A program made the position numbers and the translations under genes. Below are positions 1-64,000 of a DNA stretch of 64,000 nucleotides, one piece after another. The notes beneath the pieces are model-generated. The model had not been told where the DNA came from. It made no database searches and worked only from the letters and a program-made list of their open reading frames with translations. Source of the stretch: Alicyclobacillus tolerans (GTDB lineage: Bacteria; Bacillota; Bacilli; Alicyclobacillales; Alicyclobacillaceae); the NCBI RefSeq assembly GCF_001447355.1, contig NZ_JXBW01000003.1, forward strand, positions 62,001 to 126,000, in the 5' to 3' direction. Within the stretch, counting starts at the first letter, position 1. Every line of letters starts with the position of its first letter.

Positions 1-78
1 GAAAATTCGTATCAAGACACTTTGTTCTTGTCTATTCGACAGCAATCTTCGATTTCCTTCCCTAATACACCCGGAAAG

Positions 79-849
79 TCATGTATCTGATCGCAGGATG
101 CCGATACGCATGCGAATTCTGCCCGATCGCGATGTACCGACCGCCTCAACCACGCGAATCCGTCCAAAGCCCCGCACCGACAAGATGTCTCCCGGCCTGA
201 CCTCATCCCGTGCGACAGCTTCGACGAAGTTGAGTGACACATAGCCACGGGCTACATGCTCTTGTGCATTGGCACGCGAAAGATGGCACGCCTGCGCCAC
301 AATCGCATCGATACGGGGTGACATGACAAAGATGTCCTGCTCTTCATAGGCCGGTGGCGGCAGCTGCGGTGGATCTTCAAGGAGTACCACCTCCACGACC
401 CCACGACCAACACGATGCAACTCCCTCGCCAAAAACGAACCCATGGCAGACGTTGCAAAGACATACGCACACTTCTCATCAAATACCGCGATATCCCCGA
501 CCGTTTTACGTTGTATGCCGAGCCCCAAGATAGACCCTAGTACATCGCGATGTCGGATCGGTTGCTCCAGCGCCGTGATCGCTAAACACTTAATATCGTA
601 GTCGCTCGCCTCTGGGTGCCAGTCCTCAGGCATGAGCAACATCCGAACACGCTCCGCGTCGGTATAGCCACCGAAGTCAGAAGTGACCAGGCCAGCGTGG
701 CGCGCCGCACTCTCGGCAATCCATCGCTCACGAGGCGTTAAAAAGTCCGTCAAGTACCACGTTCCCCGTGCATGGACATGTGCGGCCCGGTCTTCGACTT
801 GTTTCAGAAATGGCCGCTCCTCTTCTCGCAACCACGCTCCACTGCTCAT
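79..849 (-). CDS. ylmH: YlmH family RNA-binding protein (S4 domain)
   Basis: 256-aa protein with the layout of the YlmH family: an N-terminal region, a central domain (about residues 70-170) and a C-terminal S4 RNA-binding domain (about 180-256, with RIDAIVAQACHLSRANAQ and the VARGYVSLN loop). In Firmicutes ylmH closes the ylmDEFGH cluster beside the division genes. The family is linked to ribosome/tRNA binding and quality control (family knowledge). The frame is open upstream, but ATG at 849 matches the family N-terminus and has a GAGGCGG upstream. The gene is 23 bp downstream of ylmG and is the last gene of the operon inside the window. The next gene (often divIVA) would lie beyond position 1. 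Confidence 0.88.
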   Translation of the reverse strand: MSSGAWLREEERPFLKQVEDRAAHVHARGTWYLTDFLTPRERWIAESAARHAGLVTSDFGGYTDAERVRMLLMPEDWHPEASDYDIKCLAITALEQPIRHRDVLGSILGLGIQRKTVGDIAVFDEKCAYVFATSAMGSFLARELHRVGRGVVEVVLLEDPPQLPPPAYEEQDIFVMSPRIDAIVAQACHLSRANAQEHVARGYVSLNFVEAVARDEVRPGDILSVRGFGRIRVVEAVGTSRSGRIRMRIGILRSDT

Positions 850-872
850 GGCTTCTGTCGTTCCGCCTCTCG

Positions 873-1157
873 TCAGTATTTCCCAAGCAATTGAGCCAGG
901 GTGGTGTCTACGCCCGCTTCGATCACGAGGTACACCACCGCCCCAATCATCCACGAGATATCCAACGACATACGCCCTATGGAAAGCGGCCGAATATTGC
1001 GCCGAAATATCCGTTGATACGGAGCTGACAACTCAATGAACCAACGTGCAACACGATACTGGCGAACGTCGGGAACCATTTCAACGACGGCACCAGCCAA
1101 TAGCACAAACCAATATATTGAAAACATCCATTCGACCAACCGGGCCAATACGTCCAA
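873..1157 (-). CDS. ylmG: YggT family membrane protein YlmG
   Basis: Short YggT-family membrane protein of about 94 aa with two hydrophobic segments, near residues 8-28 and 62-88, flanking a basic loop (the YQRIFRRNIRPL region typical of YggT repeats). The function is unclear; homologues sit next to division genes and help organise membranes or nucleoids. I chose TTG at 1157 because GGGAGG lies 7 bases upstream; GTG at 1172 is an alternative that adds five residues. It follows ylmE with almost no gap, so the usual sepF gene between them is missing here. Confidence 0.8.
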   Translation of the reverse strand: MDVLARLVEWMFSIYWFVLLAGAVVEMVPDVRQYRVARWFIELSAPYQRIFRRNIRPLSIGRMSLDISWMIGAVVYLVIEAGVDTTLAQLLGKY

Positions 1158-1174
1158 GCCAATGCCTCCCACCT

Positions 1175-1864
1175 TTACGGATTGACCAAACGGCGGCCAA
1201 CGCGGATCATTGTTGCACCTTCTTCAATCGCGACTGGAAAGTCCTGAGACATCCCCATTGAGAGTTGGTCAAAGGTCGACAGAGACAGACGGCTTTGCAA
1301 GTCGTCGCGCAGTTCGCGCAACGTGCGAAAGACGGGACGTACTTGTTCCGGATCGTCAACCTGCGGTGCCATCGTCATCAAACCACGCAGCACGAGATTG
1401 GGCATCCCGAGCATCGCCGTTGCGGCCTCCATACACGCTTCGGGTGGAAAGCCATGCTTCTGTGATTCCTGTGCAACGTTGACCTGAATGAGCACGTTAA
1501 GTGTTCTGTCTAGACGCTGTGCTGTCTCTGCAAGGGCGAGCGCAAGTTCCAGCCTGTCCACGGAATGCACCCAATCAAAGCGCGGCGTAACATACTTGAC
1601 TTTGTTGGTTTGCAGCGTACCGATGAAATGCCAAGTCAGCTGTGTTGCGGCTGGATGCATCAACTTCTCGCGTGCTGCCTGCCACCGATTTTCCGCCGCG
1701 TCCGTGATACCATTCGCAGAAAGTGCCGGTAAAATATCAGGCGGTGCTGTCTTTGTCACGGCGATCACGCGCACGTCCGCCGGATCGCGGCCGGCTTTCG
1801 CACAGGCCGCTTCTACGTGCAGACGAATCGCCGCCACATTCTCATGTACGTATGCAAAATCCAT
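1175..1864 (-). CDS. ylmE: PLP homeostasis protein YlmE (YggS/PROSC family)
   Basis: 229-aa single-domain alanine-racemase-fold protein of the YggS family, which binds pyridoxal phosphate and buffers B6 and amino-acid pools rather than racemising substrates (family knowledge). The PLP lysine is K38 in VIAVTKTAPP. The phosphate-binding end is visible as LSMGMSQDFPVAIEEGATMIRVG. The length is normal and ATG at 1864 follows a GGGGGC. It lies between pgeF and ylmG in the post-sigG operon. Confidence 0.93.
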   Translation of the reverse strand: MDFAYVHENVAAIRLHVEAACAKAGRDPADVRVIAVTKTAPPDILPALSANGITDAAENRWQAAREKLMHPAATQLTWHFIGTLQTNKVKYVTPRFDWVHSVDRLELALALAETAQRLDRTLNVLIQVNVAQESQKHGFPPEACMEAATAMLGMPNLVLRGLMTMAPQVDDPEQVRPVFRTLRELRDDLQSRLSLSTFDQLSMGMSQDFPVAIEEGATMIRVGRRLVNP

Positions 1865-1881
1865 ATGTGCCCCCTACTGAA

Positions 1882-2721
1882 TCAACGTTGCGGATCCGTC
1901 AGTGCGATGATGGCCATCTGCCGGCCAGCCCGACCTTGCTCGCGCCTGTGCGAAAACAGATGATGGGTCCGGCATGCAGTACATAGTCCACAATCGTCGA
2001 CATGTTCTGGTCGCAACCCTGCGTGAATCAAGTCGATGCGAATTGCATCGGGTAGACTAAACCAATATTTCCCCTCATGACCAAACCGAGTAAGAAGCGC
2101 GCGTTCCATGTGTGTACCACGCACTTCGCGCGCTACCGTTTCGTCAACTTCATAACAACAACGCCGTATACAAGGCCCGATTGCCGCTCGAATATCGCCT
2201 ACGTGGCTGCCATATTCGTTGACCATGCGTACTACAACTGCTCTCGAAATGCCTTTTACCGTGCCACGCCACCCGGAATGTGCGGCTGCCACCACGCGTT
2301 GTACGGGATCGTAAAACAACACAGGAGCGCAATCAGCAACCAAAATTCCAAGTACAACACCGACATCTCTAGTCACCTGTGCGTCTCCCTCGGGACGCAC
2401 AGCCGCATGGTCTGCTACGCGTGTGGCCAAGGATCTCGTGACATCGACCACGTCCGTACCATGAACCTGGCGTATAAACGAAGCGCAGCCGCCAGGCAAC
2501 TGCAAGCGCTCAAAAAACCACGACCGATTGGCCGCCGCGTCGTTGGGGTCAATGCGCCCCACATACGACACATCCCGTTCAACAGCCGGCCAAGCATCAT
2601 CGTGGCGAAACAAAAACATGGCGCATACACCGGCCTCAGCCCAGCCCGGGCGTACGCCCATGCCGCCATGATTCCCAACGATGTTCGTCAGCACGTGCAT
2701 CCCCCCACCATCATCATACAT
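1882..2721 (-). CDS. pgeF: Peptidoglycan editing factor / multicopper-type YlmD (DUF152)
   Basis: YfiH/PgeF (DUF152) family. Zinc-ligand and active-site segments are present: FIRQVHGTDVV, AAHSGWRGTVKG (catalytic His) and the CIRRCCYEVDE cysteine motif. Homologues act as a purine nucleoside phosphorylase/adenosine deaminase and, in E. coli, remove misincorporated L-Ser from muropeptides (family knowledge). The start is uncertain: ATG at 2721 lacks a clear ribosome-binding site, while ATG 2700 and GTG 2694 lie just after a GGTGGGGGG run. It is the ylmD position of the ylm cluster, upstream of ylmE. Confidence 0.88.
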   Translation of the reverse strand: MYDDGGGMHVLTNIVGNHGGMGVRPGWAEAGVCAMFLFRHDDAWPAVERDVSYVGRIDPNDAAANRSWFFERLQLPGGCASFIRQVHGTDVVDVTRSLATRVADHAAVRPEGDAQVTRDVGVVLGILVADCAPVLFYDPVQRVVAAAHSGWRGTVKGISRAVVVRMVNEYGSHVGDIRAAIGPCIRRCCYEVDETVAREVRGTHMERALLTRFGHEGKYWFSLPDAIRIDLIHAGLRPEHVDDCGLCTACRTHHLFSHRREQGRAGRQMAIIALTDPQR

Positions 2722-2746
2722 GACGCAGAGGCTGACTGACTATCCA

Positions 2747-3040
2747 TCAGTAGCCTCCTGTGCCACGCTTTCCAGATTGAGGAGGGAGATAATAACCAGT
2801 TTCATGAGGTGGACGCAAATCGACGAGAATGACGTCCGTGCCAATTTTGACAATCTGATTCCACGGTATCACATAATCTTGCGTGCCGCCAACCATGCCG
2901 AAAAAGCGGCCTTGACCTGGTATCACGATGGAGCGAATCAATCCACTATCGAGATCAATCTCCATGTCCCCAATGGTTCCGAGCCGCTTTCCGTCTTCGA
3001 CATTGACGACATCCTTCGCTTGCAATTCGGAAATTCGCAT
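2747..3040 (-). CDS. ymxH: YlmC/YmxH family PRC-barrel sporulation protein
   Basis: Small (97-aa) PRC-barrel protein of the YlmC/YmxH type, beginning MRISELQAKDVVNV with the hallmark GDMEIDLDSG and IPWNQIVKIG segments. YlmC sits directly downstream of sigG in Bacillus, and members of this family are commonly associated with sporulation; the molecular role is not established. ATG at 3040 is preceded by GGAGGCGG; a GTG one codon upstream is possible. It is 58 bp after sigG and may read through from it. Confidence 0.85.
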   Translation of the reverse strand: MRISELQAKDVVNVEDGKRLGTIGDMEIDLDSGLIRSIVIPGQGRFFGMVGGTQDYVIPWNQIVKIGTDVILVDLRPPHETGYYLPPQSGKRGTGGY

Positions 3041-3098
3041 CACCGTAGAGCCGCCTCCATTCGGTCACATGTTCATCATATGACCGAATGTGTCCCGT

Positions 3099-3878
3099 TT
3101 ACGACTGGATGTGCTTGTGCATGCGATTGATTGCTGCTTTTTCAAGTCGTGAGACCTGTGCCTGCGAGATGCCGATCTCGTCGGCCACCTCCATTTGCGT
3201 CTTACCTTCGTAAAAGCGCATGGAGAGAATCTTCTTTTCTCGATCCGTCAATTTGTGCATCGCTTCGCGCAAGGCAATACCTTCGACCCAGGAGCTATCC
3301 TTTTCTCGTTCATCATGAATTTGATCCATGACGTAAATCGGATCGCCCCCATCGTGATAAATGGGCTCAAACATCGAAACCGGGTCCTGAATGGCATCCA
3401 AGGCAAAGACGACCTCCTCCTTTGGGAGGTCCATTTCCTTGGCGATCTCGACTATAGTCGGCTCGCGCAGGTGCTTTGTGGTCAACATATCCCGTATTTG
3501 CAGAGCTTTATAGGCGATATCGCGCAGTGACCGACTGACGCGAATCGGGTTGTTGTCCCGCAGATAACGACGAATTTCACCGACAATCATCGGTACAGCG
3601 TAAGTGGAGAAACGCACGTTTTGGCTTAAGTCAAAATTATCGATTGCTTTCATGAGTCCGATGCAACCGACCTGGAATAGGTCGTCCACATATTCTCCGC
3701 GATTGTTAAACCGCTGGATGACGGAGAGAACCAAACGCAGATTGCCGTTCACCAGCTTCTCACGTGCGGACAGATCGCCCGCCTGTAGTGAGGTGAACAA
3801 TTCGCGCATCTGAGCATTGGTCAAAACGGGAAGTTGCGAGGTGTTGACGCCGCAGATCTCAACCTTGTTGCGTTTCAA
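3099..3878 (-). CDS. sigG: RNA polymerase sporulation sigma factor SigG
   Basis: 259-aa late forespore sigma factor. The start MKRNKVEICGVNTSQLPVLT is nearly identical to Bacillus SigG. Region 2 (NGNLRLVLSVIQRFNNRGEY, FSTYAVPMIVGEIRRYLRD) and the region 4 helix-turn-helix (TQMEVADEIGISQAQVSRLE) are intact. SigG drives forespore genes after engulfment and is held in check by the anti-sigma factors SpoIIAB and CsfB (family knowledge). A good SigF-type promoter lies 67-95 bp upstream, so it can be transcribed separately from sigE, as in Bacillus. Confidence 0.98.
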   Translation of the reverse strand: MKRNKVEICGVNTSQLPVLTNAQMRELFTSLQAGDLSAREKLVNGNLRLVLSVIQRFNNRGEYVDDLFQVGCIGLMKAIDNFDLSQNVRFSTYAVPMIVGEIRRYLRDNNPIRVSRSLRDIAYKALQIRDMLTTKHLREPTIVEIAKEMDLPKEEVVFALDAIQDPVSMFEPIYHDGGDPIYVMDQIHDEREKDSSWVEGIALREAMHKLTDREKKILSMRFYEGKTQMEVADEIGISQAQVSRLEKAAINRMHKHIQS

Positions 3879-3944
3879 AGAAGTCCCCCCAAAGGTGCCT
3901 GCTCGTCTGACACAGAGTTTGTAGTATTTCCCAGAATCCGTCTT

Positions 3945-3973
3945 CAGTATCTCCGCGGCTTGCTAAGTTATGC
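3945..3973 (-). promoter_or_regulatory. Candidate SigF/SigG-type promoter of sigG
   Basis: Reading the minus strand, GCATA (3973-3969) is followed after exactly 14 bases by GGAGATACTG (3954-3945). This fits the forespore consensus GYATA-N14-16-GGnnAnAnTn. It lies between sigE and sigG, 67 bases from the sigG ATG, where SigF-dependent transcription is expected. Confidence 0.75.
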
Positions 3974-4011
3974 ACCATTCAGAGGGACGTCCCATGACAG
4001 CTTCAAACGCG

Positions 4012-4734
4012 TTACAACATCTTGTTGAATTCGCGCTGTAGGCGCTTTAAAATTCGCTTTTCCAAACGAGATATGTAGGACTGTGAAATGCCGAGCAGAT
4101 CTGCCACATCTTTTTGTGTCATCTCCTGCCCGGTACCTAAACCAAACCGAAGCTGCATGATTTTACGCTCCCGTTCCGACAACTTGTCGAGTGCGTCATA
4201 GAGAAGTTCGCGATCGACCTCGTCTTCCAGGTTGCGATAAATGGTATCGGATTCGGTTCCAAGTACGTCCGATAGCAAAAGTTCGTTGCCGTCCCAATCG
4301 ACGTTCAAAGGCTCATCGAACGATACTTCTGAGCGAAGTTTGTTGTTGCGGCGCAAATACATAAGGATTTCGTTTTCGATACATCGGGACGCGTATGTCG
4401 CGAGTTTAATTTTTTTACTGGGATCAAAGGTGTTCACGGCCTTGATTAACCCGATTGTCCCGATGGATACCAAATCCTCGATATGAATGCCTGTGTTTTC
4501 AAACTTACGCGCGATGTACACAACAAGTCGCAGGTTGCGCTCGATAAGCATGGAGCGAACTGATTCATCGCCAGATGGCAGCCGTTCGAGCAAATACTGT
4601 TCTTCTTCGCGCGTCAGCGGCGGTGGTAACGCCTCGCTGCCCCCGACGTAGTAAACTTCGTCAAGAGGACCGTGGATGCGAATCCGAATGCGCAGATACA
4701 GCAACCGCAGCCGAAGACGCAGCAGACGATTCAT
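4012..4734 (-). CDS. sigE: RNA polymerase sporulation sigma factor SigE (pro-SigE)
   Basis: Mother-cell sigma factor made as an inactive precursor. From ATG 4734 it is 240 aa, matching the family length. The basic/hydrophobic N-terminal pro-region precedes [16 protein letters not shown], the segment near the SpoIIGA processing site. Region 2 ([35 protein letters not shown]) and region 4 ([20 protein letters not shown]) are intact. The frame is open back to ATG 4776. Whichever start is used, the 5' end overlaps the 3' end of spoIIGA by 74-116 bp in another frame, implying translational coupling. Confidence 0.96.
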
Positions 4735-5677
4735 GTCTTTGAGCGATCGCAATCCTTTCAACCTCATCAACTCCATTCATCAAGTCCATGTGCAAAATCG
4801 CCTGAAAGGATCCGTCAGCACTGAGCTTGCCAGGAAATGCTGCAAACAGGCACGCTTCGGTGACCATTGTCCTCGTACCGCCTCGCTCAATGTAAACAAC
4901 CTGTGGCCGCAAGGCGATGGTCAATCCTCGTCCAGAGGCGCCTTGGTAGGGAACCAACGCGATGTGATGACAAGCGGCAACGGTAGCCAAAGCCGCAAAC
5001 AGATCTCCACCCGACTTGACCGCTTCGCCCAACTCGCTTGGCAACACGGGCAGAAGCACGTCCATATCGACAAACGATACAGGACGCTTTGATACCGGAT
5101 CGGTCAATTGATTGCCAGAGTCGAACAGGCCATTGAAACGCAATGATACACCATCAAATTCGGCTTCAACCAACGCCGAAAAATTTTGTAACCGCGATTG
5201 CTTACGCAGATGTAACAACAAGCGACGGACTACAAACAAACAGAGCGGCACCCCGACCATCATGGCAAACGTCTCACCAGACGTTCGGAAGATCAAGCCA
5301 TGTTGGGTGAGTAGCGATTTGTCCAACGACACGCCTGGAACGGTGAAGCCAAGCGCGATGGACGCACCAGCAAACACAAACGCAACAATGTAATACGCCC
5401 CAAGCAAACGGGCGAGATCGATCAAGTGCTTGTATGGAAGGGCAATCCATACCATGACGACCGACACGAGTGCCTTTCCCGGCCAGGTGGTTAGTGGGGA
5501 CAATGCGGGAAAGAACAACAAGAGCGAATAGCATGCGCCGACAAGCGCGCCAAGGGCGAGACGCCGCAACCGAGCACGCCGTTTCATCAACCAGCCTGTG
5601 GTCCAAAGCAGGATAAAATCCATCACTAGGTTGACGAGCCAAACAACGTCGATATAGACGACCGGCACCGCCTGCAC
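4661..5677 (-). CDS. spoIIGA: Sigma-E processing peptidase SpoIIGA
   Basis: 338-aa membrane aspartic-type protease that cleaves pro-SigE at the septum. The N-terminal half has five hydrophobic segments beginning [18 protein letters not shown]. The soluble half has the catalytic motif [14 protein letters not shown] chose GTG 5677 because GAGGTGAT lies 7 bases upstream and the family starts only a few residues before the first membrane span; the open frame to 5737 is hydrophilic and unlike the family. The C-terminal tail of about 36 residues is Ser/Ala-rich, and its DNA also encodes the SigE pro-region in another frame. Confidence 0.93.
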
Positions 5678-5757
5678 ACCATCACCTCGCGATGGGCCAC
5701 GGCGTGTCCCAAAAGGTGCTGGACGGCCTTGAATCACCTGCCATCCTTATGGATGAC

Positions 5758-5763
5758 AGTATA
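5758..5763 (-). promoter_or_regulatory. Candidate -10 element of the spoIIGA-sigE operon
   Basis: TATACT on the minus strand, 81 bases before the spoIIGA GTG. No good -35 lies 17 bases upstream; the nearest -35-like stretch (TTCCGACA) is about 23 bases away. Wide spacing with Spo0A activation is known for the B. subtilis spoIIG promoter, so this is a plausible but weak call. Confidence 0.3.
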
Positions 5764-5893
5764 GTTTATCTCTATTACGAAGCCTGTCGGAACTTGCCTG
5801 CGATCTCATAGACTTTTTGTAGAAGCATCACGAGGAATGTTGAGGAGTGCATGCAATCCTATAAGCGGGCGACCATTGTACACAAATAGGAAA

Positions 5894-5932
5894 GGGCCGT
5901 GCGGCAAGACTTTAAGCTATGCCGCACGGCCC
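5894..5932 (-). terminator. Rho-independent terminator after ftsZ
   Basis: Perfect 13-bp inverted repeat (GGGCCGTGCGGCA / TGCCGCACGGCCC) with a 13-base loop, 31 bp past the ftsZ stop and followed on the minus strand by TTTCC and a T-rich stretch. It separates the dcw operon from spoIIGA-sigE. Confidence 0.88.
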
Positions 5933-5963
5933 CAACTACAAAAAAGAGAATATGGAACGCTTC

Positions 5964-7103
5964 TTAACGATCTCGGCCGAACTTGCTTCCGTTCTGCCGG
6001 CGCATGAACGCAGGGACATCCCAAGTATTTCCCGTATTCGGTACATTGGGCGGTGCGTCTTGCACTACAGAATGGCGTTGCACCGTTCCCCGCACCGCTG
6101 GTTCGTGTATGTCATGATGCATATGACCCGGGCGCTGCGTGTGTTGCTGATTGCCTTCAAATCCCGTCGCAATCACCGTTACGACAATTTCGTCCTGCAA
6201 TTCAGGGTCGATAGCAGCACCGAAAATCATGTTAACTTCCGCATCCGCAGTCGTCGACACAATATCGGCTGCTTCGTTGACTTCCCACAAACTTAAGTTC
6301 GTGCCGCCCGCGACGTGCATCAACACCCCGCGTGCGCCGTCGATGGACGTTTCGAGCAACGGCGAGGAAATCGCCTTTTTCGCGGCTTCCGCCGCCCGAT
6401 TTTCGCCTGACGCGATCCCGATACCCATGAGCGCCGACCCTCGCTCAGTCATAATGGCCTTCACGTCCGCGAAGTCGACGTTGATCAAAGCCGGCGTTGC
6501 AATCAACTCTGAAATGCCCGAAACACCTTGCCTGAGCACATTGTCCGCTTCGCGGAAGGCCTCGAGAACTGGCGTGTTGCGATCAACAATTTCGAGCAAT
6601 CGGTCGTTGGGGATAACGATGAGGGTGTCCACCTTCTCCTTGAGTTCAGCTACACCCTGTTCCGCCTGGATCATGCGACGGCGCTGCTCGAACCGAAACG
6701 GCTTCGTGACGACACCCACCGTCAATGCGCCAAGTTCCTTCGAAATTTCAGCGATGACAGGCGCTGCACCAGTTCCCGTACCGCCGCCCATGCCCGCAGT
6801 CACGAAGACCATATCCGCACCGCGCAAAGCGTTGGCCAACATTTCGCGGCTCTCCTCGGCAGCCTTCTTTCCGATTTCCGGATTCGCTCCAGCACCCAAG
6901 CCGCGCGTTAGTTTTTCGCCAATTTGCAGACGCGTCTCTGCCTTCGCCAGCTTTAAAGCCTGTGCGTCCGTATTGACGACGATGAACTCAACACCCTTAA
7001 CACCTGATTCAATCATTCGGTTGACCGCGTTACACCCGCCGCCGCCGACGCCTATCACCTTGATATTGGCAAGGGAATCCGATTCAAAATCAAATTCCAA
7101 CAT
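5964..7103 (-). CDS. ftsZ: Cell division GTPase FtsZ
   Basis: 379-aa tubulin homologue forming the Z ring. The GTP-binding segments are complete: [21 protein letters not shown], the tubulin signature [10 protein letters not shown] near residue 105, and the T7 loop [12 protein letters not shown] variable linker rich in His/Gln (about 315-360) leads to the conserved C-terminal peptide, which includes WDVPAFMRR and binds FtsA and other partners. It is the last gene of the dcw operon, 85 bp after ftsA, and is followed by a strong terminator. Confidence 0.99.
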
Positions 7104-7188
7104 GATGGCTCCTCCTAATCTCTATGGCTCCGCTTTTCCCCTGCGACGGTTTGGTGCCAGCGCACACGCGTACGCCAACTCGCCTGTA

Positions 7189-8424
7189 TTACACGAAATC
7201 GCGCAGCCAATCCTTAATTCGCGCAAATACACTGACGTTGTTCGCCGGCCGAACCTGACGGCTCGCCGCGTTAACCTCCGCCGCCGACGGGCGCAACCCT
7301 GTACGCGCAGCGTAAGCAATCGTTCCAACTCCATTGACGAACGACGGGTCGCGCACACCGAGAAATTCGGGAATGGCGATGCGAACCGGAGACTGCAACT
7401 CCTCACTAGCCAAATCGGCAGCCGCAGGTGTCGACATCACACCTCCGTGGAACACATAACCGGCTGGCAAATCATCCGCATAGCCCATCTTTTCAATCTC
7501 TTTTTGCACGAGCGCAAATATCTCCTGCATGCGAGGTTCAACAATCGTTGCCAAGTCATACTGAGTATACTCGGTTTCCTTGTTACTACCCATCCGAGGC
7601 ACGCGGAACGTCTCGTGCTCCGAAGCTTGGGAAACCATCGCACAAGCATGCCGTAATTTGACTTGCTCTGCCGCAGTGGTGCTTGTCCGCAGACCAATCG
7701 CAATGTCGTGGGTGACGTAGTCACCACCCATCGGGATGATGCTCGTCCCCATCAAAACACCGTTGCTAAACACCGTCACGGACGTCGCTCCGGCGCCGAC
7801 ATCGACGAGTGCCACGCCCAGGCGACGTTCGTCCTGGGTTAAGGCTATGTGACTCGCCGCCATCGGCGCGAGCACCAAGTTCGCGACCTCCAGTCCGGCC
7901 CGCTCCACACAGCGTACGACGTTGTGAATCGCCGTGCGGCTACCTGTGATCAAATAAGCCTCCACCTCGAGGCGAACACCGAGCATACCGCGCGGGTCCA
8001 TAATCCCACGCAGGCCGTCGACAATGAACTCCTTTGCGACGACGTCGATGACTTCGCGTTCTGGAGGCAGCGCCACGACGCGAGCTTGCTGCAAAACGCG
8101 TTCGATATCTTCATCTGTAATTTCTCGATCCGCCGACGACACCGCGACCACACCATGACTGCTGTGAAGTTGAATGTGATTCCCTGAAATCCCAACATAA
8201 GCAGACGAGATGTGAATGCCAACCATGCGCTCCGCATGGTCAACTGCTTCTCGGATCGATTCAACAGTCATATCTATATCGACAATGGAACCGTGGCGCA
8301 GTCCCTCACCAGAGGCGGAGCCAACTCCAATGACGTTGATGCTGTTTCCGGTCGGCTCTCCGATGATAGCTCGTATCTTCGAAGTGCCGATGTCAAGACT
8401 GACGATGTAATCTTCTTTGGCCAA
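7189..8424 (-). CDS. ftsA: Cell division protein FtsA
   Basis: 411-aa actin-fold protein that tethers FtsZ to the membrane. Phosphate-1 (IVSLDIGTSKIRAIIG), the 1C insertion region (about 85-165) and phosphate-2 (VALVDVGAGATSVTVF) are visible. The C-terminus ends in an amphipathic helix (SVFARIKDWLRDFV), the membrane-targeting sequence. It lies 92 bp after sbp and upstream of ftsZ, as in Bacillus. Confidence 0.98.
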   Translation of the reverse strand: MAKEDYIVSLDIGTSKIRAIIGEPTGNSINVIGVGSASGEGLRHGSIVDIDMTVESIREAVDHAERMVGIHISSAYVGISGNHIQLHSSHGVVAVSSADREITDEDIERVLQQARVVALPPEREVIDVVAKEFIVDGLRGIMDPRGMLGVRLEVEAYLITGSRTAIHNVVRCVERAGLEVANLVLAPMAASHIALTQDERRLGVALVDVGAGATSVTVFSNGVLMGTSIIPMGGDYVTHDIAIGLRTSTTAAEQVKLRHACAMVSQASEHETFRVPRMGSNKETEYTQYDLATIVEPRMQEIFALVQKEIEKMGYADDLPAGYVFHGGVMSTPAAADLASEELQSPVRIAIPEFLGVRDPSFVNGVGTIAYAARTGLRPSAAEVNAASRQVRPANNVSVFARIKDWLRDFV

Positions 8425-8516
8425 CCGAGTGGCACCTCCCTAGACCGCCCAAGACTGCGATTCTCTTTCTATTTCCACACGCTTTTCGACAATCCTCTAT
8501 GACTTGCGAAAAATAT

Positions 8517-8900
8517 TCACGACTGGACATTGCGCGACGCAATGTCGCGCTCTAACTTGCGCTGGCGCATCAGTAAAAAGACATGCCGGCGGATGGCCGC
8601 AATATTTTGGAACAGCCGCACACCAAACGCAACCACAGCCGCCAAATAAAGGTCAACACCAAGTTGATTACCAATATAAGCCAGTAAAGCTGCAATCAGC
8701 GCGTTCGTGAAAAAGCCCGTCAAAAACACAGCACTATCAAATGTCTTTTCAAAGCTCGCCCGAATACCGCCAAAAACCGTATCTAAAGCCGCGAGAATCG
8801 CAATCGACAAATAACTCGTAAACGCAACTGGAATTGCCACGTTGGTCACTAGTCCGAGTGCGACACCGACGGCTAGTCCAAGCACAGGCAGCCAAATCAT
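8517..8900 (-). CDS. sbp: Small basic protein Sbp (DUF1290)
   Basis: 127-aa membrane protein of the Sbp/DUF1290 family, with about four hydrophobic segments and a basic C-terminus. It begins MIWLPVLGLAVGVALGLV and contains LAALDTVFGGIRA and FFTNALIAALLAYIG. The function is unknown, but its place just before ftsA is conserved in Firmicutes. The ATG overlaps the stop of the upstream DUF881 frame by one base, indicating coupled translation. Confidence 0.93.
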   Translation of the reverse strand: MIWLPVLGLAVGVALGLVTNVAIPVAFTSYLSIAILAALDTVFGGIRASFEKTFDSAVFLTGFFTNALIAALLAYIGNQLGVDLYLAAVVAFGVRLFQNIAAIRRHVFLLMRQRKLERDIASRNVQS

Positions 8901-9654
8901 CAGCCATTCCCCTCCTTGGCATACTGTCCTGGCAGCGGGCCGCTGTACCCCGGTACGGTGACTCCGTCTTTCTGCGGGTACGAGCGCACGATAAAATCTT
9001 CTCCCATCGCCTCAAAATATCCTTGTAGCACTTCTACTGTCAATGCCGCCTGCATATCTTGAATGTTGCCAACCGCACGAATGACGTACGGCGTGGTGAT
9101 GGGATGGCCATTCACGTGTACGCCCCCAATCCCATCCACTTCCACAAGGCGAATCGCTGACGTCGCAACGAGGCGTTGATCGTTGATCGATATCGCGGTG
9201 GCGCCATTGCCAAGCAACACGTTGACAACCTCGTCCAGCCACTGGTCAGCCTGCTGCGGAAATAGAGCCATTTGCGCCGGATTGGCGCCAAGCTTGGCGT
9301 CAGGCTGAATCGTGATGGTGATGCCAGGTCCCGAGGCAGGAAGAATGCCCGCCTGCTGCTCCAGTGATCTTTCATCCTTCTGTAGCACCTCGCGCAACTC
9401 GCTGGTACTACCACTCGCTGCGCGATACTCGGCGAGCTGGGCATTCAACTTGGATACCTGCTGTTCCAACAGCAAGTGTTCCTGGGCTTGCTCCTGCACC
9501 TGCGTGCGCAAGTCAATATAACTGGTAGATTGTTGCCCAAACGAATTTTGCGAGGTCAGCTGTACGGTAAGCATGAAGCCGAGAGTACGGTAAGCAGGAA
9601 GCCGAGAGCCATGGCTGTGGCTGTCGCTCCCCAAACGAGACTGCGCCGTTTCAT
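8900..9654 (-). pseudogene. DUF881 protein (YlxX-type), frame shifted by a 23-bp tandem duplication
   Basis: The natural start is ATG 9652-9654 after GAGGTGAGGCG. It begins MKRRSLVWGATATAMALGF, the usual DUF881 membrane anchor. The frame then runs into a near-perfect 23-bp tandem duplication (9563-9608) and stops after about 32 codons. The coiled-coil and DUF881 domain (from LTVQLTSQNSFGQQ to the end) continue in another frame. Deleting one 23-bp copy gives a clean 243-aa DUF881 protein. Only a product starting inside the repeat (ATG within the second copy) or at a TTG further upstream could supply the domain as the sequence stands, and it would lack a proper anchor. The function of DUF881 is unknown; it is a regular dcw neighbour. 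Confidence 0.85.
9563..9608. repeat. 23-bp tandem direct repeat inside the DUF881 gene
   Basis: Two abutting 23-bp copies (9563-9585 and 9586-9608) that differ at one position. Twenty-three is not a multiple of three, so the duplication alone causes the frameshift. The repeat unit encodes part of the membrane anchor. Confidence 0.95.
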
Positions 9655-9663
9655 CGCCTCACC

Positions 9664-10374
9664 TCAATTCACCGGCTGCAACGAGTTTGTGTAGGCCGGC
9701 ATGTCGATATCATTCTCGACTTGTGGCGTTGACACCTGCAGCCCTTGTTGACGTAATGCGTCAAGAATGCCTCCTTGAATTTCAAGCGCCGATGTGAGCG
9801 TCGCTGGGTCACCAATGGCCGAGACGGTAAACGGTGCACCGAGCCGGTGGCCATTGACCGATACGACCGGCCCTTGACACTGGATGGCCGACGTTGCAAC
9901 GACTCGATAGTCGTTGATGGCCACAGCCTCCGCTCCCGCGGTGAACAGTTCGTTGACGAGATTGCGGATGTTCCAATCGTGCGCCAAGATTTGCTCGATA
10001 TCGGTGCCCCCTGAATCGCCGTCGTTCAGGGTCAGCACCACACCAGGCCCATGGACAGGCGTACTGCCTGCGAGGATACGTTCCCCACTCAACTGCGCCT
10101 GCAGGTCTTGCAAAGATTGGCTCGATCCGGCCGACTTTTGTTCGTACTGTGCAATCTCGGCGGTCAGGTTGGCGAGTGTCTGGTCTGCCTCCTGATTTGA
10201 CGCCTTTAACTCCGACAGGCGTTGCGTCAACTGACGGTTGACGGCTGAACTGCCAGTATCGAGCACACCGAGGGCCGCAGCCACATGATTCTGTCGATAG
10301 CTGACGGCAATCATGAACCCGAGCACGACCGATACAGTGGTCAGCGACCATGTAAGCCTTTGTTGCGCGTTCAC
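9664..10374 (-). CDS. ylxW: DUF881 family protein (YlxW-type)
   Basis: Intact 236-aa DUF881 protein. It has one N-terminal membrane span (VSVVLGFMIAVSYR), a coiled coil (about 40-85, heptad-like QRLSELKASNQEADQTLANL) and the extracytoplasmic DUF881 domain with GPGVVLTLNDGD, NELFTAGAEAVAINDYRVV and VNGHRLGAPF. The function is unknown; paired DUF881 genes between divIB and sbp are conserved in Bacilli. It overlaps the end of divIB by 4 bp. Confidence 0.88.
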   Translation of the reverse strand: MNAQQRLTWSLTTVSVVLGFMIAVSYRQNHVAAALGVLDTGSSAVNRQLTQRLSELKASNQEADQTLANLTAEIAQYEQKSAGSSQSLQDLQAQLSGERILAGSTPVHGPGVVLTLNDGDSGGTDIEQILAHDWNIRNLVNELFTAGAEAVAINDYRVVATSAIQCQGPVVSVNGHRLGAPFTVSAIGDPATLTSALEIQGGILDALRQQGLQVSTPQVENDIDMPAYTNSLQPVN

Positions 10375-11248
10375 GGTTTACCGCCTCCGGTTTGTGATGT
10401 CAAGCCATTTGCCGCTTTGTTCGTTCCCGCGACACCATTCCCACCTGTCCCCGCGTTTTGCTGACTACTCGTCGGCTGCGAGCCATTCGTGACGGTAGCA
10501 AACGGCGTATAGCGGTACGGAGGTTGACCTGTCAAGTCCACCGTACCAGGCTTGTACCCTTTTTGCACAAAGTAATGGACGACAGATTGCATTGCGTTTA
10601 CCGCACCAACCAGACTGTCAGCATCCGCAAGTACCACAAACCCGTTGTCCAAATACATAGAAATTGTTCCATCCCCATTGATATGGAACTCGGAGACCTC
10701 TGTGAGTTCGCCTGCCGGCACTTTTGCCAACTGCCTGCAGACCGTCGAGACATCCCCGTTCATCATCGCATGGACTTGCACGTGTTCATCAGGTCCCGAT
10801 ACGAGCGGATATGGCAAGCCGGCGGACGATGGTTCCGCCGCAAACACGTATCCATTGTTCAGCAGTTCATAGAACGAGCCAGCGTCTGCATATACAGCCA
10901 CCACCTGCCGCTCGCGCAATGCGAGAGACACAGAGCCATGTAGCCAGTCGACTGTGACGGCAGCAGACTGTACCATCGGGAGGCGCCGCTAAGCCGCCGT
11001 TCGATTCGCGCGGCTGCCTGCTTGGTATTGACCTGCCACAGACTTTCCCCCAACTCGACCCCGCTGTTGGCCACAACATCAGCTTGCGTAATGGTGGTAT
11101 TGCCCTTGACGGCAATTTGCCGAACGCGGGCGAGCGGCGACTCTAAAGCCACAATCAGGCCGATAAAGACAAAAAATCCTACGACGATTTTTCGATTGCG
11201 AGCCTTGCGTCGATCGCGCTGTTCTGCCGTCTCCGGCCGATGTGGCAT
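10371..11248 (-). pseudogene. divIB: Cell division protein DivIB/FtsQ, frame shifted by an 11-bp insertion
   Basis: The N-terminal part starts MPHRPETAEQRDRRKARNRK, followed by one membrane span (about 22-40) and the POTRA domain (VRQIAVKGNTTITQADVVANSG). It runs into an imperfect 11-bp tandem duplication at 10978-10999, and that frame ends after 129 codons. The rest (MVQSAAVTVDWLHGSVSLAL, then the beta domain and a Gly/Asn/Gln-rich tail) is in the -1 frame. Removing 11 bp gives ERRLPMVQSAAV and an uninterrupted 288-aa protein. No slippery heptamer is visible at the junction. DivIB binds DivIC and FtsL in the divisome; its loss is conditionally tolerated in B. subtilis (family knowledge). Confidence 0.85.
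10978..10999. repeat. Imperfect 11-bp tandem repeat at the divIB frameshift
   Basis: On the minus strand CGGCGGCTTAG (10999-10989) abuts CGGCGCCTCCC (10988-10978). Both units read Arg-Arg-Leu in their own frames, consistent with a short duplication that then drifted, and the 11-bp unit accounts exactly for the shift. Confidence 0.7.
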
Positions 11249-11310
11249 GCATTCACGCCCTTTACTTCAACTTGCCCATGACAGGTGCCGCTTGCGCGGC
11301 ACCCATTGCT

Positions 11311-12300
11311 CTAGTCATTCACTTTGATGCGCTCGATGCGCGCACCAACGGTGGACAAATGCTCTTCAATCGCCTGATAGCCGCGATCGATATGATACAC
11401 GCCGTCGACTTCGGTTACGCCGTTGGCCGCCAAACCTGCCACGAGCAGCGCGGCGCCACCGCGCAGGTCAGAGGCACATACCTTGGCCCCGGAGAGACTC
11501 GGTACACCGCGCACGATAGCTGTCCTCAGATCCACCGAGATGTCGGCGCCCATGCGCAGGAGTTCATCCACGTGCTTAAAGCGCGCCTCAAACACACTTT
11601 CCTGAATCACGCTAGTACCTTGAGCTACGGTTAGAAACGCCATAAATGGCGCCTGTAAATCAGTGGGGAAACCAGGGAACGGCGCCGTCCGAAAGTCGAC
11701 GGCCGAAGGGGCGCCATCACAGATAAGCGTAATTATATCATGCTCCGTGTCGACGCGAACACCCGCATCTCGTAATTTTTGGATGACAGCACCCAAATGC
11801 CCAGGTTCGGCACCAGTCAGCGTAATCTTTCCCATCGTCGCGGCCGCTGCCAACATCAGCGTTCCCGTCACAATGCGATCCGGAATGATGCGATAGCCGA
11901 TCTCGCGAAGTTCTGAGCAACCGTGCACGACGATGCGGTCATGCCCTGCGCCTTCGATGCGAACGCCAGCTTCGCGCAGGAAGTTCGCCAGATCGACGAC
12001 CTCCGGCTCTCGCGCGGCGTTCTCGATCACGGTGGTACCATCTGCCAAGGCCGCAGCCATTAACAAGTTCTCGGTCGCACCGACCGAAGGAAAGTCTAAG
12101 GCAATATGCGTGCCGAGCAACCTCTTTGCCGTGCAGCGGATATCACCGTGCTCTTCCTCAATTCGCGCACCGAGCGCACGCATGCCGCGCAAATGAAAAT
12201 CGATGGGCCGCTGACCGATGACACACCCCCCCGGCTTGCTCACGGTCACTTCGCCAAAACGGGCGAGTAGTGGTCCCATCAGGAAGATGGAGGAACCCAT
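11311..12300 (-). pseudogene. murA: murA 3' segment (UDP-GlcNAc enolpyruvyl transferase), separated by the insertion
   Basis: Encodes MurA from the SSIFLMGPLLARFGE segment to the C-terminus. It includes the active-site Cys loop (KPGGCVIGQRPIDFHLRG), the uridine-binding and inside-out barrel repeats and the C-terminal DRGYQAIEEHL. It has no start signal of its own; the open frame upstream of 12300 (back to 12531) lies in element DNA and in the recombinase gene and is unrelated to MurA. Joined at TCC to the 5' segment at 15107-15394 it makes a normal-length 422-aa MurA. It ends 63 bp before divIB. Confidence 0.95.
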
Positions 12301-12310
12301 ACAGTGTGTT
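12280..12310 (-). other. Right attachment site (attR-type junction) of the murA element
   Basis: Here the murA 3' sequence meets element DNA. Reading the minus strand, element sequence ends in CACTGTATGGGT, followed by the shared TCC (12294-12292) and then murA sequence TCCATCTTCCTG. The partner junction at 15107-15109 has ATGCGG before the same TCC. The recombinase stop codon lies 47 bp away, as is usual for phage-type serine integrases. Confidence 0.8.
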
Positions 12311-12340
12311 GTACTTAATAAGGCGCAATAAGGCGCATCG

Positions 12341-13804
12341 TCATAAGCGATAGACGATTTCAAGCTCAGGCACCGCGCTCCGATCGCGATGAAAAACGCG
12401 TACCTCTTGCACGAGCTCGAGCACGGCAAGGCGCAATGCGGCTTCATCACCGTCGAGATCCGTGCAAAGTCGCTCCAGGCGCTGGCGCGCCGCAAGTACA
12501 GGATCGGGTGTGGCCGTTGCAAGCGCCACAAGTTGCGTATCGCATTCGCTCATCTCCGCCCGCAACGGTGATACATGACGGCGAAAATCCTCTTCGCCAA
12601 GAACGCCCCGCGTATAGCCGTCGATGAGCCGATCGATTCGTTGCTGCAGGCGCCGTTGCCGCCTGCGCAAGTCTGCCTCGCGCCGTTTCGGGTCGGTTTG
12701 TGCACGCAAAAGCACGTCGGAAAAATTGATCTCCGCGGTCCCAGCGGCAAGCACCTGACTTGTCACGCAGCGTTCAAACTCTTCCGCATCGACGCGATTG
12801 GCCACACAACCACCGGTCTGCACATATGTGCCACAGCGATAGATGCGCCGGCGCTGACGGCCGTCCTTGCGCTCATAAATCTGCCACCCGGCGTGCATGT
12901 TGGCCCCGCAGTACCCACATTTGGCGATCCCGGAGAGCAACCGCGCCGCCCCCCGCGTTCGCGGCGGCAGTGACTGGCGACGTTGAAACAAACGATTGAT
13001 CTGCGCAAACTCCTCACTCGTGAGCAGGGCTTCGTGTGCCTGCTCGATACAAATCCAGTCTTCAGCATTGCGCTCGACGCGAGCCCTGCCGGTGCCTTTG
13101 CGTCGATTCCACACCGCAGTCCCCATCAAAGCCGGATTTTGAAAAAGCGTCCGTATTGCCGTTTCCGACCACAAGCGGCCGGTTTTCGAAGCCACGCCTC
13201 TATCGTTCAGATATTTTGCGACCTGCCTTGCTCCTTGCCCACTGAGCAAAAGCCTTGCCGCCTCACGCACCCAAGGCGCTTCTTGTGGGTTGGGTGTGAG
13301 GCGGCCTGCGACGAGATCATAGCCATAAGGCGGCTTTTGCGCCAATGTGCCCCGCCTCGCCATGGACAACAGATTTTCGTACACGCGCTCGGCGATCATC
13401 TCGCGTTCAAACTCGGCGATGACAGACAAAATCTGCGCAACGAGGCGGCCCATGGCCGTGCCGATTTCGAAGTTTTGGCGGGTGGAACGATAGAACACTC
13501 CGTGTTCGTTCATCTCTTCGATCAACTTCGCAAAATCGGCAACCCGGCGCGTCAAACGATCGATTCGCGTCGTCACGACACCGACGATTTTCCCTGCGCG
13601 AATATCGTTGCGCAGTCTTTTCATTGCAGGCCGCTCCAGGTTTTTCGCGGAATAACCTTCGTCGCGGTAAACGGAAAATTCGCTGTAGCCATTGCCCTTT
13701 GCAAATCGTACCAACTGCTCCTCTTGTTCAAACACGCTGTTGCCTTCCTGTGCCTGCTCCTCGGTCGAGACGCGAACATAAAGCGCCAACCGCTTATCGG
13801 TCAT
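12341..13804 (-). CDS. Large serine recombinase (phage integrase/resolvase type)
   Basis: 487 aa. The N-terminal catalytic resolvase domain (1-150) starts YVRVSTEEQAQEGNS with the nucleophile Ser13, and the Arg-bearing helix includes TTRIDRLTRR. The recombinase domain (about 155-270) includes KPPYGYDL and the TAIRTLFQNPALMGT region. The zinc ribbon has CGYCGANM with a later CGTYVQTGGC, and a coiled-coil insertion (about 375-415, Arg-rich) follows. This is the architecture of integrases that use short att sites without host factors and need a directionality factor to excise (family knowledge). ATG 13804 overlaps the end of the small upstream ORF. It is the best candidate for mobilising the murA element. 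Confidence 0.96.
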   Translation of the reverse strand: MTDKRLALYVRVSTEEQAQEGNSVFEQEEQLVRFAKGNGYSEFSVYRDEGYSAKNLERPAMKRLRNDIRAGKIVGVVTTRIDRLTRRVADFAKLIEEMNEHGVFYRSTRQNFEIGTAMGRLVAQILSVIAEFEREMIAERVYENLLSMARRGTLAQKPPYGYDLVAGRLTPNPQEAPWVREAARLLLSGQGARQVAKYLNDRGVASKTGRLWSETAIRTLFQNPALMGTAVWNRRKGTGRARVERNAEDWICIEQAHEALLTSEEFAQINRLFQRRQSLPPRTRGAARLLSGIAKCGYCGANMHAGWQIYERKDGRQRRRIYRCGTYVQTGGCVANRVDAEEFERCVTSQVLAAGTAEINFSDVLLRAQTDPKRREADLRRRQRRLQQRIDRLIDGYTRGVLGEEDFRRHVSPLRAEMSECDTQLVALATATPDPVLAARQRLERLCTDLDGDEAALRLAVLELVQEVRVFHRDRSAVPELEIVYRL

Positions 13805-13958
13805 CGCCTCTCGCCCCCGCTTCAGAAGTCAACTTGCGCCGGACAAGGGGTTCGATGACTTGCCTTGCCTTTTCTCGCCACAATTCCTCAGCGTCGGCAA
13901 ACGGAACGAGCGCCTGCTTCGACTCCACGTAGACAAACGAAGCGCGCACTTTCACCAC
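13794..13958 (-). CDS. Small protein of the murA element, unknown function
   Basis: A 54-codon ORF starting at a GTG run (13961, 13958 or 13955) just after AGGGGGGAT and ending TAA at 13794, overlapping the recombinase start by 11 bp. The product starts VKVRASFVYVESKQALVPF and continues as a charged helix with ELWREKARQVIEPLVRRK. I do not recognise a family. Its position, in the same transcript and coupled to the recombinase, makes it a candidate accessory or directionality factor, but that is inference only. Confidence 0.5.
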   Translation of the reverse strand: MVKVRASFVYVESKQALVPFADAEELWREKARQVIEPLVRRKLTSEAGARGDDR

Positions 13959-14015
13959 CACATCCCCCCTACCTGACGCTATGCGGCAGAGGTTGTTCGC
14001 CTTGCCGGACGAGAA

Positions 14016-15005
14016 TTAGATCCGGCTCCCCAGGCGATCGCGAATGGCTTGTGCAATCGCTGGTGCGTGCAAACGCCCGTTCTCGATGAAAATTCGATTG
14101 GCGTCATAACCGGAGACCACCACGCCCGCGATAAAGATCCCGGTTACGTTCGTCTCATAGGTCTCCGGATGATGTGTTGGGATGCCAGACTCCGCATCGA
14201 TTTCGACGCCCAGCTCCGACAGAAACGGCGTATCGGGATGATAGCCGATGAGCGCAAGCACGTGGTCCGCCGCGATTTCGATGTCCCCTTCTGGCGTCGC
14301 CACCTGCACCCTGTCTGGCAAGATGGCCTTCACACGAGACCGAAAGTGGAAGGCAATTCGCTCGTGATCGATTAAACTCTGGATTTCCGGCCGCACCCAC
14401 GGCTTAATTTTGTCGGATAAAGTAGCACCACGGTGGATGAGTGTCACTTCGGCGCCGACCCGATACAAGTCGATGGCCGCTTCGGCGGCGGAATTGGTGC
14501 CGCCGACAATCACGACCCGTTGCCCATAATATGGGTGCGCATCGCGGTAGTAGTGCTGGACATGTGGCAACTCGTCGCCTGGAACGCCGAGCGCATTGGG
14601 GTGATCAAAATATCCGGTTGCGATCACGACTTGGCGCGCGAACGTCTGGATCATTTGTCCTGCCAACGTACGGGACTGAATGGAAAACGCCATCTGCCCA
14701 TCGTCCCAGGCAACCTGCTCAACCGTTTCGTATTGCCTGATTGGCAACTTCAGGCGAGCGACTACTGTGCGATAATAGTTCAACGCCTCTTGGCGTGTCG
14801 GTTTTCCGCCCTGCGTATAAAAAGGGATATCGGCGATTTCAAGCCGCTCGGGGGTGGAGTTGAAGATCATCTGTGTGGGGAAACGATAAATCGTCGAGGC
14901 AATGCAAGATTTCTCCAGAACGACATGATCGATCTGGCGTTTCTGTAGTTCTACGGAGACGGCCAGACCACATGGCCCAGCACCAATGACACATACGTCG
15001 TACAT
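14016..15005 (-). CDS. ypdA: YpdA-type FAD/NADPH bacillithiol disulfide reductase
   Basis: 329-aa two-dinucleotide-domain flavoprotein. The FAD site is VIGAGPCGLAVS with the conserved Cys12 that marks YpdA. The NADPH site is VVIVGGTNSAAEAAIDL. There is no CxxC pair, which separates it from thioredoxin reductase. Other family segments are YRFPTQMIFNSTPERLEI and the C-terminal FIAGVVVSGYDANRIFIENG. YpdA (Bdr) reduces bacillithiol disulfide and cooperates with bacilliredoxins (family knowledge); bshC elsewhere in this window shows the thiol is made. I chose ATG 15005 because AGGAG precedes it and it fits the family start; ATG 15029 is also open. It is cargo of the murA element. Confidence 0.9.
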   Translation of the reverse strand: MYDVCVIGAGPCGLAVSVELQKRQIDHVVLEKSCIASTIYRFPTQMIFNSTPERLEIADIPFYTQGGKPTRQEALNYYRTVVARLKLPIRQYETVEQVAWDDGQMAFSIQSRTLAGQMIQTFARQVVIATGYFDHPNALGVPGDELPHVQHYYRDAHPYYGQRVVIVGGTNSAAEAAIDLYRVGAEVTLIHRGATLSDKIKPWVRPEIQSLIDHERIAFHFRSRVKAILPDRVQVATPEGDIEIAADHVLALIGYHPDTPFLSELGVEIDAESGIPTHHPETYETNVTGIFIAGVVVSGYDANRIFIENGRLHAPAIAQAIRDRLGSRI

Positions 15006-15055
15006 CTCGAAATCGCTCCTAGCCTTCATTCATCTGTGATCTCTCCATTCCAATA

Positions 15056-15064
15056 ATTATATCA
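15056..15064 (-). promoter_or_regulatory. Candidate extended -10 promoter of ypdA inside the element
   Basis: Minus strand TGATATAAT: a perfect TATAAT (15061-15056) with the extended-10 TG one base upstream, 51 bases before the chosen ypdA start. A TTGAGC lies about 19 bases further upstream. It is inside the element next to the left junction and could drive ypdA, the small ORF and the recombinase together. Confidence 0.6.
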
Positions 15065-15082
15065 TGGCTTGTGAATTACGGC

Positions 15083-15394
15083 TCAAAGCATATTAGGCAA
15101 GATAGGGGACCGCATCTTTTGCATCAGATGCATGGGGACATCGGTACTGTGGATAGTCGACGCGTCAACCTCAATCACGTCGCCATCCACACGCACCTTT
15201 GCGCCCAACGCCCTCAGGATTTCGACCATAACATGCACATCTTCCAAATCGGGTACGTTTTCGACGACCGTCGTTCCATTGACCATCACGGTCGCCGCCA
15301 AAATCGGCAGCGCGGCGTTTTTCGCGCCGTAGACCGACGTCTCGCCAGAGAGCGGAACGCCGCCATAGATTCTCAGCATATCCACACCCGTCAC
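15083..15394 (-). pseudogene. murA: murA 5' segment, interrupted by the element
   Basis: N-terminal part of UDP-N-acetylglucosamine 1-carboxyvinyltransferase, the first committed enzyme of peptidoglycan synthesis. It starts MTGVDMLRIYGG, with the conserved VYGAKNAALPILAAT (Lys of the KN pair) and DLEDVHVMVEILRALGA. MurA homology stops at MQKMRS, where the family continues with a SxxxMGPLLAR-type sequence found at 12294 and below. The following eight codons are element sequence. ATG 15394 overlaps the murB stop by 4 bp, so translation is coupled but the product is truncated unless the element excises. Confidence 0.95.
15095..15120 (-). other. Left attachment site (attL-type junction) of the murA element
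   Basis: Reading the minus strand, murA sequence CAAAAGATGCGG is followed by TCC (15109-15107) and then element sequence CCTATCTTGCC. The TCC is shared with the other junction in the same codon phase, which limits the crossover to TC or CC as the central dinucleotide. Confidence 0.8.
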
Positions 15395-16314
15395 CTCCCT
15401 GAGATTGGCTCCCCCAGCACACGCACCTCAGTTTCCAATTCGATCCCATACTGGTCGCGGACCACCTGTTGGGCGTGGCGAATCAGCCATAGCACATCCG
15501 CCGCTGTCGCCTCCTCGACGTTCACGATGAAGTTGGCGTGTTTATCGCTGATCTTGGCGCCGCCATGCTGAAACCCTTTAAGACCTGCGGCTTCGATGAG
15601 CCGACCCGCATGCGTGCCTTCTGGGTTGCGAAACACCGATCCGCAGTTCGGCCAAGAAAGCGGTTGGGACTCGACGCGCTTCTGCGACCACTGTTTGACC
15701 TGCTTCACCAACGCGTCGCGATCGCCAGGTGACAATGCAAATTTCGCTTGCGTCACGATGCCAAATCGGTCCTTTAAGATGCTGTAACGGTATCCGAACT
15801 TCAGATCGGCGTTTTGCAATCGTTCGATCTCGCCGTCGGCATTCATCACGTCCGCCCATTCCAGCACTTCGCACGTCTCCTTGCCATACGCGCCTGCATT
15901 CATCATCACAGCCCCGCCCACGGAACCAGGAATTCCAGTCGCGAATTCAAGGCCAGCAAGGCCGTGACGCAACGCAATATTGGCGGCGGATACGTACGAC
16001 CTGCCTGCCATCGCAATGATCGCGGTGCCCTCGATTTCCACCTTTGCGAATGCGTCATGGAGCTTGACGACGACACCGCGAATACCGCCATCAAGGACGA
16101 GCGCATTTGAACCACGGCCAATCACCGTGATCGGCAAGCCGAGATGCCGTGCGGCGAGCACCGTCCCACGCAATTCGTCAAGCGAGGCAGGGACGACAAA
16201 ATAGTCGGCCGGGCCACCAATGCGCCAAGTGGTGTGCCGTTGCATCGGTTCGTCACACACGATGTTGGCAACGCCGTGCGACGTAAAAACAGAGAGGACT
16301 GCTTCAGAGCCCAT
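15391..16314 (-). CDS. murB: UDP-N-acetylenolpyruvoylglucosamine reductase MurB
   Basis: 307-aa FAD enzyme that makes UDP-MurNAc from the MurA product using NADPH. FAD-binding segments are WRIGGPADYFVVP and VIGRGSNALVLDGG. The active-site region includes GIPGSVGGAVMMNAGAYG, the proton-donor Ser in PNCGSVFRNP and the late Glu in ELETEVRVLG. The short form with this C-terminal layout is type II MurB. Its stop overlaps the murA ATG (ATGA), so murB and murA are meant to be co-translated. Confidence 0.97.
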   Translation of the reverse strand: MGSEAVLSVFTSHGVANIVCDEPMQRHTTWRIGGPADYFVVPASLDELRGTVLAARHLGLPITVIGRGSNALVLDGGIRGVVVKLHDAFAKVEIEGTAIIAMAGRSYVSAANIALRHGLAGLEFATGIPGSVGGAVMMNAGAYGKETCEVLEWADVMNADGEIERLQNADLKFGYRYSILKDRFGIVTQAKFALSPGDRDALVKQVKQWSQKRVESQPLSWPNCGSVFRNPEGTHAGRLIEAAGLKGFQHGGAKISDKHANFIVNVEEATAADVLWLIRHAQQVVRDQYGIELETEVRVLGEPISGR

Positions 16315-16414
16315 GCGTGAACCTCCAAGTGCAAATTTAATGACGCCAGCCTACGCCCAGGTTCCGCATGGCATCATATGCGGCAGCCGGCGAACCGTGC
16401 CGCCACGACATCGT

Positions 16415-17515
16415 TTAGCTGCGGACAGCCGACATGACCAAATCGTACAGCCGTTCGACAGCCTCTGGTTGTCCGAATGACTTCGCGCGTTCCTTCATCG
16501 CTGCGAGCTTGTCCGGCTTCAGCAACTCGACCACACCATCCCACAGCAGATCCACCGTCAAGTCCTGTTCGCGTATCATCGCAGCGGCCCCAGCATGCAC
16601 GAGATTGCGCGCGTTCTCCTCCTGGTGGTTCGCTGTCACATACGGACTTGGGATCAGGATGGACGCGATACCTAAAGCGCAAATTTCAGCAAGAGTACTG
16701 CTTCCGGCGCGGCTAATGATCAAGTCGACGTGCGGCAATAAGCTTGGCATGTCAGAAATAAACGGATGTATGGAGACATTTCGCGGCAACTCCCCTAACT
16801 CGCGCCGAGTCTCATCGTAATGCGCTTCGCCAGTGACAAACAGGCAGCGCCAATCCGGATGCTGCGCAAACCGCGGCAACATTTGGGCGATCATCCGGTT
16901 GACTGACTCCGAGCCCCGGCTGCCGGTAAAAATGAGGACAACCTTTTGCCCGCGCAAAATGCGATAGGTATCCAAGGCTTGTCGCTTGGCCGCAGAATCG
17001 ACCGAGACGACCTCGCTAGCGCGCGGATTTCCTGTGACGACAACGCGCCTGGCGCCCCGGAAATACCTCTCGCTTTCGGGAAAACACACAGCCACGGCCT
17101 CACTTTTGCGCGCACACAGTTGGTTTGTCAGCCCTGGGCGGGCATTGCCCTCCCAAATCACGCTCGGAATTCCAAGCGACTTGGCGGCGAAGACCACCGG
17201 CAACGTGACGAAGCCGCCGGTGCCGACGACAACGTCTGGACGAAAGCGCCGTAAGAGGCGCCGCGCCTGAAAATAGCCGCGTGCTGTGACGAGCAACGTA
17301 CGCACCGCTTGCAGCGATACCTGTCTGCGTAGCCCAGCGGCGTCGACTGTGACAAAGGGCAAATCGAGCGGCCGTACAATCGATTGTTCCAGTCCGTTGC
17401 GCGTGCCGATGTAGAGACAATCAAGCGGATCGATCCGCCTTTGCATATAGCGCCAAAGCGACAGCGCCGGGTAAATGTGTCCCCCAGTGCCGCCGCCCGT
17501 CAATACGACTTTCAT
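16415..17515 (-). CDS. murG: UDP-GlcNAc:undecaprenyl-PP-MurNAc-pentapeptide transferase MurG
   Basis: 366-aa GT-B glycosyltransferase converting lipid I to lipid II on the inner membrane face. It has the N-terminal VLTGGGTGGHIYPALSL loop, a second G-loop in VVGTGGFVTLPVVFAA and the donor-site segments IFTGSRGSESVN and ISRAGSSTLAEICALG. ATG 17515 overlaps the end of spoVE by 4 bp. A 100-bp gap separates it from murB. Confidence 0.97.
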   Translation of the reverse strand: MKVVLTGGGTGGHIYPALSLWRYMQRRIDPLDCLYIGTRNGLEQSIVRPLDLPFVTVDAAGLRRQVSLQAVRTLLVTARGYFQARRLLRRFRPDVVVGTGGFVTLPVVFAAKSLGIPSVIWEGNARPGLTNQLCARKSEAVAVCFPESERYFRGARRVVVTGNPRASEVVSVDSAAKRQALDTYRILRGQKVVLIFTGSRGSESVNRMIAQMLPRFAQHPDWRCLFVTGEAHYDETRRELGELPRNVSIHPFISDMPSLLPHVDLIISRAGSSTLAEICALGIASILIPSPYVTANHQEENARNLVHAGAAAMIREQDLTVDLLWDGVVELLKPDKLAAMKERAKSFGQPEAVERLYDLVMSAVRS

Positions 17516-18630
17516 CGAACCACTCCAGCCTGCTTCGAGATATTCAAGAGAATCCCGACGCCGCTGAGCAAGAGCGTCAAGGACGATCCGCCGTAACTAA
17601 TAAACGGCAAAGTGATGCCTGTCGCCGGGATCGATCCCGTGACGACGCCGATGTTGATCAAAACCTGCACGGCAATCATGCCAGTAATGCCGACGCCAAG
17701 TAAAGTCCCAAACTCGTCTGGGGCATAAATGGCCGCGCGTATACCGCGCCACACCAGGACGGCAAACAGCAGCAAGACGCAGATGCCACCCAGGAGCCCT
17801 AACTCCTCGCCGATAATGGAGAAGATAAAGTCTGTCTGCGGTTCAGGCAAGTAGAGGAACTTCTGACGGCTGTTGCCAAGACCAAGACCCAAAATACCGC
17901 CGGACCCAAGCGCGTATAACGACTGGATAATCTGATAACCTTTGCCCAGCGGGTATTTCCATGGATCAATGAAGGCAGCAATGCGATCCATTCGATAGGG
18001 CGCGACCGCGACGAGACCGCCAAAACCGAGCATGCCGACGCCGAAAAGCGCTCCCAAATGCGACATTCGGGTGCCGGCTGCAAAGAGCATGATGACGGTC
18101 GTCCCCATGATCACGACGCTCTGCCCGAGGTCTGGTTCAAGCATGATGAGGCCCACTGCAACCAAGGCAAGTCCCATGGGCGGCACAAAGCCACGCCAGA
18201 ACGAGTGCATGCGATCCGCCGATTCGGCGAGCAGATGGGCGAGAAATACGACCAGCCCGAGTTTGGCAAATTCGGATGGTTGAATGCCAAGCGATCCGAT
18301 GCCAAGCCACGCCTTCGAGCCGCCGCGGTTGACGCCCACAATGAGCACCAAGACAAGCATGGCGAAGCTGGCGACGGCGAGCTTAGGCGCGTGTTTGCGC
18401 CACACGTGGTAATCGATGCGGGAGAACCAAAACATGCAGAGGACGCCGATGATCGCCCAGATCAATTGGCGCTTGGAAAAATAGAACGGGTCGCCGAAGC
18501 GCGTCGCAGACACGACGGACGAGGCACTGTGCACCATCGTGATCCCAAACGATAAGAGGACCAGAATGACGCCGACAATTGCGAGATCGCCCGCCTGACG
18601 CGGCGTAGAAGTGGCGCGAGTCTGAAACAA
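17512..18630 (-). CDS. spoVE: SEDS family glycosyltransferase SpoVE/FtsW
   Basis: 372-aa polytopic protein with about ten membrane spans. It belongs to the SEDS peptidoglycan polymerases that pair with class B PBPs. Hallmarks are the long extracellular loop with KYPLGKGYQIIQSLYALGSGG, the FIFSIIGEELGLLGG segment and the C-terminal LPFISYGGSSL. The slot between murD and murG holds spoVE in B. subtilis, where it works with SpoVD in spore cortex synthesis; a general division FtsW role cannot be excluded from sequence. Confidence 0.93.
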   Translation of the reverse strand: MFQTRATSTPRQAGDLAIVGVILVLLSFGITMVHSASSVVSATRFGDPFYFSKRQLIWAIIGVLCMFWFSRIDYHVWRKHAPKLAVASFAMLVLVLIVGVNRGGSKAWLGIGSLGIQPSEFAKLGLVVFLAHLLAESADRMHSFWRGFVPPMGLALVAVGLIMLEPDLGQSVVIMGTTVIMLFAAGTRMSHLGALFGVGMLGFGGLVAVAPYRMDRIAAFIDPWKYPLGKGYQIIQSLYALGSGGILGLGLGNSRQKFLYLPEPQTDFIFSIIGEELGLLGGICVLLLFAVLVWRGIRAAIYAPDEFGTLLGVGITGMIAVQVLINIGVVTGSIPATGITLPFISYGGSSLTLLLSGVGILLNISKQAGVVR

Positions 18631-18751
18631 ATTGGCCCCTCCTCAGACGCACCGGTGCCTGACAAACCGCTCGCGAGCGAGCTGGCGCTGGCACAGGCTG
18701 TGTGAGCGGCCCGCGTGGGCGGCGATCACAAGCCGCCCATTGGACACGCTG

Positions 18752-20140
18752 CTACAGTCTATGCACAGCCTCTTTGAACATGCTTCCCCGAACTTCAAAC
18801 GAACTAAACATGTCCCAACTCGCGCATGCGGGTGACAGCAATACGGTGTCCCCCGGCTCGGCAAGGCCATAAGCGCGTTGTACAGCCTCGTCGAGCGAGG
18901 ACGCAAGTTCAATCTGCTCGACCCCGGCTCGCTGACACGTATCCCGCAACGCCTCGCGCGTCTGGCCAAGGCACACGGCAGCCTTGACGCGCCCGCGCAA
19001 CTCCGGCAGCAACGAGTCAAACGACAGTCCACGGTCCAGTCCACCCGCAATCCATACAATACCATGCGCGAACGAACGCAGGGCTTGGCGCGCCGCGTCT
19101 GGATTGGTCGCCTTCGAATCGTTGTAATAGCGCACGCCATGAAGTTCCCGCACAAACTCGAGGCGATGTTCGACGCCTTGAAAAGTTGCTGCAACCTGCC
19201 GAATGGCCTCGTCAGACGCCCCGGCTGCCTGTGCCAACGCGGCCGCAGCGACGACATTTTGCAAGTTGTGGCGGCCCGGCAATGCCACCTCCGCGATGGG
19301 CAACAATCTGCGGACATCGCCGCGCTCTGCGATCACGATATGCTCATCCTGGACGCCGACGCCGAAGGCAAAACGCGCGTGATCGACGCTGAAATAGTGC
19401 ACGTCCGCACGTAAGCGCGATGCACCGCCGGCGACGAGATCCTGATCCGCATTGAGCACGGCAGTGTCGCCCTGCTCCATATTGGCAAACATCTTCCATT
19501 TCGCTTCCTGATAGGCTTCGAATGTGCCATGGTAATCGAGGTGCGCCGGGTAGAAGTTGAGCAAGGCCGCTCCTCGCGGCCGAAAGCGCCAGGTGCCCAT
19601 CAATTGAAAGCTGGATACCTCAAGCACAACCGGTTCATCCGTCGGCTCCTCTAGCACCGCCTCGGCAAACGGCGTCCCAATGTTGCCCCCGACAAAAGGA
19701 AGCCGTCCTGCCGCGCGCAGCATCTCGCCGACGAGCGTCGTCGTCGTCGTCTTGCCGTTCGATCCGGTGATGGCATAAATAGGCCGTTCTGTGAACCACG
19801 ACGCCACTTCGATCTCGCTGAAAATAGGCACCCTGTTTGCGGCGAGTTGCTCAATGAACGGAACTGTATACGGAATGCCAGGGCTTTTCACGACAAACTG
19901 CCATGGCGTATGAAGCAATTCTGGCGGATGCCCGCCAAAGACAAACTGTACACCATGCCCTGCTAGGGCCTTGATGCCTTCATCCGCTTCTGGCTTGTCA
20001 CCGCGATCCGTCACGGTCACGCGAAAGCCGCGCCCTGCCAACAAACGAGCAGCCGCGGCCCCACTTTTGCCATATCCGACGACGAGCACGTGTCCCGGTT
20101 CGCGCAACCACAGAGAAAGAGGTTCGCCATACCTGTCCAC
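18752..20140 (-). CDS. murD: UDP-N-acetylmuramoyl-L-alanine--D-glutamate ligase MurD
   Basis: 462-aa Mur ligase adding D-Glu to UDP-MurNAc-L-Ala. The UMP-binding N-domain starts VLVVGYGKSGAAAARLLAGRG. The ATP loop is ITGSNGKTTTTTLVGEML. The central domain has NFYPAHLDYHGTFEAYQEAK, and the C-domain has YYNDSKATNPDAARQAL and WIAGGLDRG. Length and order are normal. A 121-bp gap follows before spoVE. Confidence 0.97.
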   Translation of the reverse strand: MDRYGEPLSLWLREPGHVLVVGYGKSGAAAARLLAGRGFRVTVTDRGDKPEADEGIKALAGHGVQFVFGGHPPELLHTPWQFVVKSPGIPYTVPFIEQLAANRVPIFSEIEVASWFTERPIYAITGSNGKTTTTTLVGEMLRAAGRLPFVGGNIGTPFAEAVLEEPTDEPVVLEVSSFQLMGTWRFRPRGAALLNFYPAHLDYHGTFEAYQEAKWKMFANMEQGDTAVLNADQDLVAGGASRLRADVHYFSVDHARFAFGVGVQDEHIVIAERGDVRRLLPIAEVALPGRHNLQNVVAAAALAQAAGASDEAIRQVAATFQGVEHRLEFVRELHGVRYYNDSKATNPDAARQALRSFAHGIVWIAGGLDRGLSFDSLLPELRGRVKAAVCLGQTREALRDTCQRAGVEQIELASSLDEAVQRAYGLAEPGDTVLLSPACASWDMFSSFEVRGSMFKEAVHRL

Positions 20141-20163
20141 TTCCGGTCACCTTCCGTTTCGTT

Positions 20164-21132
20164 TTAGTAGGACAAGAGTGCGAGTGTGCCAAACGCACAA
20201 ATGAACGAGGCAAACCAGAACAGAAGCACGACTTCCCACTCCGACCAGCCGCCAAGTTCAAAGTGATGGTGTAGGGGGCTCATGCGAAACACACGTCGGC
20301 CAAAAGTCCGGTACGAAAACACCTGAATCATCACCGACAAAGCCTCGATCACAAACACCAGCCCGAACAGAATCAGCGCAAGCTCACTGTGCGTGAGCAC
20401 GGCAACCATCGCCAGCCCTCCGCCGATCGCAAGCGAGCCTGTGTCCCCCATGAACACTTTTGCCGGGTGGCGGTTGAACGCCAAGAACGCAGCCAAAGCA
20501 CCAACCATCGCTGCACAGAACAGCGCGACGTCGTAATTCGTGTGCCAATACGCGTAGATGGCGTACGCCGCAAAGACCATGATGGCCGAACCGGAGAGCA
20601 GTCCATCCAATCCGTCAGTCAAATTCACCGCGTTGGTCGTACCCACCAGCACCAACAGGAGAAAAACAATATACAATACGCCAATCGATAATGCCCAGTT
20701 CGAAAATGGGATGTGAATGGCAAAGCCTTCGCTGCGCCCTTGCTGCAGGTACAGCATCAAAAAGAGCAAAATGGTCAACAGACTTTGCAACACGATTTTT
20801 TGCTTTGCCGTCAATCCCAGATTGCGCTTTTTGAGGATTTTAATCAAATCGTCGGCAAAGCCAATGAGACCAAACCCGACCGTCGCCACCAACAACATCG
20901 CCGTGTCGAGATTGTCAAACGCAAACCTAAGCGTCGTCAACACGACCGCGATAAGAATGATGACCCCACCCATTGTCGGCGTCCCCGCTTTCACCTGATG
21001 GTGTTGCGGGCCCTCTTCGCGGATCGATTGGCCAAATTTCAAACGGTGCAAAATAGGAATTGCGATGGGCCCGAGCAAAAGCCCGATCGCAAATGCCGCG
21101 ATCGCTGTAAATAGTAAGGCCTGTAAGTCCAA
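20164..21132 (-). CDS. mraY: Phospho-N-acetylmuramoyl-pentapeptide transferase MraY
   Basis: 322-aa integral membrane enzyme with about ten spans that makes lipid I from UDP-MurNAc-pentapeptide and undecaprenyl phosphate. Catalytic motifs are present: GFADDLIKILKKRNLGL, NAVNLTDGLDGLLSG and the C-terminal HHHFELGGWSEWEVV. TMGGVIILIAVV near residue 52 is also conserved. It lies between murE and murD. Confidence 0.97.
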   Translation of the reverse strand: MDLQALLFTAIAAFAIGLLLGPIAIPILHRLKFGQSIREEGPQHHQVKAGTPTMGGVIILIAVVLTTLRFAFDNLDTAMLLVATVGFGLIGFADDLIKILKKRNLGLTAKQKIVLQSLLTILLFLMLYLQQGRSEGFAIHIPFSNWALSIGVLYIVFLLLVLVGTTNAVNLTDGLDGLLSGSAIMVFAAYAIYAYWHTNYDVALFCAAMVGALAAFLAFNRHPAKVFMGDTGSLAIGGGLAMVAVLTHSELALILFGLVFVIEALSVMIQVFSYRTFGRRVFRMSPLHHHFELGGWSEWEVVLLFWFASFICAFGTLALLSY

Positions 21133-21192
21133 CTTCAGTTCCCCCTAAAACGCGTGGCCGAATTGGCCATCCGACCTTTCTTCGGGCAACTC

Positions 21193-22689
21193 CTAAAACT
21201 GATCGCGCAAATCCGCAATCGCCAGGCGCGCCTCTTCGCGATCATCGAAGTGCAATCGCTCGCTGCCGATGATCTGATAGTCCTCGTGGCCCTTCCCCGC
21301 GATTACGACAATGTCTGCAGGCCGTGCTTCGCGTATGGCATCCCGTATCGCTTGCCGCCTGTCGACCTGCTCCCGCACTTTGCTGGCGAGATTAGCCGGT
21401 ATGCCCGCTCGCATATCGGCGAGAATGGCATATGGGTCTTCACTACGCGGGTTGTCACTAGTAAAGATCGCAAGATCGGCAAGCTGGGCAGCCGTTTCGG
21501 CCATGCGCGGACGCTTCGTGCGATCGCGATCGCCGCCGCAACCAATAACGACAATGACCCGGCCCGCGGCAAACTCCCGCACACTGGTGAGGATGTTCGC
21601 GACGCCGTCCGGTGTGTGTGCGTAATCGACAAACACGCCGAACGGCTGACCGCCGTCGATCCGCTCGCAACGCCCCGGGACACCGGCATAGGAAGCAAGT
21701 CCAGTAGCAATGGTGTCAAGCTGAACGCCCTCGACCAGCGCGATCGCGATCGCCGCAAGGGCGTTGTACACATTAAAACGGCCAATCAAGCCTGTGTGTG
21801 CAGTGAGAATTCCGACCGGCGTGCGCACGCGCAACTGTGCCCCGGCTGCCGACAATTGTACGTCTTCGGCCCGAATGTCAGCCTCGCGTTCGATGCCGTA
21901 GGTCAAAATTGGCGCGGTGGTCGCATCCATCATCGTTTGTGCCCACGGATCGTCGGCATTGATTACCGCGTGTGGGGCATTGCCCGTCGATTCGTCAAAC
22001 GCGTTGCCGAGACGAGCGAACAAAAGTGACTTGGCCGCTGCATAGCGCTCCATGGTGCCGTGAAAATCGAGATGATCCTGGGTCAAGTTGGTGAATGCAG
22101 CGCTCGCAAACGCGACCCCCGCGGCGCGCCGCTCGACCAGTGCATGCGATGATACTTCCATCACCGCATGGGAACAGCCCGCATCGGCAAACGCCCGCAA
22201 CAGCCGGTGCACTTCGACCGCCTCTGGCGTCGTGTTGGGCAACGGAAGTTCAACGTCACCGTACTTCGCACCCACCGTACCAATGACACCCGTCCGCTTG
22301 CCGGCCACCTCCAAAAGATGGCGGACCAAATGCGTCACCGTCGTCTTACCGTTCGTGCCTGTGACACCAACCACTCGCAACCGCCGCGACGGCCGCCCAA
22401 ACAGGCGATCCGCCAGCAGTGCGGACATGTGCCTGGAATCGCGAACGATGACTTGTGGCACGTCACGGCGAATGTTCTCGATCCGGCGTTCGACCAAAAG
22501 GGCGGCCGCTCCGTTTTCCACCGCCTGCGCCGCGAACGCATGGCCGTCAACCGTATGTCCCGGAATTGCCGCGAACAACGTCCCTGCGGTCGCCTGCCGA
22601 GAATCGGTGACGATGTGCAATATATCAGGGTTCTCGGCGCCCGTAATTTGATAGTTGAGAAACGGCTGTACAAGCTGTCTCAAACGCAT
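21193..22689 (-). CDS. murE: UDP-MurNAc-L-Ala-D-Glu--2,6-diaminopimelate ligase MurE
   Basis: 498-aa Mur ligase. The ATP loop is GVTGTNGKTTVTHLVRHLL, the carbamylated-Lys region is near FTNLTQDHLDFHGTMERY, and the specificity motif is DNPRSEDP. The DNPR form indicates meso-diaminopimelate rather than lysine (family knowledge), so the wall is meso-DAP type. ATG 22689 starts MRLRQLVQPFLNYQ with GAGGGGGAT just upstream; the frame is open to 22737 but that segment is not MurE-like. Confidence 0.96.
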   Translation of the reverse strand: MRLRQLVQPFLNYQITGAENPDILHIVTDSRQATAGTLFAAIPGHTVDGHAFAAQAVENGAAALLVERRIENIRRDVPQVIVRDSRHMSALLADRLFGRPSRRLRVVGVTGTNGKTTVTHLVRHLLEVAGKRTGVIGTVGAKYGDVELPLPNTTPEAVEVHRLLRAFADAGCSHAVMEVSSHALVERRAAGVAFASAAFTNLTQDHLDFHGTMERYAAAKSLLFARLGNAFDESTGNAPHAVINADDPWAQTMMDATTAPILTYGIEREADIRAEDVQLSAAGAQLRVRTPVGILTAHTGLIGRFNVYNALAAIAIALVEGVQLDTIATGLASYAGVPGRCERIDGGQPFGVFVDYAHTPDGVANILTSVREFAAGRVIVVIGCGGDRDRTKRPRMAETAAQLADLAIFTSDNPRSEDPYAILADMRAGIPANLASKVREQVDRRQAIRDAIREARPADIVVIAGKGHEDYQIIGSERLHFDDREEARLAIADLRDQF

Positions 22690-22761
22690 GGCTATCCCCC
22701 CTCGAGGCTCAGAGATTGGCCTCAGGTCCATTGGCAACTCTATTGGTTTGCCTCCACCTTG

Positions 22762-24726
22762 TCAATTGCCGCTGGGCTTGCCATCGCCCAGGTACAACCT
22801 GATGACGCTACCCGGCTCCACCTTGCTACCACCTGCCGGTGATTGCGCGACAACGACCTGGCCTTGGCCCTGAATGTCGACCTTAAGATTTGCGGAATTT
22901 TGCAACGCAAGATTTTGCGCCTGCTTCAGCGTCAACCCTTGGAAATTCGGCACCGTGACAGGCGGCACTTCGGGATAACGATACTTCTTAGGCAGCCCCT
23001 CTGGGCTTGGTTGGACGCCCATCTCATGTAAGGCATCGTCCAAGATATTGCCAACGATTGGCGCGGCAATCACGCCACCGAACACCACGCCATGTTTGGG
23101 GTGAGGATTATCAATAGCGATATAGGCTACCAGTTTCGGCTGGTTCGCCGGTGCCATGCCGATAAACGATACGATGTAGTGCCCAGATTCATAGTGCCCA
23201 TTCTTCGCGACCTGCGCGGTGCCGGTCTTACCAGCGATGCGGTAGCCATCGCGGTAGGCTTTACCGCCGCTGCCGTTGGCTACGACACTTTCGAGCGCAG
23301 ATCGCACTTGGGCAGCGGTAGCTGACGAGATGACTTGACGGACCACGGTCGGTTTCGTCTCTTCGACCACTTGCCCGGTGTCGTGGTTTAAAATTTCCGA
23401 GACGACATAGGGCTTCATCAACTTGCCACCATTGGCCACTGCCCCTACGGCCATCACCTGTTGAATGGGTGTCACCGAAACACCTTGGCCGAATGCCGTT
23501 GTGGCAAGTTCCAGTGGACCTACGCGGTTCAGTTTAAAAAGGATGCCGTTGCCTTCACCGGGAAGATCAATACCGGTCTTTTGCCCAAACCCAAAGTTGC
23601 GAATGTACGAAAATAGGCTCTCCTTCCCGAGCCGCTCACCAAGAGCGATGAAGCCAGGGTTGCACGAGTTTTCAACCACTTGCAAAAACGACTCTGATCC
23701 GTGTCCGCCTGCCTTCCAACAGCGAATGCGGTGCCCAGCCACTTCGTAATAGCCCGGATCGTAAAAACTGTCCTGCAGATTGACTTTGTTTTCTTGCAGC
23801 GCGGCTGACAGGGTGACAATTTTGAATGTGGAACCAGGCTCAAACGTCTGCCAAATAGCAAGGTTGCGGTTGTACGTCGAGGGCGAAGCATTGCGCCAAT
23901 CCGCCGGATTGAAGGTCGGATAGTTGGCCATCGCGACAATCGCGCCCGTCTGCGGATTCTCGACAATGGCCGTGACGGAATCCGGATTGTATTCCGCGAC
24001 GGCTTGTTCAATTTCGCGCTCCACGTACTGCTGTACCTGCAGGTTAATGGTCGTTTTGATATCGTCGCCATCCGTCGGTTCGACGACAGATTGTCCCTCG
24101 CCCGGAATGAGTTCGCCGTTAGCCTTCGCGTAAAAGGTGATGCCGCCCTTCTGGCCGGTGAGCACGGAGTTGTACTGTTTCTCAAGGCCAGTCAAACCAA
24201 CGTTCTCATAGCCCGTGATACCAAGCACTTGCGCAGCGAGATCGCCATACGGATAAGCGCGTTTGCCATCTTCAGTTAGATAAATGCCAGGCAAGCCAAG
24301 CGCGCGAATCTGATTCGCCTTGGCTTCCGACATCTGACGTCCGCCCGGTCGAATGTACACCATGAGCTCGCGTTGCGAAATTTGTCGCAACACACTGGCC
24401 TCCGACATGTTCAGAATGGGCGCAAGTTTTCTGGCAGTACCCGGCTTGTCCTTGATCTGGCTAGGAACCGCAACAATCGTCGGCGCTGTCGCCGTATACG
24501 TCAATGGTTGACCTGCACTGTCGAGAATGCTCCCGCGAATGCCAGCGAGTGGCACCGTCCGATCCCAGGAACTTTTCGCCAGGCCGGCAAGCCATCCCGA
24601 CTGCAGCACCTGTACAAAAAAGAGCCGTCCAACCAACGCTAGAATCGCTGCAAACAGCGTCATTAGCAACACGACTAAGCGCCGTCGCATCATTCCTCGA
24701 GTCACGCGCAACAGGTTCGCCCCCAA
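22762..24726 (-). CDS. spoVD: Sporulation-type class B penicillin-binding protein SpoVD
   Basis: 654-aa class B PBP transpeptidase. It has one N-terminal membrane anchor (about 15-37), a dimerisation domain and a transpeptidase domain with the nucleophile motif EPGSTFKIV, the SxN-type ENSCNPGFIALG and KTG in IAGKTGTAQVA. A single C-terminal PASTA domain (VPNFQGLTLKQAQNLALQNS onward) follows. The second PBP after ftsL with one PASTA domain corresponds to SpoVD, which partners SpoVE in cortex synthesis. It is 70 bp downstream of pbpB. Confidence 0.92.
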   Translation of the reverse strand: MGANLLRVTRGMMRRRLVVLLMTLFAAILALVGRLFFVQVLQSGWLAGLAKSSWDRTVPLAGIRGSILDSAGQPLTYTATAPTIVAVPSQIKDKPGTARKLAPILNMSEASVLRQISQRELMVYIRPGGRQMSEAKANQIRALGLPGIYLTEDGKRAYPYGDLAAQVLGITGYENVGLTGLEKQYNSVLTGQKGGITFYAKANGELIPGEGQSVVEPTDGDDIKTTINLQVQQYVEREIEQAVAEYNPDSVTAIVENPQTGAIVAMANYPTFNPADWRNASPSTYNRNLAIWQTFEPGSTFKIVTLSAALQENKVNLQDSFYDPGYYEVAGHRIRCWKAGGHGSESFLQVVENSCNPGFIALGERLGKESLFSYIRNFGFGQKTGIDLPGEGNGILFKLNRVGPLELATTAFGQGVSVTPIQQVMAVGAVANGGKLMKPYVVSEILNHDTGQVVEETKPTVVRQVISSATAAQVRSALESVVANGSGGKAYRDGYRIAGKTGTAQVAKNGHYESGHYIVSFIGMAPANQPKLVAYIAIDNPHPKHGVVFGGVIAAPIVGNILDDALHEMGVQPSPEGLPKKYRYPEVPPVTVPNFQGLTLKQAQNLALQNSANLKVDIQGQGQVVVAQSPAGGSKVEPGSVIRLYLGDGKPSGN

Positions 24727-24796
24727 GCCATGCTTGTTCGTTGAGACTAGCCTATGCGGACAACTCTTGAATTAGAATGCGACGGTATGTGAGTCA

Positions 24797-27004
24797 TTAA
24801 GGCTTAAGCGTCACATCGACACCACTGCCAATGTGAACTGTTGTCCCGGCTGCCACCGACTGCGACACGACATACCCGGAACCAGAAGGATGGATATTCA
24901 ACCCCAAGGCTGCCAACAAATTTGTTGCATCGCGCAGCGAAAGACCCGTCAGATTGGGCATGGCGACCGTCGTGCCCGCCGCGTTTTGCAAGAGGCCATA
25001 AAGCTTACTGCCCTTCGCCACCTGGATCCCTGCCTCTGGCCACTGACGTGTGACCGTACCGCTCGTACCGACAAACATGCCCGTCAAGCCGTCGTTGGCC
25101 AGCGTCTGTTTCGCTTGTGCCGAGGTCATTCCAACGATATTGGGCGTCTCGACGTACTGCACCTGGCCCGCTCCTTGCGTATCCTGAGCGACCGAAATAG
25201 ATCCCGTAGGTGGAATGTGGTAGTAATTCAAACACTCCTGAAGAATGGCCCTAGCTGGCGGAATGGCAACCGTGCTTCCCCACGCCTCGTCGGGAGCCGT
25301 TTTCGGCCAGTACACGGTCACGTAGACAACCACCTTGGGATCATTGGCCGGTGCAAAGCCGATAAACGACGTCTCAAAGCGGTTGCTGTAATACTGACCC
25401 GTCGTCGGATCGACAATCTGCGCGGTACCCGTTTTCCCGGCCACCTCATAACCCGGGATGGCCGCACCACTGTCGATACCATGCTTCGGATCCGAGACAT
25501 CAAGAACCATCGATTGCCGAACTTCGTCGATGACCTGTTGGGATAGGAAGCCATCGCGCACGACCGTAGGCTTTGTCTGTTCAACCACTTTCCCAGATGG
25601 AGTTGTGATTTTCTGCATAATATATGGCCGCATGAGCTTGCCGCCGTTCGCGATGGCGTCCATCGCTGCGATCTGCTGCAATGGGGTCACAGCAATGCCC
25701 TGACCAAATCCGGCCGTCGCCAATTCCAGTTGCCCTTGCTCCGACTTTGGAAAAAGCAAAGATGTCGCTTCATTTGGGAGATCGATCCCGGTCGGTTGCG
25801 TAAAGCCAAACAAGTTGAGGTACTTGTTCATGTTTGGCCACCCCAACGCCAAGGCAATCTTACTGAACCCGACATTCGACGACTCTTCAAGGGCCTGCTG
25901 GAACGTCAACGTTCCCCAGCCTGTATAGTTCCAATCGTGAATCGTCTGATTGTCAATCGTGATTTGACCCGATGTAAACGTCTGATAGAGTCCAATCGAG
26001 TTGGTTTGCAGAGCAGCCGCAAGGACAAACGGCTTAAACGTGGAGCCCGGTTCGAACGCGCTGCTGACAGCCCAATTTTGCGACAAGGCATCAAGGCTGG
26101 CCTTCCAGTACTGATTGGGATTAAAGGTGGGCCGACTCGAAATGGCAAGTATTGCTCCAGTTTGCGGATCGGAAACGATAATGGCCGCATGCGCGGGTTG
26201 GTATTTGGCCATCAGGCTGTCCATCTCGTGCTCGACGTACCCTTGAATCGTATCGTCGATGGTCAATTGGACGTTATCCCCCGGCTTGGCGGCCTGTGTA
26301 ATGTGAATGGAACCAGGCAAGGGTACCCCCGTCGGGTCCTGCTGGTAGGACATCACGCCATTTTTACCTGCCAACAGCTTGTTGTATTCCAATTCGACAC
26401 CGCTTTGCCCAGTGCCCTTTGATACATAACCAATTGCGTTAGCGGCAAACTCATCGTACGGATAAACGCGCTGTTCCGTCGGTGTAAAGGTGATGTCGTT
26501 GTACCATGCAATTTTCTTCGCATCAGGCGCCCATGCATGTGCATTGAATGCAGCAGCCAGCTTCTCTTTGACCGTCGCTTCCACCGGGGTCGGCAGTTGG
26601 ATCCATTCGCTCGGGCGATCGTCGCGGGACAACAATGCGACGAGCGAAGATTCGCTTGTCCCAAGAATGGGTGCGAGTATCGCAGCCGCCTGAGCCGCGT
26701 ACGGCCGCACGTGTTGAAGCTGAATGTCGACGTAATAGGCGGGGACATCGTAGGCTATTTCGTTGCCCTGCGCGTCGAGAATCGCCCCACGCGGTGCAAG
26801 CAGAGGTTTCGTGACATCGATCACTTTATCTGCCGCCTTTTTAAGCGATCTCCCATAAACCTGTTGCACGTCGTACACTCGAAAAACCACAGCCGCAAGA
26901 CTTAAAACCATCATCCCCTGGACAAACCAAATCCGCTGTTTCTCGCGTTTCCAACTCTTTTGGCGCCCTCTGCGGTTGCGGTTCATGTCATACCCATGCT
27001 TCAT
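24797..27004 (-). CDS. pbpB: Division-specific class B penicillin-binding protein PbpB (PBP2B/FtsI)
   Basis: 735-aa septal transpeptidase. It has a basic cytoplasmic N-terminus, one membrane span (about 28-47) and the active-site triad motifs EPGSTFKPFVLAAAL, EESSNVGFSKIA and EVAGKTGTAQIV. Two C-terminal PASTA domains follow (TPNIVGMTSAQAKQTLANDG and MPNLTGLSLRDATNLLAALG), as in B. subtilis PBP2B. It starts 4 bp after the ftsL stop. ATG 26986 (MNRNRRGRQKSW) is an alternative start. Confidence 0.94.
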   Translation of the reverse strand: MKHGYDMNRNRRGRQKSWKREKQRIWFVQGMMVLSLAAVVFRVYDVQQVYGRSLKKAADKVIDVTKPLLAPRGAILDAQGNEIAYDVPAYYVDIQLQHVRPYAAQAAAILAPILGTSESSLVALLSRDDRPSEWIQLPTPVEATVKEKLAAAFNAHAWAPDAKKIAWYNDITFTPTEQRVYPYDEFAANAIGYVSKGTGQSGVELEYNKLLAGKNGVMSYQQDPTGVPLPGSIHITQAAKPGDNVQLTIDDTIQGYVEHEMDSLMAKYQPAHAAIIVSDPQTGAILAISSRPTFNPNQYWKASLDALSQNWAVSSAFEPGSTFKPFVLAAALQTNSIGLYQTFTSGQITIDNQTIHDWNYTGWGTLTFQQALEESSNVGFSKIALALGWPNMNKYLNLFGFTQPTGIDLPNEATSLLFPKSEQGQLELATAGFGQGIAVTPLQQIAAMDAIANGGKLMRPYIMQKITTPSGKVVEQTKPTVVRDGFLSQQVIDEVRQSMVLDVSDPKHGIDSGAAIPGYEVAGKTGTAQIVDPTTGQYYSNRFETSFIGFAPANDPKVVVYVTVYWPKTAPDEAWGSTVAIPPARAILQECLNYYHIPPTGSISVAQDTQGAGQVQYVETPNIVGMTSAQAKQTLANDGLTGMFVGTSGTVTRQWPEAGIQVAKGSKLYGLLQNAAGTTVAMPNLTGLSLRDATNLLAALGLNIHPSGSGYVVSQSVAAGTTVHIGSGVDVTLKP

Positions 27005-27008
27005 CTGC

Positions 27009-27395
27009 TCACTGCCCCGTTTGATCGCTCGGTATCACAATTGGATTTTTGTACTGCATATGAAGTTGGTTGATAGCGACATTCAGAATGTGTGATGGCT
27101 GTTCCAATTGTGCCACCTGCGTCTTAAGCATGGCATTGACCGCCTGCTGTTGCTGAATTTGGGTCTGCAACTGAACGTTGTTTTGATTGATCTCATAGAT
27201 TTGAGCGCCCTTGGCAGCGACCATCCACACGGCGCCAAAACTGACCAAGCAACAGAACGCCAAGCTTACCCGATTGAACCACGCTTGCTTCTTTGCTCTT
27301 TGCTCCTGCTCGTGTTGCCTCCTGCGCTCGTCGACGAGCGGCGTGCGCACAACCGATTCCCGCCGAGTGCGAACCTCCTCCTGTAATGCAGCCAT
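27009..27395 (-). CDS. ftsL: Cell division protein FtsL
   Basis: 128-aa bitopic protein. It has a charged cytoplasmic tail (RRRQHEQEQRAKKQAWFNRV), one membrane span (about 45-66) and an extracellular coiled coil rich in Gln/Asn (YEINQNNVQLQTQIQQQQ) ending with a short conserved NQLHMQYKNP. FtsL forms the FtsL-DivIC-DivIB subcomplex; its partner DivIB is frame shifted in this window. It lies between rsmH and pbpB. Confidence 0.9.
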   Translation of the reverse strand: MAALQEEVRTRRESVVRTPLVDERRRQHEQEQRAKKQAWFNRVSLAFCCLVSFGAVWMVAAKGAQIYEINQNNVQLQTQIQQQQAVNAMLKTQVAQLEQPSHILNVAINQLHMQYKNPIVIPSDQTGQ

Positions 27396-27439
27396 CTCAA
27401 ACCGTTCCTCCCATGCTCAATGCTTGTTTCTTACGTGAT

Positions 27440-28381
27440 TCACAATTTTTCGATCACGCGCAATTTTGCCGAACGGGCTCTTGCGTTTTCTTGCACTTCA
27501 ACGTCGTCTGGCGACACTGGCTTCCGAGTCACAAGCCGCCCCTTCGGTTGTCTGCCGCACTGGCAAACAGGGAGTTCTGGCGGGCAAATACAACCGGTTG
27601 CCAGTTCCTTAAACAGCTGTTTCACAATCCTATCTTCAAGCGAATGGAAGCTGATCACGGCAAGCCTGCCACCGGTACGCAACAGTGAGAACGCCCCCGC
27701 AAGACCTCGCTCAAGTACGCCGAGTTCATCATTGACGGCAATTCGAATGGCCTGGAACGTTCGCCGCGCAGGATGCGGTCCCTTGCGCCTAGCGGGCGCC
27801 GGGATGGCAGCCTTCACAATCTCCGCCAACTCCGTCGTCGTCACAATCGGACGATTGCTTCGAGCCTCCACAATGCGCTGCGCAATTGCACGCGCAAAGC
27901 GCTCTTCGCCGTAGTCGCGGAAAATGCGCGTCAGTTCTGCTTGTGTCCAGCTGTTGACGATATCCGCAGCCGTAAGCTTTGCCGTTTGATCCATGCGCAT
28001 GTCGAGCGGACCCTCGTGCCAATAGCTAAAACCACGTTCTGGCACATCGAACTGCGGAGAGGACACGCCAAGATCAAACATCGCGCCGTCGATCTCTGTG
28101 ACACCTAGACCGGGTAGCCGTTCCGCCATTTCGGCGAAATTTGCATGCACCAACATAAGGCGTTTCGGATAAGCCGCAACCAATGTGGCTGCATTGCGAA
28201 TCGCGATCTCATCTTGATCCATCGCGATCACGCGCCCACCCGGATGCGAACGCTCAAGTAACAGACGCGTATGGCCGCCCCCGCCGAGCGTTGCGTCGAC
28301 GTATACACCACCGGAGCGTGGCGCCAAGGCATCCACGGTTGCCGTCAGCAGTACCGTTTCGTGCCGAAATTCCACCTGCAC
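27440..28381 (-). CDS. rsmH: 16S rRNA (cytosine-1402-N4)-methyltransferase RsmH (MraW)
   Basis: 313-aa SAM-dependent methyltransferase of the MraW family. The SAM loop is YVDATLGGGGHTRLLLE. The catalytic segment includes GAMFDLGVSSPQFDVPERGFSY. The C-terminal LAVISFHSLEDRIVKQLF and PELPVCQCGRQPKGRLVTRK are typical. It starts at GTG 28381 with GAGGTGAT upstream, 18 bp after mraZ. Confidence 0.97.
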   Translation of the reverse strand: MQVEFRHETVLLTATVDALAPRSGGVYVDATLGGGGHTRLLLERSHPGGRVIAMDQDEIAIRNAATLVAAYPKRLMLVHANFAEMAERLPGLGVTEIDGAMFDLGVSSPQFDVPERGFSYWHEGPLDMRMDQTAKLTAADIVNSWTQAELTRIFRDYGEERFARAIAQRIVEARSNRPIVTTTELAEIVKAAIPAPARRKGPHPARRTFQAIRIAVNDELGVLERGLAGAFSLLRTGGRLAVISFHSLEDRIVKQLFKELATGCICPPELPVCQCGRQPKGRLVTRKPVSPDDVEVQENARARSAKLRVIEKL

Positions 28382-28398
28382 ATCACCTCATCGCTGGG

Positions 28399-28836
28399 TT
28401 AAAAGGAGAAATCCACGAGGTTTTCCGCGATTTCCGCAAACGACGACTCAGCTTCGCCCGCGTAGTTTGCCCAGATTTCTGTGTCCCAAATTTCTACGCG
28501 ATTCGACACCCCGAGCAGCGTGCAATCCTTTTGTAACCCGGCGTAGTCGCGCAACTTTTGTGGCAGGAGAATTCGACCTTGTTTGTCGAGTTCGCATTCG
28601 CTCGCTCCTGAAAAAAAGAACCGGACGAACGCACGCGCGTCAGCGCGTGTCATCGGCAATGACTTTAGTTTGCTCTCTAAAACGTTCCACTCATCGCGTG
28701 GGTAGACGAACAGACACTTGTCGAGGCCGCGGGTGACGATGAACGACTCCCCCAAACCGTCGCGAAACTTCGCAGGCACGGTCAGCCGCCCTTTGCTGTC
28801 GAGGGCATGTTCAAATTCACCCATGAACAACGACAC
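28399..28836 (-). CDS. mraZ: Transcriptional regulator MraZ
   Basis: 145-aa AbrB-fold DNA-binding protein with two SpoVT-AbrB repeats, each carrying the DxxGR signature ([16 protein letters not shown] and [19 protein letters not shown]). MraZ represses its own dcw promoter by binding TGGGN direct repeats (known from E. coli), and matching repeats lie just upstream. It starts at GTG 28836 with AGGTGGTGA; internal ATG 28824 (MGEFEHAL) is an alternative. First gene of the dcw operon. Confidence 0.96.
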
Positions 28837-28858
28837 TCACCACCTGCCTGCTCAAACT

Positions 28859-28891
28859 CCCCACTTTGCCCCACTTTCCACCACGATTATA
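28859..28891 (-). promoter_or_regulatory. dcw promoter -10 with MraZ-type repeat operator
   Basis: On the minus strand a perfect TATAAT (28891-28886) is followed immediately by three G-rich repeats in 10-bp phase: GTGGTG, GTGGGG, GTGGGG (28884-28859). The 10-bp-spaced TGGG pattern is that of MraZ boxes. Their place just after the -10 would block initiation, fitting autorepression. Confidence 0.72.
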
Positions 28892-28957
28892 CCTGTTCGC
28901 CCTCACTTGTGGATCTCCTGCCACAAGTGCCATGGAAATTTTTTAGTTCCCATTCAC

Positions 28958-29000
28958 AAAAAAGGCGACCCAAGCCGCAAATTGCGGCCGGATCGCCCTA
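28958..29000 (-). terminator. Rho-independent terminator after bshC
   Basis: Minus strand hairpin AGGGCGATCC-GGCCGCAA-TTTGCGGCTT-GGGTCGCCT followed by TTTTTT. It lies 20 bp past the bshC stop and insulates bshC from the mraZ promoter. Confidence 0.82.
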
Positions 29001-29019
29001 AACTGACGCCATTTCGCAG

Positions 29020-30654
29020 TTAGTCCACAACGATTTCAAGCACGGCGCCGGGTTGCCCGACGCTCCCCCAGACTGGTAGACTCCCGAACCAATCGCACCC
29101 AAGTTCACTCCACAGGTTCAGCGGCGAAAGGCGGCGCTCCTGTTCATGGCCGTCCGTCCAAAACCAGCGCTCAATGCGGCGCAATTGGCGCACATCGTCG
29201 CCCCGCCGCCGTTCAGCAAGGTGCAACAGTTTCCGACGAAGCTGTGCCCACAGTTCGGCTTCGCGCTTCATGTGCCGCTGCACCAACATATCTACCTGCG
29301 GCCCCAGTTCCCTATACTTGGTCGAAATGTCCAGCAGTCGCTGCCCAATCGCCGCGACTTCTTGCTCCGTGCAAGCCTCGATATCGTTGGCGAGATCGCC
29401 TAATGCATACGTGTACACCAAATCCGCTGGCTCGCGAACCTGCGCAAACTCAATTTGCCAACGAGTCATGGCTCGCCACACACTCGGCACGGCAATCCGC
29501 ATGCGCTGACGCATGATGAGCGGCGGCAATGACCGCTCATGTGCATGAAAGACGGCACGCGCCAAAGCGTGATAAGCAATCTCCGAAGGCCCTCCCACAT
29601 ACGCCAGTGTGGGTAGAAGATAATCTTGAACGACGGGGCGCAATAGGACATTGGCGCTAAACGCGGTCGGTTCTTGTTCGCCCACCGCAAGCCAATCTGA
29701 AATGTTCTTCTCTTCGCCGTGCCCGCGCGTGCGCAACCCCCCATCCGCGCGCTCAAGAACGTAGCGGCGGCCACTTACGACGCGAAAGACCGTACTATGC
29801 AGTGGATCGCGCACGACTTCTGGCACAAATCCACCAGCGACGACCTCTCCGTAGGCCTGCTCCAAGTTGGCCTGCACATCTTCCACATGTTGCAACGCAT
29901 GAGCAAAGGCGGGCCAAGCAAGACGACGCAATGCAGGAAGACATGGATCTAGAAAAACGATTGGATGATTGCGCAACAGCTGTGCGAGCAATCGTGCGTA
30001 CCAGACGGCGAGGGAGTCGCCTTCCTGCCAAGCGGATGCCAGACTGTGTAACAGTTGTGTCTTGTACTCTGCTTCCGGCAAGAGCTGATCAACCTCATGG
30101 ATTGCGCTCACGACCTGCCCCTCGGCAAGCGGGGTATGATAGACCATCTGGTGTGGATCAAAGTGATGCTGCAAGCGAATGCGCGTCACCACATCGTCCC
30201 TGTCGATGACGTAGGCGTGATCGACCTCGCCAAAATCGTGGTCCTCGGAAGCAATCCAGAACACGGGTACGACGGGTCGCGATAAGATCCGTTCCATCTC
30301 GGCCGCAACGCCAATGGCGGACAGCGCCTTACTAATGGAATATAATGGGCCAGTAAAGAGTCCGGCCTGCTGGCCCGTTACGACCGCGACGCTTCGCGGA
30401 TCGAGAAGCTTGGCAATCGCCTCGCGCTGTACAGCGCTCGCGCCAATTTGCAAACTATACACGGTCAAGGCGTCAACCAACTGTTGCCGATGCGCTTGGT
30501 CAAACCAATCCACGACCTTGTCTGCCCGCGTTATGTATGTTGATTCAAGTGTCGGATTCTGCCCATCATACAGGTGGGCGACCGATGCGAAATCGAATAG
30601 ATAAGCGTCCGTCAAGCGGTTGCCAGTCGGCGCTTGATGAATGGTACATTTCAA
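29020..30654 (-). CDS. bshC: Bacillithiol biosynthesis cysteine-adding enzyme BshC
   Basis: 544-aa enzyme of the last bacillithiol step, adding cysteine to GlcN-malate. Conserved blocks are VVTGQQAGLFTGPLYSISKA, PVVPVFWIASEDHDFGEVDH, and the C-terminal-half VLRPVVQDYLLPTLAYVGGP with SEIAYHAL. A long helical/coiled-coil region (about 395-490) carries a run of Arg/Glu. TTG 30654 is the start; AAGGGG sits about 10 bases upstream and there is no ATG before the conserved region. It supports bacillithiol use, linking it to the YpdA gene in the murA element. Confidence 0.95.
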   Translation of the reverse strand: MKCTIHQAPTGNRLTDAYLFDFASVAHLYDGQNPTLESTYITRADKVVDWFDQAHRQQLVDALTVYSLQIGASAVQREAIAKLLDPRSVAVVTGQQAGLFTGPLYSISKALSAIGVAAEMERILSRPVVPVFWIASEDHDFGEVDHAYVIDRDDVVTRIRLQHHFDPHQMVYHTPLAEGQVVSAIHEVDQLLPEAEYKTQLLHSLASAWQEGDSLAVWYARLLAQLLRNHPIVFLDPCLPALRRLAWPAFAHALQHVEDVQANLEQAYGEVVAGGFVPEVVRDPLHSTVFRVVSGRRYVLERADGGLRTRGHGEEKNISDWLAVGEQEPTAFSANVLLRPVVQDYLLPTLAYVGGPSEIAYHALARAVFHAHERSLPPLIMRQRMRIAVPSVWRAMTRWQIEFAQVREPADLVYTYALGDLANDIEACTEQEVAAIGQRLLDISTKYRELGPQVDMLVQRHMKREAELWAQLRRKLLHLAERRRGDDVRQLRRIERWFWTDGHEQERRLSPLNLWSELGCDWFGSLPVWGSVGQPGAVLEIVVD

Positions 30655-30747
30655 GGAGGAATCGCCCCTTCGTTATCCCATGATGGCCAAACCCATCATA
30701 GCAACAAGACAACGGGGAAGTAAAATCGTAAGGAGCTGTAAGATCGA

Positions 30748-31521
30748 TTGAGCCAACATCGACCCTGTCAAAACTGCGCACGTCCTCTCGCCGGACGTAC
30801 CGCAATTGTCACCGGCGCCTCGCGTGGCATTGGCAGAGCCATCGCCATCGGTTTGGCTGCTCGCGGCGCAAATGTAGCCGTGCACTACCACCGTCAAGCC
30901 AGCCTGGCCGCCGAAACGGTGAGCGCATGTCGAGAATACGGTGTGCGGGCGACGGCCATCCAGGCAGACGTCGCGGACGAAACGGACGTCGCAGACCTCC
31001 TGCTCGCCAGCACGGAGTTAGGCCCGCCGAGTATCCTTATCAACAATGCAGGGATTGCGGACTACGGACTGGCTATGGAGATGAGTCTCGCGCGCTTTCA
31101 ACACATCTTGGCTGTCAACCTCACCTCTGTTTTTCTTTGTACCCGTGCCGCCATTCCATATCTTCGACGGCACCCGCACGCTCGCGTCGTCAACATCGCA
31201 TCCATGCACGGAATCGCCGGCGCGGCCATGGAAGCGGCGTATGCGGCTGCGAAAGGCGGCGTGATCGCCTGGACCAAGTCGCTCGCAAAAGAACTTGCGT
31301 CTCTACACATTACGGTCAACGCCATCGCGCCAGGCGCCATTGACACCGACATGTTGGCACCATTTGACGCCGACGAGAAAGCCGCTATCGTCGAAGCGAC
31401 GCCGCTTCATCGCCTTGGCAGCGCAAAGGACGTCGCTGCAGCTGCATTATTTTTGGCCGATCCGGCCGCGGACTTTATCACGGGTCAGGTGATCGGCGTC
31501 AACGGTGGCTTGCTGACGTAA
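30748..31521 (+). CDS. Short-chain dehydrogenase/reductase (FabG-like)
   Basis: 257-aa classical SDR. Cofactor loop VTGASRGIGRAIAIG, NNAG motif (ILINNAGIADYG), catalytic Ser in VVNIASMHGIAG, and the YxxxK pair in AYAAAKGGVIAW. The end, FITGQVIGVNGG, is the FabG-type C-terminus. It could be a 3-oxoacyl-ACP reductase or the EF-P 5-aminopentanone reductase (YmfI-like); sequence alone does not decide. Starts at TTG 30748 with AAGGAG 9 bases upstream. Divergent from bshC, with about 90 bp between them. Confidence 0.88.
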   Translation: MSQHRPCQNCARPLAGRTAIVTGASRGIGRAIAIGLAARGANVAVHYHRQASLAAETVSACREYGVRATAIQADVADETDVADLLLASTELGPPSILINNAGIADYGLAMEMSLARFQHILAVNLTSVFLCTRAAIPYLRRHPHARVVNIASMHGIAGAAMEAAYAAAKGGVIAWTKSLAKELASLHITVNAIAPGAIDTDMLAPFDADEKAAIVEATPLHRLGSAKDVAAAALFLADPAADFITGQVIGVNGGLLT

Positions 31522-31613
31522 TCGAATTGGGGCGTTTGCCCTGCGCATTCGTCAACGCGCTCGCATGAATTGGATCTGTGGCCCTACAAACAGGTGTAAG
31601 GGGAAGCGATCCG

Positions 31614-32162
31614 ATGGCAAAATCACGAGTCAATCAGCGCAAAACAAAAGACGACCGCGGTGCCAGAGGCCACTTTCGAGCCATGGCGCGCGAATTGGGG
31701 CTGACCGAAAGCGAATTTCAGCGTTTGGCCGTGGCCCTGACCAAGACGCTTAAGGGAGCGGCGCTTGTCGGTGAAGCACCTGTATCTGCGCGCGATTTGC
31801 TCGCCATGCTCGAATCTCCCATTGTCCAATCTTTATTTGCAGCCATGATTAGCAGCGTTCTCAAAAACACGACGAGCACGGATCCATCGACCGCGCCGGT
31901 CGAAACGGCACCAAAAGAGCTTCCGCGTCCGCAGCCACCCGCACCTTGGCCGGGACCGTTTGTACAGACACCAATGCCCCCACACGTGCACACCCAGCCA
32001 TCACGCCAGCCGCGAGGCCCGCGTCCGGAAATGCCCAACTGGTACAACACCCCGCCCACAAGCCCTCCCGTCGCGCCTGTGCAACCGACACCTACGCCCG
32101 CTGCTGCACCGGCTCGGTTTGCACGCCAAAGCGGCGCACGTGAATATCGGCGCGCACGTTGA
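31614..32162 (+). CDS. Proline-rich protein of unknown function
   Basis: 182-aa protein, not recognised. The first 90 residues form a basic helical domain starting MAKSRVNQRKTKDDRGARG, with ELGLTESEFQRLAVALTKTL and LLAMLESPIVQSLFAAMISSVL. The second half is very rich in Pro (about 25 prolines, with TPTPAAAPA and PPTSPPVAPV), probably disordered. ATG 31614 follows AAGGGGAAG; the frame is open to 31578. Its 3' end overlaps the convergent Ger(x)C gene by 71 bp. Location beside sporulation/germination genes hints at a spore role, without direct evidence. Confidence 0.6.
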   Translation: MAKSRVNQRKTKDDRGARGHFRAMARELGLTESEFQRLAVALTKTLKGAALVGEAPVSARDLLAMLESPIVQSLFAAMISSVLKNTTSTDPSTAPVETAPKELPRPQPPAPWPGPFVQTPMPPHVHTQPSRQPRGPRPEMPNWYNTPPTSPPVAPVQPTPTPAAAPARFARQSGAREYRRAR

Positions 32163-33357
32163 TCCGTGCGTTTTGCAGGCGCTCCTCCCACGGGAAGGCT
32201 GCAAATTGTTGGTAGGTCGCAAATTGTCCGCGCATAGCCTTGGATACAGGAACGACGTCGGTTTGATCCGCGACCAGGAGGCGCTTTAACAACGACTGCA
32301 TGCGCGTACTCACTTGTTTGTCCAATTCCTTTTCCAAGTGCGCGCGAGCCGTTGGGTCGACATAGTTGCGACTGCTCGAAATGTTGATGACATCGACGTC
32401 CATCGGTACTGAGGCGGTGATTTTTACGGGATTGGTGAGACTGACCTGATATTCCGCAGGCCGTTCTTTGTGCAATTCCAGCCCAATGTCCCGCGACGGA
32501 TCTTCTGGGTCAGACAAATTCAATGTCGCGTGATGCACGCCACCCTGCAACAAACGCAGATAGATACAGTCTTCTCCGGTGAGTGTGTCCACCAGTTTAT
32601 CTCCGCGAAAGACGGCTGCCCCCATCCAGTCGACAGGATTGCCGCCAAGGCGTTCGACTGTCCCCGCCTCATAACTAAGACCAGGCTTATCCGGCAACGA
32701 GCTTCCCTTAACGTATTGATTCAAACTGTAAAGCGGGGCAATTGCATCTTCATGCGGATTTTCCATGCCGTCAATCAGGTCCTGAATCCGGCACACGGGT
32801 GCGACGCCGGTTCGTTGCGATACGAGTGCGACACCGTCCGCGATGCGCGTGATGGCCGTATCCAGCATGGGCTGGAATGCGTCAATCACGTCTTTGGCTT
32901 GTCCGACCGCAACTGAGACCGGTACCGTCCGCCGAAATTCCCGGTAGCGGGTCAGTGGCTCAATGTACGGCTGGATACCTTTTTTCGCGAGATCGCTACC
33001 GAATACGATGAGCGATAGGTGCGAAAACGTCACCGTGCGCTCAATCGATCCGCCGGCAATGACCATCGCCTCGGAAATGCTACGCGCCCGCACGGTTACG
33101 GGCTCTTTGCCAGCCAGTGGCTCCATGCCACCCTTACTGCCGCCACCCGACGGGTTGATAGGTTGAGCAATACGGAACGTACAGTCGATCAGGTTGCCAG
33201 GTGCCGCATCCACACCGAGCACGCTGACAAACGCTTGCTGTTCCAACTCCTGTCGGTCATAACAGCCACCGACAAACATCGGGACACCGCACATCCAGCC
33301 AACAGCAGCCCACTTTGTCAAACGCGGCCACTTGTGCAACCAAGACATTAGTCGCAT
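32092..33357 (-). CDS. Ger(x)C family spore germination lipoprotein
   Basis: 421-aa GerAC-type protein. It starts MRLMSWLHKW with a lipoprotein signal ending in the lipobox FVGGC, then YDRQELEQQAFVSVLGVDAA, the domain-1 signature. SIERTVTFSHLSLIVFGSDLA and the C-terminal helical domain (DPTARAHLEKELDKQVSTRMQSLLKRL) are typical. GerC proteins are the outer lipoprotein subunit of nutrient germinant receptors and usually sit in gerA-gerB-gerC operons. No A or B subunit is next to this one, so it is an orphan. ATG 33357 has GGTGAC upstream; the frame is open to 33417. Confidence 0.88.
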   Translation of the reverse strand: MRLMSWLHKWPRLTKWAAVGWMCGVPMFVGGCYDRQELEQQAFVSVLGVDAAPGNLIDCTFRIAQPINPSGGGSKGGMEPLAGKEPVTVRARSISEAMVIAGGSIERTVTFSHLSLIVFGSDLAKKGIQPYIEPLTRYREFRRTVPVSVAVGQAKDVIDAFQPMLDTAITRIADGVALVSQRTGVAPVCRIQDLIDGMENPHEDAIAPLYSLNQYVKGSSLPDKPGLSYEAGTVERLGGNPVDWMGAAVFRGDKLVDTLTGEDCIYLRLLQGGVHHATLNLSDPEDPSRDIGLELHKERPAEYQVSLTNPVKITASVPMDVDVINISSSRNYVDPTARAHLEKELDKQVSTRMQSLLKRLLVADQTDVVPVSKAMRGQFATYQQFAAFPWEERLQNARINVRADIHVRRFGVQTEPVQQRA

Positions 33358-33431
33358 ATCTGTCACCATCCCAACGATAGGATGGCTTTGGATCTCTTCC
33401 GGCATTCCCACCAACATGAAAAGGAGCAGGC

Positions 33432-34085
33432 TTATTCCGCCCGCTCCATTGGCCCATGCTCAATTCTTTCAAGGTTGCCGAACTCATCAATTTGATACAT
33501 AAAACCTTCGGCCAGCTCAGGTCCAAGCTGCGTATCGTCGAGCAAGGCAGCTTTACGCGCTCGCTCCATAATCTCAACGAGGGCTTTGTAGTCCTGAACC
33601 ACCGTTTCATAGTTCGAGCGCATGCGAGTCAGTTCGTCGCGTAACCTTCTATACTCCTCCTGCAGTTCGCGATAACGGCTCTTCCACTCATTCGCCTGCC
33701 GTTCAGCACTTCGCCAACGCGAAGCCCATTCTTGAGCCGTGTTTTTTTCTTGACGTAAAAAGCGGAGTACCTGCGCCCAAGTCATCAGCGTTGCCGTCGG
33801 ATGATCGACGTCGCCGCCTTCCATCTGGGCTTGCACACGCTCGGATTTGCTCTTCTTGCGTTCCTCTTTCGCCATCTCGATAATTTGGCGCTGCTGCTTG
33901 CGCACGCAGGCGTTCCAGCGAAAGCCGCACGCTGCAGCCGTGCGGCCAAGCCTGCGCGAGGCTTCGTTAAAACCTGCAAGCTGCGTGCTACCTTGTTTAA
34001 TGTGTTTCAAGACAATTTCAGCTAGAATCTCATCGTCTTCCGTCGTCCACGCATCTTGGCGCATGGCTCGAGGCGTCTGGCGCAT
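33432..34085 (-). CDS. rsfA: RsfA family forespore transcriptional regulator
   Basis: 217 aa. The N-terminal Myb/SANT-like domain (MRQDAWTTEDDEILAEIVLKH, then RRLGRTAAACGFRWNACVRK) is the RsfA signature. It is followed by a long coiled coil (about 105-170). RsfA is a SigF-dependent modulator of forespore genes in B. subtilis (family knowledge). ATG 34085 has a strong AAGGAGGATGAC upstream; the open frame to 34181 is not conserved. It is 74 bp upstream of the Ger(x)C gene on the same strand, so the two may share expression in sporulation. Confidence 0.88.
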   Translation of the reverse strand: MRQTPRAMRQDAWTTEDDEILAEIVLKHIKQGSTQLAGFNEASRRLGRTAAACGFRWNACVRKQQRQIIEMAKEERKKSKSERVQAQMEGGDVDHPTATLMTWAQVLRFLRQEKNTAQEWASRWRSAERQANEWKSRYRELQEEYRRLRDELTRMRSNYETVVQDYKALVEIMERARKAALLDDTQLGPELAEGFMYQIDEFGNLERIEHGPMERAE

Positions 34086-34220
34086 GATGTCATCCTCCTT
34101 AAAAGCCTCGCTAACGAGACCAACGTTCCGATACATTCGTTCTGTCGTGGTTATCACGACGCTATCATTTGTTATAACCACTTGTAAGAATGATTAAACG
34201 TATCGCAACCAAAGAGGGCA

Positions 34221-34460
34221 TCAGTTCCCAGACCGCCGCTCGATCCGCCGCCAGCCCCGTCGTTTGTAGATCGCTTCTGTGTGCGGATCGACAAATGTGA
34301 CGACGACGCGCGGCGGCCGTGGACGTACCTTTTGACCGCGCAGAAAGCGCCACACCAACGAGCCAATGTATAAGATTTGGGTAGCGCGTGAACCGCGCCA
34401 AAGCGTATACAACATGGAAAACGTCCGAAACAGACGAAACACGGTTCGGATGGTTTGCAC
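34221..34460 (-). CDS. Small basic protein downstream of thiI, unknown
   Basis: 79-aa ORF from GTG 34460, which has GGAGG 9 bases upstream (alternative GTG 34517 right after the thiI stop). The product is very basic and starts VQTIRTVFRLFRTF. A moderately hydrophobic central stretch (about 22-36, ILYIGSLVWRF) leads to a tail with VVVTFVDPHTEAIYKRRGW. I do not recognise it. Position immediately after thiI suggests co-transcription. Confidence 0.45.
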   Translation of the reverse strand: MQTIRTVFRLFRTFSMLYTLWRGSRATQILYIGSLVWRFLRGQKVRPRPPRVVVTFVDPHTEAIYKRRGWRRIERRSGN

Positions 34461-34517
34461 TCCACCGCCACCTCCGCTTGTAGCGTGTCCGATCCGCCGA
34501 CCATCCATCCCCCGCAC

Positions 34518-35684
34518 TTATGCCCCAATCATTTTGCATTCCCGCGAATCGAGCGCCGCTGCCACTAAGTTTTCGACGTCCAAACGCTCCTCAGCGCGAT
34601 CCACTTCGTCTAGTTTGGGATTGGTTTTCGGACGCCTTGGCGCGAACAACGAACAGCAATCATCGAACGGCTGTACAGAAGTCTCGTATGTTCCAATCCG
34701 TTTGGCAACATCGATGATATCCAGCTTATCCTCTGTCGCCAAAGGCCGAATGACGGTGAGTGTGGTCGCCGCGTCGACCGCGTTGAGCGCCGACAAGGTT
34801 TGACTCGCCACCTGACCCAGACTGTCGCCGGTGATGAGTGCACCAGCGCGACATTCCGCAGCCAATTTGGTCGCAATGCGGAACATCATCCGACGCAGAA
34901 GCACGGTTCGCAAACTTTCTGGACAATGTTTACGAATCTCCGCCTGAATCTCGGTGACCGAAATAAGATGTAAAGGCAGCCGACCTCCCCACTTCGCAAG
35001 GATGCCTACCAAATCCTCGACTTTTCGCTGCGCTCGCTCACTCGTGAATGGAAAGCTGTGATAGTGTACCAGATCGAGTGACAACCCCCGCTTCATCGCC
35101 TTCCAGACAGCGACAGGGCTGTCGATGCCACCGGACAACAGCGCGATCGCGCGACCGCTCATACCGATTGGAAATCCGCCAAGCCCTGGCACGCGCCGCG
35201 GATACACATAGGCCTGCGCCTTGCGGACGTCTACTTCCAGCACCAGGTCTGGCTGATGGACATCGACGCGAGTGTCCGGTAGAGCCCGCAGGACCGATGC
35301 GCCCACTTCACGCGCAATGGCAGGGCTGTCGAGCGGAAACTGCTTGTTGCCGCGCCGTGCCTCGACCTTAAATGCCCCTTTGCCCGCCAACTCGTGCTTG
35401 ACGACCTGGATAGCCGTCTCGCAGATCGCTTTCATGTCAAGCGGCGCAACCGCGACAGGAGAAAACGAGGATATGCCAAACACGCGCTGTAATTTTTGCA
35501 ATGCCGGTTCGACCGGAGCCCCATTGAGTTCGACGACGATGCGCGTATGAATGCGACCCACGCGCACCTGCGGCCATTCGGCCAACGCCTGGCGCACGTT
35601 GCGCTCAAGAATCTGCTCCATATCAGAGCGATTGGCACCTTTTGTCGTCAATTCTCCGTAACGTATCAAGATGTGATTGTACAT
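34518..35684 (-). CDS. thiI: tRNA 4-thiouridine synthetase ThiI
   Basis: 388 aa. N-terminal ferredoxin-like segment starting MYNHILIRYGELTTKG, THUMP domain (about 60-165) and PP-loop ATPase domain with IALLSGGIDSPVAVW, which adenylates U8 of tRNA before sulfur transfer. There is no rhodanese domain, the short form seen in Bacilli, where a dedicated cysteine desulfurase (NifZ) supplies persulfide directly; that gene is 9 bp upstream. Conserved late segment LITGDSLGQVASQTLSAL is present. Confidence 0.96.
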   Translation of the reverse strand: MYNHILIRYGELTTKGANRSDMEQILERNVRQALAEWPQVRVGRIHTRIVVELNGAPVEPALQKLQRVFGISSFSPVAVAPLDMKAICETAIQVVKHELAGKGAFKVEARRGNKQFPLDSPAIAREVGASVLRALPDTRVDVHQPDLVLEVDVRKAQAYVYPRRVPGLGGFPIGMSGRAIALLSGGIDSPVAVWKAMKRGLSLDLVHYHSFPFTSERAQRKVEDLVGILAKWGGRLPLHLISVTEIQAEIRKHCPESLRTVLLRRMMFRIATKLAAECRAGALITGDSLGQVASQTLSALNAVDAATTLTVIRPLATEDKLDIIDVAKRIGTYETSVQPFDDCCSLFAPRRPKTNPKLDEVDRAEERLDVENLVAAALDSRECKMIGA

Positions 35685-35693
35685 CTATGTCCT

Positions 35694-36854
35694 CTACCGC
35701 CTTCCCATCATGCCAAGTAACCACTGCGTGCGTTCCTCCACCACGGCCAATGCGCGTTCGAGATCTGCCCGCGATGTACGCGGATGCCATGAAAAGCGCA
35801 CGGCACCCTCCGCGACACGCTTGTCCACGCCCATCGCCGTCAACACGTGACTTGGCTGGCGAGATCGCTTACCGCTGGAACAAGCACTGCCGGCCGAGAC
35901 GTATAGCCCTTTTTCCTCCAATGCATGGACGATGATTTCGCCCCTAAGCCCGGGCAATGCCGCGTAAACGATGTAGGGCGAGGGGTTTCGCGGCGACAAC
36001 ACGACCCAATGCCCAATCTGATTCAGGCGATTGACGAACCATTGCCTGTGTGTCAGTGCATTTTGTCTTGCAGCCTCCATGTCCTTTACCGCTTCCCGCG
36101 CTGCTTCGGCAAAACTGATGGCACCTAGCACGTTTTCCGTGCCAGAGCGCAAGCCAAACTCCTGACCGCCCCCCACGACGTGCGGCAACAGGCGCACGCC
36201 CTGGCGGACGTACAGCGCACCCACACCCTTGAGCCCGCCGACCTTGTGCCCGGACGCAGTATAGAGGTGGATATTGTTATGGCGCACAAGTGACACGGGA
36301 ATCTTCCCTAAGGCCTGTGTTCCATCGACGTGAAAACGGACTTTCGGCCATGCCGAGAGCTTGTCCGCCAACGCCTCGACAGGAAAGATGGCGCCAGTCT
36401 CATTGTTGACATGCATGACCGAAACGAAGGATGTATCGGGGCGCACAGCCGAGAGCACGTCGTCGACTTCAATATCGCCCTGTTCGTTGGGACGCACGTA
36501 AGTAACCTCAAACCCGCGCTCCTTGAGCCTGCCAAATGCCTCGCGAACTGCCGGGTGTTCGACGGCCGTGGTCACGACGTGGCTCCCTCGGTTGTGCAAC
36601 AGTTCTACACTTCCAAAAATAGCTAAATTATTGGCCTCTGTGCCGCCGCCGGTAAAAACGATGTCCCCATGCTCTGCTCCCAATGCCTCTCGCAGGGTCG
36701 TGCGCGCTTTACTCAATAGCGCTTCAGCTTCCATCCCGATCCGGTGTAACGACGAGGGGTTGCCAAATACATCGATCCACTCGTGTAGCCTTGCGCGCAC
36801 CACAGGCGACAACGGCGCTGTTGCCGCATAATCGAAGTAGAGCACATCTTCCAA
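35694..36854 (-). CDS. nifZ: Cysteine desulfurase (NifZ-type, for ThiI)
   Basis: 386-aa class V PLP enzyme. It starts LYFDYAATAPLSPVVRARL, with the PLP lysine in ASGHKVGGLKGVGALYV, the TEANNLAIFG segment and the flexible-loop catalytic Cys in YVSAGSACSSGKRSRQ. It pairs with thiI as in B. subtilis. TTG 36854 has GGGGGGAT upstream and lies just beyond the clpP terminator, which overlaps the longer open frame (to 36890), so the downstream start is favoured. Confidence 0.93.
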   Translation of the reverse strand: MEDVLYFDYAATAPLSPVVRARLHEWIDVFGNPSSLHRIGMEAEALLSKARTTLREALGAEHGDIVFTGGGTEANNLAIFGSVELLHNRGSHVVTTAVEHPAVREAFGRLKERGFEVTYVRPNEQGDIEVDDVLSAVRPDTSFVSVMHVNNETGAIFPVEALADKLSAWPKVRFHVDGTQALGKIPVSLVRHNNIHLYTASGHKVGGLKGVGALYVRQGVRLLPHVVGGGQEFGLRSGTENVLGAISFAEAAREAVKDMEAARQNALTHRQWFVNRLNQIGHWVVLSPRNPSPYIVYAALPGLRGEIIVHALEEKGLYVSAGSACSSGKRSRQPSHVLTAMGVDKRVAEGAVRFSWHPRTSRADLERALAVVEERTQWLLGMMGRR

Positions 36855-36870
36855 ATAAATCCCCCCAATG

Positions 36871-36900
36871 AAAAGACCGAGGCGCATCACGCACCTCGGT
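36871..36900 (-). terminator. Rho-independent terminator after clpP
   Basis: Minus strand ACCGAGG-TGCGTGATGCG-CCTCGGT with extra pairing in the loop (TGC/GCG), followed by CTTTTC. It lies between clpP and nifZ. Confidence 0.72.
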
Positions 36901-36919
36901 ACTTGGCACAGAACCGCGA

Positions 36920-37498
36920 TTACCGATAAATGACCTCGTCGATCAGGCCGTACGCCTTCGCTTCTTCGGCTGACATAAAGTTATCGCGATCCGTATCCTG
37001 TGCGACGCGTTCTAAAGGCTGTCCTGAGCGCTCGGCAAGGATCTTATTCAAACGTTCGCGCGTCTTTAAAATGTGGCGCGCGTGAATTTCGATATCAGAC
37101 GCTTGCCCGCGTGCTCCGCCCAGCGGCTGGTGAATCATGACTTCCGAATTGGGTAGCGCAAATCGCTTTCCTTTTGCACCCGCGGTCAAAAGCACCGCAC
37201 CCATACTCGCCGCCATACCGATACACATCGTGCTGACGTCTGGTTTGATATGCTGCATCGTATCATAAATCGCAAGGCCGGCCGAGACCGAGCCACCTGG
37301 GCTGTTTATGTACATCTGGATGTCCTTATCCGGGTCGTCGGCGGCTAAAAACAAAAGCTGAGCGACAACTGCGTTCGCCACATCGTCGTCAATGGCAGTG
37401 CCCAAAAAGATGATCCGATCCTTCAGCAAGCGCGAGTAAATGTCATAACTGCGCTCGCCACGCGAGGTCTGTTCCACTACATATGGAATTAAACTCAT
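36920..37498 (-). CDS. clpP: ATP-dependent Clp protease proteolytic subunit ClpP
   Basis: 192-aa serine protease. It starts [20 protein letters not shown]; catalytic Ser in [13 protein letters not shown], His in [12 protein letters not shown] and Asp in [13 protein letters not shown]. The oligomer axial loop and [16 protein letters not shown] are intact. ATG 37498 has GAGGAGG upstream; the open frame to 37558 is not ClpP-like. ClpP works with ClpX, ClpC or ClpE, none of which is adjacent. Confidence 0.97.
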
Positions 37499-37680
37499 AC
37501 CCCAAGCCTCCTCTTCATCACACCTCTTACAATACCCATGATGTACGAAAAACGCCATTTAGTCAAGGATAGTCAAAGTCAATTCGATTTGAAAAAAACA
37601 TGTGATCTGCCTGTGCGTGAGCATGGGCTTTCGCTGGCTTGCGGATACTGTGCATGACTGACCACAAAGGAGGCGATAGC

Positions 37681-38082
37681 GTGCAAGCAAACTTGTCTAT
37701 GGCGGATCGCTACTTCCGGCTGGCGACGGGTGTCATCAGCATTGCCAGCGCTGCTCGCGGCAGGCGCCAATCACCGCTCGCCAAAGCCTTTTTGATGGGA
37801 TATGGCGCGATGAAGGTTGCCGAAGGCGTCACTGGCTGGTGCCCCATTCGCTCGGCAGCACAAGCATTATTGAATCCTCAGCAACAAACCACACAAGTGC
37901 AGCAAGGCAAGCAGGGACAAGCGGCATCAAGTCAACAGACAAAATCGGCCCAACCGTCTTCTGCCAACGCAAAGCAGCGCGATGAAGTAAAGAAGAAAGG
38001 TCAAGAGCGCGACCATTTGCCCGAAGAAGTCGTTGCGTTTTTGATGGATCGCGATGACGATTACCCCTCGACGCAGCACTGA
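37681..38082 (+). CDS. DUF2892-like membrane-domain protein
   Basis: 133 aa. The N-terminal 65 residues resemble the YgaP/DUF2892 inner-membrane domain: ANLSMADRYFRLATGVISI, then AFLMGYGAMKVAEGVTGWCP. The C-terminal half is hydrophilic and rich in Gln/Lys/Ser with a charged end (HLPEEVVAFLMDRDDD). Starts at GTG 37681 after AAAGGAGGCGAT. The domain is of unknown function and is often found alone or with rhodaneses; none is adjacent here. Confidence 0.75.
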   Translation: MQANLSMADRYFRLATGVISIASAARGRRQSPLAKAFLMGYGAMKVAEGVTGWCPIRSAAQALLNPQQQTTQVQQGKQGQAASSQQTKSAQPSSANAKQRDEVKKKGQERDHLPEEVVAFLMDRDDDYPSTQH

Positions 38083-38095
38083 GGATCAATCATGT

Positions 38096-38129
38096 GAAAA
38101 ACAGCCATCCGCATTGGATGGCTGTTTTT
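38096..38129. terminator. Bidirectional hairpin terminator
   Basis: AAAAACAGCCATCC-GCAT-GGATGGCTGTTTTT type perfect stem with A and T tails on both sides, between the convergent genes ending at 38082 (+) and 38158 (-). It can end transcripts from both. Confidence 0.85.
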
Positions 38130-38157
38130 CATACTTCGCATAAAAGATGGTCGATGC

Positions 38158-38364
38158 CTAATGGCGAACAAGCGAGCGGCTCGCCGCGCCCGTGGTTTGC
38201 GAACGAAAACGCACGCCGTATTTCCCATTGCGCGAACGGTAAACCTCAACTTCCGTGGGCTGCGCCGTGCGTCGAATGCGTTCGTCGGCTTCGACCCACA
38301 TCACCGCACAGTACGCTTCGAACTTACTGTCGTACAAACCCGCGAAATACACCCACTCGTTCAT
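38158..38364 (-). CDS. Small conserved-looking protein, unknown
   Basis: 68-aa ORF starting MNEWVYFAGLYDSKFEAYCA at ATG 38364 with GGGGGGAT 6 bases upstream (frame open to 38412). It looks like a real small globular protein, with aromatic-rich start and VEVYRSRNGKYGVRFR. No family recognised. It shares a bidirectional terminator with the upstream convergent gene. Confidence 0.5.
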   Translation of the reverse strand: MNEWVYFAGLYDSKFEAYCAVMWVEADERIRRTAQPTEVEVYRSRNGKYGVRFRSQTTGAASRSLVRH

Positions 38365-38639
38365 CGGCCCATCCCCCCACGGATAGTATGTCGTCGACAC
38401 GGTGCGCGACACAGGGAAAGCATGTGTGACCTGGGAATTTGGCGTTTGTCACGTTTCCTTTAGACCGCTCTTCTGCTACAATATTTGCACCACTTTCGGT
38501 GGTCACAAGCGAGCCGCACGGACTAGCGCCGTTTTTCCAATTGTAAAGCTGCCGCTTCGTCTACAGGGTGCGCGAAGGCATGTCACCAGGCGTATGATCG
38601 GTCAGAACAGCAAACTCCGCCAAAAGGAGTGAACACTCG

Positions 38640-39128
38640 ATGATGACAAAAGACGATATCTTGATTTTGAAAACCAAACTTCTCCCTGCAGGGGCTGAAG
38701 CAGTCATCGATTTTCTCGCTGCTCGTAACGGCCAACTTGAAGCAACCAACATCGTGCTGGAGAACGTGCCACTGCTCATCATCGGCCGCCATGGGATGAT
38801 TGCTCGTCTTCCTATTAACGGGCGCATTAAGAAAGTGAGCCAGGCAGAAGAAATCCTGCCAGCGTTGCAGTCATTTTTCGCCAACACATCGTCCAGCGAG
38901 AAGCTGTACGTTTTTGTGAATCTACCAGACCTACCCATTCCGCCAGAAGTACAGCAAGTGTTGTCCGAGGTGGAAGCACGAGCACTTCGGCGCGAACGAA
39001 TTCGCATGCAGATTGATCAAGCGCTGGATCGGCGTGATCGAGTCGCCTTTGAGATCGCAGTCAAAGAACTTGAAGAGATTGATCGCGAGGAAGAGTCGGC
39101 TCTCTGGCGTACGCGCCGACTTCCGTAA
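38640..39128 (+). CDS. IDEAL-domain protein
   Basis: 162 aa. N-terminal domain unrecognised (MMTKDDILILKTKLLPAGAE, VPLLIIGRHGMIARLPING). The C-terminal about 40 residues fit the IDEAL motif: RIRMQIDQALDRRDRVAFE then VKELEEI. IDEAL domains occur in small Firmicute proteins and may act in protein interaction. ATG 38640 follows AAAAGGAGTG. It is 53 bp upstream of the YlbF-family gene, likely an operon. Confidence 0.7.
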   Translation: MMTKDDILILKTKLLPAGAEAVIDFLAARNGQLEATNIVLENVPLLIIGRHGMIARLPINGRIKKVSQAEEILPALQSFFANTSSSEKLYVFVNLPDLPIPPEVQQVLSEVEARALRRERIRMQIDQALDRRDRVAFEIAVKELEEIDREEESALWRTRRLP

Positions 39129-39181
39129 CCCCTGGTATGAGTCTGATGCGCACGGGTTAGGCTGACAGGGGGTGATGGGCC

Positions 39182-39538
39182 TTGGATAGAAACCAACTGC
39201 TTGTGCAAGCGAGCGAATTGGCTGACTTGATTGCCGAATCGGACGAGGCCGCAGCATATCGCGAGGCGCAGGCTCGTCTTTCCGCAAACCGCGAGGCCTC
39301 CGCCTTGTTGCGGCAGTTTCGCGACCTGCGCGAACAGATTGGCGAATTTCAGGCCCGCAAAGTGCCACCATTGCACTATCGGCATCTACTCGAAAAGGCG
39401 GATGCCCTGCTGTCCGAGCTCAACCGCATCCCTGATGTCCAATCGTTCGAAGCGGCCGAAAGACAGTTGAATGATCTGCTTGACGCCGTCACCAGCCGCC
39501 TTGCTGCCGCCATCGCAGCACCTCCGCAAAACATGTAG
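39182..39538 (+). CDS. YlbF/YmcA family protein
   Basis: 118-aa all-helical protein of the YlbF/YmcA (Com_YlbF) family: ASELADLIAESDEAAAYREA, LLRQFRDLREQIGEFQARK and a C-terminal helix pair. In B. subtilis YlbF, YmcA and YaaT form a Y-complex affecting RNase Y, Spo0A phosphorylation and competence. Starts at TTG 39182 with AGGGGGTGAT upstream. Confidence 0.82.
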   Translation: MDRNQLLVQASELADLIAESDEAAAYREAQARLSANREASALLRQFRDLREQIGEFQARKVPPLHYRHLLEKADALLSELNRIPDVQSFEAAERQLNDLLDAVTSRLAAAIAAPPQNM

Positions 39539-39659
39539 CGCGTCGGATTGTTTTGCGGTATGTTTCAACGATGATTCGTTGACACTCGTACCATATGGTG
39601 TTATGTTTTTCAGGCATGGCACCAGCCAAATTTTGATATCGGATAGGAATGAGCTTGCG

Positions 39660-39956
39660 ATGGCGGATGAACATTTGCATGATCACGATCACGACGATGA
39701 AATCATCGTACTCGAAGACGAAAACGGACAGGAACATCAATTTGTCCTCGGCGAAGTGTTGACCGTCGATGAAAAGGACTATGCCGTTCTGTTGCCGATT
39801 GATGAGGAAATGGAAGAAGGCGTCATTTTCCGAATTGATGGCGAAGATGGAGATCAAATGGTCCTGGCCGAGATCGATGATGACGAAGAATGGCAACGTG
39901 TAGTGGACGCCTATAACGACGATCTGTTCGACGACTCAGAAGACGACGAAGCCTGA
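39660..39956 (+). CDS. DUF1292 (YrzB-type) acidic protein
   Basis: 98-aa highly acidic protein. It starts MADEHLHDHDHDDEIIVLED and contains the DUF1292 core YAVLLPIDEEMEEGVIFRID with a very acidic tail. The function is unknown; in Bacilli yrzB accompanies yrzL and yrrK. ATG 39660 has a weak AGGAATGAG. Followed by a strong terminator. Confidence 0.85.
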   Translation: MADEHLHDHDHDDEIIVLEDENGQEHQFVLGEVLTVDEKDYAVLLPIDEEMEEGVIFRIDGEDGDQMVLAEIDDDEEWQRVVDAYNDDLFDDSEDDEA

Positions 39957-39977
39957 TTGTCACCTCATTCGTAATGT

Positions 39978-40020
39978 GGCTGCTCGCTGGCGCACAAGTT
40001 GCGCAAAGAGCAGCCTTTTT
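39978..40020 (+). terminator. Rho-independent terminator after the DUF1292 gene
   Basis: GGCTGCTC and GAGCAGCC arms, with a nested GCGCA/TGCGC hairpin inside, followed by TTTTT on the plus strand. Confidence 0.85.
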
Positions 40021-40100
40021 GCTGGAACCATCCCTGCGTCAGCAATCATATTGCAGAATCGCCCACATATAGTGTTTACCACCACACTCACCCTCACTGA

Positions 40101-40129
40101 TTGTTTTCTCAGACAACTTATTCTATGAT
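40101..40129 (+). promoter_or_regulatory. Candidate sigma-A promoter of acsA
   Basis: TTGTTT (40101-40106), 17-base spacer, TATGAT (40124-40129), 66 bases before the acsA ATG. The -10 matches five of six and the -35 three of six consensus bases. A ribosome-binding AAAGGAG follows at the right place. Confidence 0.5.
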
Positions 40130-40194
40130 AATAACAACCAATTGAACTTGTCGTTATCGTCATATGATGCGACTGGTCGAAAGGAGCCGACATA

Positions 40195-42147
40195 ATGAGT
40201 CCAAAAGAACAACTCGATACATTGTTGCACGAATCCCGGACCTTCTCTCCTGCGGAATCGTTTCGTCAGCAGGCAAATTTTCAGGATGAAGGGATTTATG
40301 AGTCCGCCCTGCAGGATCCAGAGGCATTTTGGTCGGCGCAGGCTCAAGAGCTCACTTGGTTTGAAGATTTTGAAAGCGTTTGCAATTGGGAGCCGCCGCA
40401 CGCCCAATGGTTTATCGGCGGAAAACTGAATGCCGCATACAACTGCGTGGACCGTCACACCTTGACACATCGCAAGAACAAAGCCGCCATCATCTGGGAA
40501 GGCGAGCCTGGTGACAGTCGTGTACTCACTTACGATATGTTGCGTCGTGAGGTCGACAAAGCCGCGTACGCGTTGCGCGAACTGGGTGTACAAAAAGGTG
40601 ATCGCGTCACCATCTATTTGCCGATGGTACCTGAACTGCCGATCTCGATGCTCGCGTGTGCCAAGATCGGGGCCATTCACTCGGTGGTATTTGGGGGATT
40701 TTCCGCGCAAGCTCTGCGCGATCGGATCATCGACGCGGACAGCAAACTCCTCATCACGGCAGATGCCGGTTGGCGACGTGGTAAAATCGTGCCTTTAAAG
40801 GCAAACGCCGATGAAGCCGTGGTCGACACCCCAATCGAGAAAGTCATCGTCGTTGAGCGCGTGGGTGCAGAGGCCGGCATTACGCTACACGAGGGCCGCG
40901 ACGTCCGTTGGCAAGATCTCATGGCGAGTGCCCCCACTTCCCCATATCCAGCAGAGCCGATGGACTCGGAAGACTATCTGTTTTTGCTGTATACGTCAGG
41001 AACGACGGGAAAGCCGAAAGGCATTGTTCACTCGACGGCTGGATATTTGACAGGTGTCAACACATCCATGCGCACTGTATTCGATCTCAAAGACAACGAC
41101 GTCTTCTTCTGCACGGCGGATATTGGTTGGATCACTGGCCACACGTATCTCGTGTACGGACCACTGTCAGCCGGTGGCACCGTTGTCATGTACGAAGGTT
41201 CTCCCGACTTTCCGGATCGCGATAGGTATTGGGAAATTGCCGAAAAGTACGGCGCGACCATTCTCTATACCGCACCGACATCCATCCGCATGTTCATGAA
41301 GTGGGGCTCGCAGTATGTCGAAAAGCACGATTTAAGCTCGCTTCGCCTGCTTGGGACCGTGGGTGAACCCATCAATCCAGAGGCATGGATGTGGTACCAC
41401 AAGTACGTGGGCCAAGAGCGCTGCCCCATTGTCGACACGTGGTGGCAAACCGAAACAGGTTGCGCCATGATCGCACCACTGCCAGGCTTAATCACGACGA
41501 AGCCTGGTTCCGCCACCAGGCCCGTTCCCGGGATCGCAGTCGATATTGTCGACGAGGATGGCAACTCGGTTCCCCCTGGCCATGGTGGGTATCTGGTCAT
41601 CACCAAGCCCTGGCCATCGATGCTCCGCACGGTCTGGGGTGACGACGAACGCTTCCGCAACACGTACTTTGGCAAATTCGAAGGTATCTATCTGCCAGGC
41701 GACGGTGCCCACCTCGACGAAGACGGGTACATTTGGATTCTTGGACGCATCGACGACGTCATCAACGTGTCGGGACACCGCATTGGCACCGCCGAAGTGG
41801 AAAGCGCTCTCGTCGCGCATCCGGCAGTCGCCGAAGCGGCCGTCATTGGCCGCTCACATGAAGTGAAAGGCCAGGCCATCACCGCGTTTGTCACCCTGCG
41901 CGAAGGCATCGCGTCGTCCGACGATCTCGTCACTGAATTAAAACAGCACGTCGTCGAACGAATTGGCGCGATGGCCCGGCCTGAAGAGATTCTGTTTACA
42001 GCAGAATTGCCCAAAACACGCAGTGGCAAAATCATGCGCCGCCTGTTGCGCGACATCGGCGAAGGGCGGGTCATTGGCGACACGACGACGTTGGCCGATC
42101 CAAGCGTTGTGGAAGCGCTGAAAGCGCAATACAAGGATCAGGACTGA
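40195..42147 (+). CDS. acsA: Acetyl-CoA synthetase
   Basis: 650-aa AMP-forming ligase converting acetate, ATP and CoA to acetyl-CoA. The phosphate loop is [15 protein letters not shown], the adenylate segment is [13 protein letters not shown], and the hinge plus lysine-acetylation region is [15 protein letters not shown]. The N-terminal [17 protein letters not shown] is the Acs-type motif. Full family length. It is followed 97 bp later by an acetate carrier, giving an acetate-scavenging pair. Confidence 0.97.
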
Positions 42148-42244
42148 CGCAAGGGAGGTGATGTCCACAACCTGAACTTCGACGATTGTACCGGAATGTC
42201 GTTGTCGCACCACTCGCGACATTGGGAAAGAAGGTGGATTTGCC

Positions 42245-42799
42245 ATGGCAGAACAAACAAAAATCGCCGATCCCGGTCCGCTTGGGCTGGCCGGATTCGG
42301 TATTACAACATGCATTCTTAGTCTGATCAATGCGGGCGTCGTCAGTACAGGTGCTCTGGGTGTCGTCCTTGGTTTGGCTCTTGCCTACGGCGGCGGTGCT
42401 CAGTTTATCGCCGGCATGTGGGAATTTCGCAAAGGAAACACGTTTGGAGCTACAGCCTTTTCATCGTACGGTGCCTTCTGGATTGCGTTCTATTTTATCG
42501 AGAAGGCGGCACCCCCGGCCGGGTTGGGCGTTTTTCTGTTGTTCTTTGGCATCCTGACTTTATTCCTTTGGATTGGCACATTCTATCTCAATCGGGCTTT
42601 GTTCTTCGTCTTTTTGACGCTGTGGCTCGCCTTCTTCTTGCTAGCATTTCACGGCTTTGGCGTGATGGGCAGTCAACCGGGCGGATGGGTTGGCCTGATC
42701 TGTGGCCTCACGGCCTTGTACACCTCATTTGCAACGGTGATTAACGCCACCGCAGGCAAGACCATTCTGCCACTCGGTCGCCCTGTTGCACGTAGCTAA
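42245..42799 (+). CDS. Acetate/succinate transporter, GPR1/FUN34/YaaH (SatP) family
   Basis: 184-aa membrane protein with six hydrophobic spans. The family signature is present near the N-terminus (DPGPLGLAGFGITTCILSL, variant of NPAPLGL), with FIAGMWEFRKGNTFGATAFS in the second loop. SatP members are acetate channels/carriers (family knowledge). ATG 42245 follows GAAAGAAGGTGG. Placement after acsA supports acetate uptake. Confidence 0.92.
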   Translation: MAEQTKIADPGPLGLAGFGITTCILSLINAGVVSTGALGVVLGLALAYGGGAQFIAGMWEFRKGNTFGATAFSSYGAFWIAFYFIEKAAPPAGLGVFLLFFGILTLFLWIGTFYLNRALFFVFLTLWLAFFLLAFHGFGVMGSQPGGWVGLICGLTALYTSFATVINATAGKTILPLGRPVARS

Positions 42800-42818
42800 C
42801 TTTGTTCTCTATTCGTGT

Positions 42819-42856
42819 AAAAAAGGACCGCCCACCAAATAGGGCGGTCCTTTTTT
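42819..42856. terminator. Bidirectional terminator between satP-like gene and the sugar-acid operon
   Basis: AAAAAAGGACCGCCC and GGGCGGTCCTTTTTT arms (15 bp, perfect) with an 8-base loop. It has A and T tails for both directions, between convergent genes ending at 42799 (+) and 42873 (-). Confidence 0.92.
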
Positions 42857-42872
42857 ACGAACACAATCGACT

Positions 42873-43790
42873 TTAAACGCCAGCCTCCATGGCGACCGCA
42901 CGCGTACCCTGCGCTGAAATCGGATTGACCAATTGTCCTATGGCTTGAATTTCAATGGCAACAACATCTCCTGGTTGCAAGGTGAATTCATCCGGCGGCA
43001 CGATTCCAGTCCCGGTCATCAACGCGGTGCCATCAAGAATGGGATTATCGCGCAAGAGATAGGAGACAAGTTCAGAAAGCGGACGTCGCAGTTGTGTCAA
43101 AGCGACGTTTCCCAAGAACACCGTGTCTCCAGCGCGTTCGATCCGCATCTCAATCTCCCATGCCAGCGGATCGACAGCGGGATCGCACCACACGAGCGCA
43201 GGTCCCAACGAACAGCTCGCCGCAAAAATCTTCGCCTGCGGCAAATACAACGGATTTTCACCTTCAATATCGCGCGAGCTCAGGTCATTGCCAATCGTGT
43301 AGCCAATGATATCGCCTTGGCTGGAAATAATGACACTCAATTCAGGCTCAGGCACCATCCACGCGGAGTCCGAGCGCAACTTTAAGGATTGACCAGGCGG
43401 GACCAGGCGCTCGGCTGTGGCCTTGAAAAACAATTCGGGGCGTGTCGCGGTATAGACGCGGTCGTACACGCTGTCTTGCAGCTGTGTCTCGGCGTTGCGA
43501 GCGACTCGGCTTCGCTCATAGGTGACGCCGCTTGCCCAAACTTCAGGTGCCAGCACTGGAGGCAAAAGACGACCTTCGCCAGTGAGATTTCGATAGGATA
43601 ACGAGTCCCCAACGCATAACCGCTCCTCAACCGAGCGCATGTCCAGCTGCAATGCCCGTAGCGCTTGCCACATGGGCACAGGATCTGTCCACGACGCAAC
43701 CTTGTCCGTAACGCTATAGACATCGTCGCCGACCACAATGCCAAGATGAACGGAACCGTCTACCGGATGCATGTAACGGATAGTCTTCAT
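42873..43790 (-). CDS. FAH-family 2-keto-3-deoxy-pentonate dehydratase (probable)
   Basis: 305-aa fumarylacetoacetate-hydrolase-fold enzyme. Metal ligands lie in MVPEPELSVIISSQG (ExE) and YTIGNDLSSRDIEGENPLYLP; FFKATAERLVPPG and the end TLQPGDVVAIEI also fit. Neighbours argue for dehydration of 2-keto-3-deoxy-D-pentonate to 2,5-dioxopentanoate, as in KdaD-like enzymes: the next gene upstream is an aldehyde dehydrogenase and the next a pentonate-type dehydratase. ATG 43790 has GGAGGGA. Last gene of the operon. Confidence 0.82.
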   Translation of the reverse strand: MKTIRYMHPVDGSVHLGIVVGDDVYSVTDKVASWTDPVPMWQALRALQLDMRSVEERLCVGDSLSYRNLTGEGRLLPPVLAPEVWASGVTYERSRVARNAETQLQDSVYDRVYTATRPELFFKATAERLVPPGQSLKLRSDSAWMVPEPELSVIISSQGDIIGYTIGNDLSSRDIEGENPLYLPQAKIFAASCSLGPALVWCDPAVDPLAWEIEMRIERAGDTVFLGNVALTQLRRPLSELVSYLLRDNPILDGTALMTGTGIVPPDEFTLQPGDVVAIEIQAIGQLVNPISAQGTRAVAMEAGV

Positions 43791-43801
43791 CCCATTCCCT
43801 C

Positions 43802-45241
43802 CTACGCGCCGTAATAGACCGCGCACGTCTTTACCTGGCTGTAAAAGTCGAGCGCAGCCTGGCCTTGTTCGCGCGTGTGCGAACTGGATTGCTTCATACC
43901 GCCAAACGGGGCCTGATATTCGACGCCCGCCGACTCAAGGTTGACGCGAACCATGCCTGCCTCTGCTGCGTCTAGAAAGCGCATCGCCCGCTCAAGGTTA
44001 CTCGTAAAAACGGACGCGCTAAGTCCATATACCGTGCGATTACACTGCTCCACGGCCTCATCGAATCCATCCGCCGTGAGGATACAGGCCAGGGGCCCGA
44101 AGACCTCTTCCTGTGCCAAAGCGTGGCCGACGTCCATTCCCGTCACAACGAGTGGGCTCACATAGTACCCCGTATCAGGCGAGACTTGTAACTCGCCTTC
44201 GACGACGAGGCTCGCTTCCGATCTCGCGAGATCGACATAGGATTGCACTTTGCTGTACTGGCTCTTGGAAGCCACCGGTCCCAAGTAGGTTTTCGGATCC
44301 AGCGCATCGCCGACGTACAGTTCGCGCACTGCTGCCGAAAGCGCATCGACGAACGGCTCGTAGATGGCCTTTTCGACGATGATGCGACTTGTCGCCGTAC
44401 ACTTTTGGCCAGCGGATCGAAACGCGCCGCTCACCACAGCCGGTACAGCGACGGATAGGTCAGCGTCGGCGAGGACAACAGCGGCGTTCTTGCCACCCAT
44501 TTCCGTTTGGTACTTCATGTTGCGGCCAGCACAAATTGTCGCGACACGCATACCAGTGGTGGTCGATCCGGTAAAGCTGATGGCGTCCACCGCCGCGTGT
44601 TCGACGAGCGCCTGGCCGACGACAGCACCGTCCCCGACGACCAAGTTGAGCACACCTGGCGGCAGTCCAGCGTCCGCGAACACATGAGCCACGGCGGCGG
44701 CGGTCAGGGACGCAAACTCGGCAGGTTTCCAGACAACGGTGTTTCCGCAAATGAGTGCCGGCGCTATCTTCCAAATTGGAATGGCGACTGGGAAATTCCA
44801 CGGCGTAATCACGCCAACGACACCGAGTGGGACACGCTTTGTATACTGCAGCACGCCTTCCTGGCTGGCCGGAATCACACTGCCGACAGCACGTACCCCT
44901 TCAGCGGCATAGTAACGCAGGAGATTGACACCACGGACAACCTCACCCTTCATCTCACCGATGGGTTTCCCCATCTCACGACTGGCCAAAACCGCAACCT
45001 CATCCGCACGTGCGGCCAATAAATCGGCCGCTTTGTAAAGAAGATCTGCTCGTTTCGCGCCAGCAAGCCCCGCCCATCCTGGCAACGCGCGTCTGGCGGC
45101 CTCTGCAGCCGTGATAACATCGGCTTCTTCCGACGTATGGACGACGCCTACTTCCTCAGAGAGGCGCGACGGATTGTTGACAACGTACGATCCGCCATTT
45201 GGTATCCTCCATTCGCCAGCTACCCAATTTTTTGCTTCCAA
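43802..45241 (-). CDS. Aldehyde dehydrogenase, probable 2,5-dioxovalerate (alpha-ketoglutaric semialdehyde) dehydrogenase
   Basis: 479-aa NAD(P)-dependent ALDH. Cofactor and oxyanion segments are VITPWNFPVAIPIWKIAPAL, the general-base Glu in YQTEMGGKNAAVVLADAD and the nucleophile Cys in FRSAGQKCTATSRIIVEKA. Context makes oxidation of 2,5-dioxopentanoate to 2-oxoglutarate the likely reaction. TTG 45241 follows GGGAGGG by 7 bases and gives MEAKNWVAGEWRI-type start; the frame is open to 45268. It sits 11 bp before the FAH gene. Confidence 0.88.
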   Translation of the reverse strand: MEAKNWVAGEWRIPNGGSYVVNNPSRLSEEVGVVHTSEEADVITAAEAARRALPGWAGLAGAKRADLLYKAADLLAARADEVAVLASREMGKPIGEMKGEVVRGVNLLRYYAAEGVRAVGSVIPASQEGVLQYTKRVPLGVVGVITPWNFPVAIPIWKIAPALICGNTVVWKPAEFASLTAAAVAHVFADAGLPPGVLNLVVGDGAVVGQALVEHAAVDAISFTGSTTTGMRVATICAGRNMKYQTEMGGKNAAVVLADADLSVAVPAVVSGAFRSAGQKCTATSRIIVEKAIYEPFVDALSAAVRELYVGDALDPKTYLGPVASKSQYSKVQSYVDLARSEASLVVEGELQVSPDTGYYVSPLVVTGMDVGHALAQEEVFGPLACILTADGFDEAVEQCNRTVYGLSASVFTSNLERAMRFLDAAEAGMVRVNLESAGVEYQAPFGGMKQSSSHTREQGQAALDFYSQVKTCAVYYGA

Positions 45242-45286
45242 AACGATACCCTCCCGTGTTACGAACATGAATCATCGTACTTCGCG

Positions 45287-47326
45287 TCAAATCTGCGTCA
45301 CATGCTGGTTACTCGTTTCATCGTCGTTCGCTGCGAGAGCCGCGATTCCAGCTTCAATGACCTGTAGAATTCGCTCTACGTCGTATACCGCCCCCCGCCA
45401 GGGCCCCCCGCTGGCACGCTGTAGAGCTGCCCACAAACGCGTGTCGTCAGGTAGATCGGGATCCGGCGCGAGGTCTGGATGAGGCTCCCGCTTTGCAAGA
45501 ATCCTCGTTCCCTCCTCTGCGTCGAATCGCTCGTCCCCGACACCCACTAAATTGACAGACCCCTGCAATCGAATCCGATCAACGATCACCTCGATGACGT
45601 CCCCATCGCGCAGTTTTCCAATGGGGCCACCGGCTAGGGCCTCGGGGCCGACGTGACCAATACAAGCGCCTGTCGAGACCCCGGAAAAACGAGCATCGGT
45701 AATTAAGGCAACATGTTTACCAAACGATAGATGCTTAAGTGCGGACGTCAACTGATAGGTCTCTTCCATACCCGTCCCGGTTGGACCACGCCCGATGAGC
45801 ACCAAGACGTCGCCCGGCTCAATTGCGCCGCCTTTAATGGCCGCTATCGCCTGCCGCTCACTCGTAAACACTTTCGCCGGGCCAATGTGTCGATACACAC
45901 CGTCAGCATCGACGACGGACGGATCGATGGCCGTCGATTTGATCACCGCCCCATCGGGGGCCAGGTTGCCCGTCGGAAATGTGACAGTCGAGGTTAGACC
46001 GCGGGCTCGTGCAACGTCGGGAGACATAATGACGTCGTCCGGATCGACACCTGTTGCACTTTTGAGCCGATCCCGCACACGGCGCCGGCGCTCTGAATCC
46101 TGCCACCAATTGAGAACGTCGTCTAAGCTACAACCTGATGCCGTTTTGACCGAAGTCTCGAGCAGCCCCGCACGCCGCAGATGCAACATGATTTCTGGCA
46201 CACCGCCAGCCAAAAAGACATACACGGTTGGATAATCGACCGGCCCATTCGGCAACACGCTGACGATCCTCGGCACAGCCTGGTTGACTTCACGCCAATC
46301 GGCGGCCGTCGGCATGGACAGCCCGGCGCTATGGGCGATGGCCGGGATGTGTAGGAGCAAGTTGGTGGACCCGCCAATTGCCGCGTGCACCACCATGGCG
46401 TTGTGCACCGCAGCGTCCGTCAGGATATCCGCCATCCCCCATCCAAGTTGAGCTTGGCGCAACAAAGCGCGGGCCGAATGCACCGCTACTTCTTCCCATA
46501 TCGGCTGTCCAGAAGGTGCGAGTGCGGAATGGACAATCGCCATGCCTAATGCTTCGGCCACAACCTGTGCAGTTGCTGCAGTGCCTAAAAATTGACATCC
46601 GCCACCAGGGCTGGCACAGGCTCGACAAGCAACTTCCGCCGCATATTCGAGACTGATTTCCCCGTGCGCGAAACGAGCACCGATGGTCTGCACTTTACCA
46701 GCGTCTTCGCCCTCCTCGGGTGCAAGGGTCACGCCGCCGGGCACGAGCACGCCGGGCAAGCGTCCGATGGAAGCCAAGGCCATCATCGTCGCCGGAAGCC
46801 CCTTGTCGCACGTTGCCACCCCCAATACACCCTTGCGGGTTGGCAACGACCGAATCAGGCGCCGCATGACCAAAGAGGCATCATTGCGATATGGCAATGA
46901 GTCAAACATCGCCGCGGTGCCTTGGGAACGGCCGTCGCAGGGATCGCTGACCGCTGCTGCAAATGGCACCGCGCCAAGCCGCCGCAATTCGCGCGCTGCC
47001 GCTTGCACAAGCAGTCCAATTTCGTAGTGGCCCGTGTGATAACCGAGAGCCTCTGGCGATCCGTCAGCGGCGCGCAGCCCTCCTTGCGTGCTGATAATGA
47101 GCATGTGCTGACCAAGCACCTTTTTGGGATCCCATCCCATGCCGACGTTTTGCGAGAGCCCAAAGAGGTCTCCGCTCGCCCACGTTCTGAGCATTTCAGG
47201 CGTCAGCGGCAGTCGACCGGAAGGCCCAGGCGCGTGCGTCGGAATCTCGTACAAATCGTCACGATAGGACGCGAGTAGTTCTGCCAGTTGCATAATCGAT
47301 GGAGCATGATGATCGTCCATAGTCAT
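45287..47326 (-). CDS. IlvD/Edd family dehydratase, YjhG/YagF (D-xylonate dehydratase) type
   Basis: 679-aa Fe-S dehydratase. Cluster cysteines are in [38 protein letters not shown] and [20 protein letters not shown]. Mg/substrate segments include [19 protein letters not shown] and [20 protein letters not shown]. The extended length and [20 protein letters not shown] start are of the YjhG/YagF branch that dehydrates xylonate-type acids, rather than IlvD. It overlaps the upstream oxidoreductase by 4 bp. Confidence 0.88.
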
Positions 47327-48369
47327 CCCTCACTCTGGTCAGAGGCATCATGGGAGGCCGCCGTGGCCAGATACCGATACACAGATTCTGGAACGGGCAC
47401 ACCTTGCTCACGATACAGCGCCTCTTTGCGCTGTTCCGGCTCGCCGGGTACGAGCACTTCTGCGAAGCCTGCGGCCGCTGGTTCTTGATGGAGTTCCTCA
47501 ATCATCTGATCAACCGCTTCAACAAACGCGTCGCGATTGTGAAACAGGCCGGGATCGAGCGCCATGAAAAGGTGCCCCAGCTTACGCATCTGTTCATATT
47601 CGCCGTACATCGGCACGATATGGGGTCCAAACGTAGCCCCGGTGAGGATCCCAGACAGGACGTCGATAGCAAGCGCCAGCCCGTAGCCCTTCGCTCCGCC
47701 CAAAGGCAACAAGGCAGTTACCGCAGACGGATCCGCAGTGGGCCGACCTTTTGCGTCAACGCCCCACGATGTCGGAATCTGTTTACCGACCTCGCGCGCC
47801 TGCAGGACTTTACCAAATGCCACTTCACTCGTTGCCATATCGAGGATGATGGGTGGATGGTGCTTTGCTGGAAACGCGAATGCTATAGGATTAGTGCCGA
47901 AAAATGGGCGCCGTCCCCCAAATGGCACCACGCATGCGTCGGTGTGCGTCATCGCCACGCCGATGAACCCGGCGCCCGCGGCCATCTGTACGAAATAGGA
48001 CAAAGCGCCACAGTGGCTGCTGTTGTGCACGCCGACAAAGCCAATTCCGTGTACGGCTGCCAGTTCAACGGCACGTTCCATCGCGAATTTCCCGACGACG
48101 TGTCCGAAGCCGTCGTCGCCATCGACAAGCCCTGCCGTTGGTCCGGTTTGCCGAAACCGCGGAGTCGCATGCGGATTGAGCCCACCCGCGCGCACGCGGT
48201 GCACATAATGTTCCGTTCGTAACACGCCATGCGAATGCACACCGCGCAGATCGGCATGCACCAACACATCCGCGACAACGCCCGCCGTATCGCGCGGCAC
48301 GCCTGCCCCTGACAATGCACTTTGCACCATCCTCCGAAGGTCCGCGTGCGAAACCGTCACATCCGCCAT
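47323..48369 (-). CDS. Ldh2-family NAD(P)-dependent oxidoreductase (malate/sulfolactate/YiaK type)
   Basis: 348-aa member of the malate/L-lactate dehydrogenase-2 family, a non-Rossmann NAD(P) oxidoreductase. It starts [20 protein letters not shown]; catalytic segments are [36 protein letters not shown] and [38 protein letters not shown] is the KGxGL-type loop. The substrate is unknown; in this cluster it may reduce or oxidise a 2-keto sugar acid. Confidence 0.85.
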
Positions 48370-48381
48370 CCTGTCCCCTCC

Positions 48382-49041
48382 CTATCTGATACGAGAACGC
48401 CTATATGCCTCGACAAACGCTTTCGCTCGGCATGTGATCACACTGTAATTGCCATCCTTAATCGCTTCGCGATCCACGAGTGAGCTGCCTAGACCAACCG
48501 CTTTCGCGCCAGCGGCGAAGAAACCCTCGACGTTCGCCAACGTAACGCCCCCAACCGCCACCAGTGGCAAACCGGGTGCCACTGCCCGCACTTGCCGAAG
48601 GTATGCAGTGCCACCGCGATTTGCCGGAAACACCTTCACCATCGGTGCACCGGCTCTAAGCGCGACCACGATTTCGCTGGGTGTCAACGCTCCAGGCAAG
48701 ACCGGTACCCCCTCCGCCAAACCAGCCTGCACGACGACCGGATCGACATGGGGTGCCACGAGGAACGACGCCCCCAACGTTATCGCTTCCTTTGCCTCAC
48801 TCGCCGACAGCACAGTACCTGCCCCGATCTGCATGCGTCCGAAGAAATGTTGACATAAAGCCGCAATCGAACGGTGTGCATCCGGCGTATTCAACGTCAC
48901 TTCCATCACTCGCACGCCGCCGGCGTACAAAGCCTGACCAAGCTCGATGACGTGCGAGGACGGCACACCGCGCACAATCGCGATCACGCCCGTCTCTGCA
49001 ACAGCCTGGCGAAACCGTTCCGCATATGCGTTGCTCACCAT
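48382..49041 (-). CDS. eda: KDPG/KHG-type aldolase
   Basis: 219-aa class I aldolase of the Eda family. GVIAIVRGVPSSHVIELGQAL holds the catalytic Arg. Glu is in GVRVMEVTLNTPDAH. The Schiff-base Lys is in APMVKVFPANRGG. It splits 2-keto-3-deoxy(-phospho) sugar acids to pyruvate and an aldehyde. No KDG kinase gene is in the cluster, so it may use an unphosphorylated substrate or rely on a kinase elsewhere. ATG 49041 overlaps the dgoD stop by 7 bp. Confidence 0.9.
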   Translation of the reverse strand: MVSNAYAERFRQAVAETGVIAIVRGVPSSHVIELGQALYAGGVRVMEVTLNTPDAHRSIAALCQHFFGRMQIGAGTVLSASEAKEAITLGASFLVAPHVDPVVVQAGLAEGVPVLPGALTPSEIVVALRAGAPMVKVFPANRGGTAYLRQVRAVAPGLPLVAVGGVTLANVEGFFAAGAKAVGLGSSLVDREAIKDGNYSVITCRAKAFVEAYRRSRIR

Positions 49042-50183
49042 TCCGCCACCGATCCATCCACGTTACGCCAGACAGGATTTCGCCAATCGTGTCCGCGTTT
49101 GGCGGCCTCTCGCACAGAGGCTTCGTCGATTTTCAACCCCAATCCCGGCCCGTCAGGCAGCAAAACAAAACCATCGTTATAGGCAAACACCGAAGGATCC
49201 TCGACATAGTCAAGCAAGTCGTTCTCGAGATTGTAATGAATGCCGAGGCTCTGCTCTTGGATAAACGCATTGGGCGTGCACGCGTCCAATTGCAACGAAG
49301 CAGCCAGCGCGATCGGACCCAAGGGACAGTGAGGTGCAAGTGCGACATCGTGGGCTTCGGCCATCGCGGCAATTTTTTTGCACTCCGAAATACCGCCCGC
49401 GTGCGACAAGTCCGGCTGGATGATATCCACGTATCCGCCTGCCAAAAGCCGTTTATAGTCCCATCGCGAATACAACCGCTCTCCGGTCGCAATTGGCATC
49501 GCGGCAACCTGGGCGATCTCGCGCAGTGCCTCGTCATTTTCAGGCAATACCGGTTCTTCGATAAACATCAAATCGAAAGGGCGCAGTTCCTGTGCAAGGA
49601 CTTTAGCCATGGGACGATGCAAGCGACCGTGAAAATCGACGGCGATTCCAAAGTCCTCGCCCACCGCGTCGCGCACCGCCTGTACTCGTTCCAGCACCGC
49701 ATCGATCTTTTTATGCGAGTCAATCCAGTGCATCTCTTCTGTCGCGTTCATTTTAATTGCGGTAAACCCTTGCTCCATGCGCGCTTTGGCCGCCATGCCG
49801 ACATCGCTCGGCCGATCGCCGCCAATCCACGCATACACCCGCATTTTGTCGCGTACCCGACCGCCTAGCATCTCGTAGACCGGCAGGTTGTAGCGCTTGC
49901 CCTTGAGATCCCACAACGCCTGGTCGATGCCGGCGATGGCACTCATCAAGACCGGACCGCCGCGGTAGAACCCCCCACGGTACAAAACCTGCCAAAGATC
50001 TTCAATGCGATCCGCATCTGCGCCGACGACGTACGTCTGCAACTCACTTACGGCCGCTGCCACGGTGCGCGCCCGTCCCTCGACGACCGGTTCTCCCCAT
50101 CCTGTCAAACCTTCTTCATCGGTTACCTTGACAAACAGCCAACGGGGAGGAACAAGAAACCATTCCACCGAGGCGATTTTCAC
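49035..50183 (-). CDS. dgoD: D-galactonate dehydratase family protein (DgoD)
   Basis: 382-aa enolase-superfamily enzyme, exactly the length of E. coli DgoD and ending with the same type of tail (DWRNPVWRNVDGSVAEW). Segments: LVPPRWLFVKV start, FYRGGPVLMSAIAGIDQALW, metal ligands in IAVDFHGRLHRPMAKVL, MFIEEPVLPEN and ATGERLYSRWDYK, base His in LAPHCPLGPIALAAS. GTG 50183 is chosen: GAGGTGAT sits 5 bases upstream and the product then aligns with DgoD from residue 1; ATG 50189 is the alternative. Confidence 0.92.
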   Translation of the reverse strand: MKIASVEWFLVPPRWLFVKVTDEEGLTGWGEPVVEGRARTVAAAVSELQTYVVGADADRIEDLWQVLYRGGFYRGGPVLMSAIAGIDQALWDLKGKRYNLPVYEMLGGRVRDKMRVYAWIGGDRPSDVGMAAKARMEQGFTAIKMNATEEMHWIDSHKKIDAVLERVQAVRDAVGEDFGIAVDFHGRLHRPMAKVLAQELRPFDLMFIEEPVLPENDEALREIAQVAAMPIATGERLYSRWDYKRLLAGGYVDIIQPDLSHAGGISECKKIAAMAEAHDVALAPHCPLGPIALAASLQLDACTPNAFIQEQSLGIHYNLENDLLDYVEDPSVFAYNDGFVLLPDGPGLGLKIDEASVREAAKRGHDWRNPVWRNVDGSVAEW

Positions 50184-50214
50184 CGCCATCACCTCATTCC
50201 AGGGAACACGGGCT

Positions 50215-50257
50215 CGGCAAGCCAACTTGTATGCGGTTTCAAAAGGTTGGCTTGCCG
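50215..50257. repeat. 12-bp perfect inverted repeat in the dgoD leader
   Basis: CGGCAAGCCAAC (50215-50226) and GTTGGCTTGCCG (50246-50257) with a 19-base loop, 32 bases before the dgoD start and between it and the operator. No T tract follows on either side, so it is not a classical terminator. It could be an RNA hairpin in the leader or a looping operator. Confidence 0.85.
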
Positions 50258-50266
50258 GTCCGCACA

Positions 50267-50278
50267 CTTGTATACAAG
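50267..50278. promoter_or_regulatory. Candidate GntR operator upstream of dgoD
   Basis: Perfect 12-bp palindrome CTTGTATACAAG. Its core fits the FadR-subfamily GntR consensus t.GTa.tAC.a. It lies about 85 bases before dgoD. A related palindrome with the same GTATAC centre lies upstream of the MFS gene, next to a GntR gene. Confidence 0.62.
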
Positions 50279-50349
50279 ATCTCTTTGATTATAAACGATA
50301 GCACGTAACTCGTGCCGAAAACATCACGTTTCTTTCACACTGCTAAACA

Positions 50350-51717
50350 TCAACCTTCCTTGCTCACGTAACCGTAAACTTCCGGAAGGATAAAAACAGA
50401 AGCTAGCAAGCCACACAACGGGAACAAAACGGTGAACAACGTCGCATTCGCCGTTCCAATCATGGCAAAGAACGACGGGAACAAAAAGATACCTAAGAAA
50501 CCTGACACCTTGATCCACATATACGCAAAGCCGCTCGAAATTCCGCGGTAGCGCGCCGACGCGACCATGGACGGAATGGTCATACAGTTTTCAGCATCCC
50601 AATAGTGACCCCACAGCATCAGCCCCGCGGCAAACGGCAAAAGGATATTGTGACCTGTGTACAGGGCAGCCGCCGCAATGAGAAGGGCTATACCAACTAT
50701 CGAGAATCCCCAGATGCTGAGTTTCTTCTGACCAATTTTTGGCGTGATCAGAGGTCCGACCAAACCAGAGATGAGAGCCACCACATAGACCGCAAGCGTA
50801 ATCAAATCCGTGTCAAACGTTCCAGTCACATGCACGAGAGCGAATAGAACCGGTAGATAAAAAGCGAACGTTGCGAACTCGCCGTTTTGCATAAAACCTG
50901 CGATCCAGCCGTATAAGCTCGCCCGGAACCGCACAGGGTCCTTGCGCAGGTCGCGCAAAAACTCGCGAAGTTTCGGCGTAGGAACCGGTTCGTCAGCATC
51001 CGGAAGCATCTCCAGCGGATCGCCATACATCTGACGAGCGATGGCCTTCGCTTCGCGATACCTACCACGTTGAATGAGCCAAATGGCCGTCTCTGGCAAG
51101 TTGAGGCGCAGGAAGAACAGAATGATGGCCGGAACGCCTGACAAACCAAGCACGATCCGCCAGAGCAAAGCATCCTTGACACCAATGCCAAGGAACAATA
51201 AAACAACCGCGATGGCTACTACCTCGCCGACGGCGAACATAATCTGCCACCGGTTGCCCATGACTTCGCGCTTTCCGCTCTGCATGAACTCCATGATGTA
51301 CGTATACCCGTTTGCGATGTCCGTGCCTAGCGGAATGCCAATAATGAAGCGGATAATGACCAGCATCGTCATATCCGTTGCAAACGCTTGCAACACGCCG
51401 AAGACGAAGAACATGAGCATGGTGCCGAGAAACACCGCGCGGCGGCCGATTTTGTCGGTCAGCCAACCACCAATCAAGGCACCGATGAGCGCCCCGCCCT
51501 GTGTTGCCGCAGATGCTAAACCGAGCATCAACGCGGAAGGATGGTAGATGGCCTTAATGAACACAATGACAAATGAGATGGAGTACAGGTCCCAAGCCTC
51601 GATGAAAATAGACGCAATCATGAGCCAGCCAATCTTGGTTCCACTTGGACTGTACTTTTCCACCAGTCGCGAAATCGCCGCCGCTGCCCTTGGCTCTAAA
51701 CCAAGCGCGTTTTCCAT
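50350..51717 (-). CDS. MFS transporter, sugar (acid) porter type
   Basis: 455-aa major facilitator with about 12 spans. Family motifs: GGWLTDKIGRRAVFLG between spans 2 and 3, IIGIPLGTDIANGYTYIMEF near span 4-5, and LPETAIWLIQRGRYREA ahead of the central loop. The substrate is likely the sugar acid degraded by the downstream operon (inference from context). ATG 51717 follows AAAGGAGG. Co-oriented with the GntR gene and dgoD operon. Confidence 0.86.
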   Translation of the reverse strand: MENALGLEPRAAAAISRLVEKYSPSGTKIGWLMIASIFIEAWDLYSISFVIVFIKAIYHPSALMLGLASAATQGGALIGALIGGWLTDKIGRRAVFLGTMLMFFVFGVLQAFATDMTMLVIIRFIIGIPLGTDIANGYTYIMEFMQSGKREVMGNRWQIMFAVGEVVAIAVVLLFLGIGVKDALLWRIVLGLSGVPAIILFFLRLNLPETAIWLIQRGRYREAKAIARQMYGDPLEMLPDADEPVPTPKLREFLRDLRKDPVRFRASLYGWIAGFMQNGEFATFAFYLPVLFALVHVTGTFDTDLITLAVYVVALISGLVGPLITPKIGQKKLSIWGFSIVGIALLIAAAALYTGHNILLPFAAGLMLWGHYWDAENCMTIPSMVASARYRGISSGFAYMWIKVSGFLGIFLFPSFFAMIGTANATLFTVLFPLCGLLASVFILPEVYGYVSKEG

Positions 51718-51755
51718 CTGCTAGCCTCCTTTGGCCGACGCGGATTTCCCCGCGA

Positions 51756-51775
51756 TCGACATGTATACTTGTCGA
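51756..51775. promoter_or_regulatory. Candidate GntR operator upstream of the MFS gene
   Basis: 20-bp near-perfect palindrome TCGACATGTATACTTGTCGA, with one mismatched pair flanking the GTATAC centre. It lies 39-58 bases before the MFS ATG. Same core as the site at 50267-50278. Confidence 0.6.
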
Positions 51776-51822
51776 CATCTTATTCCGGCATGAACCGTTC
51801 GATGACTACGCAGAAAAGCAGT

Positions 51823-52515
51823 CTATGAAAGTCCAAATAGCGTCTCAACCAGGCTTTTGGTCTCCTCCAAATGTCGTTGAACGACAGCTAGCACTAGGTC
51901 TTCGTTGCCAATGACGAGTGCCTTGACCAATTCGCGGTGTTGCTCTAACGACCCAGACATATCGTCGGGAGAACGTTCCAATCGCCGTTCGGTCACCACG
52001 GCTAGAGTCGCGTGCACGATTTCCCGGATTTCACCCCACATATGCCACAACCGCTTGTGCCCTGCAGCTGCCACAACGCGCTCGTGAAACCGTAAATCCC
52101 AAGCAGCAAATTCTACGTGGTTGCCATGCCGCACAGCCAATTCCATCTTGTCGACCATTTGCGTTAACTCGGTGCACAAGGCGGATCGTGCGTCGTCCGA
52201 TTGCGCGGCAACCCGACTGAACGCGAAGCGTTCAATCAAGAAGCGAACGTCGTATAATTCCTGCACGTCGCCGGCATCCAATCCTTTGACGATCGCACCC
52301 ATTCTCGCAAGCTCAATCACGCCTTCGTGAGCCAACTCGCGCAACGCTTCGCGAACCGGAGATCGGCTCGTGCCAAACTCGCGAGCCAGTTGATTCTCCG
52401 ATATCACCTCCCCTTTCGCCAACGTCCCCGAAACAATTCGGCAACGTAGCTGATCTGCGATTTTGGCTCCCAAGGTGACAGAGGGCGATATCGTCGCATC
52501 CGCCAATCGCAACAC
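51823..52515 (-). CDS. GntR family regulator, FadR/FCD subfamily
   Basis: About 230 aa. N-terminal winged helix (LGAKIADQLRCRIVSGTLAKG, ISENQLAREFGTSRSPVREAL) and C-terminal FCD effector domain with metal-ligand-like FAAWDLRFHERVVAAAGHK and SLEQHRELVKALVIGNED. Likely controls the sugar-acid genes downstream. The frame is open to ATG 52575, but that stretch overlaps a strong divergent promoter for wrbA, so GTG 52515 is preferred; neither start has a clear ribosome-binding site. Confidence 0.88.
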   Translation of the reverse strand: MLRLADATISPSVTLGAKIADQLRCRIVSGTLAKGEVISENQLAREFGTSRSPVREALRELAHEGVIELARMGAIVKGLDAGDVQELYDVRFLIERFAFSRVAAQSDDARSALCTELTQMVDKMELAVRHGNHVEFAAWDLRFHERVVAAAGHKRLWHMWGEIREIVHATLAVVTERRLERSPDDMSGSLEQHRELVKALVIGNEDLVLAVVQRHLEETKSLVETLFGLS

Positions 52516-52545
52516 CCCGTTTCTTTGCTTATGTTTGTCTTGGAT

Positions 52546-52607
52546 TTGACACAAAGTAAGTTTATGCCGTATCATAGCTCTCGCATGATGTGCTTACAAA
52601 TTGTAAG
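52546..52607 (+). promoter_or_regulatory. wrbA promoter with downstream palindromic operator
   Basis: TTGACA (52546-52551), 18 bases, TATCAT (52570-52575), a near-consensus sigma-A promoter. A perfect 15-bp palindrome CTTACAAATTGTAAG (52593-52607) falls roughly at +11 to +25 of the predicted transcript, a typical repressor position. Its cognate regulator is not known; redox-sensing MarR/DUF24 repressors are reasonable candidates for a quinone reductase. Confidence 0.65.
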
Positions 52608-52666
52608 TATATGATGTAAAGAGAGAGATTCTGCGGAGATAAACCAAGAACTTGGAGGGAACCGCC

Positions 52667-53281
52667 ATGACGAAGGTCAAGCTCGCAATCATCTACTACA
52701 GTTCCACCGGCACCAACTACCAAATGGCACAATATGCTGCTGACGCCGCACGTGAAATGGGCGCCGACGTCAAAGTGCTCAAAGTTCCGGAACTAGCTCC
52801 CCCAGAAGCTATCGCGTCGAACCCAGCCTGGCAGGCGCACCACGACAGGACGCGCGAGGTCCCAATTGCTTCGGCAGCGGATGTCGAGTGGGCAGACGCC
52901 ATCATCTTTAGCGTGCCAACGCGCTTTGGTAACGTGCCATCGCAATTCAAACAGTTCATGGATACGCTTGGCGGCCTCTGGGCTCAAGGCAAAACAGCAA
53001 ACAAAGTTGTGAGCGCGATGTCGAGCGCACAAAACCCGCATGGTGGCCAAGAAGCAACCATCCTAGCGCTGTACACCTCGATGTACCACTGGGGTACCAT
53101 CATCGCAGCGCCCGGTTTCACGGATGCATCCGCATATACGTCCGGCGGCAATCCATATGGGACAAGCGTGACAGCGCGAGAGGATGGCGTCATCGACGAA
53201 GGCACCATCGCAGCCATCAAACATCAAGCTCGTCGTACAGTCACCGTTGCACAGTGGATCAAGGCTGGGCAAGCGCAATAA
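52667..53281 (+). CDS. wrbA: NAD(P)H:quinone oxidoreductase WrbA
   Basis: 204-aa flavodoxin-fold FMN protein reducing quinones by two electrons. FMN phosphate loop is YYSSTGTNYQMAQYAADAA. PTRFGNVPSQFKQFMDTLGG and the FMN/NAD segment SAQNPHGGQEATILALYTSM are type IV NQO hallmarks. ATG 52667 follows GGAGGG; the longer frame (to 52652) is less likely. Preceded by a strong promoter and followed by a terminator, hence monocistronic. Confidence 0.95.
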   Translation: MTKVKLAIIYYSSTGTNYQMAQYAADAAREMGADVKVLKVPELAPPEAIASNPAWQAHHDRTREVPIASAADVEWADAIIFSVPTRFGNVPSQFKQFMDTLGGLWAQGKTANKVVSAMSSAQNPHGGQEATILALYTSMYHWGTIIAAPGFTDASAYTSGGNPYGTSVTAREDGVIDEGTIAAIKHQARRTVTVAQWIKAGQAQ

Positions 53282-53290
53282 GACAAGTCC

Positions 53291-53328
53291 AAAAAACCCG
53301 CGCAGGTATGGTACTGCGCGGGTTTTTT
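53291..53328. terminator. Bidirectional terminator after wrbA
   Basis: AAAAAACCCGCGCAG and CTGCGCGGGTTTTTT arms (15 bp) with an 8-base loop; T tract on the plus strand and A tract at the other end, between convergent genes. Confidence 0.92.
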
Positions 53329-53347
53329 GGTGACGCGTTTAGCTTTT

Positions 53348-54241
53348 TTAGCTTTTGAGGAAATCCGGATCGCGAAAGCGTGGGTGTGGATAGCGATAAA
53401 AACCTTCACCCGACTCACGCCCCAGTTTACCAAGGTCGATCATGTCTTTCAGCTTGGCCGCCAGCTGGTCGTACTCCTGCTTTCCTGCCTTTGCTTTCCC
53501 ACTCGCAATATTGTAAGCCGTACGCACGCCAACGGTATCGAGGATGGCAAATGGCCCTTCGGGTGCCCCAGTCGCAATCATCCACGTCTTATCGATAGTC
53601 TCCGGGTCCGCCACTCCGTTCACCCACAACATTTGTGCGGCTTCCAAAAAAGGCACCAACAGTGAATTGAGAATATATCCAGGTTGCTCCTTGTAAATCG
53701 GCAACGGCACCATACCAATTGCTTTGGCGAATTCGATCACGTCCTGAAATACCTGATCATCGGTTCCCGGGTGTTTCATAATTTCGGCTGTATTGTGCAC
53801 CCAAATCGAATTTGCAAAATGCAAAGCAAGAAACTTACTCGGTCGCCCCGTCGCCTCAGCGAACTGACTTGGCAATAAGGTTGACGAATTTGTCGCGAAA
53901 ACGGTCTTCTCCGGAGCCACCTTGGCAAGCTGTTCATAAAATGCCGTTTTGATGTCCGGCACTTCTGGTACCGCCTCGATGACGAGATCGGCTTTGGCTA
54001 CAGCTTCCTTCAGATCTGTGCAGAACTGAATTCGCGCAAACGCCGCGTTGACCTCGTCTTCAGTGGCTTCTAAGTCGCGCTGATACGCTGGTTTCAAGCC
54101 AATTATTCGATTTTTGGCGCGCTCGATTGCCTCGTCATTCACATCGTACAAATACACTTCAAAACCGTGAAACGCCGTCTGGTAAGCAATCTGGCTGCCA
54201 AGCACGCCGCCACCAGCCACCATGATGTGATGAAAATCCAT
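53348..54241 (-). CDS. 3-hydroxyacyl-CoA dehydrogenase family protein
   Basis: 297-aa NAD-dependent enzyme. Rossmann loop IMVAGGGVLGSQIAYQTAFH, then FATNSSTLLPSQFAEATGRP, and a C-terminal helical domain with GAPEGPFAILDTVGVRTAYN. The usual HFFNPVPVM segment reads ALHFANSIWVHNTAEIM here: His is kept but the following residues differ, so the natural substrate may differ from 3-hydroxybutyryl-CoA. ATG 54241 follows GAGAGGAGG; the longer frame upstream is not conserved. Single gene. Confidence 0.85.
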   Translation of the reverse strand: MDFHHIMVAGGGVLGSQIAYQTAFHGFEVYLYDVNDEAIERAKNRIIGLKPAYQRDLEATEDEVNAAFARIQFCTDLKEAVAKADLVIEAVPEVPDIKTAFYEQLAKVAPEKTVFATNSSTLLPSQFAEATGRPSKFLALHFANSIWVHNTAEIMKHPGTDDQVFQDVIEFAKAIGMVPLPIYKEQPGYILNSLLVPFLEAAQMLWVNGVADPETIDKTWMIATGAPEGPFAILDTVGVRTAYNIASGKAKAGKQEYDQLAAKLKDMIDLGKLGRESGEGFYRYPHPRFRDPDFLKS

Positions 54242-54374
54242 CAACAATCCTCCTCTCTTGACGTTCAAGTATAACGGTATCCCCGCTTGGAAACTAATGC
54301 AAGTTGCACGGCCATTCCATGCGTAACTGGAACCCTCCAGTTCCATCATCGACTCAGCCGATGAACTCGATCAC

Positions 54375-54902
54375 CTAAGCAAACGAATAGGAATCCCGGC
54401 TTAGATAAATGACAACGAGATCCAGATGTTCCGCAATCTCCGCGAGTTCCTCACAGGTTTCAACCGTCTCGCCCATATATTCAACGCGATCGCGCTCAAT
54501 TACAAACCAACTCGAGTAAACGCTCGGCGGCCCGTATGATAGTCTCAGTTTCGGAATGATGGTTGGCTCGGAAATGAAGTGCTGCACAACTGCCCTAGTC
54601 GATGGCGAACGGATGCCATCTAGATAAGACCGAATCGCGTGCATGGCCAACAAACTCGTCGGCCGTGACAAAAGTCGCAAAGCATCTTCGATGGCTTTGT
54701 CTCCATAACCTTCTGCTTTCATTTCATTTTTGATGCGGTGATAAATTGCAGAGGATTGAGTCTCTTGTTTTCCGAGAATAATTCGTTCGCGCCAATCCAC
54801 ACTGGTAGCGTTTTCAAACGTTTCGCGATCGCGATTTCTTAAAGCCATGTCAATCAGAGCCCCTCGAATGATCTGCAAGGCCATTTCGGACTTTGTCATC
54901 AT
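54375..54902 (-). CDS. Unknown 175-aa protein
   Basis: Not recognised. It starts MMTKSEMALQIIRGALIDMA at ATG 54902 after GGGGAGGTGG. The first two thirds look helical (AIYHRIKNEMKAEGYGDKA, LLAMHAIRSYLDGIRS); the C-terminal third has alternating hydrophobic residues ending LDLVVIYLSRDSYSF. The opening helix and Arg/Asp-rich RNRDRETFENA could mediate contacts. It lies upstream of no other same-strand gene before the wrbA region and 157 bp downstream of the Usp-like gene. Confidence 0.6.
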   Translation of the reverse strand: MMTKSEMALQIIRGALIDMALRNRDRETFENATSVDWRERIILGKQETQSSAIYHRIKNEMKAEGYGDKAIEDALRLLSRPTSLLAMHAIRSYLDGIRSPSTRAVVQHFISEPTIIPKLRLSYGPPSVYSSWFVIERDRVEYMGETVETCEELAEIAEHLDLVVIYLSRDSYSFA

Positions 54903-55059
54903 TCCACCTCCCCCCCTCTTTGTAACGAATAAAATTAGAATATTCAATATGAAAGTGCGGCAGCAACAAATGACCATCGACTTCGAAGTCAGTGGCGATG
55001 AGTGCCGCAAGGGTGGCAAACCCCCTCACACGGAGGGGGAAGCACGATTTTATGGCTGG

Positions 55060-55482
55060 CTAGTTTGCGAGTGGAAGCTCCAGGCTTGTATCGTCAAAAA
55101 GCACACGATGTGTCCCCAGGCTTGCCAGTAAATCCTCATCGCATCGATTGCGGCATACGGCCACGATGTCCGCATGCTCTTCGCGGATGACGCGGTCAAT
55201 GACCACGCTGCGATTGCCGACCTCGTGTCGGAACTTGACGCGATCGAGCCAATGTAAAAACACATGCGATACACGATCTTCCAGTTCCTGCTTGAACACC
55301 AGTTCAGCGTCTGGAAGTATATAGTGAGCGTGGTTTCCTGTATCAAGGCATAGTCCTTCTTGCGGATCGGAGATGTACAGAACAGTAATCCGAAAATCAT
55401 CGACCTCGTCAAAATACTGCTTAAGACGCCCCAGGCGATCAACGTCGTCGATTTCGCTCACGATCATGACAATGTTCATCAT
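55060..55482 (-). CDS. Universal-stress-protein-like protein
   Basis: 140 aa, weakly Usp-like. It starts MMNIVMIVSEIDDVDRLGRL, with a beta-alpha-beta pattern and VIDRVIREEHADIVAVCRNR resembling the Usp IIREHADLIVVG segment. The Gly-rich ATP loop of UspA (GxxGxG) is not present, so it is probably not an ATP-binder. ATG overlaps the ldh stop (ATGA), so it is translationally coupled to lactate dehydrogenase. Confidence 0.6.
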   Translation of the reverse strand: MMNIVMIVSEIDDVDRLGRLKQYFDEVDDFRITVLYISDPQEGLCLDTGNHAHYILPDAELVFKQELEDRVSHVFLHWLDRVKFRHEVGNRSVVIDRVIREEHADIVAVCRNRCDEDLLASLGTHRVLFDDTSLELPLAN

Positions 55483-56426
55483 GCTTCCCCCTCTTTTGCA
55501 ATAGCTAATGCTTGTTGAATTCGCGCCCGCAGCTCTCGTGCGGATGCCTCAAAGGCGGTCTGCTTCCTCACCGACAGCGGCAAATCGATCACGTTTTCGA
55601 CCCCGCTCGCTCCTATGACACACGGCACGCCCATATACACATCAGATATGCCGCGATATTCGTGGAGCAGGGTGGACACGTTCAACACCGCATGCTCGTC
55701 GTACAAGATGGCGGTACAAATCCGATCTAAAGCCAGCGCGATCGCATAGCTCGTATATCCTTTAGACTCGATAATCTCGTAGGCAGCTTTGCGAGTCTGC
55801 AGCGCGACACGTCGACGTTTTTCTGCTGTGAGGTCAATAAGTGTGCCAACGACGTTTGCCGTACTCCAGACAGGCACCTCGGTGTCACCGTGCTCACCGA
55901 TGATATGTGCATGAACGCTTCGCGGATCGACACCTAACTCGGACCCCAGTAAAAACCGAAAGCGTGCGCTATCAAGAACCGTGCCAGAACCTATTACGTG
56001 CCCTGCAGGCAAATTGGCTTCTTTATTCGCCACGTACGAAAGTACATCGACGGGATTGGTCGCAACGAGTAAAATACCTTGGAAGTTATAACTTCTCAGT
56101 TGACCGACGACATCTCGCATAATCCGCACGTTTCGGACAAGCAATTGCTGCCTGGTCTCACCAGGTCGTTGTGCAACACCGGCGGTTACAATCACGATGT
56201 CCGCATCGGCGCAGTCCTGGTACGTTCCCACCCAAATTCTTGAACCTCCAACAAACGGAAGACCATGTTGCATGTCCAGGACCTCTCCGTTTGCTTTGCG
56301 AACATTTGTATCGATAAGAACAATCTCTGTAGCTCGCGACCGTAAGAACAGTGTATATGCGGTTGTGGCTCCTACAGCGCCCGCTCCAACCACAACAATG
56401 CGCGTTGGCTTCGTTTTGATTGCCAT
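55479..56426 (-). CDS. ldh: L-lactate dehydrogenase
   Basis: 315-aa NAD-dependent LDH reducing pyruvate to lactate. NAD loop VVVGAGAVGATTAYTLFL, substrate loop Arg in AQRPGETRQQLL, ATNPVDVLSYV and the catalytic His in HIIGEHGDTEVPVWS. Gln in VAQRPGE favours lactate over malate (malate enzymes have Arg). ATG 56426 follows AAGGTGGTG. It lies 39 bp after pfkA, so glycolysis and fermentation enzymes are co-transcribed. Confidence 0.95.
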   Translation of the reverse strand: MAIKTKPTRIVVVGAGAVGATTAYTLFLRSRATEIVLIDTNVRKANGEVLDMQHGLPFVGGSRIWVGTYQDCADADIVIVTAGVAQRPGETRQQLLVRNVRIMRDVVGQLRSYNFQGILLVATNPVDVLSYVANKEANLPAGHVIGSGTVLDSARFRFLLGSELGVDPRSVHAHIIGEHGDTEVPVWSTANVVGTLIDLTAEKRRRVALQTRKAAYEIIESKGYTSYAIALALDRICTAILYDEHAVLNVSTLLHEYRGISDVYMGVPCVIGASGVENVIDLPLSVRKQTAFEASARELRARIQQALAIAKEGEA

Positions 56427-56465
56427 GCATGCACCACCTTGCTTCTGTTTCATCTTCAGACTCTT

Positions 56466-57425
56466 TTAGACCGCAAGTGTGTCTGCAATCCGGTGATAAG
56501 AAAGATTTGCTTCATGTTGTCGGTCGAAGACTTCCGTAAAGGGTACTGCCGTCACTCTTGCGCCACACATCGCCACCATGTGATTCGTCATCCCCTCTAG
56601 CAACAACCGAACAGCTTCTGTCCCATAAAGGCCCCCTAAGATCCTATCTCGAGCAGACGGGGAGCCTCCCCGTTGAATGTGTCCCAGTACCGTTACCCGA
56701 ACCTCCGATGCAATATGGTTTCGCAGAAACTCTCCCACGTCCATCGCGCACGCCGCGCCTTCTGCCACGATGACAATCGGATGCTTTTTTCCACGCTCTC
56801 TCGCCTTATTCAATTGAGCAAGAACACGATCAAGGTCCTGCGGTTCTTCAGGAATTAAAATGGAAGCTGCTCCCGCTGCCATACCGACCGACAGAGCAAT
56901 TGCTCCAGAATGATGACCCATGACTTCTACCACGTACGTACGATCATGCGAACTCGCTGTATCGCGGATCCGATCAATGGCCTCAACAGCCGTATTGACC
57001 GCGGTGTCAAAGCCGATGGATTCGTCCGTCCCTGGAATATCATTGTCGATGGTACCTGGAATTCCAATGACCTGGATTCCATATTGCGCCAATGCATAGG
57101 CTCCACGAAAAGAACCATCGCCTCCAATGACGACAAGACCTTCGATACCATGCTTTTGTAAGGTCGCGATTCCCTTCGCCAACCCTACTGGCGTCTTAAA
57201 AGCTTCACATCGTGCGGTCTGAAGCACTGTTCCACCCCGTTGGATGATGTCACCCACAGAACCGGGGGTCAATTCCAACACATCGTCATCGATCATTCCT
57301 TGATATCCATGTCGAATACCGAAAATCCTACATTCGTAAAATGAGGCTGTTCTCACAACGGATCGAATCGCCGCATTCATCCCCGGCGCATCGCCTCCGC
57401 TTGTCAATACAGCGAACGTCTTCAT
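56466..57425 (-). CDS. pfkA: ATP-dependent 6-phosphofructokinase
   Basis: 319 aa, bacterial allosteric Pfk. Nucleotide loop VLTSGGDAPGMNAAIR, GGDGSFRGAYALA with the ATP-type Gly, catalytic PGTIDNDIPGTDESIGFDTA, and substrate site GHIQRGGSPSARDRILGG. ATG 57425 starts MKTFAVLTSGG; the open frame to 57488 is not conserved. Separate from the pykA neighbour usual in Bacillus; here it leads to ldh. Confidence 0.96.
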   Translation of the reverse strand: MKTFAVLTSGGDAPGMNAAIRSVVRTASFYECRIFGIRHGYQGMIDDDVLELTPGSVGDIIQRGGTVLQTARCEAFKTPVGLAKGIATLQKHGIEGLVVIGGDGSFRGAYALAQYGIQVIGIPGTIDNDIPGTDESIGFDTAVNTAVEAIDRIRDTASSHDRTYVVEVMGHHSGAIALSVGMAAGAASILIPEEPQDLDRVLAQLNKARERGKKHPIVIVAEGAACAMDVGEFLRNHIASEVRVTVLGHIQRGGSPSARDRILGGLYGTEAVRLLLEGMTNHMVAMCGARVTAVPFTEVFDRQHEANLSYHRIADTLAV

Positions 57426-57531
57426 GATTATCACTTCCACTATGAATTGAATCCGTAAAACGTACAAACGCCGTGCTAGCTTCAGCATGTGGATAGATCA
57501 TCCGTTCTCGAAATGCCATCTACCATGATTC

Positions 57532-57960
57532 TCACTTCACAACGAGTGTTGGTACATGCGAGCGATGAACGACACTGCTACTGACACTTCCAAGTAACAA
57601 TCGGTCTACGACGCCATAGCCGTGACTTCCAAGTACAATCAAGTCTACCGCCTCTTGATCCGCTACTTGACAAATTGTGACCGCGGGCGGGCCGAATGCG
57701 CTCCGAAACCGTACTCGAGACTCATATCCAGCAAACTGCTGTTCAACACGTTGCTTGACGTTATTAACCACTTTCTTCAAGTCATCCTCCGGCAATTCTG
57801 CAACAAAACCGATACCTATGCCTGCTGTCGCATATGCGGGCGGTGTGACATGCAAAGCGATGACAGATGCGTCTGGAAAGGCGTCTAGAAATTGAATCAC
57901 CATGTCTCCCGCCTGGATGGCTCCCTGCGAACCGTCTGTCGCCAAAAGAATTGTTTTCAT
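57532..57960 (-). CDS. Universal stress protein UspA family
   Basis: 142-aa Usp with an intact ATP-binding pattern: start MKTILLATDGSQGAIQAGDM and loop VLGSHGYGVVDRLLLGSVSS (G-x2-G-x9-GS). Single domain. Usp proteins often respond to low oxygen or energy stress, in keeping with the surrounding ldh, pfkA and nitrate reductase genes. Confidence 0.9.
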   Translation of the reverse strand: MKTILLATDGSQGAIQAGDMVIQFLDAFPDASVIALHVTPPAYATAGIGIGFVAELPEDDLKKVVNNVKQRVEQQFAGYESRVRFRSAFGPPAVTICQVADQEAVDLIVLGSHGYGVVDRLLLGSVSSSVVHRSHVPTLVVK

Positions 57961-58122
57961 AATCAGTCGCTCCTTACTCGTGCCGCAAACTTGACTTCAT
58001 CATAAGACCGTGCAGATTGGGCCATGAGGCACATTCATACTGTTTCACTAGCTCCACAAGGCCTATTTTTCGACTGGTTATATTGGACCAGAAGGTCAAA
58101 GTCCACGGTAGGCTCCTTCGAA

Positions 58123-58671
58123 TCACGCAGAAAGCTTGCGTACATGACGGGAGTCAGAGCCCCCCTTAGGTTGAAAGAGTGTGACGAACCTCCGTAACCG
58201 CGGGATGATAAAGAAGTCCAATCCGACATAAGCGGCATTAAATCCACCGATGAGCAGAAACATCTCCCATATCACCATGTTCGGATTGGTGCTTGTCGTG
58301 CCGGCGAGCAGATATGCCATATTCATCACCACGGCCACCAGCGCCGCAAACGTTGTAAAACACCCAAACACTAAGGCGATGCCTACTAACAGCTCACCAA
58401 AACTTACAGCGTATGAAAACAACCTTGCATGCGGCAAAGCAAACTGCTTGATAAATGAGGCGTACCACGCTTGAACGTTCGGGTGTGTCCCGACACTTTG
58501 AGCAACGGCACTCCTAAGAAATCCCTCCACTGCAATTCCAGCCTGACTCCCCGTCCAGACTGAAGAACCAATCTTCGTAAGAGACGAACGGATCCACTCG
58601 ACACCAATCCAAATTCGTAGTGCAGTGAGAATCCATCTGACAAACACGTTTTCACGCAACAGTTTCACCAT
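58123..58671 (-). CDS. DoxX family membrane protein
   Basis: 182-aa protein with four hydrophobic spans of the DoxX type: RWILTALRIWIGVEWIRSSL, SYAVSFGELLVGIALVFGCF, FAALVAVVMNMAYLLAGTTS and LLIGGFNAAYVGLDFFII. DoxX proteins are linked to quinone-dependent or redox processes; the exact function here is unknown. It starts just inside a divergent region shared with the HesB-like gene. Confidence 0.82.
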   Translation of the reverse strand: MVKLLRENVFVRWILTALRIWIGVEWIRSSLTKIGSSVWTGSQAGIAVEGFLRSAVAQSVGTHPNVQAWYASFIKQFALPHARLFSYAVSFGELLVGIALVFGCFTTFAALVAVVMNMAYLLAGTTSTNPNMVIWEMFLLIGGFNAAYVGLDFFIIPRLRRFVTLFQPKGGSDSRHVRKLSA

Positions 58672-58878
58672 GCTACTCGCCTCCCTTAGGCACTTGTTTA
58701 GGTTCCCTTCATGCCCTTATTTTCAGGATGTCCGCACAAAACCAGCAGACACAAACATATCATTCAGCCATGCCCGTAAAGACTAATTATTTTTCCGCGG
58801 AACACAGCCGAAAGGACTAATTCGCGTAACCTAAAACAACAGGTCCGAACTATTCACGTAAAGCCGGACAAGATCACC

Positions 58879-58884
58879 TATAAT
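58879..58884 (+). promoter_or_regulatory. Candidate -10 of the HesB-like gene
   Basis: Perfect TATAAT, 29 bases before ATG 58913, with AAAGGAGGCGAT between. No convincing -35 is visible, which suggests activator dependence. Confidence 0.45.
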
Positions 58885-58912
58885 GAAAGAAGTCTTAAAG
58901 GAGGCGATGTGG

Positions 58913-59200
58913 ATGAAAATTGTGATCGATCCGAAAGCCGCGAAATGGATGGAATCCGTATTGAACGTCAAGGAAGGAGAGGGGATACGCTTTAAAGTTC
59001 GATATGGTGGACATTCAACCATTCAACCTGGCTTCTCCCTTGGCTTGTCAGTGGAACGACCAGAGAACATCGTAGCGAGTGAGCAGCGTAATGGCAGATT
59101 ATATTTTGTTCGCGACGACGATGCTTGGTATTTTGACGGACGAGATTTATATGTCGACTACCTGAACGATGATGATGGTGTCGATTATCGTATTGAATAG
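58913..59200 (+). CDS. HesB/YneR-like protein
   Basis: 95-aa protein of the HesB-like/YneR type: MKIVIDPKAAKWMESVLNVK, then RFKVRYGGHSTIQPGFSLGL and YFVRDDDAWYFDGRDLYVDY. The three cysteines of A-type iron-sulfur carriers are missing, so iron-sulfur transfer is unlikely. ATG 58913 follows AAAGGAGGCGAT. Divergent from the DoxX gene, upstream of the fused PduL-AckA gene. Confidence 0.8.
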   Translation: MKIVIDPKAAKWMESVLNVKEGEGIRFKVRYGGHSTIQPGFSLGLSVERPENIVASEQRNGRLYFVRDDDAWYFDGRDLYVDYLNDDDGVDYRIE

Positions 59201-59270
59201 AACGTTCTTGCGCCCTTATTCAACCTTCGTGAGGCCTTTTTGGAAGCGTTGCATTTGCCGCACAATTGAA

Positions 59271-59310
59271 TGTTCACTATGTCTTGTGAGTGTTCGTTAT
59301 TTCTTGAACG
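59271..59310. repeat. Tandem 20-bp imperfect direct repeat upstream of pduL-ackA
   Basis: TGTTCACTATGTCTTGTGAG (59271-59290) abuts TGTTCGTTATTTCTTGAACG (59291-59310), identical at 14 of 20 positions. The 20-bp period puts the TGTTC and TCTTG blocks on one helix face, as for dimeric response-regulator sites. It is 141 bases before the fused gene's ATG. Confidence 0.55.
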
Positions 59311-59450
59311 GGTAGATCTTTTGTACTACTAGAAAGTTAGTTCATCCGGATAAAAGAAGATGACCAATTCGTTTCTTTTTGCACAACCCCCGCATGGCCA
59401 TAATGAGATCGTCTTAAATCTTGGCAATTCGCAACGGGGGGGAATTCCAT

Positions 59451-61196
59451 ATGTATGTTCCAGTAGGTGTATCCAATCGCCACATCCACCTCACTGAAGC
59501 TGATGCCGATCGCTTATTTGGTAAGAACCATGTGTTTCGTGTACGAAAGTCCTTACGCCAACCTGGGCAGTATGCGTGCGAAGAAACGGTAACCCTACGC
59601 GGACCGAAGGGACTGATCCCGAATGTTCGCGTGTTGGGCCCGTGCCGGTCCTACTCTCAGGTTGAGATATCAAAGACGGACAGTTATGTACTCGGCGTCT
59701 GCCCGCCTGTTCGTGATTCCGGAGATATCGAGGGGACTCCCGGTATCGAGATCATCGGTCCAAAGGGAACATTGCAGCTCGAACGTGGCGTGATTCTGGC
59801 ACAACGGCACATTCACATGCATCCAAGTGAGGCTTCTGAACTGGGGGTCAAAAACGGCGATTTCGTGTCCGTGGTAACCAAAGGTGAACGAGAGGTTATT
59901 CTTGAACGTGTTCTGTGTCGTGTAAGTGAACATTACAGACTTGAGTTTCACATCGACACCGACGAGGCAAATGCCTCGGGACTGTCGTCAGGCGACATTG
60001 TAAAGATCATACAGGTTGACGCCATTCACGAAATCCAAACGTTTAAGCCAAAACGAGTGCTCGTTCTCAATTGTGGCAGCAGTTCTGTCAAATATAAGGT
60101 CTACAACATGCCTAGTGAGACGATCACGGATAGCGGTAACATTCAGCATAATTATGGCGGCGATCTTCATGCTAGCCTCGCAAACATTTTTGATCACGTT
60201 GGTAGCGAGATCGACGTCGTGGCACATCGAGTCGTGCACGGGGCAGACCTTTTCACTGAATCGACCCTTATTACAGATGAAGTGATTAATAAAATTCAAA
60301 GCATCTGTCACATGGCCCCATTGCACAATCCGGTCAATTTGGAAGGCATCCGCATAGCTAGAACGTTTTACGCCACTATTCCACACATAGCCGTATTCGA
60401 TACGAGTTTTCACCAAACCATGCCTCCCACTTCGTTTTTGTACCCGATACCTTACGAATACTATGAAAAACATAAAATTCGCAGGTATGGGTTTCACGGG
60501 AGCAGCCATCGTTATGTAATGGAGCGAGCTGAGCAGATACTCGACACCCCGAGATCCAAGCTCCGACTCATCAGTTGCCATATCGGAAACGGTGTAAGTG
60601 TTACAGCTATTCGCAATGGCGCCTCATATGCGACCTCTATGGGCCTAACGCCACTTTCCGGTGTTGCCATGGGAACACGAAGCGGAAGCATTGATCCGGC
60701 AGTGATTCCCCTCCTCGAAGGGTTGGAGGGTCTTACGACGAGACAGGTTCTGGATATCTTAAACCATGCAAGTGGACTTCTTGGTATCTCAGGTCTAAGC
60801 AATGATGTACGTGTATTGCTCGAGGCGGAGAAACAAGGACATGAAAGAGCCAAGCTGGCACTCGACATCTTTGTTATGAAGCTTCATGACTATATTGGTC
60901 TGTGCATGGCCCGCATGAATGGAGCAGATGCCATTATCTTCACCGCTGGCATCGGGGAAAATAGTCCAGAAATACGCGAAAGAATATGTCGGGGTCTTGA
61001 ATACACGGGCGTTTTTTTAGATGCTGCGAAAAACAGCGAGGAATCCGGGGAACGCGTCATCTCAAGTAAATTCTCGCCTATTAAAGTGGCCGTCATCCCT
61101 ACAAACGAAGAGCTGATCATGGCCCGTGACGCATATTGGATTGCTCTTCAAAACGTCACACAGGAGACATACGTATATTCGCCACTTCATGCATGA
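59451..61196 (+). CDS. Fused PduL-type phosphotransacylase and acetate kinase
   Basis: 581-aa single ORF with two complete enzymes. Residues 1-195: PduL, with the metal motifs VGVSNRHIHLT (10-14) and LAQRHIHMHPSEASELGVKN (119-123), and typical beta segments GPKGLIPNVRVLGP. Residues about 201-581: acetate kinase, starting KRVLVLNCGSSSVKYKVYN, with VAHRVVHGADLF, FDTSFHQTMPP, RRYGFHGSSHRYV, MGTRSGSIDPAVI and FTAGIGENSPEIRERIC. Together these convert acetyl-CoA and phosphate through acetyl phosphate to acetate and ATP. ATG 59451 follows a GGGGGG stretch; no frameshift or stop separates the domains. Confidence 0.92.
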   Translation: MYVPVGVSNRHIHLTEADADRLFGKNHVFRVRKSLRQPGQYACEETVTLRGPKGLIPNVRVLGPCRSYSQVEISKTDSYVLGVCPPVRDSGDIEGTPGIEIIGPKGTLQLERGVILAQRHIHMHPSEASELGVKNGDFVSVVTKGEREVILERVLCRVSEHYRLEFHIDTDEANASGLSSGDIVKIIQVDAIHEIQTFKPKRVLVLNCGSSSVKYKVYNMPSETITDSGNIQHNYGGDLHASLANIFDHVGSEIDVVAHRVVHGADLFTESTLITDEVINKIQSICHMAPLHNPVNLEGIRIARTFYATIPHIAVFDTSFHQTMPPTSFLYPIPYEYYEKHKIRRYGFHGSSHRYVMERAEQILDTPRSKLRLISCHIGNGVSVTAIRNGASYATSMGLTPLSGVAMGTRSGSIDPAVIPLLEGLEGLTTRQVLDILNHASGLLGISGLSNDVRVLLEAEKQGHERAKLALDIFVMKLHDYIGLCMARMNGADAIIFTAGIGENSPEIRERICRGLEYTGVFLDAAKNSEESGERVISSKFSPIKVAVIPTNEELIMARDAYWIALQNVTQETYVYSPLHA

Positions 61197-61709
61197 CAAG
61201 GGGATTGGTCAATCGCGAAGAACAGTGCCCACACATGGCTGAATAAGCATTGGCGAGATCATGGCTTCCCCCATCATCTCGCCAATCTTCGACGTGAACA
61301 CCTTCCGTTCGGACACCCCTAGCACTGGTACTTTACCCTCACTCGTTCATACGGTTCCAGCATGAATCGTCCGGGCGAAGTCTCCAGTTAATCTCCGAGC
61401 GCTCCGAAGATTGAAGTGACTCTACCAAAACGCGATAGGCTTCCAAACCAAACTCTTCTTGATATCTGGCCAAATCATTTCGATTGCGCGGAGAAACAGC
61501 GTTTGTCGATCGCAATCCGATTTTGCGGTCACAGAGACTGTCGCGTGCTCTGTGCCGAGCAGAAAATGCTCTCGAACCTTTAAGCTATATCCCCTCTTCC
61601 TTACGCTCGACTCAGCAACGCCCTACCACCTGTCTATGAATGGCAGTCGAGAAAACACGGCAAAAAAGCATCGCTACAACCACTACCCCCGAAAGTCCAC
61701 GGGGAACAT
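61197..61709. other. Intergenic region without a convincing gene
   Basis: 513 bases between the fused PduL-AckA gene and osmC. The minus strand holds an open frame of about 80 codons (61339-61584), with a protein-like stretch NDLARYQEEFGLEAYRVLVE, but no good start or ribosome-binding site. It may be a gene remnant. No clear hairpin terminator was seen after position 61196. Confidence 0.4.
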
Positions 61710-62147
61710 TTACTTGACATCAACTTTCCCGACGTCGTACGAAACATTTCCTGCAATCGCCTTTCCAATGAAGCAATCATCTCGTGCTTGCGTCGCGACG
61801 CGTGCGTACTCTTCGAATCTAGACTGGTCCGCACCAAAAATCATAGGTGAGACCCGTAATCGCGAAAACTTGGCCTGCGTGGGATAATCCGTTACTTCCC
61901 CTTCAGCTGTAATCTCCAGCTCTTCGACTGGTAGGCCAGCCTTTTTCAACAAACGAAACAGCGTTCCACTATAACAGCTTGCAACGGCTGCGATGAGGAG
62001 TTCCTCTGGGCTTGTTCCAACGCCCTTTCCCCCCATTGATGCCGGGGCAGAATAGACAACACCATCTTCGGCCAGGGTTACTACTCCTTCGCCATCTCTT
62101 CCCATACCACGCCATTTTAAATGTGTAGAAAATTGTAAGTCTGCCAT
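61710..62147 (-). CDS. OsmC/Ohr family peroxide-handling protein
   Basis: 145-aa OsmC-family protein. Two redox cysteines are present in AAVASCYSGTLFRLL and QARDDCFIGKAIAGNV, with SPEELLIAAVA before the first. These enzymes reduce organic hydroperoxides using lipoyl or thiol donors (family knowledge); the SPEELL/ASCYSGTL form is nearer general OsmC/YhfA than Ohr. Starts MADLQFSTHLKWRGMGRDGE at ATG 62147. Single gene with a short G+C-poor leader. Confidence 0.88.
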   Translation of the reverse strand: MADLQFSTHLKWRGMGRDGEGVVTLAEDGVVYSAPASMGGKGVGTSPEELLIAAVASCYSGTLFRLLKKAGLPVEELEITAEGEVTDYPTQAKFSRLRVSPMIFGADQSRFEEYARVATQARDDCFIGKAIAGNVSYDVGKVDVK

Positions 62148-62424
62148 CGTAGTTTACGCCTCCTATTCATACGGAGTATATTCCTTTCGCCCAAATCAAA
62201 GTGTGCGCTGCCGCACTATCGAGCGCCAAAGAAAACTAGCCACTGCCGTAGGACTGCTACCTACCCACCAAGAATACCCTGAGAAATCTAGATCGTATTG
62301 AACCCGACTTTGTCAAGACAGAGGAGATGGCTTTTAAGAGAGAGATGGTAGACTTTCAAGTCAGACCGTCTAACGCTAAGTTCTATTGCATTTTCCAATT
62401 TCTTATTCCAATGGCGAGCGATAC

Positions 62425-63287
62425 TTAGTGCGGAATGAGAGCGGTCCGTGTTGTAAAAATGGATGTACGACTGAACCGCTGCTTTAGCCTCGGAAAAGCT
62501 GCTGTATTCCTGTAGCCGACCTCTTCTTCTTTCAGAGACCGGAAGAAATGCCCGATGTATTCGTCAGCATCAGGATTGTTGTAGCCCGTCCGCCCGTGGT
62601 TGATTTGGCAGGCTTTCATCGATTCGATGAACCGGCGACTTGTCATCTGGCAATCGTTGTCCATTCGCAATTTCAATCCGGCACCTTAAACGCCGTGCGG
62701 GAAGCGATAGTTCAGCGCCATATCCACAGCCTTCAGCAGGTACTCTGTACGGCAAAGCTGGGAAAACGAGTAGCCTATAATCTCGCGCTCACAAGCGTCA
62801 ATCACAGCTATTCGTATGTGGGGAATTCTTCGCACGGTTTTTGGATCCACTGTTTGACCAGAGCGTCCTTGTCCACAGAAGGTCTGTTCGGATTTGGCGC
62901 AGGCGGCTTCAGCAATCTGTAACAGTACGTCCGGTTCAGCCCTAATGCTTTACAATCACTGGGACCCGAAACCCTTCCTTAGCGAGCTGAGCAACCAAAG
63001 AACGGCTGCTTACTTCCGGCCCCAGTTCGAGTTTTTTCGCAACACATCGATTTCCATAGCCTGCTCGCCAATTTGACTCACGGCTTCCTGCAACCACTTT
63101 CCCAACTCCTGCTCCCTGGTAGAAGCAGCTGACTGAAGCCCTGCTCGTCCGCCAGTCATAAATGCGTCACGCCACTTGTAATACAGACTTGGGCCACACC
63201 ATGCTATCGGCAAACCTCGCTTATATTCGCCCCGGGAACCATCCCTTCCAACACAATGTCGCCCACTTTCCAATTACGCCCTAGCAT
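62425..63287 (-). pseudogene. Decayed IS3-family transposase (OrfA and OrfB remnants)
   Basis: Minus-strand pieces of an IS150-like element in several frames. OrfA start: MLGRNWKVGDIVLEGMVPGA then ISEVCR, stop, and PSLYYKWRDAFMTGGRAGLQ in another frame, with IGEQAMEIDVLRKNSNWGRK. OrfB: ALVKQWIQKPCEEFPTYE then stop, VIDACEREIIGYSFS, and LRMDNDCQMTSRRFIESMK with SLKEEE (DDE core end). At least two stops, frameshifts and an internal deletion between EEFPTYE and VIDACE. No clear terminal repeats. Non-functional. Confidence 0.85.
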
Positions 63288-63402
63288 GAGTCAAACACCT
63301 ACTACGTCTATTTTACCTTACGCCATCTGTCTGGGTCGGCTACGGGACCAATATAGATGACATCCCTCTTCGTTGTAACCCATATCACGTCACACCAGTA
63401 AC

Positions 63403-63436
63403 AATCCAGCTCAGGCTACAGTGGCTGAGCTGGATT
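63403..63436 (-). terminator. Hairpin downstream of narI
   Basis: Perfect 12-bp arms AATCCAGCTCAG and CTGAGCTGGATT with a 10-base loop, 28 bp past the narI stop. The T run is weak (ATTGTTACT), so termination strength is uncertain. Confidence 0.6.
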
Positions 63437-63463
63437 GATGAAATGCCATCTTTGAACTTGAAA

Positions 63464-64000
63464 TCATTCGTGTACACTGTACCGTTTCCGATATTGGATA
63501 GGCGGCCTTGCAACGTAACCAACTGGCGCACTCCACACATGCACTAGGCGTGTAAAAGGAATCGAAGCCAATAGAATGAACGACGCCACGATATGCACCT
63601 GGAGCAATACAGGGACTGTGTGCATCAAATTCGGGTTTGGATGAAGCAGAACAATATCTCGAATCCAAGGACCCACTGTCGTTCGGTATTCATAAGGACC
63701 GACAACATTGTTATAACCCACAGTTTGCATTACACCAAGTCCAATGACAATCCACAATAAACCCAGACAGATAAAGTCAGATGGCGTGGAGTTATGTCGT
63801 ACACGCTTATTCACAATGCGTCTTATTAAAAGCAGTGAACAGCCAACAAACGTCACAACGCCAGCTAAACCACCGATTGTATCCGCAAGTACGTGGTGAT
63901 AAAACTCCGTTGAAATGTGGAAAAATTGATACACCGATATGGGAATGACAAGCCCCATCACGTGTCCGCCAATGACGGCCAGCATCCCAAAATGGAACAT
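63464..64000 (-). CDS. narI: Respiratory nitrate reductase gamma subunit NarI (partial, 5' end beyond the window)
   Basis: C-terminal 178 codons of the membrane cytochrome b subunit that passes quinol electrons to NarGH. Heme-ligand histidine segments are visible: FHFGMLAVIGGHVMGLVIP at the edge and LQVHIVASFILLASIPFTRL near the end, with VHVWSAPVGYVARPPIQYRK as the typical tail. The frame is open to the window edge, so the first visible Met is internal. Presence implies nitrate respiration; narGHJ should lie beyond 64000. Confidence 0.92.
   Translation of the reverse strand: MFHFGMLAVIGGHVMGLVIPISVYQFFHISTEFYHHVLADTIGGLAGVVTFVGCSLLLIRRIVNKRVRHNSTPSDFICLGLLWIVIGLGVMQTVGYNNVVGPYEYRTTVGPWIRDIVLLHPNPNLMHTVPVLLQVHIVASFILLASIPFTRLVHVWSAPVGYVARPPIQYRKRYSVHE

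Follow-up and report, generated by a model that had tools for sequence, protein, structure and literature searches.

Can the whole conversion of acetyl-CoA to acetate and ATP be carried by a single polypeptide? The question is raised by a gene at positions 59451..61196 (forward strand) of the 64,000-nucleotide stretch of Alicyclobacillus tolerans DNA analysed here (referred to as the window). The first-pass annotation described a continuous 581-codon reading frame uniting a PduL phosphotransacylase with an acetate kinase, and profile searches bear this description out. The frame is open from ATG to stop (581 codons plus stop) and encodes 581 amino acids; an alternative in-frame TTG start at 59421 would make the protein 10 residues longer. 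A run of G residues at 59436..59442 (forward strand), 8 nt 5' of the ATG, may serve as the ribosome-binding site. In Pfam, PTAC (PF06130) scores 257 bits over residues 4-178 (cut-off 25), and Acetate_kinase (PF00871) scores 440 bits over residues 250-559 (cut-off 22). The NCBIfam models PRK15070 (phosphate propanoyltransferase, 269.7 against a cut-off of 209) and TIGR00016 (ackA, 445 against 293) are also passed, and the Pfam scan found no PTA_PTB domain (PF01515) in the protein.

The source genome is a 2.81 Mb draft (99.8% complete), and its division into 55 contigs leaves room for an artefact of assembly or sequencing in which two adjacent genes were merged, a danger recognised when the fusion was first proposed. 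However, the same uninterrupted frame, PduL first, recurs in 25 distinct sequences from independent assemblies. We have therefore rejected this explanation, which has a negligible chance of being correct.

The PduL half (residues 4-178, 59460..59984, forward strand) gives a gap-free alignment with the solved PduL structure from Rhodopseudomonas (5cuo). H11, H13, E72, H120, H122 and H167 of the window protein correspond to the zinc ligands H48, H50, E109, H157, H159 and H204 of 5cuo, and R66 corresponds to R103 of its phosphate site. The roles of the two-zinc ligands and of the phosphate-contacting arginine are taken from passages of the PduL structure paper (Erbilgin et al., 2016; PMC4784909). 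The metal motifs initially recognised in the sequence are complete, as every ligand named for the solved protein is present. H48, H50, E109, H157, H159, H204, R103, Q107, S127 and R194 (5cuo numbering) are kept in all 25 PduL-first fusions, and Foldseek superimposes the PduL part of the structure model on 5cuo with a TM-score of 0.97 by target and an rmsd of 0.8. Since residue 11 already corresponds to H48 of the reference PduL, the fusion has no N-terminal extension of the encapsulation-peptide kind.

The linker (residues about 188-201, 60012..60053, forward strand) is followed by the acetate kinase domain (residues about 202-562, 60054..61136, forward strand). According to an alignment with the Methanosarcina enzyme (1g99), the kinase starts ahead of the Pfam stretch, near residue 202, and Foldseek matches this part of the model to acetate/propionate kinases with TM-scores of up to 0.89 by target. 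N207, R260, H292, D317, H349, R410 and E553 are equivalent to N7, R91, H123, D148, H180, R241 and E384 of the Methanosarcina acetate kinase, which we take to be catalytic; this agrees with the kinase motifs claimed for this half. N7, S10, K14, R91, H123, D148, H180, R241 and E384 are kept in 25 of the 25 PduL-first fusions. N211, presumably a nucleotide-site residue, is Asn in the window protein and Ser in 9 of these 25. The predicted structure of the whole fusion, built from 25 aligned sequences, has a mean pLDDT of 84.3, with low confidence at linker residues 190-196, and a pTM of 0.61. The individual domains are reliable; their relative arrangement, and with it the distance between the active sites, is not.

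From these comparisons we infer both activities, the direction of flow and the physiological role of the fusion. The N-terminal PduL, a two-zinc phosphotransacylase, would make acetyl phosphate from acetyl-CoA and phosphate, releasing CoA, and the C-terminal acetate kinase would use acetyl phosphate and ADP to form acetate and ATP. The PduL half would take the place of Pta and the fusion that of the Pta and AckA pair, in which case one gene would carry the whole pathway, for energy gain during overflow or at low oxygen. The idea that the two enzymes act one after the other is supported for both identities by profile matches and active-site residues. We are confident that both domains are active, and nearly as confident that the protein is a bifunctional enzyme yielding acetate and ATP from acetyl-CoA. 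Measurable channelling of acetyl phosphate between them, as expected in the first-pass annotation, is plausible but on the whole doubtful.

The true substrate might instead be propionyl-CoA or another short acyl-CoA, with propionate and ATP as products. PRK15070 is named after propanoyl transfer, and propionyl-CoA is the preferred substrate of Salmonella PduL according to passages of Erbilgin et al. (2016; PMC4784909). The fusion also matches the propionate kinase model PRK12379. This match, like that to the butyrate kinase models of NCBIfam, nevertheless stays under the cut-off, which among the kinase models is passed by the general acetate/propionate kinase model TIGR00016 alone. With glycolytic genes nearby and no pdu or shell gene found, this choice of substrate appears improbable.

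In the canonical Pta-AckA pathway the overall reaction is the same as that expected of the fusion, the kinase is homologous to its C-terminal half, and Pta has an unrelated fold. In contrast to organisms with this pathway, the source genome appears to have no true Pta: its only PF01515 match (24 bits) is PlsX. The fusion gene is the sole PF06130 match and the sole PF00871 match of the genome, so the search for separate pta and ackA genes came out in agreement with the fusion reading. The protein had also been placed outside any microcompartment context. This is confirmed for the source genome (G000), where a profile search gave no matches to shell genes (PF00936) and no pdu genes were found; shell genes are present in 4 of the 21 fusion-bearing genomes searched. 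Phosphoketolase was considered as a source of acetyl phosphate and rejected, as the genome has no XFP_N (PF09364) match. The bifunctional reading thus draws on the presence of both domains, their intact active sites, the single frame, its conservation, and a genome in which neither a further AckA or PduL nor a true Pta was found.

The surroundings of the gene point to sugar metabolism. On the reverse strand upstream lie a gene for a 140-aa protein (55060..55482) without Pfam or NCBIfam match, ldh of the lactate/malate dehydrogenase family (55479..56453), pfkA for 6-phosphofructokinase (56466..57488), a universal stress protein family gene (57532..57960) and a DoxX family gene (58123..58671). 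Farther along the window there are genes for an OsmC protein and, at the window edge (63464-64000), the nitrate reductase gamma subunit. The reported proximity of ldh/pfkA and a nitrate reductase gene is therefore correct. Three of these neighbours recur next to or near the fusion in two congeners (L159 and L161), with identities of 43-45% for the 140-aa protein, 75-76% for PfkA and 69-73% for the DoxX protein. None of the three was found in the 15 kb stretch examined around the fusion of G005 (L160), and ldh stands beside the fusion in none of the three congeners compared, against two of three for pfkA. In the same comparison none of the window's fusion neighbours was matched at loci L040-L049.

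The pfkA and ldh neighbours support a role in sugar fermentation, and the role under low oxygen or overflow is put forward with caution because the neighbourhood is only partly kept across fusion loci. The same neighbours speak against the fusion running mainly in reverse, from acetate and ATP to acetyl-CoA, for acetate assimilation. Many of its carriers are aerobes, which would suit such a use, as would a genome in which no Pta and no other acetate kinase were found. Both half-reactions are reversible, and reverse use is stated in passages of Erbilgin et al. (2016; PMC4784909). An acetyl-CoA synthetase, if present, would make such a role redundant. Overall, we regard assimilation as the main function as unlikely, though less so than a propionyl-CoA substrate, and prefer acetate formation.

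Control of the gene through Fnr-, Rex- or cre-like sites was considered and dropped. Fnr-type sites with at most one mismatch were present in 2 of 26 upstream regions, none of them in the window; 300 shuffles gave an expectation of 0.30, with 3 as the highest value. The two are Fnr-like palindromes with a single mismatch, upstream of the fusions at L044 and L047. As for Rex/cre control, 13 upstream regions gave scattered cre-like matches only, with no shuffle control; one of these, with one mismatch, lies upstream of the window fusion.

How widely is the fusion spread? Among 61 genomes, the source included, seven have a PF06130 match: four carry fusion frames of 587-594 aa and three a stand-alone PduL. 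All four fusion genomes belong to the same genus as the source. Of the 15 genomes of this genus, four have an acetate kinase match, exactly those with the fusion, and in none of the 15 does a PF01515 match exceed 28 bits. Where the pathway is found in the genus, it thus comes as the fusion, and the gain of one gene may amount to the gain of a fermentation pathway. The fusion domains of G005 are identical to those of the Alicyclobacillus acidiphilus contig L040, with the same neighbours.

In the class Bacilli at least 19 of 398 genomes have a near-full-length fusion match (55-100% identity), and a frame check showed single frames with both domains. Named carriers of the PduL-first form include species of Alicyclobacillus, Tumebacillus, Paenibacillus, Cohnella, Aneurinibacillus and Brevibacillus. 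PF06130 itself was found in 213 of 398 genomes in the phylum-wide profile search, a figure that covers PduL both fused and unfused. At least five of the 19 fusion genomes (G539, G509, G569, G745 and G593) have a second, ordinary acetate kinase match; the fusion is not the sole acetate kinase of every carrier. A full-profile Pta was found in one of the 19 (G526, 302 bits). G593 and G574 have PF01515 matches of about 150 bits, with the best stretch at profile positions 108-319, and these are perhaps phosphotransbutyrylases; the remaining genomes have matches of 21-25 bits (four genus members) or none (twelve). By a hand count that ignores kinship, PF01515 matches with E <= 1e-60 are present in 171 of the 379 other class members, compared with one of the 19 fusion genomes. 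The carriers sit in related families which may be free of Pta even without the fusion.

A feature of the PduL-first fusions is a shortened kinase N-domain (residues 207-260 in the window protein, 60069..60230, forward strand), measured from N7 to R91, both included. It counts 54-55 residues in 24 of 25 PduL-first fusions and 48 in the remaining one, whereas 24 of 25 stand-alone kinases have 82-86 (the exception, L153, has 55) and all 30 kinases paired with a separate pduL have 84-85. The fusion kinases are therefore about 30 residues shorter here than ordinary acetate kinases, a point that may weigh against the bifunctional reading, as may the Ser at N211 in some of them. Of the 22 fusions of the opposite order, Ack first, 15 have 66 residues or fewer, one has 78 and six have 84. 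The stand-alone kinases were picked for their similarity to the window protein, and mycobacterial PDB kinases, about 13 residues longer than the window kinase in the alignment, also look shortened; for these two reasons the short N-domain is a lead rather than a result. The mycobacterial structures mean that a full-length N-domain is not a defining feature of the acetate kinase family. We speculate, with little expectation of being right, that the missing 30 or so residues may leave a docking face for PduL and hence a physical channel for acetyl phosphate, arisen in both domain orders.

The two orders came from a scan of named contigs with six peptides of the window protein, in which at least 80 loci were sorted by reading frame; the origin of the peptides favours near relatives. 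Among the 80 loci listed, 10 are PduL-first fusions, all from Bacilli (L040-L049), and 22 are Ack-first fusions from Pseudomonadota, Myxococcota, Acidimicrobiales and Desulforapulum. In another 29 of those listed, most of them from Lachnospiraceae and other Clostridia, pduL and ackA are neighbours but occupy separate frames, and 19 have the kinase alone. One more separate pair (L014) was added from the phylum-wide PF06130 search.

PduL-first fusions form one group of 26 rows both in the kinase tree (support 100), with the stand-alone kinase L153 inside, and in the PduL tree (support 97), with the stand-alone PduL L008 inside. Ack-first fusions form another group, with supports of 95 and 93 in the two domain trees. 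The separate clades of the first trees suggested two independent fusion origins. This was dropped, as topologies holding all fusions together beat the free searches in likelihood by 17.1 and 5.1 and were compatible by the AU test (p-AU 0.716 and 0.615). The all-together topology not being rejected, the data fit either one origin or two for the domain pair. The opposite domain orders require at least two rearrangements.

Departures from the fused state bear on whether one half could be a leftover, with just the kinase or just PduL mattering in the cell. L153, a fusion-like AckA standing alone in Paenibacillus-like genomes, may from its position in the tree have lost a PduL half; a tree with L153 outside the fusion clade is nevertheless not rejected (AU 0.303). 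In G019, from the same family as the source, the PduL part stands alone (L158, 5999-6655): tblastn found no kinase part in 13 kb and the genome has no PF00871 match, so the kinase half seems to have been lost. Where the fusion is intact (25 sequences), however, the active-site positions compared hardly vary in either half, and a vestigial half is very unlikely; we retain the view that both domains work. The short N-domain was also observed in acetate kinases of about 373-383 aa that stand alone, at L153 (1501-2643) and in the stretches L154-L157.

Related arrangements are known. Passages of Erbilgin et al. (2016; PMC4784909) mention multidomain proteins that contain paired PF06130 halves, carry for the most part an Ack annotation and have no encapsulation peptides, and propose that such fusions replace Pta and aid acetyl phosphate channelling. 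The window protein resembles them in having PduL and Ack in one frame and no encapsulation peptide; those passages give no organism or domain order, whereas the window protein is PduL-first and from Bacilli. The architecture and the channelling idea were thus already published in 2016, which limits the weight of the fusion finding, and the window gene is a further, well-conserved example. The word "unusual" in the first-pass annotation does not hold for an arrangement that recurs in Bacilli, exists in reversed order elsewhere and is already in print. A dedicated study of a PduL-Ack fusion was not found in the open-licence PMC literature. In Moorella thermoacetica PduL1 and PduL2 are established (PMC10823632) as phosphotransacetylases of the acetate pathway outside microcompartments; there they and Ack are separate proteins, whereas here they are fused. 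For Candidatus Phytoplasma mali, passages of PMC3984173 propose, with expression data, a PduL-like phosphotransacetylase acting with AckA: as in the window, a two-step route to acetate and ATP with PduL replacing Pta, but from separate genes. Hungatella and Lachnospiraceae loci (L050-L066 and others) likewise have PduL followed directly by AckA, but in two reading frames and with a kinase N-domain of 84-85 residues.

What we add is the distribution, the reversed Ack-PduL form of other phyla, the short kinase N-domain and the fusion-free congeners that lack the pathway. Provided that both halves are active, one gene holds the entire route from acetyl-CoA to acetate and ATP. The fusion would then offer a natural test of whether acetyl phosphate, which is labile and has regulatory effects, is channelled, and could be used in cell-free work as a ready-made enzyme for ATP regeneration.

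Ack-PduL proteins of Azonexaceae and Desulforapulum additionally begin with a cyclic-nucleotide-binding domain (PF00027; the three proteins scanned score 46-56 bits). Pfam places these cNMP-binding/Ack/PduL proteins at L109 (7362-9836), L119 (7575-9896) and L093 (7347-9833); L111, L113 and L115 are also counted among them. With a sensor domain and a possibly altered kinase linked to PduL, these proteins may hold more novelty than the window gene. In the five betaproteobacterial sequences S12 is replaced by Q or R, K14 by H or R and E384 by D or N, all three presumably nucleotide or catalytic positions of acetate kinase, with R91, D148 and R241 unchanged. L093 retains all six residues.
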